A program made the position numbers and the translations under genes. A model generated the notes under the pieces. The model was given only the letters and a program-made list of their open reading frames with translations. It was not told the DNA's origin and did no database searches. DNA of 64,000 bases from Methanobrevibacter ruminantium M1. GTDB taxonomy: Archaea > Methanobacteriota > Methanobacteria > Methanobacteriales > Methanobacteriaceae. Position 1 is the first letter of the stretch. Each line of letters begins with the position of its first letter. Of the stretch, positions 1 to 64,000 are shown one piece after another. Location of the stretch: assembly GCF_000024185.1 (NCBI RefSeq), contig NC_013790.1:1387501-1451500 (forward strand), read 5' to 3'.

Positions 1-107
1 AAAATGTTTTTTGTATTTTCTCCTTTAAAACAACCGATTTCAACAATTACTTCTGGTTTAAATTCATAAAATAAAGGTAAAATTAAATCATTCCAAAATC
101 TGTTCAT
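1..107 (-). CDS. SAM-dependent methyltransferase, N-terminal fragment (partial)
   Basis: The first 35 codons of a minus-strand gene run off the left edge of the window. Its ATG is at 105-107, preceded by an AGGTG ribosome binding site five bases upstream. The visible peptide starts MNRFWNDLILPLF and reaches VEIGCFKGENT, which matches motif I (E-x-G-C-x-x-G) of class I SAM-dependent methyltransferases. Such genes are common in surface glycan loci, where they methylate sugars or serve as stand-alone modifying enzymes. The substrate cannot be told from this fragment. It is divergent from the glycosyltransferase at 243. Confidence 0.6.
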   Translation of the reverse strand, partial: MNRFWNDLILPLFYEFKPEVIVEIGCFKGENTKNI

Positions 108-242
108 GATAACACCTGATATTTATATAATAAGTAAATATATTTATTATAATATATATACATAATATGTAATCATAAGCATTTTGTATAAATTTTTAAT
201 TTTTATTATTTTTATTATTTTTATTTCAGATTCGGTGGTTTA

Positions 243-1763
243 ATGACATATAAAGTAAGTATAATTATTCCAGTATATAATGCAGCAGAGTTTATTATTA
301 GGGATACTTTAAAATCTATAGAAAATCAAACAATGGATTTTGAGGATATTGAAGTTATTTTAGTTAATGATTGTTCAACAGATAATACAGCGAAAGTAAT
401 TAATGAATATGCTAAAGAACATGAGAATATTGTTCCAATAAATCTTAAAGAAAATAACGGTCAACCAGGCATTCCAAGAAACATTGGAATTACCTATGCA
501 AGCGCAGACTATCTTATGTTTTTAGATCAGGACGATACCTTTAAAAAGAATGCATGTGAAACATTATACAATAAAATATCAACGGAAAATGTTGATATGG
601 TATGTGGTAACCACAATATCGTAAGCAATGGAAGATCTAACATTTGCTTTAACTTCGATTGGGCCGAAGAGGATGAAATTAAAATCAATAAGATTGACGA
701 AAACCCAAATTTCCTAACAATGGGAGTTGCAGCATGGTCTAAAATATTAAGAAGGGAATTTGTCTTGGATAATAATTTGAAATTTACCGAAGGAGTTGGG
801 GAAGATATATTCTTCTCAATCAGGGCATTGTTACTGGCAGAAGGAATAATTCTGCTTAAAAATTTCATCGTTGTGGATTACCTAGTTAGGGGGGAATCCC
901 TTTCACACCAAGTCAATGCAGAATATCTTGATGAATTCTGTGAGTTTTACTTAAATTTCTTTAATTACTGTGAAAAAAACATAAAAAACGACAATTTATA
1001 CCATCCTTTATTCAATGGCAGGCTGAACCATGTCCTATCCATGCTTTTCTTCGCTGATTTGTACTTTGATGACCTCTCTTGGGTATTAATCAAGATTCAT
1101 GAATTGTTTAAGAAAGTGGCTGAGAAACCATTCGTTTTTGAAGATACTTCTTATAGAATCTTTTTTGATACATTGATAAAAGATGAATATCCTTTCGAAA
1201 ATAGCATTAATATATACAGCGCCATTAAAAGTAATAGGGAAAGAAAATTTGACAAAGGAGTAAAATATCTAGAACAAGAAGCAAAACTCTACATTGACAA
1301 TGGAAACGGATTTAATGAAAAGGATAGTATCATAGCAAACTATAAAATTTATGAATTCAATGAAGTTGAATTTAACCTAGAAAACTTTAAAAACATTAAA
1401 AGAATACGCTTTGATCCCATTACTTGGAATTTTATTAATTGTGTCATACATGAGATAAAAACAAACAATGGCGATTTGCTCTATGAAGCTATAAATTCCA
1501 TCAATAGAAGAGAATTATATGGATTAAATAAAGAAGAACAATCATCAAATAGAAATTCAAAAGAAAATATAAGATATAAATCATCTGATGATTCTTCGGC
1601 TGAAGGAATAGCGGACATATTCTTAACAACTGATTCACAGTATTTATTATACGGCGATTTTAATAATCTCAAATCTATAAAAATAAATTTTGAAGTAAAT
1701 CTCATTGATAATAATGAAGTAAGCAAAATAGTTGAAAATTTGATAGAAAACTATGACCATTAA
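243..1763 (+). CDS. Family 2 glycosyltransferase (GT-A fold)
   Basis: The protein has 506 residues. The N-terminal 110 residues form a GT2 domain: strand KVSIIIPVYN at residues 4-13, the nucleotide-binding stretch VNDCSTDNT at 41-49 and the metal-binding LDQDD at 94-98. A GEDIF acid motif at 186-190 is typical of the acceptor side. The last 300 residues are a helical, lysine- and asparagine-rich tail with no family I recognise. The start is an ATG with GGTGG four bases upstream. It probably transfers a sugar from a nucleotide donor to a surface glycan on the inner membrane face, because it lies at the edge of a glycan locus. Donor and acceptor are unknown. Confidence 0.85.
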   Translation: MTYKVSIIIPVYNAAEFIIRDTLKSIENQTMDFEDIEVILVNDCSTDNTAKVINEYAKEHENIVPINLKENNGQPGIPRNIGITYASADYLMFLDQDDTFKKNACETLYNKISTENVDMVCGNHNIVSNGRSNICFNFDWAEEDEIKINKIDENPNFLTMGVAAWSKILRREFVLDNNLKFTEGVGEDIFFSIRALLLAEGIILLKNFIVVDYLVRGESLSHQVNAEYLDEFCEFYLNFFNYCEKNIKNDNLYHPLFNGRLNHVLSMLFFADLYFDDLSWVLIKIHELFKKVAEKPFVFEDTSYRIFFDTLIKDEYPFENSINIYSAIKSNRERKFDKGVKYLEQEAKLYIDNGNGFNEKDSIIANYKIYEFNEVEFNLENFKNIKRIRFDPITWNFINCVIHEIKTNNGDLLYEAINSINRRELYGLNKEEQSSNRNSKENIRYKSSDDSSAEGIADIFLTTDSQYLLYGDFNNLKSIKINFEVNLIDNNEVSKIVENLIENYDH

Positions 1764-1938
1764 AAAAGTAAAGGGCTTTCAGATGCCAATTTAATAGAAA
1801 ATGACTAAAATTTAAAAAAGAAGGTAATGGATGGTGATTAATTAAAAGGAATTTCTAAATTAACTAATCTAAATAAATAAAATAATTAAAATAATCAAGA
1901 TAATTAAAAAAGAAAAGTTATTCTAGAAGTTTATTTAA

Positions 1939-3642
1939 TTAAGTTAACTCATTTTTAATATAGTCAAAAATTACTTTTGATGCACTGCCTAAATTGACAT
2001 TGAAGTTTTTATTGAATATTTCTTCACGTTTTTCTTTTAGGTAATCATTTCCACCCACTACAACATCTTCAATAAATTCTTCTATCTTTTCAAAGTCAGA
2101 CCCATCGCAATTATACCATGCATCAGTAATTTCTCCTTGATATCCGTCAAGTTCAACTCCTGTTTTATTTAAGATTAAGCCTGGCTTATTAGCAAATAAA
2201 TATTCTGCTTTAAAGCTTATGCAATCGGTTATCATTGCATCGGCAGTGGCAAATAAGTCAAAATAGTCAATTTCCTCATGGAAGCGGGCATTAGGTAAAC
2301 TTTCCCATTTGAAAAAATAATCATCTGCAAAGTTTTCATCAGCAATTCCTTGAACTCTCATATTAGTGTTAATATTACTTAGCACTTCCTTAAGTAATGG
2401 GTGTGGCCTAATAACCCATTCAATGTCTGGATGGTCTTTAGCATAATTATAAAAGAATTCAAAATTTTCATCAAATGTAGAATAGGATAAGCTGTCATCC
2501 ATACCAGGTCTTGCTAATGTATGGTGAGGAGCCCAAATAATTCTCTTTTTATTTTCTTCTTTGCTGTAAATCCATTTATAATCCTCATCAGATTCTTCAA
2601 AATTAATTAAAGAGTCCATCCTAGCAGAACCTGCTAAGACTACATTACTTGATCCGACAATAGATTTTTCAGTAGAATTAATCAGATATTCTTCGGTACT
2701 GCAGAAAATTTTCCATGCAATTTCATTCCATCCGAAATTAAAGAATAAATCGTCTAAGTTGTCTTCTACAAATTCCCCATATGGGATATATGCATATAAT
2801 ATGTTGGATGGGAGATTACTGATTTTCATAGTTTTAGGGAAAATCCTCATATAAGGCAAGACATAAAATATTATATCTGGATTGCAAGTTGAGACTAAAT
2901 CGATGCCTTCATTTTTTTCGAAGTCATATCCATCAATTACATTGTATTGTTTTTCTTTGAGATAGCTGAAAATTTGATAATGCTTATCTTTTGCAACATC
3001 TGTAATCTTTTGACTGTTTCCTAATCTGTGGGGAACCAAAACGATTTGAACATTAAACATATCATCGTTATCAAAATAGTTATATAAGTCTTTATATACA
3101 AACATCATTGCAGGTAAAACGAAAACAACATTGACTTTCTTGCCTTTGGACACTTTATCTCTAAGCAAGACTAAATTATCGGTTACTCTGTTTTGATAAA
3201 TTAAATTTTTTACAGAAACTATCTCATTTTCCAGTTCTTCATATTCGCTTAAAGGCAATCTTCTGCCTTCTTTTTCTCCATATAACACATAATGGGCTAA
3301 AGGATTAAGGCTAGCTAGGCGAACATCAGGATATAATCTGAGATATTTGTCATTATTGAATTCAGGGCTTGGATTTCTGCTTTGCTTATAACCTTCATTT
3401 AGATAATGGGCCAAAGCATATTCTTCTGAAAGCTCTAAACCTTGGTTTGTTATATAATATTCAGAACTAAAAAGTTCACAGTCTTTTAAGTCATTGTAAT
3501 ATTTTAAATTTCGATCATAGCCAGATATATCCTCATTTTCAATATCCTCTAGAACTTTTTTATAATAATTATTTAAATTTTCAAAATCAGAATTATTAGA
3601 TGATGAATTAAATAAAGATAAGAATTTATTTTTTATACTCAT
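1939..3642 (-). CDS. CDP-glycerol glycerophosphotransferase-like protein with N-terminal repeat module
   Basis: I place the start at the ATG at 3642, because AGGAG lies eight bases before it; an ATG ten codons upstream has no ribosome binding site. That gives 567 residues. Residues 55-128 hold one PDV...NP..HY...G..EGR repeat module, shared with the proteins at 3951 and 20445. Residues 150-567 resemble the teichoic acid glycerophosphotransferase family: a WAPHHTL strand, RPHPLL (the H-P motif) and ITDCISFKAEYL, where family members usually have T-D-x-S-S. This family moves glycerol phosphate or ribitol phosphate from a CDP carrier onto a polymer. The actual substrate here is inferred only at family level. 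The gene converges on the glycosyltransferase at 243. Confidence 0.75.
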   Translation of the reverse strand: MSIKNKFLSLFNSSSNNSDFENLNNYYKKVLEDIENEDISGYDRNLKYYNDLKDCELFSSEYYITNQGLELSEEYALAHYLNEGYKQSRNPSPEFNNDKYLRLYPDVRLASLNPLAHYVLYGEKEGRRLPLSEYEELENEIVSVKNLIYQNRVTDNLVLLRDKVSKGKKVNVVFVLPAMMFVYKDLYNYFDNDDMFNVQIVLVPHRLGNSQKITDVAKDKHYQIFSYLKEKQYNVIDGYDFEKNEGIDLVSTCNPDIIFYVLPYMRIFPKTMKISNLPSNILYAYIPYGEFVEDNLDDLFFNFGWNEIAWKIFCSTEEYLINSTEKSIVGSSNVVLAGSARMDSLINFEESDEDYKWIYSKEENKKRIIWAPHHTLARPGMDDSLSYSTFDENFEFFYNYAKDHPDIEWVIRPHPLLKEVLSNINTNMRVQGIADENFADDYFFKWESLPNARFHEEIDYFDLFATADAMITDCISFKAEYLFANKPGLILNKTGVELDGYQGEITDAWYNCDGSDFEKIEEFIEDVVVGGNDYLKEKREEIFNKNFNVNLGSASKVIFDYIKNELT

Positions 3643-3950
3643 ATTTTTACTCCTAAACAAATCATAAAACATTATATATTATGTATATTAAATATATATA
3701 TAACTTATGTATAATTTTAAAAAATAGCATAAAATATTATGTGATGTGAATAAACAATAATATACATTTAAATGTACATTATATAATATTAGATTCGTAT
3801 TATGATTAAAATTATTATATTAGATTATATTTTACATTGATAATTCTTAATTTTACATTTGATTAATCTTAATTTTACATTTATTAATATTTAATTAAAG
3901 TATTTTATTAACATTTAATTTATTATATAAATTTAGCCATGGGTGTAGTA

Positions 3951-6900
3951 ATGAAAAAGAACAATTTTAATAAAAAGATAACTTTCGTCGCTAATTACTT
4001 TTGGACTAGCATTAAGGAAGGTTCAAAATCCAATTCTTATTTTAATTATGATAATTACCTAAAAAAATATCCTGATGTAAAGGAATCTGGAATGAATCCT
4101 TTTAAACACTATCTATTGCATGGAATTGATGAAGAGCGCAGTACTAATTTTGATGAAAATATTAATTCATACAGTTTAGTTGAAAATTCCGATTTATTTG
4201 ATTATGAATATTACTGTGAAAAAAACAATCTGAAATTTGATTCCTATAGTAAAGCATTAATGCATTATCTTGAAAAGGGATATAAGAAAGGATACAACCC
4301 AAGTATAAAATTTAATGCAGAAGAATATTATGAAGTTCGTCCTGATGTTAAAAGGGCTGATGTAAACCCTTTAGTTCATTATTTAAAGTATGGAAAAATT
4401 GAAGTAACCTCAATGACTGAAAATTTAAATCTTAAAGAGTATCAGCTCGTTAAAAATTCAAATTTATTTGATTATAATTATTATATGGAAAAAAATCATT
4501 TGGATTTAAGAAACGAAACCGAGGCAATTTATCATTATTTGGAAATAGGTTATAAAAAGGGATATAACCCTAGCAATAAGTTCAATGGTGAAATTTATTT
4601 TAAGAAAAATCCGGATATTGAGGAATCTGGCTGGAACCCTTTAGTTCATTATTTGAAATATGGTCAAAAAGAAGAGCGTACTGATAAATGTGATAAAAAC
4701 CTGAAAGAATATTCTTTAGTTAAGGAATCAGGATTATTTGATTATCAATTTTATAAAGATAAATATGATTTAGATTTAAATTCATATAAGCGCGGTTTAA
4801 TTCATTATTTGGAATTTGGTTACAAAAGAGGATATAAACCTAGCAGAAATTTTGATGGGGAAGAATACTTAAAAAGATATCCTGAAGTTAAAAAAGCAGG
4901 ATTTAATCCTTTAGTTCATTATTTGAAGTATGGTGTGAATGAGGAAAGAATAGGATTAAGAAGAATAAGCTTTAAAAATTTCAACAAGAACTATGATGTT
5001 GAAGCCATTTTAGAAAATATAGATAATGATGTTACAATCTTATTGAATGTTGAAGACTCAAACAACTTGAAAGAATGTATTGAAAACATTAAGAGCACCA
5101 CTAAAGACTATAAGATAATTTTAATTCATGAAAATCTTGATGATGAGGATTTGGAATATATAAAATCCAATAATGATATAGAACTTTTAAGAAGGAGCCC
5201 TCATGAATCATTCATCAATGCATTGAATAATATATTGGACAATGCCAAAAATGATATCATCTTTCTTAAAAATAACATCAGAACTTTTGAGAAATGGATT
5301 TTCAAATTAACAGTTGCTGCATATTCAGATGATCGCATTGGATTTGTTAGCCCTATTTCAAATTATTCTACTGTTAGCCTAATAAATATTGAAGAAGATG
5401 AGAAATCAAGCGAATTTATAAGTAATATTTCAAAAAGAGATTATGAAGAATCTCCGTTACCTAATGACTCTTGTGTCTTTATAAAAAAGGATGTCTTTAA
5501 GGAATTAAAATTTGATGAAAGTTCAAACGAGGAAAATTGGTTTGCTACTTTTATAGACCGTGGATTAGAAAAGGGATGGAAATCAATTTTAGATGATTCA
5601 ACATATGTTTACTATCAGTTTAATGAGGTAGAACCCCAACAAGCAGATGAATATGATTATTCAACTCCCTATGTATTAGAAAATAGGCCTTCAGTTAAAT
5701 TTATTAATTCTGATGCATTTAACAACAGTTTTCAAAATATTCATGAGTATGCTGATGATAATCTTGAAGAGAATATTCAAGAAAAGACAAGGAAAAATAT
5801 CCTATTTGCTATGCATTATGGGGGAGGAGTGGAATTTACAGTAAAAGATATTGTTAATGCGATAAAAAATGATTATGAATGTTATGTTTTAAGGGCATTT
5901 AAGAATAAAATGAAATTATATAAAGTTTTCAACGATTATTTTATTTCTATAAAAGAATTTAATATTAAATATCCTTGGACTCCTAAAATGATTCACAGTG
6001 ATGAATATAAACAGATTTATTTTTATATATTGATTAATTATAATATAGACATTTTAGAAATCGATCATTTATTATTGCATACATTTGACTTGCAGGAGCT
6101 TGCAAAAAAACTGGATATTCCTATAATCCTAACATTGCATGATTTTTATTATATTTGTCCTTCATATTTCCTATTGGATGAAAATAATAAATATTGCGGT
6201 GGTTACTGTGGTGATCAACCTAGAAATTGCAGTACCAGAGTCACTTGGATTGATTTGCCTGCAAATATTGTTGAATGGAAAAATCAATGGCAGGAATATA
6301 TGAAAGAACTATTTGGAATGTGTGATTATATTCTCACTGCAACAGACTTTACTAAGGATATGTTCTTAGAACATTATGACAGTTTAAAAAGTGATGATAT
6401 AACAATTATAGAGCATGGTCGTGATTTAATACGTTATGATAATAATTATACAGTTCCTAATATATATCAACCGATTAAAATATTAATTCCTGGAGTTATA
6501 GGGCCTCATAAAGGCTTAGATTTTATTAAAGAATTGAAAGGATTTGATGACGACAATCGCTTGGAATACCATTTCATTGGACAAGTGGATGATGAATTGA
6601 AATCAATGGGCATATATCATGGTCCTTATGAACGGGAAGATTTCGCTAAGTGGGTGTTTAAAATTAAACCATCATTCATTGGAATATTCTCTGTCTGTGC
6701 CGAGACATATTCCCATACATTGACTGAATCCATATGTTCTGGGGTCCCTGTTTTAGCATCTAATCTTGGTGCTTTAAAAACTAGGATTGAATCTCAAGGG
6801 GGAGGATGGCTGGTAAATATTGATGATGCTGAAGAGACATATGAACAAATTTTAGATATTTCCAGTAAAAAAGAGGAGTATAAATTTGTAACGGAAAATC

Positions 6901-6989
6901 TAAAGGATATTAGGATTTCCAGTTCAGAAGAAATGGGAAGCAAATATAAGGAAATTTATGATAAGCTAACCAAGAAAGAAGATAAATGA
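3951..6989 (+). CDS. Large multidomain glycosyltransferase with tandem repeat modules and C-terminal GT4 domain
   Basis: About 1012 residues from the ATG at 3951, chosen because GGTG lies five bases upstream; an in-frame ATG at 3939 overlaps that site. The first 330 residues hold three and a half copies of a module of about 95 residues. One half contains LFDY...HYLE.GYK.GYNPS, the other Y.KKYPDV...G.NPL.HYLKYG..EER. A degenerate GT2-like stretch follows (about 345-500: a weak VTILLNV strand, no clear DxD). Residues 620-1010 are a GT4 (GT-B) domain, with LTLHDFYYICP, IPGVIGPHKGLDF and the donor-site region FSVCAETYSHTLTESICSG. It probably adds a sugar to a surface polymer; the repeats may bind glycan or partner enzymes. 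The C-terminal half is paralogous to the protein at 8363. Confidence 0.8.
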   Translation: MKKNNFNKKITFVANYFWTSIKEGSKSNSYFNYDNYLKKYPDVKESGMNPFKHYLLHGIDEERSTNFDENINSYSLVENSDLFDYEYYCEKNNLKFDSYSKALMHYLEKGYKKGYNPSIKFNAEEYYEVRPDVKRADVNPLVHYLKYGKIEVTSMTENLNLKEYQLVKNSNLFDYNYYMEKNHLDLRNETEAIYHYLEIGYKKGYNPSNKFNGEIYFKKNPDIEESGWNPLVHYLKYGQKEERTDKCDKNLKEYSLVKESGLFDYQFYKDKYDLDLNSYKRGLIHYLEFGYKRGYKPSRNFDGEEYLKRYPEVKKAGFNPLVHYLKYGVNEERIGLRRISFKNFNKNYDVEAILENIDNDVTILLNVEDSNNLKECIENIKSTTKDYKIILIHENLDDEDLEYIKSNNDIELLRRSPHESFINALNNILDNAKNDIIFLKNNIRTFEKWIFKLTVAAYSDDRIGFVSPISNYSTVSLINIEEDEKSSEFISNISKRDYEESPLPNDSCVFIKKDVFKELKFDESSNEENWFATFIDRGLEKGWKSILDDSTYVYYQFNEVEPQQADEYDYSTPYVLENRPSVKFINSDAFNNSFQNIHEYADDNLEENIQEKTRKNILFAMHYGGGVEFTVKDIVNAIKNDYECYVLRAFKNKMKLYKVFNDYFISIKEFNIKYPWTPKMIHSDEYKQIYFYILINYNIDILEIDHLLLHTFDLQELAKKLDIPIILTLHDFYYICPSYFLLDENNKYCGGYCGDQPRNCSTRVTWIDLPANIVEWKNQWQEYMKELFGMCDYILTATDFTKDMFLEHYDSLKSDDITIIEHGRDLIRYDNNYTVPNIYQPIKILIPGVIGPHKGLDFIKELKGFDDDNRLEYHFIGQVDDELKSMGIYHGPYEREDFAKWVFKIKPSFIGIFSVCAETYSHTLTESICSGVPVLASNLGALKTRIESQGGGWLVNIDDAEETYEQILDISSKKEEYKFVTENLKDIRISSSEEMGSKYKEIYDKLTKKEDK

Positions 6990-7300
6990 TATTTCTTTTT
7001 CATTTTTTAATGTTTGATTTGTTTTTGAAATTTATTTTTTTTTCTTCTTTTCTTTTTCATTTTTTAATGTTTGATTTGTTTTTGTAATTTATTTATTTTT
7101 TTTCTTCTTTTCTTTTTCATTTTTTAATGTTTGATTTGTTTTTGTAATTTATTTATTTTTTTTCTTCTTTTCTTTTTCATTTTTTAATGTTTGATTTGTT
7201 TTTGTAATTTATTTATTTTTTTTCTTCTTTTCTTTTTCATTTTTTAATGTTTGATTTGTTTTTGTAATTTATTTATTTTTTTTCTTCTTTTCTTTTTAAT
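6990..7300. repeat. 60-bp T-rich tandem array, about five copies
   Basis: A 60-bp unit repeats in exact register, with three consecutive lines of the sequence identical (7081-7260), a diverged first copy directly after the stop codon at 6989 and a truncated last copy near 7300. Each unit contains TTTTTAATGTTTGATTTG followed by a run of T and CTT. It fills the spacer between two convergent genes. No open frame runs through it on either strand. It may serve as a bidirectional terminator because of its T-runs, but that is inference. Confidence 0.9.
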
Positions 7301-7321
7301 GTATGGAGCAATAATAAAGAT

Positions 7322-8122
7322 TTACTCAATGAAGAAACGGTTTTTATGCTTGTTCTGTAAAAATAATTTTTGAATAAAATCTAAAGAGTCTTCAGAGTTA
7401 AATTTTTTTAGAATATTATCAATCTTGTCTAAAGATAATGTTTCTTTTTCTACAAAATCAAAAAGTCCACTTTCATTTTCATTGATTGAAGAGTTTTTAA
7501 TCTCTTCAATAGTATAATCATTAATTGAATCATTTACAAAGTAAACATCTTCCTTCAATATTCTTCCAGGATTCCCTAATACATATGAATTTGAAAAAGC
7601 TTTAAACAGAGGTGGCAGAAAACTACATGGGCTAATTATTGATCCGGAACCTATTTTAACTCCTCTTGAAATAAATGAAGATTCACCTAATAAAACATTA
7701 TCCCCTATAAATACGCTATTTGAATGGTTAATCCTACTGTTTTCATAATTATAAATTGGGTAATTATCTGAAGTTCTAATTTTTACATCACTTTCAACAA
7801 TACAATTATCTCCAATGATAAGATTTTGATTTTCAGCAACGGAAATTGAAATTGAAGATCCGCAAGTATTATTTTTTCCAAGGAATAATGTGGAATTATT
7901 AAAAATAGTTAAATGAGAATTTACGCCTAGATTAGAACCTAAAAAAATTACAGAATTATTTCCATTGAAATCTATGTCTATATTTTCTAATTTAATATTG
8001 TTGCAACATAAAATATTATTTTTACCTTTAAAGCTTATATTGGAATCAATTAATTCTGGCATACCAATAATTTTATTATCTATCATTTTTTCGAATTGAG
8101 ATTTATATTTTATAAATTCCAT
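7322..8122 (-). CDS. Hexapeptide-repeat (left-handed beta-helix) acyltransferase
   Basis: The protein has 266 residues and starts at an ATG five bases after GGTG. Residues 30-190 show the turn-by-turn pattern of left-handed beta-helix transferases (IGDNCIVESDVKI, IGDNVLLGESSFI, GVKIGSGSIISP), ending in the characteristic NPGRILKE close. Members move acetyl or other acyl groups from CoA to sugar hydroxyl or amino groups. The C-terminal 70 residues are an acidic helical tail of unknown role. Its place between glycosyltransferases suggests O- or N-acetylation of the surface glycan. The conserved catalytic histidine of the family could not be assigned with certainty. Confidence 0.75.
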   Translation of the reverse strand: MEFIKYKSQFEKMIDNKIIGMPELIDSNISFKGKNNILCCNNIKLENIDIDFNGNNSVIFLGSNLGVNSHLTIFNNSTLFLGKNNTCGSSISISVAENQNLIIGDNCIVESDVKIRTSDNYPIYNYENSRINHSNSVFIGDNVLLGESSFISRGVKIGSGSIISPCSFLPPLFKAFSNSYVLGNPGRILKEDVYFVNDSINDYTIEEIKNSSINENESGLFDFVEKETLSLDKIDNILKKFNSEDSLDFIQKLFLQNKHKNRFFIE

Positions 8123-8214
8123 ATTAACACCGAAAATCTTGTTTTTTTTTATCTTCCTTTTCTAATTAGTATTTTTGTTTTTTTTATATCGGTATTTGAT
8201 TATTTACAATATTT

Positions 8215-8310
8215 TAATTTTTATAATTTTTATAATTTTTAATAATTTTTAAATAATTTTTATAATTTTTAATAATTTTAAATAATTTTTATAATTTTTA
8301 ATAATTCGAT
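8215..8310. repeat. AT-only short tandem repeats
   Basis: The spacer between the acyltransferase and the GT4 gene is made of irregular copies of AATTTTTATAATTTTTAATAA. It has no coding signal. The repeat units are 10-25 bp and imperfect. Confidence 0.6.
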
Positions 8311-8362
8311 TGTTTATATTTTTTAATTTCCAATTAAATTTTATAATTTAATTTTTAAATTA

Positions 8363-9616
8363 TTATTTAATTTCCAGTAAATTATTATAAATTTGAATAT
8401 ACTCTATAGACATCATTTTTGTATCTTTTAAGTCCATAGTTTTGATATTATTTGCGATTTCTAGATATTCCTCCTTATTCTCAAATATTTCAGCCATATA
8501 TTCATAGGCTTTTTTGGGATTATTCCTATCCACAATCCATCCCCCTTTATTTTTTAAAATTCTATCTTGGATCACTCCAATATTTGTACCTATTACAGGA
8601 ATTCCGCAACTCCATGCCTCAGTAATGGTATGACAAAAAGTTTCAGGCCAAATTGAAAAGATTCCAACAAATGAAGGTTTAATTTCTTCAACTTTTTTAT
8701 GGAATTCATCTCTTTCAAAAGTGCCGTGAGAAAAACCATATTCTTCAATTCCATCATGACAATTTCCTAAAAAATGAAATTCTATCAGATTTTTATTATC
8801 CTCTTCTTTGATTCTTTTAATCAATTGCGAACCCTTCATTATGTTTAAATGATTAGCTGGGCATAAGATTTTTATAGGTTTGTTTGATGAAGGGATTTCA
8901 AACATCTGTTTTTTTAATTTTGGGAAATCCCTGCCATGTTCAATAACTTTAAAGTTATTGTTATTGATGATATCTTCATTAGAGTATATGGATAAAAATA
9001 AATCTTTTACAAAAAAGGAAGTTGTTACAAAGACATTTATATAATTAAACATTTTTAAAACATTAACTCTCCATTCTGATATAAATTCTTTGGAATTTAT
9101 ATCGCTTAATGAATCCATAGGACAATAGCAATTTTTTTTATTATGAGAACATTCACCTGCGCAATAATTATAATTTTCATCTAATAATGTGTAAAATGGA
9201 CATAAAAAATAAAAGTCATGTAGGGATAAAACAATAGGTATGTTTAATTTTTCAGCAACTTGCGGCAAATCAAAACTATGGTTAATCAAATGTCTTATAT
9301 GGACAATATCTATGTTATAATTAACCAATATTTCAAAATAAATGTTGCTTAGCCAGGAATTATGGAAATCTTTTGCAGACCATGAGATATTATTTGTTTC
9401 TGTCTCTTCTGTTTCTACATTGATTCCATAATTTCTATGATATTTTCTTATTAATTTTAATTTGTTATTGGAAAAGCTAAATAATTTTAAGAACTTATTT
9501 TCAGCACTCAATAAATAAACATCAAATTCCTTTTCCACATTTTTCATCAAATCTTTATTTGTTAAGAAAGTACCTCCTGTAACTCCAGAATGTAAAACAT
9601 ATAAAATTTTTTTCAT
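8363..9616 (-). CDS. Family 4 glycosyltransferase (GT-B fold)
   Basis: I start at the ATG at 9616, which gives 417 residues beginning MKKILYVLHSGVTGG, the usual first strand and glycine loop of GT4 enzymes, with GTGAT upstream. The frame stays open 24 codons further, but that lysine-rich stretch has no ribosome binding site. Recognisable parts are LSLHDFYFLCP, a cysteine cluster (CAGECSHNKKNCYCP), PANHLNIMKGSQ and the C-terminal donor site FSIWPETFCHTITEAWSCG. It is a close paralogue of the C-terminal half of the protein at 3951, including the cysteine-rich loop. Likely role: sugar transfer in surface glycan assembly in the cytoplasm. Confidence 0.82.
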   Translation of the reverse strand: MKKILYVLHSGVTGGTFLTNKDLMKNVEKEFDVYLLSAENKFLKLFSFSNNKLKLIRKYHRNYGINVETEETETNNISWSAKDFHNSWLSNIYFEILVNYNIDIVHIRHLINHSFDLPQVAEKLNIPIVLSLHDFYFLCPFYTLLDENYNYCAGECSHNKKNCYCPMDSLSDINSKEFISEWRVNVLKMFNYINVFVTTSFFVKDLFLSIYSNEDIINNNNFKVIEHGRDFPKLKKQMFEIPSSNKPIKILCPANHLNIMKGSQLIKRIKEEDNKNLIEFHFLGNCHDGIEEYGFSHGTFERDEFHKKVEEIKPSFVGIFSIWPETFCHTITEAWSCGIPVIGTNIGVIQDRILKNKGGWIVDRNNPKKAYEYMAEIFENKEEYLEIANNIKTMDLKDTKMMSIEYIQIYNNLLEIK

Positions 9617-9733
9617 ACAATCACTTTTTAGATTATTAGGTTTTTTCTCTCTAGATTCTTTTTGCGCTTTTGTTTTTGGCTTTTTCATTAGTTTATTCGG
9701 TTATTCGTTTTTAGGCCTTTTTTGGAATAGATT

Positions 9734-9936
9734 TTAATTTTCTCTTTTAAAGGAGGTCCTGGATTTTTTGGCTTTTTCAATATTTTTTGAAAAATTAAAT
9801 GGTTCCTTTTTTCTTTCTTTTTTGAAACGTATTATTGATGGAATATCCTTTTCCAGAATATAGTTAAAAAGTATGGTATTATGTTGATAAACATGAGGTT
9901 TTAAACCTAATGCTGTTAAATTCTTGTCGAAACAAA
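9734..9936 (-). pseudogene. Out-of-frame 3' extension of the upstream double GT2 gene
   Basis: Just before the stop of the next gene (9916) a second minus-strand frame opens and continues for about 63 codons to a stop at 9734. Its product reads DKNLTALGLKPHVYQHN, then TILFNYILEKDIPSIIRF and a basic tail. It has balanced, protein-like composition, unlike the AT-rich spacers around it. Adding one T within the tract near 9930-9937 joins the two frames as SDFVFDKNLTAL. I therefore read it as the real C-terminus of the gene, cut off by a one-base deletion or a sequencing error. Confidence 0.6.
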
Positions 9937-11922
9937 ATCACTTAAAATGGGGAAAATTCTATAGATATCCTCATCATTTAAATCGCTGCGATAAAACTGA
10001 TTTAAATAAAAGTCTAAAATCCCTTCAGATCTAATTTTATATAAATTCATTTTTTCAATGTTTTCTGAGGATTTTTCAGAGGGAATGGTGCTGTTCTCCT
10101 TTAACTCATAGGATTGGGATTCAAAATCGTTATAGATATTGTATAAGTATTCTTCAGAAACAAAACCCTGAACTAAATAATCGTAAGAAACATTTTTTGT
10201 AAAAGACTTTTTGTTTAAGGTATGATAACAAATCAAATCATCCCATAAATAATCAATTCCATCAGCAGAAAATAATGCTTTAGAAATAAAAATGGCGTCT
10301 TCACCTAAAATTGTTGGAAAAATAATTCTGTTTTCAATTAAAAAGCTTCTCTTGAACAGTTTTGTCCAAATGGAAGGTGGCGGAAAAGCTATAGATCGGG
10401 GATTTCCATAAATATTTTTAAAATAGCCATGAAGTTCATTTGGATAGATAATCTTTGTAGGCAAATCCTCATCAACACTTGCATAAGTGCCATAAACAAA
10501 ATCACAATCCTCTTCATTGATTGCATTATATAATTTTTCTAGTGCATCAATTTCAAAATAATCGTCATGGTCTAAAAATATCACATAATCTGAAGTAGAT
10601 TCATATAAACCAATGTTTCTAGGGGTTCCAGGGGACCCTGTTCCTTCTTTTATATGGATAGCTTTAAAATTTTCATATTTAGAAGAATATTCATTTATAA
10701 CAAGTTCGGTATTATCCTTTGAATTATCATTAACCATTATGACCTCAATATTCTCTAATCCAAAGGACTGATTTTCAATTGACATTAAAGTTCTATGAAT
10801 GAATGTTTCATTGTTATATATTGGTATGACAACACTTATTTTGTAATTATTTGATTTGTTAGACTTATATTCCAAGTATTCTTGACTGTTTAAATGGAAA
10901 TATCTTTCTTTATCGAAAATATCATAATCTGCTGAGGATAGCTTATATTCAGATAAGAAATCCAAATAATATTTGTTCTTATCGGAAATATCAAATATTA
11001 ATAAGTATTCCTCTTTCAAATTGTTCTTAAAATCTTCTTTTAAATTATTAAATCCTCTAAAATCTCTTTTAATTAACCTATAAAATTCATCTTTAAGTTC
11101 TAGAGGGGATTTGTTAAACCATTCCAACAGCATGGAGAACGTATGATTAATAAGTTCCTTTTTAAAAATTAGATATTGGTCATTTTCTAAAAACACATCT
11201 AATACCTTATTTGTTGCCTTAACAATATCAAACTTCCTTTTATCAAATGTTTGAGTAACGGAGTCGGCATGGCGTCTTCTATAATATAAATGCTTTTTTA
11301 AAAATCCAAGACAGTTGGATTTAAATAAAGAATTGTAAAAAAAGGCATTGTCTTCAAAAAACATGCCTTCTGGGAAATAAAGATCATTTGAATCTAAAAA
11401 TTCTTTTTTATATAATTTAGAAACAGGACAAACTGGTATTTTAAATAAAAATTCTTTTATATCGTTAAAATTAAAAATTGTATCTTCATCAATTGCATTT
11501 CTTTCAAAACACAGATGATTATATAATTCAGTTTCAACATAATTTTTTGAATTGTCCATATAATTAATCATTTGAAAAAAAAGCATATCCAAATCTTTTG
11601 ATTTTGCATGGAAATATAGAAGTTCTAAAGCATTTTCACTAATCCAATCATCTGCATCAACAAAACTAATATATTCTCCTTGGGCTTCTTTTAATGCAGT
11701 ATTACGTGCTGAACCTTGTCCTCTGTTTTCAGTGCTTATTATTTTTATGCGTTTGTCTTTTGATGCAAAACCATTTAAAATGGAAAGGGTTTTATCAGTT
11801 GAACCATCATTAACACAGATAATTTGAATATCTTTTAATGATTGGCAACAGACGGAATCCAAACATTCCTTAAGATATTTTTCACCGTTATATATTGGAA
11901 TAATTACTGAAACTTTTGTCAT
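9916..11922 (-). CDS. Glycosyltransferase with two tandem GT2 domains (probably truncated by a frameshift)
   Basis: The protein has 668 residues with two GT-A domains. The first (1-110) has VSVIIPIYNGE, VNDGSTDKT and VDADDW; the second (about 320-430) has ISVVIPIYNNE, VNDNSKDNT and LDHDD. Each is followed by a helical region with a GEDA or FEDN acid motif. Tandem GT2 enzymes often add two different linkages of a repeat unit. The start ATG follows GGGGATTAA. The reading frame ends in DFVSTRI, probably early: a good out-of-frame continuation is listed at 9734-9936. It heads a minus-strand series with the genes at 8363 and 7322. Confidence 0.85.
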   Translation of the reverse strand: MTKVSVIIPIYNGEKYLKECLDSVCCQSLKDIQIICVNDGSTDKTLSILNGFASKDKRIKIISTENRGQGSARNTALKEAQGEYISFVDADDWISENALELLYFHAKSKDLDMLFFQMINYMDNSKNYVETELYNHLCFERNAIDEDTIFNFNDIKEFLFKIPVCPVSKLYKKEFLDSNDLYFPEGMFFEDNAFFYNSLFKSNCLGFLKKHLYYRRRHADSVTQTFDKRKFDIVKATNKVLDVFLENDQYLIFKKELINHTFSMLLEWFNKSPLELKDEFYRLIKRDFRGFNNLKEDFKNNLKEEYLLIFDISDKNKYYLDFLSEYKLSSADYDIFDKERYFHLNSQEYLEYKSNKSNNYKISVVIPIYNNETFIHRTLMSIENQSFGLENIEVIMVNDNSKDNTELVINEYSSKYENFKAIHIKEGTGSPGTPRNIGLYESTSDYVIFLDHDDYFEIDALEKLYNAINEEDCDFVYGTYASVDEDLPTKIIYPNELHGYFKNIYGNPRSIAFPPPSIWTKLFKRSFLIENRIIFPTILGEDAIFISKALFSADGIDYLWDDLICYHTLNKKSFTKNVSYDYLVQGFVSEEYLYNIYNDFESQSYELKENSTIPSEKSSENIEKMNLYKIRSEGILDFYLNQFYRSDLNDEDIYRIFPILSDFVSTRI

Positions 11923-12393
11923 TTAATCCCCGTATTTAGATAAAAATTATAGAAACTTTATATAAAAACAAATAAATATATTATATATTATTGAATTAAA
12001 TATATAAAATATGTGGAATATATATGTAATGAAAAGAATATTAGAAATAAAAGGATATATGTATTAATTTTTTATTTATATCTCATTCGTGGATTAAAAA
12101 CTGAAAAAATAATATTTTTATTGTTAGTTTGCTTAAAATATTATTAAAAATGAATACTATTGATTAATTTTTGCTTAAAATATTATTAAAAATGAATACT
12201 TTTGATAATTCTTGCTTAAAATATTATTAAAAAAATATTTTGATTAATATTTATGATCAATATTCTGATTAGGTTTAATTAAGAAAATAATTGATTAAAT
12301 TCTAGAAAACTTCTAAAAAAATAATATATATGATTAAAAATATAATATAATTAATTTAAAAATTTAAATCTTATAAAAAATAGATGGGATAAT
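11923..12393. other. AT-rich divergent spacer with three 42-bp direct repeats
   Basis: The region separates the minus-strand GT2 gene from the plus-strand ABC permease and must hold both promoters. Three imperfect direct repeats sharing GCTTAAAATATTATTAAAAA begin at 12131, 12173 and 12214, with a period of 41-42 bp. TATA-like stretches occur near 11990 and 12330. I see no coding frame. Confidence 0.55.
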
Positions 12394-13164
12394 ATGGCAC
12401 TGATTGAGAAAAACGAACTCTTCTTATTGGAGGAAATCGTAAAAAAGAATTTTGCAGCAAAATATAAAGATTCGATATTAGGGATATTTTGGAGTATTTT
12501 AAAACCATTATTAATCATGATTTTACTTACAATCATATTTTCAAACTTATTTGGCGGAAGCATTGAAAATTATCCAGTTTACTTTTTATCCGGAAAAATT
12601 ATCTTTGATTTTTTTAATTCTGCTACATCAGTATCAATGATGTCACTTAAAGGCAATATAAACATTTTAAAAAGAACTGCTGCACCAAAACATATTTTTA
12701 CGTTAGCAGGAGTCGTTTCAGAATTTTTAAATTTTTTAATTACCTTAATAATATTAATTGGTGTCATGATTGTGACCAGATCCCCATTTTATATATTGGA
12801 ATCAATGATAGCAATAATCCCGATAATGTCATTAATCATTATGATTACTGGAATTAGCTTAATACTAGCTGTTTTATGTGTTTACTTTTCAGACATACAA
12901 CATTTATGGGGCGTTATTACATTAATGTTAATGTATGCATCTGCAATATTCTATCCAATGAACATAATCCCTGAACCGTTTCACGGAATAATGATTTTAA
13001 ATCCAATTTTTTGGGTTATAGGCCAATTTAGAATTCTTGTGCTATGGGGAACAATACCAAGTAGGATGAATATGTTGAATTTAGTTCTTTTATCAGTGAT
13101 TATTTTAGTGTTTGGAATAATAGTTTTCAAGAAATTTGAGAAAAAGATTACTTTGAAATTTTAA
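12394..13164 (+). CDS. ABC-2 type polysaccharide/teichoic acid export permease
   Basis: The protein has 256 residues with six predicted membrane segments. A short cytoplasmic N-terminus (LEEIVKKNFAAKYKDS...LGIFWSILKP) has the pattern seen in Wzm and TagG permeases. Further features are FLSGKIIFDFFNSA and YASAIFYPMNIIPE. It would pair with the ATPase encoded 14 bases downstream to move a lipid-linked polymer across the cytoplasmic membrane. The two genes are clearly one operon. This places the locus in the ABC-transporter-dependent class rather than the flippase-polymerase class, at least for one of the polymers made here. Confidence 0.88.
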   Translation: MALIEKNELFLLEEIVKKNFAAKYKDSILGIFWSILKPLLIMILLTIIFSNLFGGSIENYPVYFLSGKIIFDFFNSATSVSMMSLKGNINILKRTAAPKHIFTLAGVVSEFLNFLITLIILIGVMIVTRSPFYILESMIAIIPIMSLIIMITGISLILAVLCVYFSDIQHLWGVITLMLMYASAIFYPMNIIPEPFHGIMILNPIFWVIGQFRILVLWGTIPSRMNMLNLVLLSVIILVFGIIVFKKFEKKITLKF

Positions 13165-13178
13165 TTAGAGGGGATAGG

Positions 13179-14645
13179 ATGAATCAAAAAAGAGATGAAT
13201 TAAATTCTAAACAAAATATAAACTTGGATTCAGAAAATGAAATTTCCTCATCAGAAATTAATCTTAAGAAAAGAGATCCTCAAAATAAATCAGATTTAAT
13301 AGCTCAGCAACGCATGAAAGCTAAAAGGGAATTAATTGAAAGATATAATATGTCTGAAAGTGAGGCTGAAAGTACTCTCAAAAGCATAGAAAATAAGGTA
13401 ATGCAAAAGAAAAATAAAAAAATAACTAATGAAAAAGAGATAGAAATTAATTCAAATAAAGTTAGAATGGATGATAAAAATTGTTCTTTGGAGAATAGCG
13501 CTGGTGTTTCAGAAAACAAGGATAAAAATGATGAAGCTATAAAAATACAAAGCCAAAATTCTCAAATTGAAGGAGAATCTGAGGAAATTATTCCAGAGCA
13601 TGTTTTAGAAAGACAAAATCCTAATAAAATTGATAATAGTGATTATGAAATAAATTCTGTTTCCGATACACTGCCTGTAATAGAGGAAGGGGAATCAAAG
13701 CCTATTCAAAATGCCGAGGATGAAATCGTAAAGAAAGAGCTTGTTGATTCTGTTTCTGATGTGGTGCCTGTTGTGGGAGAGAAAGAAGAAAATAATGAAC
13801 CTATAATTAAGAAAGACGATTCATCAGATGTAGATGATGTCTTGTCATCAATAATTCCAGAATATCATCAGAAATCATCAATTGAAGTAAATAATGTTTC
13901 ATTAAGTTTTAATATTGAAAATGATAAGATAGATAATCTTAAGGAATATATTATTCGTACCCTAAAAAGGACCAAAGAGAAAAAAATTAAATTTCATGCT
14001 TTAAACAATATCACTTTTAAAATCTATAAAGGTGAAAAAGTAGGGATTATTGGATATAATGGTGCAGGAAAAAGCACATTGCTAAATGTTATCACAGGTA
14101 TTTATGAACCTGATGAAGGAAATGTGAAAACATATGGAAAAATTTCTCCATTATTGTCTTTAGGTGCAGGTTTTGATTATAATTATTCTGGAAGAGAAAA
14201 TATCTACTTAAATGGAGCAGTTTTAGGTTATGATAAGAAGTTTTTAGAATCAAAATTTGATGAAATTGTGGAATTTTCAGAACTTCAAGATTTTATTGAT
14301 TTGCCTATTAAAAACTATTCTTCAGGAATGCTTGCAAAATTAGGGTTCTCTATAGCAACAATTGTCGAACCTGATATTTTGATTATTGATGAGGTGCTTG
14401 GAGTAGGAGATGTGAACTTTCAGAAGAAAAGTAGTAATAAAATCAAATCTTTAATGGATGGGGGAACAACTGTTCTGCTTGTTTCACATTCTATTGTTCA
14501 GATTAGAGAGATATGTGACAAGGCTATATGGATTGATAAAGGGGAGCTAAGAGAGTTTGGCGAAGTTAATGAAGTTTGCGATCATTACCTTAAAGATGCC
14601 CAGAATGCCACTAAAAATCAAGTGAAAGATATTAGATTTAATTAA
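13179..14645 (+). CDS. Polysaccharide export ABC transporter ATPase with long N-terminal extension
   Basis: The protein has 488 residues. The ATPase core is residues 234-480: Walker A GYNGAGKST at 292-300, signature SSGM at 381-384, Walker B LIIDE at 401-405 and the H-loop LLVSHS. It matches the Wzt/TagH branch, including SPLLSLGAGFD. It lacks the C-terminal carbohydrate-binding domain of some Wzt proteins. The first 230 residues are unusual: a charged, low-complexity region rich in Glu, Asn and Lys, with two copies of a SVSD..PV motif (160-167 and 191-198). The start ATG follows GAGGGGATAGG. It energises the permease encoded just upstream. Confidence 0.88.
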   Translation: MNQKRDELNSKQNINLDSENEISSSEINLKKRDPQNKSDLIAQQRMKAKRELIERYNMSESEAESTLKSIENKVMQKKNKKITNEKEIEINSNKVRMDDKNCSLENSAGVSENKDKNDEAIKIQSQNSQIEGESEEIIPEHVLERQNPNKIDNSDYEINSVSDTLPVIEEGESKPIQNAEDEIVKKELVDSVSDVVPVVGEKEENNEPIIKKDDSSDVDDVLSSIIPEYHQKSSIEVNNVSLSFNIENDKIDNLKEYIIRTLKRTKEKKIKFHALNNITFKIYKGEKVGIIGYNGAGKSTLLNVITGIYEPDEGNVKTYGKISPLLSLGAGFDYNYSGRENIYLNGAVLGYDKKFLESKFDEIVEFSELQDFIDLPIKNYSSGMLAKLGFSIATIVEPDILIIDEVLGVGDVNFQKKSSNKIKSLMDGGTTVLLVSHSIVQIREICDKAIWIDKGELREFGEVNEVCDHYLKDAQNATKNQVKDIRFN

Positions 14646-14768
14646 AATTTATTTATTTATTTATTTATATAATTTAGTTATATTATAAAATGAAATCGTT
14701 TTAATATATGGTTAATAATTGATTTGAATTATAGAATCTTCTTGACCATATTTATATATTAAAATGGG

Positions 14769-14965
14769 ATTTGATAGATAATTTGGCCTTTATTAAATTT
14801 TAACAATCTTTATTTTTTCTTTTTTCTTTTATTACACTTGCAAAATAATTTTTTTCTAAAAGAAACGTTTTTTTTTATAGTTTAAACAGTGTTGCCAAAA
14901 AAATTTTTTTACTTAATAATTTTTAATATTTTTTTAGAGGGTCTGAGAAAGATTATCTATCAAAT
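14769..14965. repeat. Perfect 14-bp inverted repeat pair, possible element ends
   Basis: ATTTGATAGATAAT at 14769-14782 is matched by its exact reverse complement at 14952-14965. The right arm lies inside the decayed mobile element that starts at 14939. The left arm may be the outer end of another degraded copy facing the other way. Between the arms there is only T-rich sequence. Confidence 0.55.
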
Positions 14966-15229
14966 ATGATTTATATTTAATATTTTTATGGTTTGATAGG
15001 TATTTTTCTTTTCCTTTATAATAATACTTATATTTTTATTTTATTTAAACAAATGAGGTCATCTTCATTGTTAAATTTATTAATAAGCTTTACATATATA
15101 TTATGTGATTAAATGATACTCAAGCCTAGATACAATAAAGAAGACCTTAATTATCTTTTGTTAGATGAAATATTTAAAATTCTTTGTTCAAGAGATTCTA
15201 AAAAAATAATCGCTAAAATCATGCACTAA
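14939..15229 (+). mobile_element. Decayed mobile element remnant, copy 1
   Basis: The sequence from GGGTCTGAGAAAGATTATC onward is repeated, at lower identity, from 23210. Within it a 38-codon frame (15113-15229) encodes MILKPRYNKEDLN and then EIFKILCSRDSKK. In copy 2 the same peptide is broken by stops and shifts. I infer the 5' end and first codons of a transposase of unknown family. The whole 14646-15370 spacer otherwise holds T-rich sequence and no gene. Confidence 0.5.
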
Positions 15230-15370
15230 ACATATAGTTTTGCTTCAACCAAAAATATATATTGAATGTAATTCATAATTTATCACATTAACATAAGAGC
15301 TATTTCTAAATTCTATTAAATTGATAGAAAAGCATCATATTAATTTTATTAATGTATAAAGTTGATTGAA

Positions 15371-17824
15371 ATGAATTATAAAATTAGCATTATCATTCCA
15401 GTATACAATGTAGAAAATTACATTGAAAAATCATTAAACTCAATTATTTCACAGTCAATAGGTATTGAGAACCTAGAGGTCATATTAGTTGATGATAACT
15501 CTACAGATAATAGTGCAAATATTATAAAAAAATATGTTAGCAAATATGATAATTTTAAAGGAATATACTGTGACATTGGAAGTGGGTTCTGTGGCAGACC
15601 TAGAAATATTGGTTTAAGCTATGCTACTTCAGAGTATATAATGTATTTAGATTCTGATGATTGGTTAGAAGAAACTGCCTGTGAAGTATTATATAATACT
15701 ATCATTAATGAAAATGCAGACATTGTTTGTGGGAGTCAAACAAGACTAGACAATGAGGGCAATAGAAAATTTTATTATCACTTATGGGTTACTACATTAA
15801 CTGATCCGAATGAAGATTACAATACTCGAATGAAAACAACACAGGAAATTATAGACGATCCGAATTTTAAGTTAGTCGTTACAGATTTAGATAAAAATCC
15901 AAATATTTTAGGACATGCAAATGTCTGGGGGAAAATTTTTAAAAAGGACCTAATAACAGAAAATGAACTATCATTTCCAGAGGACATAGTTGCTCAAGAT
16001 TCAGTTTTTTTATTAAACTCCTTTTTCGTTGCTGAAAAAATTGTATTTATAAACGACATAATTGTTCATTATAACAATTTACGTTGCGATGATGATGATA
16101 AATCCGCTTCCTATGTAAAAACTACTAAAAATCTATTTGGCAGAATCAAAGCATATGATTTAATGGATAATATTAGTAAAAAATTTTCAAAGGAAGAATT
16201 TTTCTACAGATATTTATTAGTAGGCAAATTAAATTACTGGTTTAATTCATTTTTAATGGATTCTAATATTAGCACATATGAAATTAAGCTTCTTTTTAAA
16301 AAATATTCTCATTTATTTAGTAATTGTTATAAATTTAATACAAATCTACGAAAAGATATTAAAAATATTTTTAAAGAAATAGATGAGGGAAATTACGATA
16401 TTGCTGCATCAACTGTTTCAAAATTACAATCAAAATCATTTTCCGCAAGTGAAAACAAAATTAAAGTATCAGTAATTATTCCTATTTATAATAATGAAAA
16501 ATTTCTAAGCAAATGTTTAGATAGTGTTATAAATCAAACATTGAATGAAATAGAAATAATTTGTATTGATGATGGGTCTTCTGACAATTCTATTGAAATA
16601 TTAAATCAATACGTCCTTAAAGATTCACGTTTAAAAATTATATCTCAAGAGAATCTAGGGGCCGCTACAGCAAGGAACAATGGATTAAAAATTGCAAAAG
16701 GAGAATATATAGCATTTTTAGATTCAGATGATTGGTTGGAGCTAAATGCATTTGAAAAATTATATGAAAATATAACAACTAACAATTCAGATTTAGTCCT
16801 GTTTAACTCTATTGAACATAAGGAAAATGCTAATTTAAAAGAAAGAATTCATATAAAAAATGATTCAATCCCCGATTACAATTATTACACATTTAATTAT
16901 AATTATAAAAAAGACTTAGTTATGAATGGATATTTAGATATTTGGTCTAAAATGTATAGGACTTCATTTTTAAAAGAGAACAATATTCAATTTTCAAACC
17001 ATCAAATATTCAATGACATTCAATTTCACATAAAAACTATGTTAAATGCTAAAAAAATTTCTTATTGCCCAGAATTTTTATATAATTATTTAAGAATTAA
17101 TCACCCTTCTCTTCAAAATAATCTTAGCTTGGGCAATGAAAGTTTTATTCTTTTAGATATAATAGATGAAATCGAAGACTATTTAATCGACAATGAATTT
17201 TATAATGAATTAAAATCTAATTTTATAAGATTTAAATTAACTGAATTGGAAAGTACGCTAGAAAAATTAGAAAATCCTTATAGAAATGAATTCTTTAAAT
17301 TAATTAAAAATAACTTTAAGAAAATGCAATTGACAGAATATCAAAGAAAAGAATTACCTCCAGAGAACTATCAATTTTTTAATGATGTTTTAACATATGA
17401 TTCATTTTTTGAATATGCTTTAAAAAACAGTGAAAAGGAACGACAGAAATTAAGTAATGCCTTAGCGGATAGTGAAAAGGATCGGCAGAAATTAAGCAAT
17501 GACTTGGAAAATAGTGGAAAGGAACGGCAGAAATTAAGTGATGCCTTAGTGGATAGTGAAAAGGAACGAGAGAAATTAAGTGATGCTCTAGAGAGTAGTG
17601 AAAAGGAACGAGAGAAATTAAGTGATGCTCTAGAGAGTAGTGAAATTGAACGGCAGAAATTAAGTAATGCTCTAGAGAGTAGTGAAAAGGAACGACAAAA
17701 ACTAAGTAACGACCTAAAAAACAGCGAAAAAGAACAGGAACTTATTAAAAAAGAATTTACATCATCCAATAGTTGGAAAGTTACAGAACCCCTTCGAAAA
17801 ATCAGAAGAACAATTAAAAAATAA
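15371..17824 (+). CDS. Glycosyltransferase with two GT2 domains and a C-terminal coiled coil of 14-residue repeats
   Basis: I use the ATG at 15371 rather than a TTG three codons earlier; 817 residues result. The first GT2 domain has ISIIIPVYN, VDDNSTDNS and LDSDDW. The second (about 365-475) has VSVIIPIYNNE, IDDGSSDNS and LDSDDW. From about residue 688 the chain is a coiled coil of seven 14-residue repeats of the type SEKERQKLSNALES, encoded by a 42-bp tandem DNA repeat at 17432-17725. It ends in SNSWKVTEPLRKIRR, a tail common at the C-terminus of polysaccharide glycosyltransferases. The coiled coil could set spacing or chain length, as a molecular ruler does; that is inference. Confidence 0.83.
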   Translation: MNYKISIIIPVYNVENYIEKSLNSIISQSIGIENLEVILVDDNSTDNSANIIKKYVSKYDNFKGIYCDIGSGFCGRPRNIGLSYATSEYIMYLDSDDWLEETACEVLYNTIINENADIVCGSQTRLDNEGNRKFYYHLWVTTLTDPNEDYNTRMKTTQEIIDDPNFKLVVTDLDKNPNILGHANVWGKIFKKDLITENELSFPEDIVAQDSVFLLNSFFVAEKIVFINDIIVHYNNLRCDDDDKSASYVKTTKNLFGRIKAYDLMDNISKKFSKEEFFYRYLLVGKLNYWFNSFLMDSNISTYEIKLLFKKYSHLFSNCYKFNTNLRKDIKNIFKEIDEGNYDIAASTVSKLQSKSFSASENKIKVSVIIPIYNNEKFLSKCLDSVINQTLNEIEIICIDDGSSDNSIEILNQYVLKDSRLKIISQENLGAATARNNGLKIAKGEYIAFLDSDDWLELNAFEKLYENITTNNSDLVLFNSIEHKENANLKERIHIKNDSIPDYNYYTFNYNYKKDLVMNGYLDIWSKMYRTSFLKENNIQFSNHQIFNDIQFHIKTMLNAKKISYCPEFLYNYLRINHPSLQNNLSLGNESFILLDIIDEIEDYLIDNEFYNELKSNFIRFKLTELESTLEKLENPYRNEFFKLIKNNFKKMQLTEYQRKELPPENYQFFNDVLTYDSFFEYALKNSEKERQKLSNALADSEKDRQKLSNDLENSGKERQKLSDALVDSEKEREKLSDALESSEKEREKLSDALESSEIERQKLSNALESSEKERQKLSNDLKNSEKEQELIKKEFTSSNSWKVTEPLRKIRRTIKK
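17432..17725 (+). repeat. Seven 42-bp in-frame tandem repeats in the GT2 gene
   Basis: Seven consecutive 42-bp units start with GAAAAGGAACGACAGAAATT or a close variant and keep the frame. Copies four and five (17558-17641) are identical, which points to recent expansion. The number of units would change the length of the coiled coil by 14 residues each. Confidence 0.9.
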
Positions 17825-18002
17825 GCATATTTAATTATAAAATTTAAAGATTAATTATAAAATTTAGCCTTGTAGAAACCCTTTCTAAAAGAATTGCATA
17901 TGTCTGGAAATGTTATAAGATACATCTTTTAAAAATAATAAAATTAATGCAAAATTTTTTAAAAATATTTAATTTGGAGTCCCTTTCAAAAAGAGAAATA
18001 AG

Positions 18003-18160
18003 GAGTGCTTAATTGAGTTGATTAAATACTCAATCTCTTGCGAAGATATCTTTTGTATATACCTTATCTGCAATGGGTTTCCTTATTTCAAAATGTTGAT
18101 AGATGTTCCTGAAATTTAGAACGTAATCGAGTTTAATAGCTTAGGGGATTGATAATACTC
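18003..18160 (-). pseudogene. Stray copy of the ugd 3' end and its downstream hairpin
   Basis: On the minus strand a frame ends PIADKVYTKDIFARD followed by TGA. It matches the last residues of the UDP-glucose dehydrogenase at 21956, which reads [15 protein letters not shown]. The sequence after the stop also matches, including the GAGT...AATT hairpin region. Further upstream the frame reads LDYVLNFRNIYQHFE, which is not part of that enzyme, so the copy is joined to another gene remnant. It is not expected to be functional. Confidence 0.65.
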
Positions 18161-18165
18161 TCTAT

Positions 18166-19764
18166 TCAATAGTCATAGCGAGGATTAATTCTATTTAGGT
18201 AAAATGCATTTAAACATTGTAATTTGTCATTATGCTCTTTTAAAATAAATTCATCATAACTGTTTGAATTTAAAATATTTTTATATGCACTGAAATAGTG
18301 ATAACTGGTTTTTTGGGATAAAAATTTAATATTTAAGTTTGATAACTCAGATTTAACGTTTAAAAAAGATTTTGAATCGCATTGATCCACTAATTTCATT
18401 AATTTTAGGACATCATCGTCCCTAAATGAATAATCATAAATTAAAGAATTGTCAACTTCTTTTATTCTCATATTTAATGTTTTTAAAACGTCCATATCTA
18501 AATTGAAAACATCTATATTAGCTAATAAACATAATTTATACGATTCCCGATTTAAAACATTCAGAATGGAATTGGAATTATTTAAAACATGATGTTCGAC
18601 ATCGGAAGTGAAATTGTTATTTTTGAAAAATTCCTCTTTAAAAATAACTGGTTTATTAATGGGGAAAATATGCTCTCCAAAAATATAATCATTCAGATAG
18701 TATTTCATATCTTGAAAGTCCGAAGCCAAAAATATTACGTTGTCTTTAAATTTAATTTTATCATGGCCGATGTCGCTTTTTCCACATATGATGATTTGAA
18801 TGTCTTTTTCAGACTCAAGTCCATATGAACTGAAGATGGCGCGGATGATGTTGTAAATCTCCATTTTTTTAAGATTCTGTGAATCAATTAGAATTGTGTA
18901 TTTGAATTCATTTTTTGAAAACGCATCTTTGAAAATATTTAGATAAGATAAATCCCATTCATTTATGCCAATATATTGTTTTTGGGTAGTGATGTTGTAT
19001 TTCATTAGATTAAATGCATACTCTTCACTTGTGGATGAATTTAAAATTATGTCTTTTAAAGTGGTGAAAAACGAATCTTTTGGAAATTCTACAAATTTTT
19101 TAAAGAAGGTATTGAATAAATGAAATCCGTAGATTTCATTGGTATTTAAGCACTTTAAAAATATTTCCGGTGATTCTAAATAATCCCCAACATCGTTCCA
19201 GTTCACGATATTTGAATAATTGAAATGTTTTAGATATTGGTTATATTCTGGAAATTCACTAGCCAATAGTTTTTTAAGAAGTAAAGTTCCTGTTTCTGCA
19301 TGATTAATATCTGAACCTCTTTTTTCGGAATAATCGAGTATTGTCTTTATAAGAGGATCTTTTGGGGGGAATCTAAACAGTGCATTATTTGGATTGGAGT
19401 AGATGTCCTCCTGTGTCTGGGAACCGATTATAATATCTTCATCGGAAAGCCTTTTAATTAAAAGCAGGTCCAAATCCAGCCAAGTGCCTCCATATTCATA
19501 TAGACGTTTATATCTAAAAAGGTTGGCGAAGCCGGAATATGTTTTAAAACCTCCTTTATATCTAAAAATTTTTGATTTATCTAAAATTTCGTTTGCATCC
19601 CTAATACAAACGCCATTGGGAACATTGCCAATATGGTCATAAGTATAAAGAATCACATCATAATCGCACAATAAAAAAGACTTTAAAGATAGGTGGGCTA
19701 ACTGCGATAGGTTATTGTCGTCATTATCTGGTATCCATAAAGTAAATATCTCATTTTTATCCAT
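18166..19764 (-). CDS. Glycosyltransferase with DXD sugar-binding motif (GT32-like, capsular type)
   Basis: The protein has 532 residues and starts at an ATG five bases after GGTG. The N-terminal part is typical of the glycosyltransferase sugar-binding region family: FTLWIPDNDD (7-16), a region with SLKSFLLCDYDVILYTYD, and FRYKRLYEYGGTWLDLDLL (about 83-101) with the Asp-Leu-Asp metal-binding motif. The latter half (about 290-532) contains a nucleotide-fold-like stretch (YTILIDSQNLKK, DIQIIICGKSD) that I cannot assign. It probably adds a hexose in surface glycan synthesis. The gene lies just downstream of the ugd 3' fragment. Confidence 0.75.
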   Translation of the reverse strand: MDKNEIFTLWIPDNDDNNLSQLAHLSLKSFLLCDYDVILYTYDHIGNVPNGVCIRDANEILDKSKIFRYKGGFKTYSGFANLFRYKRLYEYGGTWLDLDLLLIKRLSDEDIIIGSQTQEDIYSNPNNALFRFPPKDPLIKTILDYSEKRGSDINHAETGTLLLKKLLASEFPEYNQYLKHFNYSNIVNWNDVGDYLESPEIFLKCLNTNEIYGFHLFNTFFKKFVEFPKDSFFTTLKDIILNSSTSEEYAFNLMKYNITTQKQYIGINEWDLSYLNIFKDAFSKNEFKYTILIDSQNLKKMEIYNIIRAIFSSYGLESEKDIQIIICGKSDIGHDKIKFKDNVIFLASDFQDMKYYLNDYIFGEHIFPINKPVIFKEEFFKNNNFTSDVEHHVLNNSNSILNVLNRESYKLCLLANIDVFNLDMDVLKTLNMRIKEVDNSLIYDYSFRDDDVLKLMKLVDQCDSKSFLNVKSELSNLNIKFLSQKTSYHYFSAYKNILNSNSYDEFILKEHNDKLQCLNAFYLNRINPRYDY

Positions 19765-20444
19765 TGTTTCACCAAATGTTTATTAAATATGCAAATACAA
19801 TATTAAGAAAAATTCCTATGATATTATTATAAAAATGGTAATTAATAAAGTTTCTCTTTATGTTCCTGTCAATATGGAGAAGGGCTTCATTTCTTCGTTT
19901 AGAAGATAGATTTCATGCTCTAGTATTAGAGAGATATTTTATTAATTAGAGAGTTGAAGGAATTGGGGGGGTTATGTGTTATTTAATCTTGATAATAAGA
20001 GTGAAAAGAATGATGTGCAGGCATCATACATTTTATTAAATCAAATCATACAAATGAAATTAAATTAATAAGAGTGTATTCAACTAGATAACTCTTCTAG
20101 AAAGATAATGTATTGGGAAAAGAAATCAAGAAATGATATGACAGCTCAAAATAAGTTTTGTAATGTTTATATTTGATAAATAACAAATATTAATATGATA
20201 TTTTATTTAATTGATTATTGAAATTAATCGTCTTAATTTGTGGTTCTAGAACAATAGGTGCATAATTACAAAAACAATACAAAACAGTCCATTTCATAGA
20301 TAAAACAATGATTTATTATCCATTTGGTTAAATACTTCGAGATATTAAAGAATTTTCAATCAGGTTTCAAGAATATTATATTTTCAATCGGTTTAACCTA
20401 ATGCAAATTATGGCAGATATCAATAAAATTAGCAGAGGATTAAC
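19765..20444. other. 680-bp divergent spacer without a clear gene
   Basis: The region lies between the minus-strand GT32-like gene and the plus-strand glycosyltransferase at 20445. It is less T-rich than other spacers. Short open stretches exist (for example around 19985-20070) but none has a start, ribosome binding site or family match. It may be decayed coding sequence plus two promoters. Nothing else is supported. Confidence 0.4.
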
Positions 20445-21707
20445 ATGAAAATTATTTCCATTACCATAGTAAAAAATGAAGCAGATATTATAGAATCATT
20501 TATCCGTTACCATTTAAATATCTTTGATGAAATGTTAATTTTGGATAATGGTAGTGCGGATGAAACTTTATTAATAATAAATAATTTAATTCGGGAAGGA
20601 TTGTCTGTTAATTTAATAGAAAGCAGTGATGCATATCATGTTCAAGATATAAAAATGACCAAATTGCTTCATCAAGCTGTTAATGAACATTCGGGAGATA
20701 TTGTTTGTTTGTTGGATGCAGATGAGTTCATAATTTCTGATAACGGTCAAAATCCTCGCGAAATCATTAAAAAAATTAATGAAAATTATTATTATTTAAT
20801 TAAGTGGATTACATATGTTCCAACAAATAATGATGACTATAATATAAAATTTATTCCAAAAAGGATAACTCATGTACGGGATGAAAGTTTAGAGCAATAT
20901 TATAAGGTTATTGTACCTAAAAAAGTTGTAAATGATTTCAATGTTCGTGTTGAAATGGGGAATCATAATTTAAAATTCGATAATTTCAATAGAAATGAAT
21001 TAGTTAAAAAAGATTTAAATTTAAAGATTGCTCATTTTCCACTTAGATCTATAGAGCAATGCATATCTAAAGTTTCAATTGGGTGGCCCAATATAATTGC
21101 AATAAATTTATATAACTTGTCTTGGGGTTTCCATTGGAAAATGCTTTTTGACAAAATTAAAGAAGAGAATGATATTTCGCTTGATGATTTAGAATTTTTT
21201 GCAAAAAATTATGCCTTGGTATCGACATCAGATGATATTCTAATAAAAAATCAACCAATCAATCTAGATTTTTGCGATAAGATAGAAATAAGATATGATT
21301 TTGAATATAATTACCTTAGAAATATTTTAGAAAACTATGCTTATTTTGCCGAAGAAATTGTTTCTTTCAAACGAAAATTAAAATCTGTTCCAATTTTAGA
21401 TGACCGTTTCATTCTTAAATTGGCCTCTGATTATGACGTCATTGAAAAATCAGGATTATTTGATGTAAATTGGTATTGTAAAAGATATAGTCCTCCACGC
21501 AATATTCATCCTATAATTCATTATTTGCTTACATATAGGGAAAATATGAATGACCCTGCGGGATTTTTTTCAACGGAATATTATTTTAAAACACATGTTG
21601 ATGTTGCAAATTCTGGAATGAATCCATTCGTTCACTATATTAAATATGGAAAAAAAGAAAATAGAAAAATTGCTTCCTCAAAATCTGAGAATTTTGGGGT
21701 TCAGTAA
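20445..21707 (+). CDS. Glycosyltransferase (GT2-like, Glyco_tranf_2_4 type) with C-terminal repeat module
   Basis: The protein has 420 residues. The N-terminus (IISITIVKNEADIIESFIRYH, nucleotide-site NGSADET at 35-41, metal-site DADEF at 91-95) matches the branch of GT2-like enzymes that begin with I-x-x-x-V-K-N-E. The last 85 residues are one copy of the repeat module found in the proteins at 1939 and 3951: KSGLFDVNWYCKRY, then HVDVANSGMNPFVHY and YGKKENR. In this protein the module is C-terminal, in the others N-terminal. The start ATG follows GAGGATTAAC. The acceptor is presumably a surface glycan. Confidence 0.8.
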   Translation: MKIISITIVKNEADIIESFIRYHLNIFDEMLILDNGSADETLLIINNLIREGLSVNLIESSDAYHVQDIKMTKLLHQAVNEHSGDIVCLLDADEFIISDNGQNPREIIKKINENYYYLIKWITYVPTNNDDYNIKFIPKRITHVRDESLEQYYKVIVPKKVVNDFNVRVEMGNHNLKFDNFNRNELVKKDLNLKIAHFPLRSIEQCISKVSIGWPNIIAINLYNLSWGFHWKMLFDKIKEENDISLDDLEFFAKNYALVSTSDDILIKNQPINLDFCDKIEIRYDFEYNYLRNILENYAYFAEEIVSFKRKLKSVPILDDRFILKLASDYDVIEKSGLFDVNWYCKRYSPPRNIHPIIHYLLTYRENMNDPAGFFSTEYYFKTHVDVANSGMNPFVHYIKYGKKENRKIASSKSENFGVQ

Positions 21708-21928
21708 TTATTTTAGTTTATAATGTTAAATCTGTTTTTATTAATATGGAGTAAACGACATTATCAAGAGCTAAAAAATTTAAAAGACAATTAAAAAAAT
21801 TTCTTCAAAGAGAATCAGTAAAATATCAATTTAAACTCAATGTAATAATAGTTTAGTACATATATTGGATAGTATATGGGGTAGTCAAAAATTAAATTTT
21901 GAGAACATCCCATCAAAAGAAAAATAAG

Positions 21929-21957
21929 GAGTATTTAATTGAGTTAATTAAATACTC
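21929..21957 (-). terminator. Hairpin at the 3' end of ugd
   Basis: Two perfect 12-bp arms (GAGTATTTAATT and its complement) flank a 5-bp loop directly at the stop codon. On the minus strand they are followed by CTTATTTTTCTTTT. A degenerate second copy sits at 18003-18031 with the stray ugd fragment. Confidence 0.6.
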
Positions 21958-23179
21958 AATCTCTTCCGAAGATATCTCTTGTATATACTTTATCTGCAAC
22001 ATCACCGAGAATATCTTGGTCAAATCTGTTTGCAAGGATGATATCGCTTTCTCTTTTAAAGATATCTAAATCATTTACCACTTCTGATTTAAGGAACTCA
22101 CTTCCATCATCCAATATAGGTTCATAGATGATTATTTTAATTCCTTCTGCTTTTATCATTTTTATAACATCCTGTATGGCGGATGCGCGGAAGTTATCGC
22201 TGTTGCTTTTCATAATAAGCCTATATATGCCAACTGTTTTTGGATTATTTGAAATAATCTGGTCGGCGATGAATTCCTTTCGCACAGCATTTGAATTGAC
22301 TATTGCCTCAATTAGGGCCTGTGGAACATCCTTGCAATTTGCTAATAATTGTTTTGTATCCTTAGGAAGACAATAACCTCCGTATCCGAATGATGGATTG
22401 TTATAGTGTCCTCCGATTCTTGGGTCCATGCACACACAGTCAATGATTATATTTGTGTTAAGACCTTTGGTCTGGGCAAAGGTGTCAAGTTCATTGAAGT
22501 AGCTTACCCTTAATGCAAGATAGGTGTTTTGGAAAAGCTTGCTTGCTTCAACCTCTGTGAAGGGTGCTATTAGAATAGGAATATCCTGCTTTGGAGAATC
22601 AGATCTCTTTTCTTCCAATCTCACACCTTCCAAAAGAAGGTCTACAAACATTTGTGCATCTTCTTTTTGGTCGTCATCGCATCCCACAATTATTCTGCTT
22701 GGATGGAGCATATCATAAAGTGCCTTTGACTCACGGAGGAATTCCGGAGAGAATATGATGTTTTTGACACCATACTTTTCACGAACAGACTCGCTATATC
22801 CCACAGGTATTGTTGACTTAATGACCATCAAAACATCTGGATTGACCTTGAGAGTCCATTCTATGGCATCTTCAACAGCTGATGTGTCAAAAAAATGGTT
22901 GACATCATCATAGTTTGTCGGTGCTGCTATAATGACAAGATCCGCATTTTTATATGCAGATTCTTTATCAGTAGTTGTGTGAAGGTTTAATTTCCTTTTT
23001 CCATCACGAGTCTCCTTAAAAAACCTCTCAATCTCATCATCTCTGATGGGACTTATGAATTGGTTAAGTTTTTCTGCCTTTGATTCAGTAGTTGTAATTG
23101 CGGTTACATCATGTTTCTGGGCAAGCAGAATAGCAATAGAAAGCCCTACATATCCCACTCCCGCAACTGTAATTTTCAT
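21956..23179 (-). CDS. ugd: UDP-glucose 6-dehydrogenase
   Basis: The enzyme oxidises UDP-glucose to UDP-glucuronate with two NAD+, supplying an acidic sugar for surface polymers. I use the ATG at 23179 because GGAGATGA lies just before it; an ATG three codons upstream overlaps that site. The 407 residues fit the short bacterial/archaeal form. Visible are the NAD fold VAGVGYVG (5-12), [18 protein letters not shown], the substrate-site lysine in [19 protein letters not shown] (K214), [20 protein letters not shown] and the catalytic cysteine C270 before LPKDTKQ. A UDP-ManNAc dehydrogenase is less likely given the short form and the SFGYGGYC motif. Confidence 0.9.
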
Positions 23180-23209
23180 CAAATTCATCTCCTATTATAA
23201 AATATTTAG

Positions 23210-23690
23210 GGGTCTGACAAAGATTATGTATCAAACATGAGTTATATTTAATATTTTTATGGTTTGATGGATATTTTTGCCTTTCCCTGTAATAATACTT
23301 ATGATTTTTATTTATTTAAAAAAATAAGGTCATATTCATCGTTAAATTTATTAATAAGCCAGTACATATATATTATTGTGATTAAAATGATGCACAAGCC
23401 ACGATACGATAAAAAAGACTTAATTATATTTTGTTAGATAAAATATTTAAAATTATTTGTTCTAGAGATTCTAAAAAAAATAATGGCTAGAAATGGTTTT
23501 AAAAATATAAATGAACTGCTAATCATTATTAAAACAATAATCTTTAGCAATATTTTGAAATGGACATTTAAAAGGCTGTTAAAGCTTTAGAATATGATAT
23601 GGGGTTTCAAAAAGGATTAAAGATAGATTTATCTTCTAAGTTCAGAAAAAAATTTATAGCAGAATATCCAGATTAGGTTTGTTGCTTTGG
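23210..23690 (+). mobile_element. Decayed mobile element remnant, copy 2
   Basis: From GGGTCTGACAAAGATTATG the sequence parallels copy 1 (14939-15229) over about 280 bp, then continues past it. The conserved peptide (HKPRYDKKD, then IFKI.CSRDSKK) is interrupted by stops and shifts. Further on, a frame reading AVKALEYDMGFQKGLK and FRKKFIAEYPD ends at a stop near 23675. I infer a dead transposase gene inserted just upstream of ugd, family unknown. Confidence 0.5.
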
Positions 23691-23757
23691 AAAATACAGT
23701 AAATAGTATCTTAAATAGTTTATTATTCATTATTTTATTTGTATTTTTTTAAAACTT

Positions 23758-23829
23758 TTTGATGGTGGTGGTGCTGTTTATTGTGTAGGCGATTATGGTT
23801 CTGTGGTTAATTGTAGTTTTTTCAGGTTT
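23758..23829 (+). pseudogene. Fragment of an adhesin-like beta-helix repeat
   Basis: A 24-codon stretch encodes DGGGAVYCVGDYGSVVNCSF, close to the repeat DGGAIYCGVDGGSVINCTF of the next gene. It has no start and runs into the conserved adhesin promoter block at 23824. It is best read as the scar of an older adhesin gene left by recombination. Confidence 0.65.
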
Positions 23830-23988
23830 TTTTTATACTTGGCTGATATATTTAAAAAACATGTCCTCATAAATAATTTAATCTTGTTATTTATTAATAT
23901 AATTATATATTAACATAGTAAAGTTCATATATTTTATAAATTATATATTTTATATATTATAAAAAAAATCTTAATAAAAGGAGATATT
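23824..23988 (+). promoter_or_regulatory. Conserved adhesin upstream block, copy 1
   Basis: This stretch begins AGGTTTTTTTTATACTTGGC and ends in AAAAGGAGATATT just before the start codon. It is nearly the same as 26893-27097 before the second adhesin gene. It contains TATA-like runs (TATATTAACATAG, TATATTTTATATATT) and the GGAG ribosome binding site, so both genes should be expressed in the same way. Confidence 0.6.
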
Positions 23989-26670
23989 ATGGAGATAAGA
24001 TATAAAAATTTATTAAAAGTTTTTACTATTTTTCTTGTTTTACTCATCAGTTGCGGATTTGCCTCAGCAGTCAGTGATTTAGATGAAGGTAATTCTGCAA
24101 ATATTGTTGATAATGGTGATTTATCATTATCTGACAATATGATGAGTGAATCTGCAGATAATTGTAAAAATTTGGAAACTATTGAGGAGTCTCATACTTT
24201 CAGTGAAAAAAACACTGTTAAAGACGTTTCATATGGACTTTCAACACCTATAGATGGAAATACTTTTGAAGATATCCAAACTGCTATTGATAATGCTGCT
24301 GATGGAGATATTATTGAACTTAATGGTACTTATTTTGGAAACGGGTCTGATATAAAAATTACAAAAGATTTAACAATCAGCGGAAATCTTGAAACAATAT
24401 TGGATGCTAAAAACAAATCAGGTATTTTTTATGTTAACTCAAATAACGTAACTTTACAAAACTTAAAATTTTATAATTCAATAGTTCCTGAATATGGAAG
24501 TGCGGTTCATTTTTTAAGTAATGGTTCTGTGATTAATTGTACTTTTATAAATAATACTGCTGGTGGAGTTTATGGTACTATTGATTACTTTTGGTCTACT
24601 GGAGGTGTAGTATATTTGGCCAAGGGCAATGGCTCTGTGATTAATTGTACTTTTATAAATAATACTGCTAATGCAGATGGCGGTGCAATTTATTGTGGAG
24701 TTGATGGCGGGTCTGTGATTAATTGTACATTTATTAATAATACTGCAAAAGAGTTAGGGGGTGCCATCTATATTGGCGGCGGTCATGACGGTGGCGCTCA
24801 TTATTCAAATGTTTATGATTGCTATGTAGATAATTGCGTATTTATTAACAATACTGCTGGTGAAGGTGCTGGGATTTATTATGGCGGAGGCGGTTTAATA
24901 TTTAATTGTACTTTTATTAATAACACTGCTCGTTTTGGAGATTCAATTCTAGTAAATAATATGTATTATCCTAACACTGTGTCTGATATGAAAACTCTTA
25001 CTATTAAGGAATGTGATTTTAAGAGTAATAAAGAGGGTTGGGGATATGTAGTAGTTAATTATAAAGCATACAAAAACACTATCTGTGGACTTTGTGAAAT
25101 TATTGATTCAAATTTCTCTAATGAACAAGCAGAAGATTATATAAATATTTATAATCAAGGAAATATTTATTTGTCTGGAAACAAGATTTCATCTAATTAC
25201 GCTACAATATCTAATGATTTAATAGCTTATGGTAATAATGCAAATATTACCTCACAAACAAGCCTTGTAATTTTGGATAATACTACTAAAAGTGTAGAAA
25301 AATATTCTCCATTTGATGTTTATGCAGTTCTTGTAGATGATCAAGGAAATTATATTCGTGATGAAAACATTAGTTTATTTATTGGTTCTAAGAATGTAAC
25401 TGGCGTATTTGATAATGTAAACTTATTCAAATATCATTTAAATGATTTAAGTTCATTAAATTATAGAACTCTTGTTTCAGGCAATTATGATGGAGCAAAA
25501 GATTTGGTTGTTAAAACAGGCGTTTTACAGTTAGATGTAGAGGTCGATATTGACTTGGATTATGAGGATGATAATGTTATTATAAAACTTAAAGATTCTG
25601 AAGGAAATCCTATTTCCGGAGAGTCTGTTTCACTTTTAATAGATAATAATACTAGCTCTGTGAAAACTGACTCAAATGGTGAAGCTAAAGTTCCAGTTAA
25701 TGAAATATCTATGGTCAAGGCAATTTTCACTGATGGTTTTGGAGTTAATGTCAGTTCCTATTTAGTGGTAAAAGCAGTTGAAAAGGTAAAACTTGTTCCA
25801 ACTTTTGCCAATGCAAAAATTTCATTAGATGTTGAAGATAATTGCAGTGCTGTTATTGTCACTTTGAAAGATTTATCCGGCAACCCTATCAGTTCTGCAA
25901 AACTTGATGCACTTGTTAATGGTGCTGGCAAAACTTTAATCACCAACGCTTCAGGTCAGGCAAAAATTGATATTGAAGGTAACGCTACAGTGGAAGTGAC
26001 TTATATTGATGCAGAGAATGCTAATGCAACAGTATCAAGCAGCCTTACTGTAATAAAGAATGTTGACTCAGTTCCGGTTATTCCAAATAGGACAGCCACT
26101 AATATCATTTGTAAAGATATGAATACAACTGCAGTAGCCAAACCGGATGGAAGAATAGGAAAATACTTCGAGGTCACTTTAGTTGATGTAAATGGCAAGG
26201 CATTAGCTAATAAATCAGTTAATATAGGATTCAATGGAGCAGTTTATAATCTTACAACAAATGAAACCGGGGGCGCAAAACTTCAAATCAACCTTGGATA
26301 CGAAGGCAAATACACCTTTGCAATAGCATTCCTAGGTGACGACAACTATACTGGATCTTTTAAAGTGGCCCTTATTTCAGTAAGTAAACACAGTCCAAAA
26401 CTTTCAGCACCTGCAAAAACATATAAGGCAAATGCAAAAACTAAAACAATTACCGCTACATTCAAAACATCAAATGGAAATGCAATCAGCGGCAAGAAAA
26501 TAAGTTTCAACATTAATGGAAAAACTTATAGCGGAACTACAAACTCAAAAGGAGTCGCCAGTGTGAAGATAAGTTTAAACAAGAAAGGAACTTATAGTTG
26601 CACTGCCAAATATGCAGGAGATGGAATGTATAAAGCAACAAGCACTAAATTCAATGTAAAAATAGTATAA
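23989..26670 (+). CDS. Adhesin-like secreted protein 1 (beta-helix plus Ig-like repeats)
   Basis: The protein has 893 residues. A signal peptide (1-27) has a hydrophobic core VFTIFLVLLISCGFA and an ASA cleavage site. Residues 80-420 form a right-handed parallel beta-helix with repeated INCTFINNTA rungs. From about 510 to the end are four Ig-like domains, each with a pattern of V-x-L-x-D-x-x-G-N-x-I-S and a later N-G-x-A. There is no C-terminal membrane anchor or sorting motif. Similar proteins are the adhesin-like proteins of gut Methanobrevibacter, thought to mediate contact with other cells or host surfaces. The start ATG follows GGAG. Residues 1-85 are almost identical to the protein at 27098. 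Confidence 0.85.
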   Translation: MEIRYKNLLKVFTIFLVLLISCGFASAVSDLDEGNSANIVDNGDLSLSDNMMSESADNCKNLETIEESHTFSEKNTVKDVSYGLSTPIDGNTFEDIQTAIDNAADGDIIELNGTYFGNGSDIKITKDLTISGNLETILDAKNKSGIFYVNSNNVTLQNLKFYNSIVPEYGSAVHFLSNGSVINCTFINNTAGGVYGTIDYFWSTGGVVYLAKGNGSVINCTFINNTANADGGAIYCGVDGGSVINCTFINNTAKELGGAIYIGGGHDGGAHYSNVYDCYVDNCVFINNTAGEGAGIYYGGGGLIFNCTFINNTARFGDSILVNNMYYPNTVSDMKTLTIKECDFKSNKEGWGYVVVNYKAYKNTICGLCEIIDSNFSNEQAEDYINIYNQGNIYLSGNKISSNYATISNDLIAYGNNANITSQTSLVILDNTTKSVEKYSPFDVYAVLVDDQGNYIRDENISLFIGSKNVTGVFDNVNLFKYHLNDLSSLNYRTLVSGNYDGAKDLVVKTGVLQLDVEVDIDLDYEDDNVIIKLKDSEGNPISGESVSLLIDNNTSSVKTDSNGEAKVPVNEISMVKAIFTDGFGVNVSSYLVVKAVEKVKLVPTFANAKISLDVEDNCSAVIVTLKDLSGNPISSAKLDALVNGAGKTLITNASGQAKIDIEGNATVEVTYIDAENANATVSSSLTVIKNVDSVPVIPNRTATNIICKDMNTTAVAKPDGRIGKYFEVTLVDVNGKALANKSVNIGFNGAVYNLTTNETGGAKLQINLGYEGKYTFAIAFLGDDNYTGSFKVALISVSKHSPKLSAPAKTYKANAKTKTITATFKTSNGNAISGKKISFNINGKTYSGTTNSKGVASVKISLNKKGTYSCTAKYAGDGMYKATSTKFNVKIV

Positions 26671-26691
26671 GAACACTAAATTGCTGTTCTT
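26669..26691 (+). terminator. Hairpin plus T-run after adhesin 1
   Basis: AAGAACA and TGTTCTT pair across a nine-base loop right at the stop codon, followed by CTACTTTTTTTATT. Confidence 0.6.
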
Positions 26692-26892
26692 CTACTTTTT
26701 TTATTATTTTTGGATTTCAATTGTTTTTTTTTTAATTGGTTTATTGATCAATATTTTTTCAACATAATTTTTTTCTATTTTTATAATTTAACCTTATTCT
26801 TCTATTTTTTTAAGTTATAAAATGTAAGTTAAAAACATTTTTTTTGAAAAATCTTTCTTTTTTTAAAAATAAGAATTATTAGAACTTTTTTT

Positions 26893-27097
26893 AGGTTTTT
26901 TTTTATACTTGGCTGATATAATCTAAGAAAAAACATATACTCAATAATAATTTAATCTTGTTATTTTATTAATATAATTATATATTAACATAGTAAAGTT
27001 CATATATTTTATAAATTATATGTCTTTATATATAATAAAAGAAAATCTTAATAAAAGAAAATCTTAATAAAAGAAAATCTTAATAAAAGGAGATATT
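26893..27097 (+). promoter_or_regulatory. Conserved adhesin upstream block, copy 2
   Basis: It matches 23824-23988 from AGGTTTTTTTTTATACTTGG to the GGAG site, but carries three tandem copies of AAAAGAAAATCTTAAT just before the ribosome binding site, which copy 1 has only once. The rest of the 26671-27097 spacer is T-rich with no gene. Confidence 0.6.
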
Positions 27098-29371
27098 ATG
27101 AAGATAAGATATAAAAATTTATTAAAAGTTTTTACTATTTTTCTTGTTTTACTCATCAGTTGCGGATTTGCCTCAGCAGTCAGTGATTTAGATGAAGGTA
27201 ATTCTGCAAATATTGTTGATAATGGTGATTTATCATTATCTGACAATATGATGAGTGATTCTGCAAATAATTGTAAAAATTTGGAAACTATTGAGGAGTC
27301 TCATACATTTAGTGAGAAAAGCACTGTTAAAGACGTTTCATATGGACTTTCAACACCTATAGATGGAAATACTTTTGAGGATATCCAAATAGCCATTGAT
27401 GATGCTCAAGATGGGGACACAATCCAACTAAACGGCACTTATCTTGGAAATGGAAGCCCAATAATTTTTTCAAAAAACTTAACTATTGGAGGTAGCGGCG
27501 AAACAATTTTGGATGCTAATGGATTATCTGGCATTATCAATTCGTCTTCTGAAAAAATTGTCTTGAAAGATTTAACATTTGTTAATGGGTCTGGATTCAC
27601 AGTTGATTTGAGGGAGAATAATGGTGATAATTTAAAATATTGCTCAATAATTAATTGTTCCTTTGAAAAGTGTTATGGGGATAAAAATTCTGCCGTTATC
27701 TGTTTAAATGGATCTGGAATAATCTTAGATTGTGATTTTCACTATACTAATTGCACTATAAATATTATGGGTTCTGAGGATGTTTCCATTTTAAACTCTT
27801 CTTTTAATTATACTGGCGGATATGCTATCCATTCTAATTCAAGCACCATTGTTAAAGCATGTGATTTTTATTTCAATAGTTTCTTTGAAACATATTATGA
27901 GAATACTAATAAAGTGTACAATGGCAATATTGTTGACTTATGTAAGAATTCATCAATCAGTGATTGTATGTTCAAAGGCACATATTATGAAACAATTATT
28001 GATTCCCTAGTTGATTCCAATACTTATCAATTCAGCACACTCCATGTCTGTGATGAAGTTGATGTTATAAATTGTACTTTCATTAGATCTATAACAGAAT
28101 TTTCTGGTTCTGCCATTTACCATTTTGGAAACGGATCTATAATCAATTGTACGTTCATTAACAATTCTGCTGGAGGAAGCCATGGAACTCCTTCTTACCT
28201 TTATACACAGGATGGCGTTGTATATATAGGTTCTGATGATTGTTTAGTTCTTAATTGTACTTTTATAAATTGTCATTCCAATACATTCGGAGGTGCTTTA
28301 TATATTAATGCAAGAAATTGCTATGTTATAAATTCCACTTTCATTAAAAATAGTGCTTATGAAGGGGGTGCGATTTATCTTGCTCAAGGGGATTGTTATG
28401 TAATAAATCCTGTTTTTTCTAATAATAAGGCCAATCATTCACTTTATAATGATATTAACGATTTAAATGCTGTTTCATATGAAAATGACACCTCTGATGA
28501 TAATCAGACTGAAAAGATTATTAACCCTTCAATTGAATTAGATTATTTGGATGATAATCTTATTATAATTTTCAAGGATATTGAAGGAAAAGCAATTTCT
28601 GGAGAGTCTGTTTCACTTATAATAAATAATAAGACTATTTCTGTGATAACTGATTCAAATGGAGAAGCTAAAGTTCCACTTAATGAGACTTCTATGGTTA
28701 AGGCATTCTATGTAGATGCCAATGGTTTGAATGTTAGCTCTTCCATGATGATTAAAATAGTCGAGAAAACTAATTATATTCCTATAAAAAGAAATTCAAG
28801 TTTTATTGATTGTAAGAATATGACTACCTCTGCAATAACTAACAGTAAAATTAGGGATGGGGAATATTTCGTTGTAAGCCTAAAGGATGCAAATGGAAAG
28901 CCATTATCAAATAAGCCAATCCAAATAGGATTCAATGGAAAAGCATATGACAGAACCACTAATGAAAACGGCTCTGCAAGACTTCAGATAAACCTTGCTT
29001 ATGTTGGCACTTACACATTTGCAGTCTGTTTTTTAGGTGATGATTACTACAATGGATCATTTGTAGTGGCAAAAATTGATGTAAATGCACAAAAAGCCAG
29101 CTTAAATGCACCTTCCAAAACTTATAAGGCATCAACAAAGACAAAAGCATTAACAGCAACATTGAAAGATGCAAAAGGAAGATTGGTCAGCGGAAAGTCA
29201 ATAAGCTTCACAATAAATGGAAAAAGCTATGTCGCAAAGACCAATACCAATGGAGTAGCCACAGTAAAGGTAAGTCTAAGCAAAAAAGGAACTTATAATT
29301 TCACTGCCAAGTTGGACAATGATAAAACATTCAAGACAACTGCATCAAGTGGAAAATTAGTAATAAAATAA
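27098..29371 (+). CDS. Adhesin-like secreted protein 2 (beta-helix plus Ig-like repeats)
   Basis: The protein has 757 residues and is paralogous to the protein at 23989. The signal peptide and first 85 residues differ at only about four positions. The beta-helix (about 90-460) has diverged but keeps rungs such as INCTFINNSAGG and LNCTFINC. Three Ig-like domains follow (from about 480), of which the first (GESVSL, TDSNGEAKVP) is also very close to its counterpart. There is no membrane anchor, so retention on the cell is unexplained. The start follows GGAG. Expected location is outside the cytoplasmic membrane. Confidence 0.85.
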   Translation: MKIRYKNLLKVFTIFLVLLISCGFASAVSDLDEGNSANIVDNGDLSLSDNMMSDSANNCKNLETIEESHTFSEKSTVKDVSYGLSTPIDGNTFEDIQIAIDDAQDGDTIQLNGTYLGNGSPIIFSKNLTIGGSGETILDANGLSGIINSSSEKIVLKDLTFVNGSGFTVDLRENNGDNLKYCSIINCSFEKCYGDKNSAVICLNGSGIILDCDFHYTNCTINIMGSEDVSILNSSFNYTGGYAIHSNSSTIVKACDFYFNSFFETYYENTNKVYNGNIVDLCKNSSISDCMFKGTYYETIIDSLVDSNTYQFSTLHVCDEVDVINCTFIRSITEFSGSAIYHFGNGSIINCTFINNSAGGSHGTPSYLYTQDGVVYIGSDDCLVLNCTFINCHSNTFGGALYINARNCYVINSTFIKNSAYEGGAIYLAQGDCYVINPVFSNNKANHSLYNDINDLNAVSYENDTSDDNQTEKIINPSIELDYLDDNLIIIFKDIEGKAISGESVSLIINNKTISVITDSNGEAKVPLNETSMVKAFYVDANGLNVSSSMMIKIVEKTNYIPIKRNSSFIDCKNMTTSAITNSKIRDGEYFVVSLKDANGKPLSNKPIQIGFNGKAYDRTTNENGSARLQINLAYVGTYTFAVCFLGDDYYNGSFVVAKIDVNAQKASLNAPSKTYKASTKTKALTATLKDAKGRLVSGKSISFTINGKSYVAKTNTNGVATVKVSLSKKGTYNFTAKLDNDKTFKTTASSGKLVIK

Positions 29372-29379
29372 ATTATTCT

Positions 29380-29408
29380 TCTAGATAGACTTTTAGTCAA
29401 AATCTAGA
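29380..29408 (+). terminator. Hairpin plus long T-run after adhesin 2
   Basis: TCTAGAT and ATCTAGA pair, with a nested GACT/AGTC inside, followed by about 20 bases that are almost all T. The rest of the spacer to 29706 holds about five copies of an 11-bp ATTTCTTTTTT unit (29458-29508) and no gene. Confidence 0.65.
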
Positions 29409-29706
29409 TTTTTTAATTTTTTTTTTAAAATTGATTCTTTAAATTAATCTTTATTTTTTCATTTCTTTTTTATTTCTTTTTTATTTCTTTTTTATTTCTT
29501 TTTTATTTTCATATTAATTTTCACTTGTATGGTTTCTTTTCGTAATTTTAATATTTTCTTCTTTTTTTAATATTTCTCTCCACAATTAAAAGTTATCTAT
29601 TTATACTCTTAAAAATAGATATTATTATTAATAGACAAGTTTAATTTTTTTATAAATTATTTTTAATAATTCTAATTTATCTAATCAACTTTTAGGGGAT
29701 AATAAT

Positions 29707-32700
29707 TTGGGCTTTAGATTTTCAGTTGTAATGGCAGCTTACAATAGCGGAGCATATATCCAAGAGACTCTAGACTCACTAATCAATCAAAGCCTTGACT
29801 TTAAGGAAAACATCCAAGTTATTATCGTAAATGATGCAAGCAGTGACAATACAGAGTCTGTATGCCAAGAGTACATCAAAAACTATCCTAATAACATCAT
29901 ACTAATCAACAACAGAATCAACTGCGGCCCTGCCCATACAAGAAATGTGGGCCTCCATTATGCAGAAGGGGAGATAATCAACTTTTTAGACAGTGATGAC
30001 TACATATCAAAGAAGACCTTTGAACGTGTAGATTCCTTCTTTGAAGACTTTGTTCATGTGGACATGGCATCAATCCCAATCAAGTTTGTAGGGTCCAAGC
30101 GTGGAGACCATCCATTAAACTATAAATATAAGGGCACAGGGGTCATAAATCTCCTAAATAATCCTGATGCCATACAGCTATCCTCTGCATCAGCATTCTT
30201 CAGAAGCGACATTCTTAAAGCTAGCCTTTTCAATCATTCCAGGTCTCGCTACGATGGATCTGTCTCTGTTGTTTACAATGACAACAGTCCTGTTTCAGAT
30301 TCAATTCCTATGATATTCAATGAAAACCTATCAGTCTCTGAAGATGCTCTTCTAATCAATCAGATGCTCCTTAGAAACCCTCTTCTTGGAATACTCTCAA
30401 ACTGCACTTATTTTTATAGGAAGAAAGCAACTGATAACACTTCCCTAATCTCTGATTCCGCCAATCACAGGTCTTACTTTACATCCAGAGTAAATAACTA
30501 TATGATAAGGCTTATTAACGATTCCCTTGACCTTTATGGAAAGGTTCCAGAATTCATTCAATATGTGGTAATGTATGACCTTCAATGGATCATGGAGATA
30601 AGGCAGGTGGATCACCTATTGGACCTAGAAGACCTTACTCACCTTTATGACAAGCTAATCTCCATTCTATTCTATATTGGAGACAAGGTGATATTCAATC
30701 AAAGGTCCATCCCATCTATCCTAAAGTCACATATCCTTCTTCTCAAGTATTTCGGATGGGGATATCTTGATGATAAGACATTTAATTTTAAACAGATTGA
30801 TAAAAAGTATTATGATGAGCATGGTAACCTCATACCATATATTGAAAAAGACCAACTATCTTTCATTATTCAAAAGTTGGAGTTAAATAAAATATATCTT
30901 GACATAGTTGATATTAAAAATATTAAGTCTAAAATTAATTTAAATAATAACAATAATGGCACTCCAGATGATGATAAAAAGGATGATGGAAAGAATAGTC
31001 ATGATTTCTATCTTTCTTCTCAAGATGATGAAGACAGACAGGAGCTATATCTCTCTGGAATGATTACAAGCTTTTTCAACAGCGACTTCGACATCTATGC
31101 TATCGTAAGCGAAAAGGACAAGAGCAGCTCCCATATTCTTGAAAAGGAAATCAAGGTCAAAAAGATAAGCTATCCTCAGCGGGACAACCTTTCCCTTAAC
31201 TTCAACTATGGATATAACCAATGCTTTGAGGTTAGGATACCCTTGAGCGAAAAGACAAGTAGAATTTCCTTCCGCATGGGCTTTAAGAGCCTGAATGAGG
31301 TCTGCAATTCCCTAGGCATTGAGACTCTCAGCGAGGATTCATTTGACTATATAAATCATCATGACCTTGCATTTTCCGGAGACCTTCTTATAGACTATAA
31401 TCACACTTCACGCCTATCTCAGGTGTCCAACTATAAGATATCCAAGGATTATCTTATCCTGGACAACGGAAATCATATGATAGTTAGAAAAAGAAGCCTC
31501 CTAACTACTATAAAGTATGAATTGGTCACCTTTGCCTCTATCCTTGGTGAACGAGAGGAGGGCTGGAGAACCGGAATCCTTCTTAGGGCTCTTTACTTTA
31601 TTCTTTATCCTTTCTATCGCAATAAGCGCATCTGGATATTTATGGATCTTCCATATACTGCCGATGACAACGGTCTTCAATTGTTCAAGTCTGTTCGGAA
31701 TATGGACAAGCTTAAGTTGGAGGACTATAATAAGCTTTTGGACTTGGATGAAAGCCTTCTTTCACGTGAGAGGCATCCATACAAATACGAATTGTTTGAA
31801 GGCAAGGACATAGGTTTGGTAGGGCTTATAAAAAACGTATTTAGTTCTATAAAGAATGTATTCTCTAGGGATTCTGATGATGATGAAAATGGAAAGGTCA
31901 AGTTCATCAAGGGGGGCTCTTTAGGTTTGGATGATAAGTATGATGAGCTTGAGGATAATGGAGATTATTCAGATTACTTGAATGAGCACTTTGGATTTGC
32001 CGATGTGAATGAGGACTATTTGGACAACCAGGACATTCAAGTGGAAGGCTCTAGCTTTGAGGATGACATTGAGCATAGCTCCAAGTTCAGAAGGAATGTC
32101 TATGGAAAGGCCGGATTTGTTAAGTCATTCGATGCCAAAGTGGATGCAAAGTATAATGATTCTCTGAATAGCCTTGAGAATAGGTTTGATAAGAGAGTCA
32201 GCAATATAAAGACAAGAACAAGAAATGCAGATGTCAGGGAGAAAGTTGGCTTGTCTAGAGATAGGGATGACAATTTCTCCAAGGGATTTAGCCCGATTGA
32301 CTTTATTTATGGCTTTGACTTGTCTAAGTTCCTAAGCGAAAACAGCTTTGTATATCTTGTGAATTATATATTGTATCGCATCTCTAAGCTGCTTTTAAGA
32401 CCTAGAAAGATCAAGAGGATTGACAATAGAAAAATCAAGAAGTACTTTACTTTGGAGCAGTCTACAAGCCATTTTAATAATGTTCGCCATATGGAAAACC
32501 AGTATATTGCAAGTTCCAATAGGGATAAGCTTCGTAAATTGCTTGCCCGTGAAAAGCAGAGCAATGAGTATAATGCTCTTAAAAAGATAGGTCCTGTACT
32601 TGCCTATAAGTCATTGAAGCATAGGATCTATGCATTATATGCTGAGGTGATTGTCTCATCTCATCCTGATAACAATCTTATCTATCCATTCTATGGTAAT

Positions 32701-33588
32701 TTCCCGCATGTGGCGGGCCTTGTTAAGGCTAAGACTGTGTTCCTTCAGCATGGAGTTACAAAGGATGATGTTTCATTCTGGCTGAATCGCTTTGACAAGA
32801 ACCTTGACATGATCGTTACTGTATCTGATTTGGAAAGGGATTCATTCTTCCCACGTTTTGATGGTGATGGTGAGTATATTAGTTCTTATTATGGCTATGA
32901 TAAAGAGACTGTCCAAGTACTTGGATTTCCTAGATTCGACTATCTTGAGAGTTTAGAGGATAAAAAAGAGATAGTGATCATGCCAACTTGGAGAAGGCAG
33001 TTGCATAACCTTAAAAAGGAAGAGTTTGTAAACACCAATTTCTTTAGGACATTCAATGCCCTTATAAATGATAAGGTATTGTTGGATTATTTGGATTCTC
33101 ATGGATATAAGCTTGTATTTAAGCCACATCCTAACTTAAATAAGTATATTGGTCTTTTTGATAAGGATTCAAGGGTCGAATTTGACTTGAATGACTTGAA
33201 TTTTGCTGAAAACAGTAAGGATGGGACTGCCAAATATGGATCTCGAAGATATGCAGATATATTCAATCATTCCTCTTTGATTGTTACAGACTTTTCTTCC
33301 GTTTCCTTTGACTTCGCCTATCTTAAGAAGCCTATCATTTATTATCATTATGATAATGACTATCACTTTGACAGCGAGAATGGCTACTTTAATTATGAGT
33401 CTATGGGCTTTGGTCCAGTCATAAAAAGTCATAAGGAGTTGGTTATGAGCATTATTGGCTCTATTGAGTCTGGATGCACAATGGATGAGCTTTATAAGGG
33501 TCGTGTTGATAAGTTCTTTAAGTATCATGATAGGGACAATTCAAGACGTGTTTATAAGGCCATATTGGAGATGGATAAGTATTATTAG
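29707..33588 (+). CDS. Fusion of a GT2 glycosyltransferase and a CDP-glycerol glycerophosphotransferase-like domain
   Basis: The protein has 1293 residues. I accept the TTG start at 29707, because GGGGAT lies six bases upstream and the next ATG falls inside the first strand of the domain. Residues 1-110 are a GT2 domain (FSVVMAAYNSG, VNDASSDNT, LDSDDY). A beta-rich linker (about 435-600) and a long acidic, charged segment (about 690-860) follow. Residues 960-1290 are the glycerophosphotransferase domain: FLQHGVTKDDV, MPTWRRQ, FKPHPNL and VTDFSSVSFDFAYLKKPI, with the family's H-P and T-D-x-S-S motifs intact. It likely builds a glycan whose sugar units are joined or decorated through polyol phosphates. 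Base composition is less AT-rich than the 1-23,000 locus. Confidence 0.82.
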   Translation: MGFRFSVVMAAYNSGAYIQETLDSLINQSLDFKENIQVIIVNDASSDNTESVCQEYIKNYPNNIILINNRINCGPAHTRNVGLHYAEGEIINFLDSDDYISKKTFERVDSFFEDFVHVDMASIPIKFVGSKRGDHPLNYKYKGTGVINLLNNPDAIQLSSASAFFRSDILKASLFNHSRSRYDGSVSVVYNDNSPVSDSIPMIFNENLSVSEDALLINQMLLRNPLLGILSNCTYFYRKKATDNTSLISDSANHRSYFTSRVNNYMIRLINDSLDLYGKVPEFIQYVVMYDLQWIMEIRQVDHLLDLEDLTHLYDKLISILFYIGDKVIFNQRSIPSILKSHILLLKYFGWGYLDDKTFNFKQIDKKYYDEHGNLIPYIEKDQLSFIIQKLELNKIYLDIVDIKNIKSKINLNNNNNGTPDDDKKDDGKNSHDFYLSSQDDEDRQELYLSGMITSFFNSDFDIYAIVSEKDKSSSHILEKEIKVKKISYPQRDNLSLNFNYGYNQCFEVRIPLSEKTSRISFRMGFKSLNEVCNSLGIETLSEDSFDYINHHDLAFSGDLLIDYNHTSRLSQVSNYKISKDYLILDNGNHMIVRKRSLLTTIKYELVTFASILGEREEGWRTGILLRALYFILYPFYRNKRIWIFMDLPYTADDNGLQLFKSVRNMDKLKLEDYNKLLDLDESLLSRERHPYKYELFEGKDIGLVGLIKNVFSSIKNVFSRDSDDDENGKVKFIKGGSLGLDDKYDELEDNGDYSDYLNEHFGFADVNEDYLDNQDIQVEGSSFEDDIEHSSKFRRNVYGKAGFVKSFDAKVDAKYNDSLNSLENRFDKRVSNIKTRTRNADVREKVGLSRDRDDNFSKGFSPIDFIYGFDLSKFLSENSFVYLVNYILYRISKLLLRPRKIKRIDNRKIKKYFTLEQSTSHFNNVRHMENQYIASSNRDKLRKLLAREKQSNEYNALKKIGPVLAYKSLKHRIYALYAEVIVSSHPDNNLIYPFYGNFPHVAGLVKAKTVFLQHGVTKDDVSFWLNRFDKNLDMIVTVSDLERDSFFPRFDGDGEYISSYYGYDKETVQVLGFPRFDYLESLEDKKEIVIMPTWRRQLHNLKKEEFVNTNFFRTFNALINDKVLLDYLDSHGYKLVFKPHPNLNKYIGLFDKDSRVEFDLNDLNFAENSKDGTAKYGSRRYADIFNHSSLIVTDFSSVSFDFAYLKKPIIYYHYDNDYHFDSENGYFNYESMGFGPVIKSHKELVMSIIGSIESGCTMDELYKGRVDKFFKYHDRDNSRRVYKAILEMDKYY

Positions 33589-33771
33589 TTATTTTATTCA
33601 TGAAAGAAGTTTTATTTAATTTATTATTATTTTATTAACTTATTTAATCAGTTTTAGTTCATTAATAGGTTTTAGTTTATTTAATCAGTTTTAGTTCATT
33701 AATCGGTTTTAGTTTATTTAATCATTTTTAATTCAATTTAATAAGAATAATTAGTATTTGGAGTTGTTAAA

Positions 33772-34902
33772 ATTTATTTCAAGCATAGAGTATATGGATT
33801 CATATTTAATCTATTTAGGATTTTTCCACTAAAAAAGAATAGAGTCTCATTTATCACTACCAAAAACGCTTCTTTTGAGAGCAACTTGCGTTATATCGCA
33901 GATGAGCTTAAAGGTCGCAAGACTTCAGATGGAAAGCCCTATGAATTTGAATTCATTCCAAAGGATGAGTTTTCATTGTCTAATATGAAGAAATTAGCCA
34001 CCTCCAAGTACATTTTTCTAACTGACAACTTCTTTGCACTTGCCTTCATGAGATTCAATAAGAAGACAAAGCTCATTCAGCTATGGCATGGAACTGGAAT
34101 ATTCAAGAAATTCGGCTATGACCTTCTTGAGGATGAACAGAAGAAGACCATGCTTAAGTTTTCAAACAAGATCACCAATCTTATGGTCAGCTCACACAAT
34201 GTGATTGACATTTATGCCCGCAATTTTGCAATAGATAAGTCTAAGGTTCTTCCTTTAGGGATTCCTCGAAATGACTATTACTCTCCAGAGCATCTGGATG
34301 AGGACTATGTAAGACAATTGAGGGGCGAGTTTGAACAGAGGTATCCTAATCTTAGGGGTAAAAAGATAGTCCTATATGCTCCCACATTTAGGGAAGACCC
34401 TAAATACAATGCTGTGTTTAATTATTTTGACATTGAAAAGTTCATTGATGAGCTCGGGGATGATTATATATTATGCATCAAGCTTCATCCAAACTACAAT
34501 AAGTTTGCAGATAGTGCTAATAGGATTGACCTTGATGAGCTCACTGACACTTATAACATAGTTAACTTTACAGAATATAAGGATGAGCAGAAGCTTTTCT
34601 TAATCTCTAACATTCTTATTACAGACTATTCCTCTGTTATGGTTGAGTATACTCTTCTTAATAGGCCAATCATTCTCTTTGCATATGACTTGGACAATTA
34701 TCTTGAAAATGAGAGAGGATTCTATTTCGATTACAGAAAGGAAGTTCCGGGCAGAATTGTAAAGGATACAGATGAGTTGGTTAGGGTAATCAGAGAGAAG
34801 GATTTTAATCTATCTAACTTGAAGGAGTTTGCAGAGTTTCAGTTTGATTATTTTGATGCATATAGCAGCAAACGTATTTTGGATTATGTTTTGGAGGAAT
34901 AA
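33772..34902 (+). CDS. CDP-glycerol glycerophosphotransferase-like protein (start codon unclear)
   Basis: The core has RVSFITTKNASFESNLRYIA at the N-terminus, LIQLWHGTG, VLYAPTFRED, CIKLHPNYN and ITDYSSVMVEYTLLNRPI, all typical of the teichoic-type glycerophosphotransferases. The first ATG/GTG/TTG in frame is a TTG at 33886, inside the conserved N-terminus and without a good ribosome binding site. The frame stays open and protein-like (IYFKHRVYGFIFNLFRIFP) back to 33751. GGAG at 33760-33763 sits eight bases before an ATT at 33772, so I annotate that as the start (376 residues). It follows the fusion gene and probably acts with it. Confidence 0.75.
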   Translation: MYFKHRVYGFIFNLFRIFPLKKNRVSFITTKNASFESNLRYIADELKGRKTSDGKPYEFEFIPKDEFSLSNMKKLATSKYIFLTDNFFALAFMRFNKKTKLIQLWHGTGIFKKFGYDLLEDEQKKTMLKFSNKITNLMVSSHNVIDIYARNFAIDKSKVLPLGIPRNDYYSPEHLDEDYVRQLRGEFEQRYPNLRGKKIVLYAPTFREDPKYNAVFNYFDIEKFIDELGDDYILCIKLHPNYNKFADSANRIDLDELTDTYNIVNFTEYKDEQKLFLISNILITDYSSVMVEYTLLNRPIILFAYDLDNYLENERGFYFDYRKEVPGRIVKDTDELVRVIREKDFNLSNLKEFAEFQFDYFDAYSSKRILDYVLEE

Positions 34903-35295
34903 TTCGTTTAAACTGGATTAAAATGGATAAATTAATTTTAATTTTTAATTCAGTAGTCTTAATGCTCTAGACTCTTTTAAACACAATTTATACTTTTTTT
35001 AAGGTTTTTAATCACCGCTAGTTTTTATGCTTATTTAAGCATATTTTATATTTTTTCAACCTTGAAAGATAAATATATTAATTATTATAATAAATATAAA
35101 ATTAGAGATTATTTTTATAGCTTGGATTCGAATCATAATTTTGGATTCGGCTATTTTTTATTTTTATAAAAATTAATTTAAGAGGTTTAAAATATTTTTT
35201 TAAATTTTTAATTCTAGTGGCTTAAGAGGAATTCTTTTGAGTCATTAAGTCTTAAATTATTGTTATAACTTTTTTCACAAATAAGAAGGTTTTAT
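34903..35295. other. Spacer with a small hairpin
   Basis: The region is AT-rich. At 35117-35154, ATAGC and GCTAT enclose two copies of TTGGATTCG and a GATTCGAATC palindrome, followed by a T-run. It could be a short leader structure or an old terminator. I see no tRNA fold and no gene. Confidence 0.35.
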
Positions 35296-35628
35296 ATGGT
35301 TAGAAAGAAAGCAAGACGTCGAAAACGGCAAGAGGAAGATCCTATGGCTGGAACTACAAACCTTGTGGATGCAATGCTTGTTCTTGCATTGGGATTTCTC
35401 ATCTTTGCAGTTATCGGCTGGAACTTACAAAGCGTTATATTCAGTGATATGGACCCTCAGGAGCGACAGGCCACTATGGAGTCAATTAATCAAATCACTA
35501 ATGTAACTCAAGGAGAACAGTTAAACAGTACTCCAGACACATCAAACCAGTCTGGAGAAGGTTATGTAGAACAAGGTAAAGTTTATAAGGATTCGAAAAC
35601 GGGTAATCTGATTATGGTTGAAACTTAA
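35296..35628 (+). CDS. DUF2149 family single-pass membrane protein (ExbD-like topology)
   Basis: The protein has 110 residues. A very basic N-terminus (VRKKARRRKRQ) is followed by NLVDAMLVLALGFLIFAVIG, one membrane segment at about 22-45 with an aspartate (D25) near its start, and then a hydrophilic outer part with QGKVYKDSKTGNLIMVE at the end. I recognise DUF2149. The topology and the membrane-embedded aspartate recall ExbD/TolR/MotB subunits of ion-driven complexes, and the ExbB-like protein encoded at 36545 supports this. Direct homology to ExbD is inference. The start ATG follows AAGGT. The next gene begins 58 bases downstream. Confidence 0.7.
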   Translation: MVRKKARRRKRQEEDPMAGTTNLVDAMLVLALGFLIFAVIGWNLQSVIFSDMDPQERQATMESINQITNVTQGEQLNSTPDTSNQSGEGYVEQGKVYKDSKTGNLIMVET

Positions 35629-35686
35629 ACTTTTTAAAACCATGTCTTTAAATATTACTTTCAACTTTCTAAATTAATGTGATAAT

Positions 35687-36418
35687 ATGGAACTGATATT
35701 CAGCGTATTTGCAGTAATAAGCTTGGCAGCTATCCTGCTTCTAGGGATAGAGCTAGGATTATTATCAAAATTCTTTAATCTTTCATTAAAGAAGCATTTG
35801 ATTCTTGTACTTGCTTATTCTATCATAATATTTGCAGTCATTGTGATTCTCTCTCCATCTTATGAGGCAGTCCTTAATTCAACATTCTATAGCTTCTATT
35901 ATTATATAATAATGGGCTTTGTATGTCTTGCCCTTGGGCTTTTGACCCTTTTCTATTGGAGCAAGATGGAGTGGTATCCTCCTGCATTGAAATGTCTGCT
36001 GTATTTTGATTTTGTTCCTATTTCACTTAGTCTTATGCTGATTTCAACAGCTCTCATGGCTCCAAGCTTTGCATTTAAGGTACAGAACTTCTCTCTTAAT
36101 CTTACTATGGTCAATTCAGGACTAATTCTGGTGGTTCTAATGGCTATATTGATGGTGATATTCTATCTATTTTCCGATTTTGTTGAGGATTATAGAGTGA
36201 CTCATTATGCTATTATAATTGGAAGCTTGCTTCTTATATTTGCATTGGCATACTTTGTGCTGGGATTCATTATTCCAAATATGGCTCCAGTATTTGCAAA
36301 TCCTTCAACAGAGTTGACTTTAATGCCTATTGAGTCAATAGTTGTTATGGTTGTTCTTATAGCATTATTGCTTGGATTGGGGGCCTTATTTAGAAAGAGA
36401 ACTAATAGATTAGAATGA
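35687..36418 (+). CDS. DUF2162 family multi-pass membrane protein
   Basis: The protein has 243 residues with six or seven hydrophobic segments (for example 4-24, 35-55, 67-88, 103-124, 134-158, 170-195 and 215-235) and few charged residues. I recognise it as DUF2162, a methanogen membrane family often annotated as a predicted transporter. It lies between the DUF2149 and ExbB-like genes, which suggests a three-part membrane complex. No substrate site can be pointed out. The ATG follows GTGAT five bases upstream. A 10-bp microsatellite (about four copies of GTTATTATTC) follows at 36455-36490. Confidence 0.65.
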   Translation: MELIFSVFAVISLAAILLLGIELGLLSKFFNLSLKKHLILVLAYSIIIFAVIVILSPSYEAVLNSTFYSFYYYIIMGFVCLALGLLTLFYWSKMEWYPPALKCLLYFDFVPISLSLMLISTALMAPSFAFKVQNFSLNLTMVNSGLILVVLMAILMVIFYLFSDFVEDYRVTHYAIIIGSLLLIFALAYFVLGFIIPNMAPVFANPSTELTLMPIESIVVMVVLIALLLGLGALFRKRTNRLE

Positions 36419-36544
36419 TTTTTAAGATTTTTAATATTTCTTAAATCTGTTATTATTCGTTATTATTCGTTATTATTCGTTATATTCGTTTTTATTCATT
36501 TATTATTCATTATTTATTTATATATTAATTTATAGGTGATTATA

Positions 36545-37192
36545 TTGGCAATGACAATTCCTGGTGGTGACTTCTTAACCACTGGACTTAATTTAATTTC
36601 ACAAAGTCTTTTGATACCGGTAGTTATCATACTATTGGTTTTTGTTGTAGTTGTAGTGATTTCACTTGGAGGGCTTATCTATGAATACACTTCAAGGACA
36701 AAGGTATCTGTAGATGACGTGTCCAATCTGATTCTGGAGATTTCCGATTCAGGGTCTGTTGATTCCATGAAGTCTGCAATAGCAAACTCTCCGATTCCTA
36801 AGCTTCAAAAGGACATTCTGCTTAAGATAGCAAGCACAGGAAATATGAGCCCTAATACAAGAGAGGCATTTGCCCGTAAGCTCATCGAGAATGAAGAGGG
36901 GCTAACTGACAAGTCCCTTGAGATAACTGACATAATTACACGTATCGGCCCTACACTTGGTTTGATGGGTACTCTTATCCCATTAGGTACAGGTCTTGCA
37001 GCACTTGGCTCTGGAGACGTCAATACTTTGTCCGAGTCCTTGATTGTTGCATTTGATACAACTGTAGTGGGTATCGGTTCCGGTGCTTTGGCTTATGTTA
37101 TTTCAAAGCTTAGAAATAGGTGGTATGAGGAATATCTATCTAATTTAGATGTTTTATCTGATGCTGTATTGGATTTTATGGCTAAACATTAG
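36545..37192 (+). CDS. MotA/TolQ/ExbB-family proton channel protein
   Basis: I use the TTG at 36545, six bases after GGTG; the frame also has a GTG inside that site (36536) and an ATG at 36551. About 215 residues result. There are three membrane segments: one near the N-terminus (VVIILLVFVVVVVISLGGLIY) and two after a cytoplasmic loop. The ExbB signature is clear in RIGPTLGLMGTLIPLGTGLA and IVAFDTTVVGIGSGALAYVI. In bacteria these subunits pass protons or sodium ions to drive TonB, Tol or flagellar motors. An archaeon has no TonB-dependent outer membrane, so the driven process here is unknown. Confidence 0.8.
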   Translation: MAMTIPGGDFLTTGLNLISQSLLIPVVIILLVFVVVVVISLGGLIYEYTSRTKVSVDDVSNLILEISDSGSVDSMKSAIANSPIPKLQKDILLKIASTGNMSPNTREAFARKLIENEEGLTDKSLEITDIITRIGPTLGLMGTLIPLGTGLAALGSGDVNTLSESLIVAFDTTVVGIGSGALAYVISKLRNRWYEEYLSNLDVLSDAVLDFMAKH

Positions 37193-37194
37193 TT

Positions 37195-37225
37195 GAATTA
37201 GTTTTAAACTAATTTAAACTAATTC
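37195..37225 (+). terminator. Hairpin plus T-run after the ExbB-like gene
   Basis: GAATTAGTTT and AAACTAATTC form a 10-bp stem, followed by TTTTTTTTATT. It closes the DUF2149-DUF2162-ExbB unit. Confidence 0.65.
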
Positions 37226-37280
37226 TTTTTTTTATTAATTATTTATTTTCAAATTTTTATTTAGAGCATAACTTCTTTTT

Positions 37281-38162
37281 TCATTTATTTTTCAAATTCT
37301 CATTTAAAATAACAATCTCTTCTTTAAGTTCCTTATTTAATTGTCTAGATTCTCTTAATTCCTCTTTCATTTCATTCAATTCTCTTTTAAGCTTTTCAAC
37401 ATCATTATTGATTTTATCTATTTTTTCATTTGCATTGTTTAGATTTTTCTTGTTGAAGCTTAAGTCTTCCTTTAGAAGCCGGATATTGTCGTCATTTTCT
37501 GTAATGTTAAAGTCCTTTGTGGCGAATACCTTTCTTGCAAAGTAGGAGGTCATTGCTCCTGTTATTGCTGAAAAGATTAGCACTCCGAATATCAATATTA
37601 AAATCCCTATTACTTTTCCAATATATGAATTTGGAAGCACGTCTCCATATCCTACAGTTGTGATTGTGGATAGGACAAACCATAGGCTGTCGAATATGCT
37701 GTTTATGCTTGGATCAAAGAGGTATATTCCAAGGGTTGATACAAGGATTACAAGAATGGCCAATCCTAAAATCTCATCAAGATGGGTCTTTTTAAGGAAT
37801 ACGTCAATTGTTTCAAAGAATTCCAAAAAGAGTCCGATTATCTTTAGAAACTTGAGAAGATTGAAAATGGTTAAAAAAACAGTAAGATTAGGAGCAAATG
37901 GAAGGAAAATCAGGTCAATAGGGATTCCAGCTAATATTTCTGTAGAGTTTCTGATGCTGAAGTGAATCTTATTTTCAGCGGTTTTGAATCTATTATAAAA
38001 CTCATATATTAAAATAACACATAATATGGTGTCTATGGCTATTATTATATAATATAAATTATTTTCTATCTTAAAAACTAATGTGAATGTTATAAGGATT
38101 AAATCAAGCAATAGGTATAGTGACAATCCCATATTGAAGTAATTTGATAGTTTTTGATTCAT
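37281..38162 (-). CDS. Voltage-gated-type potassium channel with C-terminal coiled coil
   Basis: The protein has 293 residues. Several membrane segments precede the pore, which reads SLWFVLSTITTVGYGDVLPN with the potassium selectivity filter TVGYGD. A final membrane helix (IGILILIFGVLIFSAITGAM) follows, as in six-segment channels of the KvAP kind. The S4-like segment has few arginines, so voltage sensing is doubtful. Residues 225-293 are a coiled coil, probably for tetramer assembly. There is no RCK or TrkA domain. The ATG lies eight bases after GGAG. It converges on the ExbB-like gene. Confidence 0.85.
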   Translation of the reverse strand: MNQKLSNYFNMGLSLYLLLDLILITFTLVFKIENNLYYIIIAIDTILCVILIYEFYNRFKTAENKIHFSIRNSTEILAGIPIDLIFLPFAPNLTVFLTIFNLLKFLKIIGLFLEFFETIDVFLKKTHLDEILGLAILVILVSTLGIYLFDPSINSIFDSLWFVLSTITTVGYGDVLPNSYIGKVIGILILIFGVLIFSAITGAMTSYFARKVFATKDFNITENDDNIRLLKEDLSFNKKNLNNANEKIDKINNDVEKLKRELNEMKEELRESRQLNKELKEEIVILNENLKNK

Positions 38163-38510
38163 TATTTCTGCTCCAGAACCTTTGAAATAAAATTACGATT
38201 TCCTTTGAAATGCTTTTATTTTTATTTTTTATTTATATTTTTTATTTTGTATAAGAAACTAATTAATCCTTTCTAATTTTTATCATTTTTTATCAATTTG
38301 AAATTGGCATGATGTAGAAAAAAATAGCTGATTATTTTACCTTCTCTCCGCCCTTTAAATTTGAATATTGTAAAAAAATATAGAAAAGTTTAAATCTATA
38401 AAACAATAATTATTATTAGTTAAAAACTATTTTATAAAAAAATATTATATTTTTTAACTGTTTATTTGTTAAATTTATAAATTTAGATAAATAATTGGGG
38501 GTATGAATGT
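38163..38510. other. AT-rich divergent spacer
   Basis: The region holds the promoters of the channel gene and the membrane protein at 38511. A TATA-like run (AGTTTAAATCTATAAAA) lies near 38390, followed by CAATAATTATTATTAGT at 38404, a 17-bp string also found upstream of mre11 at 59210. No gene is visible. Confidence 0.4.
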
Positions 38511-39350
38511 ATGCAACGTTCATTATTTGATAAAGTTAAAACATCCTTATGGATGCTTCCATCCTTTTTTGGATTGGTAAACGGCTTGGGATTTATCTAT
38601 CTCGGACGAAAGAATTCCAACATCAAATGGACCATTGAAGGAATTGTCTATGAAATTCCTTGGTTAATCGCAATCCTAAACATCTTTAACCTTTCAGTTG
38701 CAATCACTGCATTTTCTTTAGGATCATTTATGGTTCTTATAAGCATTGTCCGCTCTGTAATGGTTAATTATGAATATCAGAGATTGCTTGATGAGGAATA
38801 TGTGGTTCGTCCTTCTGTTGAAAGCGGTTCTCATGGTTTGGATAAGCAAATCAAGAATGGTCAATTCAACGAAAAGGAAGCTTCTCCTAAGGAAGAGAAA
38901 GTTAAATATAATCCTTATGACTTAAGCGGCATCGACAAGAATTATGATGGGAGAATCAAGTTCGACAAGTATAAGGCTGAAATCAAGGAAATGGAAAAGG
39001 AATTCAATGAGAAGAATGATAATGTAAAGGAATTGGTTGAAAAAAGATTCTCCCAATCTGGAATCACTTATGACCGATTCATGTTTATCATAAAGGATTC
39101 AGAGGACCTTTTCAATTCCCAGGCAGCCAATGCTTTGGATATGATTGATCTTGCTCCAGAATATACAGAGACAATCGATGCAGAGATAAGAAAGAAAATG
39201 GAAACCTTAAGGACAATCATTGAGAAAAATGATGAATTAAGGGATGAGTTGATCATTAATATGACAACTGAGACTGGTTCAGAGATGGAAATCAAGAATC
39301 TCTTTGAGGATATGGGACATCTGACCAGTTCCATTAAGCATTATGAATAA
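38511..39350 (+). CDS. Membrane protein of unknown function with cytoplasmic helical domain
   Basis: The protein has 279 residues and I do not recognise its family with confidence. Residues 13-32 (WMLPSFFGLVNGLGFIYLG) and 46-80 are hydrophobic and predict two or three membrane segments; the GLGFIYLGRKN part recalls TM2-like domains. Residues 110-279 are charged and helical (NYDGRIKFDKYKAEIKEMEK, then FMFIIKDSEDLFNSQAANAL), probably a cytoplasmic coiled coil. The ATG follows GGGGGT. The next gene at 39429 is in the same direction, 78 bases away, and may be co-transcribed. Confidence 0.6.
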   Translation: MQRSLFDKVKTSLWMLPSFFGLVNGLGFIYLGRKNSNIKWTIEGIVYEIPWLIAILNIFNLSVAITAFSLGSFMVLISIVRSVMVNYEYQRLLDEEYVVRPSVESGSHGLDKQIKNGQFNEKEASPKEEKVKYNPYDLSGIDKNYDGRIKFDKYKAEIKEMEKEFNEKNDNVKELVEKRFSQSGITYDRFMFIIKDSEDLFNSQAANALDMIDLAPEYTETIDAEIRKKMETLRTIIEKNDELRDELIINMTTETGSEMEIKNLFEDMGHLTSSIKHYE

Positions 39351-39428
39351 ATAACAATATTTTGCTTTAGAGAGAATGATTGAATGGTAATATCATTATT
39401 GCCATTCGATTAATTTTTTGGTGAAAAA

Positions 39429-39788
39429 ATGACTATGAAAACAGGGAGCGAATTAAAATTCAATGACGATTATGAATATATGACCTTTGATCTTGACCAG
39501 GAATTTCTATTGGGGGAATTAGGCCAAGATGAAATAAGGGACAAGATCATAACCGCTCAAGAGATATTGGATAATCATTTGGCCAATCCTTATGAGGCAG
39601 GCCAAGAGATTGAAATTGAGAATCCCTTTGAAAAGCCTATTCTAAGAAAGTACATCAAGGTAAATGAGGTGACTGAGGACATGATAGATATAATATATTA
39701 TCAGGTCCGAAATCATTATGAAGTTTATAAATTTGTTACTTTGACTGACCCGGCTCATAGGGGACGTATTTTAATTCCTAAAGACTGA
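39429..39788 (+). CDS. Small acidic protein of unknown function
   Basis: The protein has 119 residues, with no signal peptide or membrane segment. It has acidic stretches (FDLDQEFLLGELGQDEI, GQEIEIENPFEKP) and a C-terminal part with alternating strand and helix character (YYQVRNHYEVYKFVTL). I cannot assign a family. The ATG lies five bases after GGTG, a strong site for this genome. It probably forms a pair with the membrane protein encoded just upstream. Confidence 0.6.
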   Translation: MTMKTGSELKFNDDYEYMTFDLDQEFLLGELGQDEIRDKIITAQEILDNHLANPYEAGQEIEIENPFEKPILRKYIKVNEVTEDMIDIIYYQVRNHYEVYKFVTLTDPAHRGRILIPKD

Positions 39789-39937
39789 TTTTCATTTCAT
39801 TTTTTTAATTTTTAATTTTTTAACCTTTTTTTTTAATTTTCAATTTTATTTTTTCAAATTTTATATTTTTCAATTTTTTTTTAAACAATTTTATTATTTT
39901 TTAATAATTCTTTTTTTTCAAAAATCTAATCAATAAT

Positions 39938-39959
39938 TTTATTAACACGTGTTAATAAA
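39938..39959. promoter_or_regulatory. Perfect 22-bp palindrome upstream of the TPR gene
   Basis: The sequence TTTATTAACAC at 39938-39948 is followed at once by its reverse complement at 39949-39959, with CACGTG at the centre. It ends 62 bases before the ATG at 40022, where an archaeal promoter would lie. A dimeric repressor or activator could bind it; that is inference. Confidence 0.6.
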
Positions 39960-40021
39960 TATAGGAATAAGAAAAAATAACTGTAATTTTTATTATTTGA
40001 TTGATTTTAATAGGTGTTCTT

Positions 40022-40495
40022 ATGCAATTTGATGAATTGATGGAAAAAGGAGATCAAGCTAGAAAGGATAGGAATTATGAAGAGGCTTTGGATTGGTATC
40101 AAAAAGCATTGAAAGAAGATAAAAGACGTAGCGAAGCTTGGAATATGAAAGCAAGTACATTAGGTCTCTTAGGTAGGCCTGATGAGGCTATCGAAGCTTT
40201 TGACAAATCCTTGGAGCTTGACTTTAATAACGAACAGACCTGGTTTTTAAAAGGAATGACCTTATTTGCTGTAGACAGGTTCAATGAGGCTGATTCCTGC
40301 TTTGATAAGGCTGTAAATTCAGACCCACACAATCCGGTTTATTGGAAGTATAAGGGAATGGTATTAAGCCAGTTAGGTCACAATCATGACGCCTTGGAAT
40401 GTCTTGACAATGCATTGGAATTGAATCCTGATGATGAGGCTATTCTTGTATTCAGGCATACTGTTGTTGAAGCCATAGAAAAAGAAGATAATTAA
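40022..40495 (+). CDS. Tetratricopeptide repeat protein
   Basis: I use the ATG at 40022, five bases after GGTG; the frame is open seven codons further but has no site there. The 157 residues are almost entirely four TPR units of 34 residues, with the usual A-x-x-x-Y/W-Y-x-K-A-L and G-x-x-x-x-A-L-x-x-x-D patterns (EEALDWYQKALKED, DEAIEAFDKSLELD, NEADSCFDKAVNSD, HDALECLDNALELN). TPR proteins serve as scaffolds for other proteins. No enzyme domain is present and the partner is unknown. The 22-bp palindrome upstream suggests controlled expression. Confidence 0.85.
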   Translation: MQFDELMEKGDQARKDRNYEEALDWYQKALKEDKRRSEAWNMKASTLGLLGRPDEAIEAFDKSLELDFNNEQTWFLKGMTLFAVDRFNEADSCFDKAVNSDPHNPVYWKYKGMVLSQLGHNHDALECLDNALELNPDDEAILVFRHTVVEAIEKEDN

Positions 40496-40514
40496 GTTCT
40501 TTCTTTCTAAAATA

Positions 40515-40722
40515 AGTTTATATTTCTAAGTTTAGATTATTTTTTCTAAAATTAGTTAATATTTTTTTTATTTAGATTAATTTTTCTAAAATTAGTTAAT
40601 ATTTTTTTTATTTAGATTATTTTTTCTAAAATTAGTTAATATTTTTTTTATTTAGATTATTTTTTCTAAAATTAGTTAATATTTTTTTTATTTAGATTAT
40701 TTTTTCTAAAATAATGTTATAA
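40515..40722. repeat. 40-bp tandem array, about five copies
   Basis: The unit contains TTTAGATTATTTTTTCTAAA and then ATTAGTTAATATTTTTTTTA. It repeats with an exact 40-bp period downstream of the TPR gene. The first copy is shortened. One unit differs by an A in place of T at about 40580. It fills most of the 340-bp convergent spacer to uvrB; nothing else is visible there. Confidence 0.9.
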
Positions 40723-40838
40723 GTCAAATTATTGTTTATTCAATAAAATGACTTATTTTTTTTATATTTTTCTATTTTAAACATCTTAAATCTTTTTTTA
40801 TCAAAATTCTTGTTTTTTACTTTTAAGATTTAAGATTT

Positions 40839-42794
40839 CTATTTTTTAATGCTCTTTAAGGCAACAATCTGATCTCTCAAGCTGGCGGCCTTCTCGAACT
40901 CAAGATTATTAGCAGCCTCTCTCATTTCTGCTTCAAGGTCCTTAATCAATAGCTTAAGTTCATCTTTAGGCATGCCTCTTAAGTCATCTCTTGATGGGGC
41001 TCTGTCGGCAAGCTTCTTCTCCTTAAGGGTTCTTTGTGTGGTCTTTGGAGTGATATTATACTTCTCATTGTATGCCATCTGCAGCTTTCTTCTCTTGTTT
41101 GTAATGTCCACTGCATTCCTGACTGAATCAGTCATCTCATCAACATACATCAATACCTCTCCGTCTACGTTTCTTGCAGCCCTTCCTATTGTCTGAATAA
41201 GGGATGTCTCAGAGCGTAAAAATCCTTCCTTATCTGCATCCAGAATCGCTACAAGGCCTACCTCTGGCAGGTCAAGTCCTTCCCTTAGGAGGTTTACTCC
41301 TACAAGGACATCAAACTCTCCCCTTCTTAGGTCGTCTATTATTTCAACCCTTTCCAGGGTATCAATCTCTGAATGAAGGTATCTTACCTTGATTCCAATC
41401 TTTGCATAATAGTCGGTCAGGTCTTCGGCCATTCTTTTTGTCAAAGTGGTTACAAGTATTCTTTGGTCATGCTCCACCTTTCGCCTTACTTCTCCTAGGA
41501 GGTCTTCAACCTGTCCCTTAACTGGTCTTATTGTTATTTTAGGGTCAACAAGCCCTGTTGGACGGATGATCTGTTCTACCACATTCTTGCTTCTTGATAG
41601 CTCATAAGGCCCTGGTGTTGCTGAAACATATAATACCTGGTTTTGGCTTGCTTCAAACTCATCAAATCTAAGTGGCCTGTTTTCCTTTGCTGATGGAAGG
41701 CGGAATCCATAGTTTACAAGTGTTTCCTTTCTTGCTCTGTCTCCATTGTACATTCCCCTAATCTGGGGAACGGTTACGTGGGACTCGTCTATTATTGTAA
41801 GATAGTCATCTGGGAAGTATTTAAGAAGGGAATAAGGCATGTCTCCCCAGTTTCTCCCTGAAAGGTGCATGGAATAGTTTTCGATTCCTGGACAGTATCC
41901 CATCTCCCGAAGCATCTCTAAATCGAATCTTGTCCTTTGCTCAAGCCTTTGAGCTTCAAGATACTTGCCCTCAAGGTTCAGCTCATTGAGCCTTGATTGA
42001 AGCTCTGCTTCTATGTCCTTAAGGGCTTGATCCATTCTGTCTGCACCTACTACAAAGTGCTTTGCTGGAAATATTACATACCTATTTATGCTTTCCTCTC
42101 TCATCCCAGTCACTGGGTTTATGAGGCTTATTGCATCTATTTCATCTCCGAAGAGCTCGATTCTTATTGGGGGAGTTCCATGAACAGGGTTTATTTCGAT
42201 AACATCTCCTCTTACCCTAAACTGACCTCTTTCAAATGCAATGTCATTTCTTTCATATTGCATAAAGATCAGCTTTCTAAGTATATCTCCACGGTCGTAG
42301 ATGTCTCCGACATTTATGGAGAATGCAAACTCCCCATAGTCTTCAGGGGAACCTATTCCGTAGATGCAGGATACGCTGCTTACTACGATGACATCGTCAC
42401 GAGATAGGAGAGACTGTGTGGCAGAATGCCTCATTATGTCTATGTCCTCGTTTATTGAGGCTTCCTTGTCGATGAAAGTGTCTGTTCTAGGGACATATGC
42501 CTCAGGCTGGTAATAGTCGTAGTAGCTGACAAAGTATTCAACTGCATTATCTGGGAAAAAGACCTTGAATTCTTCATAAAGCTGTGCAGCAAGGGTCTTG
42601 TTATGTGATATGATAAGAGTTGGCTTCTGTACGTTTTGTATAATGTTTGCCATGGTATAAGTTTTGCCGGAGCCTGTCACTCCTAGCAAGGTCTGTTCGT
42701 GGAATCCCTCTTTGATTCCGTTTGATAATGATTCGATAGCTTGTGGCTGGTCTCCAAGAGGCTTATATGGTGATTTCAGTTTGAATTCTTTCAA
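40839..42794 (-). CDS. uvrB: Excinuclease ABC subunit B
   Basis: The protein has 651 residues, the usual UvrB length. It is the damage-verifying helicase of UvrABC nucleotide excision repair. Visible are Walker A GVTGSGKT (38-45), the beta-hairpin region [30 protein letters not shown] (helicase motif II), [43 protein letters not shown] and a C-terminal UVR motif ([13 protein letters not shown]) for UvrC contact. The start is TTG, five bases after GGTG; no better start lies nearby. No uvrA or uvrC is in the window. Among archaea these bacterial-type genes are found mainly in mesophilic methanogens and halophiles. Confidence 0.97.
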
Positions 42795-43404
42795 TTTAAC
42801 ACCTGCTATTTTTTTTTTTTTATTTTAATTGCTCATTTTAATTATTTTACTTATAATCTTGATTTAAAAATTTATTCTTCCTATGTAGAGATATGAATTT
42901 ATAATTTTTTTAGTTTTATAATTTATTCTCCTATTAAAATTTATTCTCCAATATAAATTATCCTTTTAAAATTTTTCAGTATTATTAATATATTTTGGTC
43001 TTATATAAATTTAATTTTTTGATTAAAATTTTCATATTTTTTTCTATTTAAATTACTTGATTTTCTAAAATAATCTCAATTTAAATTTATTTTTTGTAAA
43101 ATGAAATAAAAATTATTATATACTATAAAAACATAATCTAATTTATAATGTAAATTATTTTTACTTATTAAATATTGAGTAAAAGTTAATACTATTCCAA
43201 TCTTATTAAAATAAGATTTTAATTATTATTTTAAATAACAAATGAATTTTAATAATAATTTTAGAGAATTGATACATTTAAGATAATTGCTAGAAAAATA
43301 AAGAGCATTAATCCTTTTATATAATTGCTATATGCGATTATGATTTTGTTAAACAATTATGGTAAATTTTTTAATTTATATTCTTAAAGGAGGATAATTT
43401 ATTC
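42795..43404. other. 610-bp AT-rich divergent promoter region
   Basis: The spacer separates uvrB from the secreted protein at 43405. A TATA candidate CCTTTTATATAATT at 43313-43326 is placed well for the plus-strand gene, leaving a leader of roughly 60 bases. No open frame, tRNA or repeat array is visible. Confidence 0.4.
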
Positions 43405-45321
43405 ATGAAATTTAAGAATTCACATATCTTACTCGTTTCATTAATATCCATTTTCCTATTGTTGAGCATAAGCGCAGCTTCTGCAGCTGACTCTGATATT
43501 GCAGCGGATGACAGCTCAGTGGATATTGTTGAAATAGAAGATATAAATATAAAAGAAAGCCACTATCTCTGTGATGATGCCTCTACTGGCTCAGAAGATC
43601 TAAGTGGTGATGAAAATACAAGTGCATCAGGCACTGATGACGCTACAGGTGGAAATGACACTGATGCTACAGGTGGAGATGACACTGGAAATGCTACAAG
43701 TGTAAATGGCACTGAAAATGTTACTGATAGCAATGGTACAAATGCCACTAATGGAACAAATGCAACCAATAATACCAAGTATGACGGTCCTGTAACCAAT
43801 GCAACCATCATTCCTGTAAGCACTTCTGCTGATTATCAATATGGAAACTTCACATTCAAGGTAGTGGACAATGCAACCGGAGAGCCTTTGGCAAATCAAA
43901 AGATATCTGTAAGCGGAGTATATTTCTTTACATTTAATAACGGATCATCCATATCCACTACAAAGGTATTCACTACCAACAGCAACGGTTTGCTTGTCAT
44001 TGCAAACAAGAACTTAAATAAGAACCTTGACACACTTGGTATGGTATATAATTTCACCGCTCTTGATGTGGGCAAATACGACCTTACCTTCAGCGGAAAT
44101 GACAGCTTAAAGATTGTTGTCAACAATACCCTCCCAATCACTGTAAATAAGGTCAATGCAGAAATTAAGGCAAGCAACTTCAAAGATGAAGTTGGAACAA
44201 GTAAAAAATATACATTTAAGCTTGTAAATAAGAATACAGGTACTGTTATCAAATTAGCCAGCCTCAAGTTCCAAATCAAGTTAAACAGTTCAGGATATAC
44301 AACCTATAATTCAACAACCAACCTTTCAGGTCAAGTGGGATATAACCTGAACCTTTTGGCCGGCACATATCCTGTTAGAATCGTCAATAATGATTCAAAT
44401 CTAAAGGCTAGCACTGTAAGCCGCAATGTTACATTGACTAAAAAGGTAGGTGTACTCTCTGCAAGCAACAGAACTATCCTTTACAACTCAGCACCTACTG
44501 CAATAATCAAATTGACTGATAAGAAAACAGGCAAGGCAGTTGCAGGAGCAGTCCTCAAGGTCAGAGTATACACAACAAGCAAAAAATATAGCGATTTGGC
44601 ATTTTACACTGACAATAAAGGACAAGTCAGCTTCAAGGCAGCATTAAGCTTAGGCAAGCACAAGATGATTATCAGCACCTTGGACAATAACTACACTGCA
44701 AGCAGCATTACCAGATATGTAACCTTAAAGAAAACCACTGGTAAGATAAGCGCTCCTAAAATCAGCGCTACCTATAAGTCTGGCAAATTGTATACAATTA
44801 CCTTAAAGAATGCTAAAAACGGCAATGCAATGTATGGATCCACATTGAACATCAGGATCTTTGTTACAAGCAAAAGCTATTACAAATACACTGGCATGAC
44901 TGACGGAAACGGTAAGGTCAATATCAACACCAGTTCCCTAAAGCCAGGTACTTACAAGGTTTCTGTATCTAGCGGAGATTCAGGATTCACTGCAAAGGCA
45001 GCTACAGGTCAAATAAAAATCACTAAGATACCTCTTAAGTTGTCCCCAACTGCATATAAGGAAAAATACAATTCCGGCAAAACCTTCAAGATCAAGGTAA
45101 CTAATAAGAATACCAATAAGATCATTTCAGGCATAAAGGTAACTGTAAAGGTTTACACTTCAGCCAAGAAATATAAGACATACACTGTAAAGACCACTAA
45201 TAAGGGTATTGCTTATTTGAAGGTTACTCAAAAGCCAGGAACTTATAAGACTGTAGTAAGTCTTTCTAACGCTTATTACTCAGCAAGTGCAGTAACTTCC
45301 AAGATAACTGTAACAAAATAG
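43405..45321 (+). CDS. Secreted adhesin-like protein with sequon-rich linker and Ig-like repeats
   Basis: The protein has 638 residues. A signal peptide (1-29) ends SISAASA. Residues 55-130 are an Asp/Thr/Asn/Gly-rich linker with about nine N-x-T sequons (NDT, NAT, NGT, NVT, NNT), a likely site of dense N-glycosylation. From about 130 to the end there are about five Ig-like units with K-x-T-G-K-x-x-x-G-A and Y-T-x-N-K-G-Q, each followed by G-x-Y/H-K-x-x-I-S. There is no beta-helix and no membrane anchor. It is related to the C-terminal parts of the adhesins at 23989 and 27098. GGAGG lies 11 bases before the ATG. Confidence 0.82.
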   Translation: MKFKNSHILLVSLISIFLLLSISAASAADSDIAADDSSVDIVEIEDINIKESHYLCDDASTGSEDLSGDENTSASGTDDATGGNDTDATGGDDTGNATSVNGTENVTDSNGTNATNGTNATNNTKYDGPVTNATIIPVSTSADYQYGNFTFKVVDNATGEPLANQKISVSGVYFFTFNNGSSISTTKVFTTNSNGLLVIANKNLNKNLDTLGMVYNFTALDVGKYDLTFSGNDSLKIVVNNTLPITVNKVNAEIKASNFKDEVGTSKKYTFKLVNKNTGTVIKLASLKFQIKLNSSGYTTYNSTTNLSGQVGYNLNLLAGTYPVRIVNNDSNLKASTVSRNVTLTKKVGVLSASNRTILYNSAPTAIIKLTDKKTGKAVAGAVLKVRVYTTSKKYSDLAFYTDNKGQVSFKAALSLGKHKMIISTLDNNYTASSITRYVTLKKTTGKISAPKISATYKSGKLYTITLKNAKNGNAMYGSTLNIRIFVTSKSYYKYTGMTDGNGKVNINTSSLKPGTYKVSVSSGDSGFTAKAATGQIKITKIPLKLSPTAYKEKYNSGKTFKIKVTNKNTNKIISGIKVTVKVYTSAKKYKTYTVKTTNKGIAYLKVTQKPGTYKTVVSLSNAYYSASAVTSKITVTK

Positions 45322-45327
45322 TTTTTT

Positions 45328-45346
45328 AAGAGAATTTCATTCTCTT
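45328..45346 (+). terminator. Hairpin plus T-run after the secreted protein gene
   Basis: AAGAGAA and TTCTCTT form a 7-bp stem with a five-base loop, followed by TTTCTTTTTTTTTA. Confidence 0.65.
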
Positions 45347-45526
45347 TTTCTTTTTTTTTATTAAAATCAATTTTTGTTCGTATAATTGCTAATTAATTCT
45401 ATTTTTCTAAAATGAGTTTTTTCTTTTATTTGAATCCTATAAAAAATGTTTTTTTTAAATTTTTAATAATATTATAATTTTTTATTTAAAAATAGTGATT
45501 AAAAGATTTTTATTGTTTTTTAAGGC

Positions 45527-46219
45527 TTATTCATTGTTCTCAAATTCATCAGTATTGATCAAGTCACTATTTAGCAAGACCCTCATTGTATCAATGTCTA
45601 TCTGTCCAGGGGCTGTAGTGTCATTAGCCACAGCAAATGTGAAAGGGGCATTGAATTTAGATGCAATAACCCTTGTATAACTTCCTAATTCTCCCATTGA
45701 AATCGCTACAGTGTCATCAAAGTGAGATAGAATCGCTAGAACAGTAAGAGTGTCTTCTAAGTTATTTGGCATAACGGCTATCTTTGCAATGTCTCCAAGC
45801 TCTTTTTCCTGATTTACAATGTCAATCAAAAAGTCCAAATCAGGGGTCTGCTTAAAGTTATGATAGGAAATGATTGTTTTTACTCCAGTTTCTGTAATGG
45901 ATTCAATAAGCTTTCGGTTTGTCTGAAGTTCAACGTCAACAAAGTCTGCCACATCTGCACATTCTCTTAATATGGCTATCCTGTCCTTATCGGTGCCCTT
46001 GAAGAATCCTCCTTCCCTTGTTGTTCTGTTTGTTGCAATTATTGGAAAGTTTATCTCTTCAATAATCTCCCTTACTAGCTTTGGATTAGGATTTTCCATG
46101 CCGTCTATTCGTAGTTCAAGAATATCTGCACCTTTTATGATGCAGTCTTGAGCAACAGATATCACATCTTCCTTTTTCTTTTGAAATATTGGAATTGCTA
46201 TTTTGGTTTCGCTATACAC
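45527..46219 (-). CDS. aroD: 3-dehydroquinate dehydratase, type I
   Basis: The enzyme converts 3-dehydroquinate to 3-dehydroshikimate in aromatic amino acid synthesis by a Schiff-base mechanism. Seen are the barrel start ADILELRIDGM, the catalytic histidine in IISYHNF and the Schiff-base lysine in IAKIAVMP, then TVAISMGELGSYTRVIAS. I prefer the GTG start at 46219 because GAGGTAAGG lies just before it; TTG codons up to 46240 would overlap that site. The 230 residues fit the type I length. The gene is divergent from the conserved gene at 46460. Confidence 0.93.
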   Translation of the reverse strand: MYSETKIAIPIFQKKKEDVISVAQDCIIKGADILELRIDGMENPNPKLVREIIEEINFPIIATNRTTREGGFFKGTDKDRIAILRECADVADFVDVELQTNRKLIESITETGVKTIISYHNFKQTPDLDFLIDIVNQEKELGDIAKIAVMPNNLEDTLTVLAILSHFDDTVAISMGELGSYTRVIASKFNAPFTFAVANDTTAPGQIDIDTMRVLLNSDLINTDEFENNE

Positions 46220-46459
46220 TTTCCTTACCTCAATCAACAATAATAAAATCTTTTATAAAAAGTCTGTATTTAAATATATGTTCTTAATGGTTAAATACTT
46301 ATAGAATAATTGGAATAATTTAGGATACTTTTAGAATAGTAATAGGATATTTGATTTTGAATAGATATCCTACTTTAATTTTAATTATTCGAATCTAAAT
46401 TGAATGATTAAATTTAATAAATTTAATAAGCTATAAAAATAAAAATATAATTGATTATT

Positions 46460-47185
46460 ATGAAAGTTGTAGCTATTGGTGCGGATATTTCAAACAATGA
46501 TGTAAGCGTTTCCAAGTCATTGGTTGAAAATATAGAGAAGGACATTCCTAAACTCATTGATTTAGGAGCTAAAAGGGCAGCATTGACAAATGTCACAGGA
46601 GATGATGTGGTAATCTCTGCCTTTTGTGAAGATGATCTTTTAGAAACTGTCAATCGTGGAATTGCAGACATACTAAGGGCAAATGCAGAGAGCTTAGGTG
46701 ACCTTGCTGGAGTTTCAGATGACCCTAGCAAGGCAGGAGAGGGACTCTCATATGCCGAGGCAAGCTTGAACGATGACGGCTATCAGGATGCAATTATCAT
46801 GGCCTTTGACACCTATGGTGGAGAAGGCTTTGTAAAGGATGTTGCAAACTCTGCAATTGAGGCTGCAAGTGGCATGAAGTCTGTAATCGACGTTTCAGAT
46901 AGAATAGGCTCAAGAACAGACATTCCAGGTGTTGGCTATGTGTCTGAAAATGATACAGATGATCCTGTTGTGGTTGTTTCAGTAAAAGACCTAGAACAGA
47001 TAGCTGTGGTGGCTGGAGCCATGATTGGCGCAGCACTTGGATGCAAGAACACCTATCTTGTAAAGCGGCATACCCCATGCAATGTGCTTCCTGGAAGTGT
47101 GCTTGTATCTGTAACTGCATTCATGAATGGAAATATGATTGACCTATCTATACCATTCGAGAACAAAACAAGAATTTTAGGCTAA
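46460..47185 (+). CDS. Conserved protein of unknown function (methanogen)
   Basis: The protein has 241 residues from the ATG at 46460. It has no membrane segment or signal. Features are VVAIGADISNNDVSVSKSL at the start, a glycine-rich YGGEGFVKDVANSAIEAASG in the middle, a small-residue helix VVAGAMIGAALGCKN and a conserved-looking KRHTPCNVLPGSVLVSV near the end. I do not recognise a named family. It sits between aroD and the sucD-hmgA genes, so it may be a core metabolic or regulatory protein. The Cys and His in RHTPC are candidates for a metal or active site; this is speculation. Confidence 0.65.
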   Translation: MKVVAIGADISNNDVSVSKSLVENIEKDIPKLIDLGAKRAALTNVTGDDVVISAFCEDDLLETVNRGIADILRANAESLGDLAGVSDDPSKAGEGLSYAEASLNDDGYQDAIIMAFDTYGGEGFVKDVANSAIEAASGMKSVIDVSDRIGSRTDIPGVGYVSENDTDDPVVVVSVKDLEQIAVVAGAMIGAALGCKNTYLVKRHTPCNVLPGSVLVSVTAFMNGNMIDLSIPFENKTRILG

Positions 47186-47299
47186 GTGTTAATTTAATTG
47201 ATTTTAGCTACAATATTTTTCATAGTTTTTACTTTTATTTTTATTATTTTTAGTCTACTTTTTATTTATTTTTATTAAATTTCTGTGCAATATTTTGTG

Positions 47300-47530
47300 T
47301 TTTTTCACTTTTGTGCTTTTTTGAATATTCATTTTTGTGTTTTTTCACTTTTGTGTTTTATTGTAATGTTTTTTCTGTGTTTATTTGTTTTTGTGTTTTT
47401 TCACTTTTGTGTTTTATTGTAATGTTTTTTCTGTGTTTATTTGTTTTTGTGTTTTTTCACTTTTGTGTTTTATTGTAATGTTTTTTCTGTGTTTATTTGT
47501 TTTTGTGTTTTTTCACTTTTGTGTTTTTAT
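47300..47530. repeat. 56-bp T-rich tandem array, about four copies
   Basis: The motif TCACTTTTGTGTTTTATTGT recurs at an exact 56-bp period (C of TCAC at 47346, 47402, 47458 and 47514), with a shorter variant 40 bp earlier. It contains many TTTTTGTG runs. A 61-codon frame through it is only a by-product of the repeat. The rest of the 47186-47745 spacer is AT-rich, with a TATA candidate CTAAATATATAATTG near 47640 for sucD. Confidence 0.88.
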
Positions 47531-47745
47531 GAAATTCATTTTTGTGTTGTTATGTTTTCACAACTATTAAATTTTAGAAATTGACTTATGTTTTACAATT
47601 TTTTTTCAAAAATAATGATTAACTATTTAATATTTAAAAACTAAATATATAATTGATTAATAACTTTTAAAAATATCAATAGTTATTTTAATTATTAAAT
47701 CAAAATTATTTAAAAAATACATTTTAAAACTTGTTAGTGATTCAT

Positions 47746-48615
47746 ATGATAATTTTAGATGAAAATGTAAAATGTTTAGTTCAAGGAATTACTGGAAAAC
47801 AAGGTTCATTCCACACTGAACAGATGTTAAAATACAATACAAAAATCGTAGCAGGAGTAACTCCAGGTAAAGGCGGACAAGAGATTCTAGGAGTTCCTGT
47901 TTTTGATTCCATTGAGGAAGCTAAGGAAAATACTGATGTGAATGCTTCAATTATCTTTGTGCCAGCGCCATTTGCTAAGGATGCTGCCTTTGAATCAATT
48001 GACCATTTGGATCTTGTAATTATAATTACCAGAGCCACATTCCCTATCCATGACACCATGGAAATCATGGCTTATGCAAAGGCTAAGGGAGTGACTGTCA
48101 TAGGACCTAACACTCCAGGAGTAATCTCTCCTAAAGTGGGCAAGCTTGGAATCATGCCAACCCATATTTTCTCAGAAGGAACTGTTGGTGTCATCTCTAG
48201 AAGCGGTACCTTGACCTATGAGATTGCAAGTCAATTGAGCCGTGCAGAAATCGGACAGAGCACTTGTGTAGGAATTGGCGGAGACCCTGTTATCGGTACC
48301 CCTTACATTGAAGTCTTGCAGATGTTTGAAGACGATCCTGAAACCACTGAAATAGTCTTAATCGGTGAGATCGGAGGATCTGCTGAAGAGGATGCTGCAG
48401 CATACATTAAGGAAAACATTACAAAGCCTGTCGTTGCATACATTGCAGGTATCTCTGCACCTCCTGGAAAGAGGATGGGTCACGCAGGAGCTATCATTGC
48501 AGGTAATTCTGGAACTGCTAAAAGTAAAATGGAAGCTTTGGAATCTGCTGGTGTAAAGGTTGCTCGCAAGCCTTCTGAAATCGTAGAATACATTAAGGAA
48601 ATTCGTGGAGAATAA
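47746..48615 (+). CDS. sucD: Succinyl-CoA synthetase, alpha subunit
   Basis: The subunit carries the CoA site and the phosphohistidine of the reaction succinate + CoA + NTP to succinyl-CoA. In hydrogenotrophic methanogens it serves the reductive branch that makes 2-oxoglutarate. I start at the ATG at 47746 (GTGAT upstream), giving 289 residues, the normal length. Seen are [17 protein letters not shown] (CoA-binding fold), [39 protein letters not shown] and the active-site GHAGAI with its histidine. The beta subunit (sucC) is not in the window. Confidence 0.96.
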
Positions 48616-48622
48616 TTTCTCC
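48607..48622 (+). terminator. Small hairpin at the sucD stop codon
   Basis: GGAGAA and TTCTCC pair across TAAT, enclosing the stop codon, followed by ATTTACTTTTTTTT. Confidence 0.5.
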
Positions 48623-48746
48623 ATTTACTTTTTTTTATTAATTTAGTAATCTGATTAATCGATTAATCCTTATTGAGTAAATTTAATCTTATTTAAACTA
48701 TAAAAATCTGTTTTTATGCTTATTTATATCTTTTAAGAGTGATATT

Positions 48747-49949
48747 ATGGACAAGGAAGAAATCATTAATAAACTAATGGCTGGTGAAATGAAGCTTTAT
48801 CAGATTGATAAATTCACAGAAAATGCTACAGAGGCTTTGGATATTAGAAGGGAATTTATAGAAAGACATTCCAATTGTGAGCTTAATCAGATAGCCAATT
48901 ACACTTTGGATATGGAAAAGGCATTTTCCAAAAACATTGAAAACCCTATAGGAACCGTTCAAGTACCTATTGGAGTTGTCGGCCCATTAAAAATCAATGG
49001 GGAACATGCAGATGATGAATTCTTTGTTCCTTTAGCCACATCTGAAGGCGCTTTGCTTGCTTCAGTCAATAGGGGCTGCTCTGCTATTACAGCATCTGGA
49101 GGAGTCAATGCAAGAGTGATTGGAGATAAGATGACTAGGGCTCCTGTTATAAAGACAGATTCTGTTGTAGAGGCCGTTAAGGTAAAATCATGGTTTGAGA
49201 CTAAGTTTGATGAGCTAAAATCCATTGCAGAGTCCACCACAAGCCATGGAAAGCTGGTGAAGATAGATCCTATCATAATCGTTGGAAACTATGTCTATCC
49301 TAGATTCGTATACTCTACAGGAGACAGCATGGGAATGAATATGGTTACAATAGCTACAGAAAAGGTTCTCTCTAAGTTATATGATGATTTGGGAGTTCAT
49401 GCGATTGCATTAAGCGGAAATCTTTGTGTGGATAAGAAGCCTGCTGCAATCAACCTTGTTGAAGGAAGGGGAAAGACTGTAGTTGCAGACATATTGATTC
49501 CAGAGGAAATAGTAAAATCCAAGCTTAAGACAACTGCAAAGGCAATGGAAGAGGTAAACATTGCAAAGAACCTGATTGGATCTGCTGCAGCAGGAAGCAT
49601 GGCTTTCAATGCACACTTTGCTAATATGATTGGTGCAATATTCTTGGCAACTGGTCAGGATGAGGCCCATGTTGTGGAAGGTTCCCTTGGAATAACAACA
49701 GCAGAGGACAGGGATGGAGACTTGTATTTTGCTGTAAGCATGCCGGACTTACCTATTGCAACAATTGGCGGTGGAACAAGGCTTGAAACAGCAAGCGAAG
49801 GATTAAGCATTATTGATTGTTTAGGTTCAGGCAAGGTCAATAAGTTTGCAGAGATTGTTATTTCAACTGTTCTTGCAGGTGAATTATCTTTAGTTGGAGC
49901 TTTAGCAGCTGGACATTTGGCTAAAGCACATCAAGAACTAGGCAGATAG
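48747..49949 (+). CDS. hmgA: HMG-CoA reductase (class I)
   Basis: The enzyme reduces HMG-CoA to mevalonate with NADPH, the committed step of archaeal isoprenoid lipid synthesis. The 400 residues start at an ATG with GTGAT before it. Class I signatures are present: ENPIGTVQVPIGVVGPL, the catalytic glutamate in ATSEGALLASVNRGC, the lysine in NLCVDKKPAA, the aspartate in TGDSMGMNM, GGGTRLETASEGL and the catalytic histidine in AAGHLAKAHQELGR at the end. Its product feeds the pathway that ends with the GGGP synthase at 55361. It may be co-transcribed with sucD only if the small hairpin is read through. Confidence 0.97.
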   Translation: MDKEEIINKLMAGEMKLYQIDKFTENATEALDIRREFIERHSNCELNQIANYTLDMEKAFSKNIENPIGTVQVPIGVVGPLKINGEHADDEFFVPLATSEGALLASVNRGCSAITASGGVNARVIGDKMTRAPVIKTDSVVEAVKVKSWFETKFDELKSIAESTTSHGKLVKIDPIIIVGNYVYPRFVYSTGDSMGMNMVTIATEKVLSKLYDDLGVHAIALSGNLCVDKKPAAINLVEGRGKTVVADILIPEEIVKSKLKTTAKAMEEVNIAKNLIGSAAAGSMAFNAHFANMIGAIFLATGQDEAHVVEGSLGITTAEDRDGDLYFAVSMPDLPIATIGGGTRLETASEGLSIIDCLGSGKVNKFAEIVISTVLAGELSLVGALAAGHLAKAHQELGR

Positions 49950-50093
49950 TTGTAAATTATTATATTTGCTTGAATAATTAATTTAATTAATTATTTTTTT
50001 ATTTTTTTATTTTTTACCTTTAGGCTTTTAGGTTTTTTTTTTAAAAACTTATTCAATCGTTTAAATTTATTTTGTTCTATATTAGTTGATATT

Positions 50094-50498
50094 ATGTCTG
50101 ATAAGGAGTATATTGATTTTAAAAAGGAATTTAAAGACTTTGCTCAAGATTTGGAAAATAGCAAGCCTATTTTTGATGATGAAGATTTGTCCTTTGATGA
50201 TTTTGATAATCTCATAGGCAATATTGGAGAAAATAATCTTTCAGATGATTCTATTGACAGATATGGTTCAATAAATGATGATTTAGATAAATTGGATAGT
50301 CTTTTTGGAAGCGATTGTCCGGAAATCACTCTTGAAACAGAGAACATGCTAATGAATTTAAGCATTAAAAAGGATTATTCAAAGATTAAAGACTTCAATT
50401 TAAGAAAGAAAGAGTTTTTTAAGGATTTAAAGGATTTCATTGATGAATTTGAATCAACTGAAGAATCAGATGAATTGATGAAGTTTTATGATGATTAG
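50094..50498 (+). CDS. Small acidic protein of unknown function
   Basis: The protein has 134 residues, very acidic and rich in Asp, Ser and Leu (IFDDEDLSFDDFDNLIGNIG, FIDEFESTEESDELMKFYDD). Predicted structure is helical with disordered parts. There is no signal peptide, membrane segment or cysteine, and I recognise no family. The ATG follows GTTGATATT, a weak form of the usual site. It lies between hmgA and a zinc-ribbon gene. Codon use resembles the neighbours, so it is likely a real gene. Confidence 0.55.
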   Translation: MSDKEYIDFKKEFKDFAQDLENSKPIFDDEDLSFDDFDNLIGNIGENNLSDDSIDRYGSINDDLDKLDSLFGSDCPEITLETENMLMNLSIKKDYSKIKDFNLRKKEFFKDLKDFIDEFESTEESDELMKFYDD

Positions 50499-50590
50499 TA
50501 GAAATTAAACAATTATCCCTTAATTTTCCATTCTTTTTAAAAAACATATATAATTATTTAAATAATAGGAAAACATATTAATAATTAACA

Positions 50591-50613
50591 TTAACTATAG
50601 TTAAAAATAACTA
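50591..50613. promoter_or_regulatory. Overlapping palindromes upstream of the zinc-ribbon gene
   Basis: TTAACTATAGTTAA (50591-50604) is a perfect 14-bp palindrome. It overlaps AGTTAAAAATAACT (50600-50613), another inverted repeat, ending 17 bases before the ATG at 50631. An operator is possible. A TATA-like ATATATAATTATTTAAAT lies at about 50547. Confidence 0.45.
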
Positions 50614-50630
50614 TGGAAATAGGTGATACA

Positions 50631-50786
50631 ATGTGTAGTTCAGGAGGCCCAATGGCTGACCTTTCAATGAAAAAATTGAAAACAAAAAAATACAAATGTC
50701 TTGATTGTGGAAATGAATTTAAAGGATTAGGCAGAAAGGTAATCTGTCCTTCATGCCAAAGCGACAATGTTGAATTAAGAGAATAG
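50631..50786 (+). CDS. Small zinc-ribbon protein
   Basis: This 51-residue protein starts at an ATG five bases after GGTG. After MCSSGGPMADLSMKKLK it forms one zinc ribbon, YKCLDCGNEF...VICPSCQSDN, with two C-x-x-C pairs 13 residues apart. An extra cysteine is at position 2. It is not RNA polymerase subunit P, which lacks this N-terminus and spacing. It may be a stand-alone metal- or nucleic-acid-binding protein; the role is unknown. It ends in a strong terminator, so it is probably a single-gene transcript. Confidence 0.75.
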   Translation: MCSSGGPMADLSMKKLKTKKYKCLDCGNEFKGLGRKVICPSCQSDNVELRE

Positions 50787-50804
50787 ATTTCTCGATTTAA
50801 TTTA

Positions 50805-50827
50805 AAAGAGCAATATATTTGCTCTTT
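50805..50827 (+). terminator. Strong hairpin plus T-run after the zinc-ribbon gene
   Basis: AAAGAGCAA and TTGCTCTTT form a perfect 9-bp stem with a five-base loop, followed by ATTAACTTTTTTTT. Confidence 0.75.
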
Positions 50828-50905
50828 ATTAACTTTTTTTTAAAAAAATCATTTATTTTATTTATTTTGAAATAATAATTAATTTTTACTGTTTTTAGTG
50901 ATATT

Positions 50906-51370
50906 ATGGATAATGAGATTAAGTTCAAGGATGATGAGATATTGTTCCTTCTTGGTGAAAGCGGCATGGTAGGAATAGCTAAGGCTGGAGAGGATAAGAT
51001 GCTTTTTATAGGAACTCCAGACAATGATGAGATTGTTCAGTATCTTGAAAAGGATGATCTTATTGCAGTTTCCTCATTCAATCTTGGCAAGAAGTATGAA
51101 AAGGGGATAAGGTCTCTCATTTATCTTACCCGCGATATCGAATCTCCGATAATCGTTCTTCCAAAGAACCATCCCGCTTCAAAGCGACTTAAGATGGTCT
51201 TATCAGTTGGTGAAAACGTTAGGTTGGATTGTGGAATAATTCCTGGAACCCATCCAGAGCAGGATATATTATGCTCCTGTGACAGTTTATCTGGATTGAA
51301 TATTGTGAAATCCGCCGATGGTGTTATAATAGAGGGAAATGTTCCTGATTATAAGATTGAGCCTTTTTGA
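50906..51370 (+). CDS. Conserved protein of unknown function
   Basis: The protein has 154 residues, soluble and of mixed alpha-beta character: DDEILFLLGESGMVGIAKAG at the start, then SPIIVLPKNHPASKRLKMVL, and a C-terminal part with a cysteine pair in DILCSCDSLSG. No family is recognised. The ATG follows GTGAT. The next gene, a DUF116 protein, starts 56 bases later in the same direction, so the two may share a transcript. The two cysteines could bind metal, but the spacing gives no known motif. Confidence 0.6.
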   Translation: MDNEIKFKDDEILFLLGESGMVGIAKAGEDKMLFIGTPDNDEIVQYLEKDDLIAVSSFNLGKKYEKGIRSLIYLTRDIESPIIVLPKNHPASKRLKMVLSVGENVRLDCGIIPGTHPEQDILCSCDSLSGLNIVKSADGVIIEGNVPDYKIEPF

Positions 51371-51426
51371 TTAAAATTTAAATAATTTAGCACTATTTAT
51401 TTTTATGAATTTAGAAGATTGAAACT

Positions 51427-52140
51427 ATGTTATTGCATGAACAGGCATTCCAGTTGATAGGTGAATCTATAGTTGTTTTAGTGGTTCTTATAATCATCAT
51501 ACTAATTATAGCCTTAATACTTGGAATCATACTCCTTAGAAGAAACAAATTGGTATTTCCTTCACTCATTATCTTTGTTGTGAATGTATTCTATTCCCCT
51601 TTGAAGAGTTTGGCTAATTTCTTAAGATTGGATGACGCTTTGGTTGACCATATTGGAATAGAGGTGAGGAATAAGGTAAATAAGCCAAAGTTTGACCAGA
51701 TTCCTCCTGAAGAGAAGATAATCGTTCTTCCACATTGTCTTAGGTCTAGAGACTGTGAGGCAAGCCTTAAGGAAAGCGGAATCAAATGCACATTCTGTGG
51801 AAAGTGTGCAATAGGAACTATCAAGTCAAAGGCAGAGCCTATGGGATATAAGGTGTTTATTGTACCTGGATCCAGCTTTGTAAAGAAGATAATAGAGCAA
51901 AACAAGTTCAAGTCAGTTGTAGGGGTTGCCTGCCATGTAGATTTGAACCAGACCATGATGGCACTTTCAGACTTCTATCCTCAGGGAGTTCTTTTATCCA
52001 CTTCTGGCTGTTTTGAGACAAGAGTGGATGTCTCTAAGGTCTTAAGCACAATTGGGTATTATGAGTATAAGGAAAAAAATAAATCCATTGATGATGAAAA
52101 GGACGACTCTGAAGACATAGGTAGGATAAAACCTAGTTAA
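51427..52140 (+). CDS. DUF116 family membrane protein
   Basis: The protein has 237 residues. An N-terminal membrane helix (VVLVVLIIIILIIALILGII) is followed by a second amphipathic segment and a cytoplasmic domain. The domain has the DUF116 pattern: LPHCLRSRDCEASL, the cysteine cluster KCTFCGKCAIG, YKVFIVPGSSFVKKI and VVGVACHVDLNQ. At least six cysteines are placed to bind metal. The family is widespread in methanogens and anaerobes and its function is not known. The acidic C-terminal tail (SIDDEKDDSEDI) is variable. The spacer after it contains an 8-bp ATTATTTT microsatellite. Confidence 0.8.
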   Translation: MLLHEQAFQLIGESIVVLVVLIIIILIIALILGIILLRRNKLVFPSLIIFVVNVFYSPLKSLANFLRLDDALVDHIGIEVRNKVNKPKFDQIPPEEKIIVLPHCLRSRDCEASLKESGIKCTFCGKCAIGTIKSKAEPMGYKVFIVPGSSFVKKIIEQNKFKSVVGVACHVDLNQTMMALSDFYPQGVLLSTSGCFETRVDVSKVLSTIGYYEYKEKNKSIDDEKDDSEDIGRIKPS

Positions 52141-52518
52141 ATAGGTCTATTTTTATTATTTTATTATTTTATTATTTTATTATTTTTTATTTTTTTATTT
52201 TATTATTTTATTATTTTATTATTTTATTGTTCTTCTATATTTTTCTATTTATTTTAACTATTTTTCTCTTTTCTATAAATTCTATTTATTTTAACTATTT
52301 TCTATAAATTATAACTATTCTTTTTTTCTTTCTTACATCTTCGAATTTTCTAATCCTTTTTTTCTTTTTTCAATCAATCATTTGTTCAGTAAAATATGAA
52401 TAGTTTTATATAATATGAATGATTATATATTTATAAGAAAAATATAACAATTGAAAAGTTTACTTGATTAATTACTAAATGATTTATTTAATTCAATTAA
52501 ACCAATGAGGTGAATTAT
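52141..52518. other. T-rich spacer with 8-bp microsatellite
   Basis: Positions 52152-52230 are mostly ATTATTTT units. The rest is T-rich. A TATA candidate GATTATATATTTATAAG lies near 52422 for the gene at 52519. No gene is visible. Confidence 0.5.
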
Positions 52519-52908
52519 ATGGAAGAAAACGAAATTTCTCCTTTCTTTACAATTAAAAAGATAAGAGAAGGAGACTCCATTCAATTGGATCAAAAATACA
52601 TTAAGGTCAGATCAAATACAGACAAGGTAATTGCAATTCACTATAAGGCACCTATAGAAAGAACAATTGAACTTGAAATGTTCTTTGAAGATTATAATCC
52701 TATTGAAAGGTTAAATTACAATATTGGCGATACCGGTTGGGTAGGTGCAAATTTCAGAGGTCTCATCGATGGAAAGGACAAGTCCTTGCCAGTTGATTAT
52801 GATTATAAGATATTGCTATTGGAAGAATATAAATGTTTAAGCAAGGTAGAGCTTAAACATGTAAAAAGAAGTTCTAAATTTAGGCCTAACTATACTATAG
52901 CTAAATAA
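52519..52908 (+). CDS. Conserved small protein of unknown function
   Basis: The protein has 129 residues from the ATG at 52519, which lies six bases after GAGGTG; an in-frame GTG three codons earlier overlaps that site. The sequence is beta-rich (FFTIKKIREGDSIQLDQKYI, then ERTIELEMFFEDYNPIE) and ends in a basic tail (VKRSSKFRPNYTIAK). No signal, membrane segment or cysteine cluster is present besides one Cys. I recognise no family. It is followed by a spacer of 230 bases and a secreted protein gene. Confidence 0.6.
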   Translation: MEENEISPFFTIKKIREGDSIQLDQKYIKVRSNTDKVIAIHYKAPIERTIELEMFFEDYNPIERLNYNIGDTGWVGANFRGLIDGKDKSLPVDYDYKILLLEEYKCLSKVELKHVKRSSKFRPNYTIAK

Positions 52909-53138
52909 TCCTTCAATTTATAATCTGAACCTTAATATTATCTTTTTTTATTTTTAACCTTTTTATACTTTTTTTTAAACTTTTTTTCTTTTCTTTTATT
53001 TTAATTTTTAAGCAAAAATATACATTTTTTAATCTTAAAGAACATTACCAAAATGATTAATAATAATGAGATTAAAACTATACTTATTAAGTTTTAACTT
53101 AAAAAATATATTTTTCTAAAAATCTATGGAGGAAAAGC

Positions 53139-53810
53139 ATGAATTCTAAAAAGATAGCAATTGTTCTTGGAATAATATTGCTTTCATTTGCAATTGTAGG
53201 CTCTGCATCAGCTTTTAACTTATTTGGCGGACCTACTACTGACTTTGACAATAAATTCATGTCAGGTACCTTTACAGGGGATGTAAGCAGAAACAATATA
53301 AGCACCAATGACTCCCTATCCGACTGGGTGGACTCCTATGAGGATAAGGAAAGAAATATCACTTATAATATGTCTTGCATTAAGGGAGGCTCATTCTTAA
53401 CTGACCTATATGAATTGCAGGGTATGGCAGCTCCTGAAGTGAGGAATTTCAATGGTGAAGATTGGAAGGTCTATTATTCTCAAGCAGTTCCTACAACAGA
53501 TGAAAACAAGACAGCTAATGAATCCAGTGTAATAAATGTCTACATCTGTGAGGCAGATGTGGATAATGTGACCTATATGATTAATATCATTGCATATGAC
53601 AATGAATCAATTGACTGTGATGGCAGTCTCTACTGCGGATTCTTTAAGGATGACATTCAGCCTTTATTAGAGAGCATTACTCTTAAGGATGCTAAGAAGG
53701 CTCCGCAAATATATGATCTCTTGAATATGACTAAAGATGATTTTAAACAATTGCAGGATTATATAGAACAGGTCAAAACAGGAAATATTCCTGAAACTGC
53801 TGAAGGATAG
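53139..53810 (+). CDS. Secreted protein of unknown function
   Basis: The protein has 223 residues. A clear signal peptide (KKIAIVLGIILLSFAIVGSA, cleavage after SASA near 26) has no lipobox cysteine. The mature part is acidic with several possible N-glycosylation sites (NIS, NMS, NES, NVT) and cysteines in SCIKGG, YICEAD and DCDGSLYCG that may form disulphides. The C-terminal 40 residues are helical. I see no known domain. GGAGG lies nine bases before the ATG. The end of the gene, including the stop, is duplicated 39 bp downstream. Confidence 0.65.
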   Translation: MNSKKIAIVLGIILLSFAIVGSASAFNLFGGPTTDFDNKFMSGTFTGDVSRNNISTNDSLSDWVDSYEDKERNITYNMSCIKGGSFLTDLYELQGMAAPEVRNFNGEDWKVYYSQAVPTTDENKTANESSVINVYICEADVDNVTYMINIIAYDNESIDCDGSLYCGFFKDDIQPLLESITLKDAKKAPQIYDLLNMTKDDFKQLQDYIEQVKTGNIPETAEG

Positions 53811-53856
53811 ATTTTATCTTTTTTAACTAATAAAACTGCTGAAGGATAGATTTTAT
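53794..53856. repeat. 24-bp direct repeat covering the stop codon
   Basis: AAACTGCTGAAGGATAGATT and four more bases occur at 53794-53817 and again, exactly, at 53833-53856 (period 39). The first copy includes the last codons and stop of the secreted protein gene. Confidence 0.85.
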
Positions 53857-53990
53857 TTGATTTAATTAATAATTATCATTTTTAATGATTTTTATTAATT
53901 ATATTTTTTAATTTTTTGATTCTTAAAAAGAGAATTAATCATTGATTTTTTTAAAAAGCTAATTTTAATATTGTATTAGATGTTGATACT

Positions 53991-54509
53991 ATGAAAGTCA
54001 CTGTTTTTCATGCAAACGAATGCGATAAGAAGAAATGCACAGCCTTTAAGATGGAAAAGCAAGGAAAGTGCAGAATAGTCTATAAGATTCATCAGATTCC
54101 TCGTGGTGCAGTTGTATTGAATCCATTTAGCGAAAAAGCAGTATCCTTTGAAGATAGGGGGCTTGTAGAGGATAAGGGAGTTGTAGGACTTGACTGCTCC
54201 TGGAATAAGGTGTCAAAGTCTGCTAGTTTCTTCTCCTTGTCAAAGTATCACAGATCCCTTCCTTTCCTTATTGCTGCAAATCCGGTTAATTTCGGCAAGC
54301 CATGCATATTGTCAACAAATGAGGCGATAGCTGCCACATTCTATATAACTGGATTCAAGGAAGAGGCTAATCATATTATGGATGGATTTAAATGGGGCCA
54401 TTCATTTATTGAACTAAATTATGACTTGCTTGAGGCTTATAGCTCTGTAAAAACAAGTGCTGAAGTTGTGGAGATACAGAATGAGTTCTTGGCTGCTCAT
54501 GAGAAATGA
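53991..54509 (+). CDS. tsr3: Tsr3-type rRNA aminocarboxypropyltransferase
   Basis: The protein has 172 residues. Tsr3 moves the 3-amino-3-carboxypropyl group of SAM to a hypermodified pseudouridine of small-subunit rRNA. The family signatures are visible: DKKKCTAFKMEKQGK, a short beta strand with VLNPFSEKA, VVGLDCSWNKV, then RSLPFLIAANPVNFGKPC and LSTNEAIAATFYITGF. The length fits archaeal members. The ATG follows GTTGATACT. It is a likely single gene ahead of the ribosomal protein L40e gene 265 bases downstream, a fitting neighbour for a ribosome-maturation enzyme. Confidence 0.92.
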   Translation: MKVTVFHANECDKKKCTAFKMEKQGKCRIVYKIHQIPRGAVVLNPFSEKAVSFEDRGLVEDKGVVGLDCSWNKVSKSASFFSLSKYHRSLPFLIAANPVNFGKPCILSTNEAIAATFYITGFKEEANHIMDGFKWGHSFIELNYDLLEAYSSVKTSAEVVEIQNEFLAAHEK

Positions 54510-54773
54510 TTATGAATCATATGGAAATAGCTCATTTTAATCCCTTTTTCATTAAAAAGATTTATTATTTCCTCTCTTATTCTAATTTTAGGGTCTAAAA
54601 AAGCCAACATTTATATACTATTAAATTTATATATTTTATTAATAGTTATGATAACATTAAATTGTTTTTTCATAATTTATTCTTAAGACTTTTATTATCA
54701 ATTCTTTTGAATTTTTATAAAGTATTTTAACCAATTATTTTATTTAATAAAATTAGCGATGGAGGATGTTGAA

Positions 54774-54920
54774 ATGGCAAGATTTGAAGAAGCAGAAAAC
54801 AGAATGTTCAATGTAAAAATCTGTTTAAAATGTAACGCACGTAATCCTGCTGGAGCTACCACCTGTAGAAAATGTGGTTACAAAGGTTTAAGATTCAAAG
54901 CTAAAGAACCTAGAGGATAG
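54774..54920 (+). CDS. rpl40e: Ribosomal protein L40e
   Basis: This 48-residue protein of the large ribosomal subunit has the four-cysteine zinc site: [12 protein letters not shown], then [16 protein letters not shown]. It starts [13 protein letters not shown] at the ATG at 54774, with GGAGGAT upstream; an in-frame ATG at 54759 overlaps that site. Two TATA candidates precede it, TTTATATACT at 54610 and TTTTTATAAAG near 54712. The first is preceded by an A-rich recognition element (AAAAAGCCAACA). The gene ends in a strong hairpin. Confidence 0.95.
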
Positions 54921-54934
54921 ATTTATTCTATCCC

Positions 54935-54958
54935 AATTAATATCTTTTGATATTAATT
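54935..54958 (+). terminator. Perfect hairpin plus T-run after rpl40e
   Basis: AATTAATATC and GATATTAATT form a 10-bp stem with a TTTT loop, followed by CTTTTTTT. Confidence 0.75.
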
Positions 54959-55360
54959 CTTTTTTTAAACAAAAGGGAATTTATTAATTCTCTTTAGATT
55001 TTTACTATTTTTATTGTTTTAATTACTAAATACTCTTTTTATATACTATTTCTATTGATTTAACTACTTGTTCTTTTATATGCTATTTTTATTGTTTAAC
55101 TACGTTTTTTTATATGCTATTCTTATAATTGCTAATCTCTCTTTTTCTATTGATTTATCCACTAACTCTTTTTCTATTTATAATCACTATCTTATTTTTT
55201 TCAATATCCCATTATTCCTTTTAAAAAAAATCACCCTGTTAAAGGTTTTTTTAAATATTTTAAAATAGTTTAAATACTAATAAGAAGAAAAATATTAATA
55301 TATATAATTAAATTAAGTATCAATTTAATTAATTCCTAATAATTTTTTTAGTGTGATTTT
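54959..55360. other. T-rich spacer before GGGP synthase
   Basis: The spacer holds three imperfect copies of TTTTATATGCTATTTTTATT between 55038 and 55130, then AT-rich sequence with TATA-like ATATATAATTAAATTAAG near 55300. No gene is supported; a 66-codon T-rich frame at 55068 is composition only. Confidence 0.5.
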
Positions 55361-56110
55361 ATGGAAAATGTTGAGCAACATCTTAAAGAAATTTTAAAGA
55401 CTCGCAAAATTCATTTAACTTTAATAGATCCTGATGAACAAAGCCCAGATGAAGCTGTCAATATAGCTAAAGAGGCTATTGCAGGAGGCAGTGACGGCAT
55501 TATGGTAGGGGGCTCCACTGTAGACACTGCTGCTCTTGACGGAACCTGTAAAGCCTTATCTGAAAATATAGACAATCCGATTATACTCTTCCCTGGAAAC
55601 ATCAATGGAGCAAGCAAGTATGCAGATGCAATATTCTTCATGAGCTATCTCAATTCAAACAATCCTTACTGGATTATTGGAGCTCAAGCATTAGCTGCAC
55701 CTGCAGTGAATAAGACAGGAATAGAAAAGATTCCAATGGGATATGTTGTTGCAGAGCCTGGCGGAACTGTGGGCTGGGTTGGAGATGCAAAGCTTATTCC
55801 AAGAAACAAGCCAAAGATTCCAGCTATCTATGCTATGGCAGCTGAAAACTTAGGAATGAGGTTTTTCTATATTGAAGCAGGATCTGGTGCAGATCAGCCT
55901 ATTCCTCCTGAAATGGTTGCATATACAAAAAGGGCAACCAGCGACATAGTTCTTGTTGTGGGAGGGGGAATCCGTGACGGCATAGCAGCTTATACAGCAG
56001 CTAAGGCCGGTGCAGACATTGTTGTTACAGGAACTGTTGTAGAAGAAACTTCAGATGTTAAAGGTAAAATCCAAGAAATAGTCGCAGGAGTTCGCAAAGC
56101 TTCTGAATAG
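55361..56110 (+). CDS. Geranylgeranylglyceryl phosphate synthase
   Basis: The enzyme joins geranylgeranyl diphosphate to sn-glycerol-1-phosphate, forming the first ether bond of archaeal lipids. The 249 residues fit the TIM-barrel family: HLTLIDPDE at the start, GGSDGIMVGGST, ILFPGNINGAS, PMGYVVAEPGGTVGWVGDA, YIEAGSGAD and the phosphate-binding VVGGGIRDG and VVTGTVVEE. The ATG follows GTGAT. A bacterial PcrB-type heptaprenylglyceryl phosphate synthase is unlikely in this archaeal setting. The protein acts at the cytoplasmic face of the membrane. Confidence 0.95.
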   Translation: MENVEQHLKEILKTRKIHLTLIDPDEQSPDEAVNIAKEAIAGGSDGIMVGGSTVDTAALDGTCKALSENIDNPIILFPGNINGASKYADAIFFMSYLNSNNPYWIIGAQALAAPAVNKTGIEKIPMGYVVAEPGGTVGWVGDAKLIPRNKPKIPAIYAMAAENLGMRFFYIEAGSGADQPIPPEMVAYTKRATSDIVLVVGGGIRDGIAAYTAAKAGADIVVTGTVVEETSDVKGKIQEIVAGVRKASE

Positions 56111-56437
56111 TTCTGTTTTTATTTTATCCTTTAATTTTTTCTTTTTTTTAACTTTTTTTTAGTTTATATATTTAAACTAATTTTTACTCTTCTTTTTATT
56201 CTATTTCTTTTATTATTGCTCTTTTTATTCTATTCCACTTATTATAATTCTTTTAAGCATTATTTTCTTTTCCATCCAATAATTTTTTATTTTAATATTA
56301 GTTTTCAAATGCTCTCTTTGACTTTATAAATGAGTAAGTTTAAATATTATATTAACTTATTAATAGTAATTTGAATAAAAATAATTCATATAAATCAATT
56401 ATCTAAAACAATTTATAAATCAATTTAAGGTTTTATC
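56111..56437. other. T-rich spacer before nurA
   Basis: The region is T-rich with repeated CTTTTTATTCTATT strings (56190-56240). TATA-like sequence AGTTTAAATATTATATTAAC lies near 56338 for nurA. No gene is visible. Confidence 0.4.
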
Positions 56438-57523
56438 ATGTTAAATTCATTATATACTGAAGCCATCAATAAGAAAGGCCAACTGAAAGAGCCTCTTGAA
56501 GAGCTTAATGAAAGCAAGATAGATTTGGAGTCAAAATGGAATGATACGCCTATCATCCCCTCTAAATCAAATCATATAATAGCTGCAGGTGACGGAAGCT
56601 ATAACAAGAAGAAATACCTGAACTTCAATTTCTATGCAGTTGCAGCGGAATCATTGATTTATAATCCCACTAAGGAGGAGAATAAGCTATCCTCTATAGA
56701 GTCTGTTGAATTGGACATAATGCCACACCAATCCTTCTTGGAAGACCGATTGAGAAACATGATGAGCATATTTGAAATCAAGACAGCAATCAAGACCTTT
56801 AGGGAATATGAAATCGATTATTATTTAGATGACGGCTCAATATTGGGAGATCTTATTAGGCCAATTCCTCTTGAGACCATCTCCTTTGAAAAGAAACAGG
56901 AAATTATTGATTCTGCCTATCTAAAGATTAAAAAAGGCTATGAAAATATGGACTCTGACATATCATCATTGAATTATAAGGAAGAGTTTAAGGAATTCTT
57001 TGATGATGAGGAGATTGATGAGCATGACTTAATTAGGCTTTTAGAGAACTTAGAGAACTTGATAGCATTGAAATATCTTTTGGAAAACAGAAAGAAGATT
57101 ATTGCAATATCAAAGACCTCATCAAGCAATGAGCTTTTCTATGCTAACATTCCAGATATGGCAATTCTAGACCGATTCACAAGAAAGGAAGGCTTTTCTA
57201 AAGCCTATTATAGGAAGGTTTCATATAAAGTCAAGCATGACTTTCCAATAGAGAATGAGTTTTTCCGCAATCTTGGCTTTACAACAGTCTTTGCACGTCT
57301 AAAGGACTATAAGAACATCATAAAGATAGAGTTTCCTTATTATATTGATGATGATGAGGAAATAAAGAATATCCTCTCAATATTAAAGGATAATTCCACA
57401 GAAGGCTATCCATATCTTCTAAAGAAGGCACATAAGGATGTTGTAATTTCAAATCAGAATATGACAAGTCTGTCTAATGTAATAGGATTTTTAGACAAGT
57501 CTGGAAGGGAAATGTTGGATTAG
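56438..57523 (+). CDS. nurA: NurA 5'-3' nuclease
   Basis: The protein has 361 residues. NurA degrades DNA ends together with HerA during homologous recombination. The manganese-binding first motif is visible in IAAGDGSYNKKK (D52) and a second acidic motif in YYLDDGSILGDLIRP near residues 128-142. A late conserved region includes IAISKTSSSNELF and VFARLKDY. The start ATG follows AGGTTTTATC. The herA gene starts 93 bases downstream, the standard archaeal order, which makes the assignment secure. It would form a dimer docked on the HerA hexamer. Confidence 0.9.
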   Translation: MLNSLYTEAINKKGQLKEPLEELNESKIDLESKWNDTPIIPSKSNHIIAAGDGSYNKKKYLNFNFYAVAAESLIYNPTKEENKLSSIESVELDIMPHQSFLEDRLRNMMSIFEIKTAIKTFREYEIDYYLDDGSILGDLIRPIPLETISFEKKQEIIDSAYLKIKKGYENMDSDISSLNYKEEFKEFFDDEEIDEHDLIRLLENLENLIALKYLLENRKKIIAISKTSSSNELFYANIPDMAILDRFTRKEGFSKAYYRKVSYKVKHDFPIENEFFRNLGFTTVFARLKDYKNIIKIEFPYYIDDDEEIKNILSILKDNSTEGYPYLLKKAHKDVVISNQNMTSLSNVIGFLDKSGREMLD

Positions 57524-57616
57524 ATGTTAAATTTAAGTTTAAAACAATTAAATGAGTTATTTTGTTACTTATCATAATTATTATAAATTATTAAAAATTG
57601 AGTTAGAGGTTTAAAA

Positions 57617-59125
57617 ATGATTGGAAGATGCATAGGGGAAACATCCCTAATTGAACTGAGCTTTATTTCTAAAGAGATGCCCCAAGTCGGCGAGTATGTC
57701 AGCATAGAGTATGATGGAAAGGTCATTTTGGGAATGATCGAATCAATGGTTAGAGGCAGCGTTTCATTGAATGATGACATATACGACCCTGACACCATAG
57801 AAAAGATACGTGAGATAGAGGGAGATGACTTTTACATAAAGGGAAAGGTGACAATCCTTGGAGATATAAATGACAATCTTAGGCTTCCACGGACTCCAGC
57901 ACCTCCTGGAACTCCTATCTATAGGGCTTCATCAGAGATTCTAAAGGACATTTTTCAAATGGACAATTCACTTAAGCTAGGTCACCTGATAAGTAATGAA
58001 GAAGTTGAAATTGGAGTTAACATAAATAGTATGGTTTCCCGACACTTGGCAATTCTTGCAATGACCGGAGCAGGTAAGTCCAATACAGTTTCTGTAATCA
58101 TTGACGGCCTTCTTGAGTATAATGGCTGCATGCTTATCTTTGACATGCATTCAGAGTATGTGGATGCAGAGTTTACAAATGGCGAGGTTAATGTAATAGA
58201 TCCAATCATCAATCCTCAGCATATGGAATTCAACGAAATAAAGAAATTGGCAAACATTCCTTCAAATGCTCCCCTTCAGGAGAGATACTTCAGAAGGGCC
58301 TTTAATGAAGCTAGAAAGAAAGTTCAGGAAGGTGTTGCCAAACCAACAGATTTCATTGAAATTCTAGAGGATGTCCTTGTGAGCATGCATGAAAGCGAGC
58401 AGTATGAATCTGCCGATAAGAAAAAGATATTGGATGTAATGAATAAAATTGAAGACTTGAAGGTAAAGTATGATAAATTATTAAACACCAATGTGGGAGA
58501 TATCCTAAAGCAATTGAAGCCTGGAATGGCAAATGTCTTGGATTTAGGACAAGTAGATGAGAATACTGCTGAAGTATTGGTTGCACATGTCTTAAGAAGG
58601 TCCCTTAGAAGCAGAAAGGCTTATGTAAAAAATAAGGATAAGTCTGCCTTATCCTATCCAATATTCTTCATAGTTGAAGAGGCCCATATTTTGGCTCCTC
58701 AAAACAGGAATCCAAATTCCAAATATTGGATTACCAGAATAGCTAGAGAAGGGCGTAAATTCGGTCTTGGACTTTGTTTGGTAAGCCAATCTCCTAAATC
58801 TGTTGATGCAGAGACATTATCACAAGCAAATAATATGATAATCCTCAGATTGGTTGAGCCAAAGGATCAAAGGCATGTTCAGACAGCTAGTGAAAACCTC
58901 AGTGAGGACCTTGTTCAGCAGCTGCCTTCCTTAAACATTGGGGAAGCTTTGGTTTTAGGTCTTATGACAAAGGTTCCAACCCTTGTTAAGATAAATGAGT
59001 TTAAAGGAAGACAAAGAGGAGGAGACTTGGATATCATTGAGCAATGGGCTTCTCAAAAGAAAGAGAAAAAGGAAACTTTGCAAATAGAATTAACCAGATT
59101 CAATGACTTAAGCGGAGGATATTAG
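57617..59125 (+). CDS. herA: HerA DNA helicase/translocase
   Basis: The protein has 502 residues. HerA is a hexameric, bidirectional DNA-translocating ATPase of the FtsK-HerA class, acting with NurA, Mre11 and Rad50 to make 3' overhangs. The N-terminal HAS-barrel covers about 1-100. Walker A MTGAGKSNT is at 149-157 and Walker B FFIVEEAH at about 350-357, followed by the region RIAREGRKFGLGLCLVSQSP and an arginine-finger area. The ATG lies after GAGGTTTAAAA. It is followed by mre11 with 138 bases between, a gap containing inverted repeats. Confidence 0.95.
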   Translation: MIGRCIGETSLIELSFISKEMPQVGEYVSIEYDGKVILGMIESMVRGSVSLNDDIYDPDTIEKIREIEGDDFYIKGKVTILGDINDNLRLPRTPAPPGTPIYRASSEILKDIFQMDNSLKLGHLISNEEVEIGVNINSMVSRHLAILAMTGAGKSNTVSVIIDGLLEYNGCMLIFDMHSEYVDAEFTNGEVNVIDPIINPQHMEFNEIKKLANIPSNAPLQERYFRRAFNEARKKVQEGVAKPTDFIEILEDVLVSMHESEQYESADKKKILDVMNKIEDLKVKYDKLLNTNVGDILKQLKPGMANVLDLGQVDENTAEVLVAHVLRRSLRSRKAYVKNKDKSALSYPIFFIVEEAHILAPQNRNPNSKYWITRIAREGRKFGLGLCLVSQSPKSVDAETLSQANNMIILRLVEPKDQRHVQTASENLSEDLVQQLPSLNIGEALVLGLMTKVPTLVKINEFKGRQRGGDLDIIEQWASQKKEKKETLQIELTRFNDLSGGY

Positions 59126-59127
59126 TG

Positions 59128-59200
59128 AAATCTTTGTAAAAAAACTCCTTTTATAAAGTTTATAACAGTTATACCTATTTAGAGATTTTTACAAAGATTT
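59128..59200. promoter_or_regulatory. Nested inverted repeats between herA and mre11
   Basis: AAATCTTTGTAAAAA at 59128-59142 and its exact complement at 59186-59200 form 15-bp arms 43 bases apart. Between them is the palindrome TATAACAGTTATA (59161-59173). The right arm runs into the TATA candidate ATTTATAAAT (59197-59206) about 60 bases before mre11. It may be a terminator for herA, an operator for mre11, or both. Confidence 0.6.
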
Positions 59201-59263
59201 ATAAATAAGCAATAATTATTATTAGTAAAAAATTTTTAAAAAAAAATATTATGGGGGAATTTA

Positions 59264-60655
59264 ATGCGTTTTGCACATATATCAGACAGTCATTTAGGCT
59301 GTAGACAATTCGGCCTATTGGAACGTGAAAAGGACTTTTATGAAGTCTTCAATAGGACCATAGATAAGATAATAGAAGAGGATGTGGATTTTGTAATTCA
59401 TAGCGGAGACTTATTTGACAGTAACCGTCCATCTACAGAGGCATTGCTCACTTTTCAACAAGCATTGTTAAGATTAAACGAAGCAAAGATACCTGTTTAT
59501 GCAATTGCTGGAAATCATGATTCCATATTAAGAAAAGGATCTTTGCCTCCACAAGTCCTATTCAAGGACATTGGACTTAATATAATCAGTCCGGAACATC
59601 CTGTTCATCAGTTAGGTGCTGTTTTAATCTGTGGAGTTCCATTTGCAACCAGTTCACAGAAGAATGCATTGGTTGAGAATTATAATATATTATCAAAAGT
59701 TGCAGACACCGCAGTTAAATCCATCTTGGTTTCACACCAAGGAATTAGCAAATGGATGCCTGAGGATAGCTATGAAATTGATTTGGATGATTTGCCAAAG
59801 AATTTTGACTACTATGCAATGGGTCACCTTCATAATTTCTATGTAGAGGACTATGGAAAAGGCAAATTGGTTTATCCGGGCTCTATGGAAATAAACCGTA
59901 CAAGCGAATTGAATGATAATTTTAAGGAATTTGGAAAGGGTTTCTGTATAGTTGATTTAAGTGAGGACATTCCAACTGTTGAAAGGGTCACCATCGATCT
60001 CGCAAGGAAATTTTACAATGAAATTATTGAGTATGACAAATTGGATGAAAGGCTTTCTGTAATTGAGGAAGAACTTAAAACATTGGAAGTTAAACCAATA
60101 GTTGATATAACAGTTCGTGGCGGTGATTTTGAAAGCGCTGATGTCTATGAAAAGATTAATGAAAAAATTGGTAATGATGTTTTAAGTTTCAGACCTACAT
60201 TCAAGCCAGATAATGTTTTAATAGGAGAAAATCAACTTGATGGGGATAAAACATTGGATCCTAAGACATTATTAAAGCAGACAGTTGATAAGAAATTTGC
60301 CCGAGAGGAAGTCACTAAATTGTCTGTTGATTTATTGGATACTTTATCTGAAAAAAGGATGGGGGAAGCCAAATATATCTCTGATGAATTTTATGATGAA
60401 TATTATTATCATAAGGATGAAAATGAAGTCAGTTCCGAATCAGAGTATGGCGGTTCTGAATTAAATGTTAATGAACATAATGATGATGGTACTTCTCACT
60501 TAGAGTCTTCTGCTTATGATTCAGTTTCAGACAATTCATCCAGTTTAGATGACTATTTAAATAAGAACTTAGATTCTAAAGAAGAAGTATCCGATAAGGA
60601 AAAATCAAAGGAAAATCAAGTCAAGACCAAAGAAGTAAGTCTTGATAACTTTTAA
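59264..60655 (+). CDS. mre11: Mre11 DNA repair nuclease
   Basis: The protein has 463 residues. Mre11 is the Mn-dependent nuclease of the Mre11-Rad50 complex that processes double-strand breaks. The metallophosphoesterase motifs are intact: DSHLG (8-12), HSGDLFD (46-52), GNHDS (83-87), a VSHQGI loop near 161 and MGHLHN near 186. A capping domain follows to about 330. The last 80 residues (from about 384) are an acidic, Ser/Asp/Asn-rich disordered tail (EVSSESEYGGSELNVNEHND) ending VSLDNF. The ATG follows GGGGGAATTTA. Rad50 begins 12 bases after the stop. Confidence 0.95.
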   Translation: MRFAHISDSHLGCRQFGLLEREKDFYEVFNRTIDKIIEEDVDFVIHSGDLFDSNRPSTEALLTFQQALLRLNEAKIPVYAIAGNHDSILRKGSLPPQVLFKDIGLNIISPEHPVHQLGAVLICGVPFATSSQKNALVENYNILSKVADTAVKSILVSHQGISKWMPEDSYEIDLDDLPKNFDYYAMGHLHNFYVEDYGKGKLVYPGSMEINRTSELNDNFKEFGKGFCIVDLSEDIPTVERVTIDLARKFYNEIIEYDKLDERLSVIEEELKTLEVKPIVDITVRGGDFESADVYEKINEKIGNDVLSFRPTFKPDNVLIGENQLDGDKTLDPKTLLKQTVDKKFAREEVTKLSVDLLDTLSEKRMGEAKYISDEFYDEYYYHKDENEVSSESEYGGSELNVNEHNDDGTSHLESSAYDSVSDNSSSLDDYLNKNLDSKEEVSDKEKSKENQVKTKEVSLDNF

Positions 60656-60667
60656 AGGGGGCATAAC

Positions 60668-63466
60668 ATGATATTTAAACATCTTCAATTAAAGAACTTC
60701 AAATCACATGCAGACACTGAATTGGATTTGGATCTTGGCATAAGTCTAATCGTTGGTGAAAACGGTGCAGGAAAGTCATCAATATTTGAAGCCATATCCT
60801 TTGCATTGTTTAAGAATTACACAACCAACAACATCACCGATTTGGTTAGAACTAACAAGAATTTGGATGAAAAGATAGAAATGTCAGTTAAGCTAACCTT
60901 CCTTTGTGAGGGAAATGAATATATGGTGGAAAGGGGAGGCATATTATCTCCATCAAAGACCAAATCAAAGCCTAATTTCAAGTCAATATCAAATCTGTTT
61001 AAAATAAGCAATGGACGAGAGGATATCATTGCATCTGGAAACAAGGAAGTGGACAGGCAAATAGAAGAGCTCTTAAACATGAACTCCTCAACATTTCTAA
61101 ATGCAATCTATATCCGTCAGGGAGAGATATCTGCCTTGATAGATGACACTCCAGCAAACCGTAAGAAATTGATTACCAAGCTCTTGAGAATTGAGGAATT
61201 GGAAACTGCATACAATAACATTCCAAGCATTATTGAAGAGTATAAAACAAGAAAGGCAGTATTGGAAAGCAATATTCGTCCGGAATCCGAACTTAATTTT
61301 GAGTTGAAGAAGGCTAAGGAAGACCATTTTAACTTAGATGACCAGATAAAAAAATCAAAAGAGGAATTTGAAGGCCTCAAGGTCGAACTTGAAAATATAA
61401 AAGAGGAAAAGGAAAAATTGGACAAGGAAAAATCTGATTTTGAATCTCTTAAATTAAAGCATGCTCATGAAGAGGAAAATCTGAGTGCTCTAAACAAAGG
61501 CAAGGAAGAGCTCTTCACTAAACTAAATGAGATCACAAGAAATGAAACAGAGATGGGCATTCTTAAGCCATTCTGCGAGAAACTTCCTATTTATAAAGAA
61601 TTCAAAGAGTCCTTTTTAGCTTTAAATAAGTTAAAAGAAGATGAAGAGAATCATAAAAAGACCTTAAGTCAGATTGAAGAATATAAGACTGTCATTAAAG
61701 ATGAGCAAGAAAATCATGAGAAATACATTGCTTTAGAAGGTGAAATAAAGGTCTTAAACAATAAGAAAATAGAGATGTCCTCTGAGATTAAAAATCTGAA
61801 TGAATTGGAATCTCGCAAAGACACCCTGACTCAAGAGGTCAGTCTAAACAATCAAAAATTAGAGACATTCTTTAACAGTTCTAAATCTGTTCTCTCACAA
61901 TTTGATCTTGAAGAGGAAATCAGCCCTATAAAAACCAATGATGACTTCAATAAATTGGAAAGTATTGTAGAAGACCTTAGAACTAATCTTAGAACTTCAA
62001 TTGACAATACAAGCACTGAAATAGATAATTTAAAGAAGGAATCAATCAGTCTAAAGCAGGAAATAAAATCATTGGATGAGCCATTGGCTGATATTAAAAA
62101 GGTTGAAAACAAATGCCCTGTCTGCCAATCTGAAATTAGTGAAGATAAGAAGAATGAACTTATCAATGGGTATGAGGCCACAATATCTGGCAATACAAAG
62201 AGGATAAATGAAATTAATGGGTTTCTCCTTAAATTAAATGAGGATAAATCCTTGAATGAGTCTAAATTAAAGAGCCTTGATTCAATTAAAAACGATATTT
62301 ATGCTAATAAGCATATTGTAGATGACCTTGACAAGTCCAATAAGACTCTTGAAACATTGGATGCTAAAATCAAAGAGCTTCAAGGGAAAAAGGAGGAGCT
62401 TGAAAGTTTAGATAAAATGATAGAATCCAAAAATGGAGAATTCATTGAACTTGAAGCCCATAATAAGAAATATCTGGAAGCAAGCACTCTTCTTAAGTCT
62501 TTCCCTGATGAAACTAAAGTCAAGGATGACTTATATGCAATATATGGCAAGATCAAGACTGAGGATGAAAAGCTTAAAACATATATCAGTTCAGATTCAG
62601 AGCTTTCTTTAAATATTACCTTGGAAGAGCTTGATGAGTCAATTGAAAAACTATCCGAAAAGGATAAGAGATATAATATCTTATTAGGTTCAGTTAAAGA
62701 TAAGAAAGAGTATGAAGATAAATATGAGAATAAAAAGAAAGAAATCGAATCAAAAACTCAAGAGATTGAGGAGATTAAAAAGCAGATAGAATCTTCCAGC
62801 TATGATGAGGAATATTATAATCATGTAAATATCTTGCTTGAAAGGTTAAACAATAAATTCACTTATTATTCTCAGGACATTGCTGTTAAGGAGACTAATC
62901 TTGCCAATTTTGAAACTGTAATCAAGAATATTGAAGAGATCATTCAACAGAACAGAGAATATAAGGAAGAGTATATTGCAGTTACCGAATATTATAATCT
63001 CCTTGAGGACTTTAGAAAACTATACAGCAAGGACGGAATTCAAAGGGATCTTAAATCACAATCCAGACCGTTGATTCAGAAGAATACCAAGGATTTCTTT
63101 GATAAGTTCAGCTTCAAGTATTCAGATTTAATCTTGGATGATGACTATAACATTTCTATTTTTGGCCCTGAGGGTGAGGCGAATATAGATATGGTCAGTG
63201 GTGGTGAAAAGATTGCTATAGCTCTTGCTTTAAGATTGGGAATTACTCAAGCCATGTCTAAGGGTAATATTGAAACAATTCTTTTGGATGAGCCTACAAT
63301 TCATTTGGATAGCTTCCGCAGACAGGAGCTGATCAATGTATTGAGGAGCATGTCTATAATTCCTCAAATGATTATAGTCACTCACGATACAGAGCTTGAG
63401 ACTGCTGCCGATACTCTGATTTCAGTTGAAAAAGAAGAGGGAATTTCTAAAATTGAAAATAGTTAA
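60668..63466 (+). CDS. rad50: Rad50 DNA repair ATPase
   Basis: The protein has 932 residues, an SMC-like ATPase that tethers DNA ends and controls Mre11. Walker A GENGAGKSS is at 30-38. Two long coiled coils flank the zinc hook CPVC (C483, C486). The C-terminal lobe has signature VSGGEK at about 843-848 and Walker B ILLDEP from 871, then the D-loop and VTHD. The ATG follows AAAGGGG. It is translated from the same transcript as mre11. The last codons and stop are repeated 40 bp downstream. Confidence 0.96.
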   Translation: MIFKHLQLKNFKSHADTELDLDLGISLIVGENGAGKSSIFEAISFALFKNYTTNNITDLVRTNKNLDEKIEMSVKLTFLCEGNEYMVERGGILSPSKTKSKPNFKSISNLFKISNGREDIIASGNKEVDRQIEELLNMNSSTFLNAIYIRQGEISALIDDTPANRKKLITKLLRIEELETAYNNIPSIIEEYKTRKAVLESNIRPESELNFELKKAKEDHFNLDDQIKKSKEEFEGLKVELENIKEEKEKLDKEKSDFESLKLKHAHEEENLSALNKGKEELFTKLNEITRNETEMGILKPFCEKLPIYKEFKESFLALNKLKEDEENHKKTLSQIEEYKTVIKDEQENHEKYIALEGEIKVLNNKKIEMSSEIKNLNELESRKDTLTQEVSLNNQKLETFFNSSKSVLSQFDLEEEISPIKTNDDFNKLESIVEDLRTNLRTSIDNTSTEIDNLKKESISLKQEIKSLDEPLADIKKVENKCPVCQSEISEDKKNELINGYEATISGNTKRINEINGFLLKLNEDKSLNESKLKSLDSIKNDIYANKHIVDDLDKSNKTLETLDAKIKELQGKKEELESLDKMIESKNGEFIELEAHNKKYLEASTLLKSFPDETKVKDDLYAIYGKIKTEDEKLKTYISSDSELSLNITLEELDESIEKLSEKDKRYNILLGSVKDKKEYEDKYENKKKEIESKTQEIEEIKKQIESSSYDEEYYNHVNILLERLNNKFTYYSQDIAVKETNLANFETVIKNIEEIIQQNREYKEEYIAVTEYYNLLEDFRKLYSKDGIQRDLKSQSRPLIQKNTKDFFDKFSFKYSDLILDDDYNISIFGPEGEANIDMVSGGEKIAIALALRLGITQAMSKGNIETILLDEPTIHLDSFRRQELINVLRSMSIIPQMIIVTHDTELETAADTLISVEKEEGISKIENS

Positions 63467-63560
63467 AGCAGTAAATAAAATAGTAAAAAACTGTGAAAAT
63501 AGTTAAAGCAGCAAAAAAATAGTAAAAATCTGTGAATATAAAAATAGTTAAAAATAAGTA
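63454..63560. repeat. 40-bp tandem duplication covering the rad50 stop codon
   Basis: TGAAAATAGTTAAAGCAG at 63454 recurs at 63494, followed in both by an A-rich stretch with AATAGTAAAAA and CTG. A third, degenerate copy starts near 63533. The first unit includes the rad50 stop codon. The rest of the spacer to 63680 is T-rich and empty. Confidence 0.8.
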
Positions 63561-63680
63561 TTTAGTTATTATTTTAATAATTAATACTTATTATTCTTTT
63601 TTTTTTTAATTAATTGGTCTATTAATTGGTTCATTATTATTTTTCTTAAAAATTAGATTCCAATAAAAAAATAAGATTAT

Positions 63681-64000
63681 TTAAATGTCAAAATCATCAT
63701 CAAAGTCATAATCACCCATTATTATGCTTTTTATATCATCTATAATGCAATTTGCATTCCATCCTACAACGCTTTTAACCTTTTCTTCAAGCTCTTCTGG
63801 AACTATTTCCATACCATAAGGGCGCACTAAAAGCAAAGGAATATCAAATTCTTCTGATTTTTTAATCAAGGTATCAAATAGTTCCTTATTGTCATTGTAA
63901 AGACCAGACAATAAAACGATAATGTCTACTTTAGAAAAGAACTGTTCTCCAAATGGTGCATAGTCTCTTGCAAAGGATTCGGTCCATAAGAAGTCTGGCT
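63681..64000 (-). CDS. TIR-like (MTH538-type) domain protein, C-terminal part (partial)
   Basis: The minus-strand frame stays open to the right edge of the window, so the N-terminus is missing; an internal ATG at 63911 is not the true start. About 105 residues are visible. They read WTESFARDYAPFGEQFFSKV, VDIIVLLSGLYNDNKELFD, PLLLVRPYGMEIVPEE and VVGWNANCIIDDIKSI, ending in an acidic tail. The strand with LLSGLY and the late P-x-G...VGWN segment match the DUF1863/TIR_2 family, whose founder is MTH538. Function is unknown; family members have a TIR-type or flavodoxin-like fold. Some related TIR proteins act in phage defence by consuming NAD, but nothing here proves that. Confidence 0.65.
   Translation of the reverse strand, partial: PDFLWTESFARDYAPFGEQFFSKVDIIVLLSGLYNDNKELFDTLIKKSEEFDIPLLLVRPYGMEIVPEELEEKVKSVVGWNANCIIDDIKSIIMGDYDFDDDFDI

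Follow-up and report, generated by a model that had tools for sequence, protein, structure and literature searches.

An ExbB-DUF2149 gene module of Methanobrevibacter ruminantium as a candidate ion-driven motor for membrane-anchored extracytoplasmic proteins

In a 64,000-nucleotide stretch (the window) of the Methanobrevibacter ruminantium M1 genome, which comprises 2,937,203 bases in one contig, we analyzed three adjacent genes encoding a DUF2149 protein, a polytopic DUF2162 protein and an ExbB-type channel subunit. We lean slightly towards the reading that this trio acts as an ion-driven motor, its clients being membrane-anchored extracytoplasmic proteins and, ancestrally, chelatases. The genes of the cluster, with their Pfam matches, are as follows.

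33886..34902, + strand: CDP-glycerol glycerophosphotransferase, 5' gene of the conserved cluster (PF04464, E 1.3e-71)
35296..35628, + strand: DUF2149 protein (HmuV-like), proposed axle (PF09919, E 4.6e-20)
35687..36418, + strand: DUF2162 polytopic protein (PF09930, E 1.5e-37)
36545..37192, + strand: ExbB/TolQ/MotA-type channel subunit (PF01618, MotA_ExbB, E 1.7e-10)

A profile search of the window open reading frames placed the DUF2149, DUF2162 and MotA_ExbB matches each above the Pfam cut-off, and the three genes, which a preliminary description had located here from the sequence, all match curated families far beyond chance. That description had also assigned to DUF2149 a basic N-terminus, a single membrane pass and an aspartate at this segment, and had recognized a multi-pass membrane protein and an ExbB-type channel subunit in an archaeon. 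These features were confirmed: the aspartate is D25 of the one membrane helix, DUF2162 has about 7 membrane helices, and the channel subunit scores 41.2 bits for PF01618 against a cut-off of 22.9. The terminator that it placed after the trio was not recovered, as a bacterial-type scan found none 3' of 37192, where a T-rich tract is present. The ExbB start was refined to TTG 36545 because relatives start with MAMAIPGG, and this TTG is probably the start codon. A short tandem repeat (gttattattc) was seen at 36450-36495, between DUF2162 and ExbB, and the gap of approximately 125 bases between these genes could have room for a promoter. Elsewhere in the window (23989-29371), two adjacent adhesin genes have near-identical N-termini and are likely the result of a recent duplication.

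Membership of the channel subunit in the ExbB/TolQ/MotA family (PF01618) was supported both by its score over the cut-off and by a conserved channel motif. Thr143, in GLMGT, aligns with the Thr in GLFGT of E. coli ExbB, and residues P136, G139, L140, G142, T143, A169 and G176 are common to the window protein, E. coli ExbB and TolQ; a profile search also matched it to MotA chains 6ysl, 9luc and 9lu9 (E 0.002-0.004). The window ExbB shares its channel signature with ExbB, TolQ and MotA of the 5:2 motors ExbB-ExbD, TolQ-TolR and MotA-MotB. Unlike these motors, the trio is accompanied by neither TonB nor TolA, and it seems to have an anchored exoprotein as client. An ExbB-type machine, presumably ion-driven, is supported in this archaeon. 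The same genome contains a canonical pair of ExbB (279 aa) and ExbD (133 aa, LVPFIDILFTLLIF) at 2372172-2373460 on the minus strand (L205), about 2.5 kb from an MreB-like gene; the host is a pseudomurein-walled archaeon.

Like ExbD, TolR and MotB, DUF2149 has a single transmembrane helix with a conserved Asp near its inner, cytoplasmic end, and Asp25 was invariant across the aligned archaeal and bacterial members. Comparison of the DUF2149 profile with ExbD gave a weak hhalign match (probability 26%, E 7e-4, 37 columns), which pairs Asp25 (NLVDAMLV) with the ExbD Asp (PFIDIMLV), whereas PF02472 (ExbD/TolR) gave no match to the window DUF2149 at E up to 1. The structure model of DUF2149, which is of low confidence (mean pLDDT 62.6; helix 20-48, strands 95-98 and 105-108), contains past the membrane helix just a short helix and a C-terminal beta-hairpin, and in this it differs from ExbD and TolR, whose folded periplasmic domain is absent from the model. 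Thus, the analysis supports an ExbD-like Asp-bearing helix in DUF2149 but does not support DUF2149 as an ExbD proper. Utrophin and dystrophin, which appeared when the profile was compared with solved structures, were chance matches only and were rejected as DUF2149 relatives.

The DUF2162 model (mean pLDDT 84) yielded nothing meaningful in a fold search against the PDB (best E 0.56). An APCPCC motif was found in a transmembrane helix of all 26 DUF2162 copies that follow a CobN-sized gene (a complete upstream gene of 1,400-1,800 aa) and in some copies elsewhere, but in no window-type copy, the window DUF2162 included. A CPC motif within a helix is found in ATPases that transport metals, and membrane electron carriers of the CcdA type likewise contain paired cysteines.

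The M. ruminantium genome contains five DUF2149 genes, each adjoining an ExbB gene. DUF2162 was recognized twice in the genome, and a divergent polytopic protein fills its position at the copy near 474 kb. In the vicinity of the other four ExbB-DUF2149 copies are genes for large proteins that combine a signal peptide with a C-terminal membrane anchor, namely proteins of 967 aa, at least 948 aa (encoded two genes 5' of ExbB), 1,875 aa (carrying a CobN/Mg-chelatase domain) and 696 aa (containing a beta-helix). CobN adjoins the copy at 2.615 Mb, and neither CobN nor HmuS was found adjacent to the window copy. Both a signal peptide and a C-terminal anchor were present in 4 of the 8 open reading frames of at least 400 aa near these four copies, compared with 1 of 145 across 800 kb taken from other parts of the genome (Fisher p 1.6e-5), a p value that serves as a guide, since the near regions were picked for holding the pair and anchors were called by a simple hydropathy rule. 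Weak matches to Mg_chelatase (AAA+) are also present in the genome. Previously, RNA-seq of M. ruminantium exposed to lauric acid showed that ExbB mru_0329 (+1.56) and adhesin mru_0327 (+1.73) are both up (PMC5816558). Because mru_0332 is fdhC and the gene order before fdhC fits the mru_ tags, both genes were placed at the 474 kb copy; their joint rise is co-expression and nothing more.

Linkage of these genes extends well beyond M. ruminantium. DUF2149 was found in 136 and CobN in 119 of 152 genomes of the phylum. Among the matches listed, DUF2149 lies 3' of CobN on the same strand in at least 30 genomes, CobN always precedes DUF2149 when the two are within 8 kb, and the gap between them is mostly 2.0-2.1 kb, enough for DUF2162 and ExbB. 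In 80 fetched loci, ExbB was located within two genes of 71 of the 72 distinct DUF2149 genes, so that the linkage exceeds chance, and an anchored protein was found within five genes in 38 of the 46 loci with enough flank. An absence of linkage among the three genes in other genomes, which the preliminary description had named as a refutation, was contradicted by this comparison, in which they are widely linked. Further archaeal partners included FmdE-domain proteins, as well as the CbiM cobalt permease together with small anchored proteins. In the latter loci (L125, L131 and L163), these genes lie near a polytopic-ExbB-DUF2149 set, one small anchored protein is His-rich near its start (HPGHG), and a metal capture system is possible. 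Two contigs titled Bacillales and Clostridia (L092 and L151) carry Methanobacteriales-type genes and are probably misbinned.

The order DUF2149-DUF2162-ExbB was kept in 12 congeners, in one of which the contig ends too soon for the flanks to be read. The CDP-glycerol glycerophosphotransferase gene is directly 5' of the trio in all 11 readable congeners, and the window holds a large glycan cluster with an ABC-type exporter. Both observations would suit a window copy whose target is the cell wall or some surface polymer, with the motor helping to export or arrange a teichoic-acid-like polymer and the glycerophosphotransferase setting the task. However, no such neighbor was found at the other four copies in the genome or at the bacterial ones, and the genes further 5' vary between congeners. 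We regard this reading as improbable, and any such wall or surface-polymer work would be specific to the window copy.

The 3' flank points instead to a surface protein as the client that we favor. In 8 of the 11 congeners, the next gene 3' of the trio encodes an anchored beta-helix protein of 1,272-1,308 aa, and, in 4 of the 5 loci with sequence long enough, genes for an ECF-type transporter (T, ATPase and S components) come next. Of the remaining congeners, one (L071) has the start of a secreted protein 3' of the trio, and in another (L074) a different secreted protein is followed by a fragment of ExbB and then by the first part of a homologue, which runs into the end of the stretch. This fragment, a partial second ExbB frame of 124 aa at ~15846-16220 in reversed orientation, is 88% identical to the window copy and is a partial duplication of the cluster. 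In the window and a near relative (G034), a potassium-channel-like gene takes the place of the beta-helix gene. A full-length homologue (1,351 aa; 57% and 50% identity in two parts) is nevertheless encoded in M. ruminantium at 1,625,719-1,629,771, where it adjoins the same three ECF-type transporter genes; it keeps the C-terminal anchor and the juxtamembrane sequence ARAYNLDVDED seen in the congener homologues, which contains the box described below. A rearrangement thus parted the trio from its supposed client and left both intact, which fits action in trans. Most probably, the window copy serves this beta-helix surface protein near 1.626 Mb, although the fact that the supposed client does not adjoin the trio counts against our preferred explanation. 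A cell-surface protein as the likely driven object, an idea already voiced in the preliminary description, was supported.

Right before the C-terminal anchor, a short motif recurs in many candidate clients whose folds are unrelated (KAYEV, KSYEV, KSIEI, NAYEL and TAYNL), for which the archaeal pattern is [AS]-[YI]-[EN]-[VIL]. The strict box was present in 19 of 32 anchored-protein families (2 of which are ExbB proteins included by mistake), as against 0.19 expected from shuffled segments, a contrast that overstates the surprise, since the pattern was derived from the test sequences and the coarse family rule splits CobN relatives. Trichlorobacter CobN has GFEMKET at the same position, and looser versions occur in other bacterial CobN proteins. 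The interaction between motor and client is predicted, and we infer that a short juxtamembrane box could also suit a protease or sorting enzyme. The pair might then be an ion channel with a conductive or regulatory role and no mechanical client, the box signaling, for example, sorting or proteolysis of anchored surface proteins. We judge this improbable, as the box clusters in proteins whose genes lie close to the pair, a looser counterpart sits in the same place in bacterial CobN, and known ExbB-class members couple ion flow to movement.

DUF2149 was also found in ten bacterial replicons of a plasmid collection, of which nine were read and a second Pseudoalteromonas was left out. CobN was close to the DUF2149-ExbB pair in all nine (Trichlorobacter, Prevotella, Bacteroides, Diaphorobacter, Runella, Aureibacter, a Comamonadaceae plasmid, Azospirillum and Pseudoalteromonas NC201), although in Pseudoalteromonas NC201, which came without a gene table, the CobN assignment relied on size, position and visual reading of the sequence. 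Hydrophobic stretches occur at both termini of most of these CobN proteins, one end being sub-threshold and judged by eye in some. Their genomic settings vary: heme (HmuY), genes for cobalamin, maturation of hydrogenase alongside a NicO-like permease, and transport of iron close to NikR. In Runella slithyformis pRUNSL01 (L221), CobN-ExbB-DUF2149 lies within a hyp hydrogenase-maturation cluster with the NicO-like permease, and nickel capture is a possible role of this locus. DUF2162 showed no similarity to the permease that occupies its place there.

The ExbB-DUF2149 pair corresponds to HmuU-HmuV of the Bacteroidota heme operon (PMC10434189, PMC10100974), so that the trio is not the wholly undescribed machine that had been suggested; the motor class is known, and its DUF2149 form is known as HmuUV. 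HmuV matches DUF2149 (E 2.1e-34), and the same DUF2149 and ExbB families occur in the same order in Prevotella and Bacteroides. In the hmu operon, too, a polytopic protein stands between the CobN-like HmuS (with hydrophobic segments at both ends) and the ExbB-like HmuU. However, HmuT gave a probability of 0.1 against the DUF2162 profile and no HmuT homologue was found in the trio, indicating that the third subunit has not been conserved between phyla. The archaeon also differs in having neither HmuY/HmuR nor an outer membrane, and the window copy is paired with the beta-helix protein rather than HmuS.

Published models of the hmu operon take HmuUV as a TonB energizer (PMC12583661, PMC10100974), and TonB-dependent receptors are near the pair in most bacterial loci. 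Accordingly, the pair might power import through such receptors, the archaeal copies being a derived use. We consider this unlikely, but less so than the two readings above: the pair is kept with CobN in archaea that have no outer membrane, the DUF2149 model shows no ExbD periplasmic domain, and the Trichlorobacter trio adjoins a separate, complete ExbB-ExbD-TonB set, which speaks against the trio as TonB energizer there.

From the observed linkage, anchoring, box and residue conservation, we infer assembly, ion flow, contact, work and cargo along the following lines. ExbB would form the channel ring, with the Asp-bearing DUF2149 helix as axle, while the C-terminal beta-hairpin of DUF2149 would engage the box just before the membrane anchor of the client. 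DUF2162 would be an accessory polytopic subunit, and the CPCC in the membrane helix of its CobN-linked form may carry metal or electrons through the membrane. Ancestrally, the client may have been an outward-facing chelatase or de-chelatase of the CobN/HmuS class, which the motor would open and reset. In Methanobacteriaceae, the module may have been duplicated and then recruited to serve further anchored surface proteins.

The class I chelatases CobNST and ChlHDI have the CobN subunit in common with the sister copy at 2.615 Mb, and CobN and ChlH are known to run on cytoplasmic ATPases (PMC7689651). Such ATPases are out of reach for a CobN that is anchored outside the cell; at 2.615 Mb, CobN is exported, anchored and adjoined by the channel pair instead of ATPase subunits, while the window copy differs from these enzymes in having no CobN. 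CobS and CobT are absent from Trichlorobacter (PMC3403914). HmuS takes iron from heme without ATP and resides in the membrane fraction, recombinant soluble HmuS is limited to 1-2 turnovers, and the functions of archaeal CobN homologues have been called unclear (PMC12583661). This turnover limit would be consistent with a motor that opens or resets HmuS, although the authors of that study name other possible causes. Against the motor reading, HmuS is somewhat active even with no motor present, the match of DUF2149 to ExbD is weak, the DUF2149 model is of low confidence and HmuUV has been published as a TonB energizer. The papers searched contained no link of ExbB-DUF2149 with anchored exoproteins in single-membrane archaea, and mentioned neither the box nor the displaced client.

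More tentatively, ExbB-DUF2149 may be a general motor for membrane-anchored exoproteins that does not require an outer membrane, in which ion flow, not ATP, powers extracytoplasmic (de)chelatases, clients are known by the juxtamembrane box, and methanogens have come to use the motor also on surface proteins supplying uptake transporters. If so, HmuU-HmuV would drive HmuS rather than TonB, and the accepted role of a related motor in gut bacteria would change. Many archaeal CobN proteins would gain a conserved partner, a chelatase outside the cell would have an energy source, and there would be a testable reason for the halting of soluble HmuS after 1-2 turnovers. The box would become a sequence predictor of further clients, and an ExbB-type motor would be placed in single-membrane archaea, beyond its usual outer-membrane and flagellar settings.
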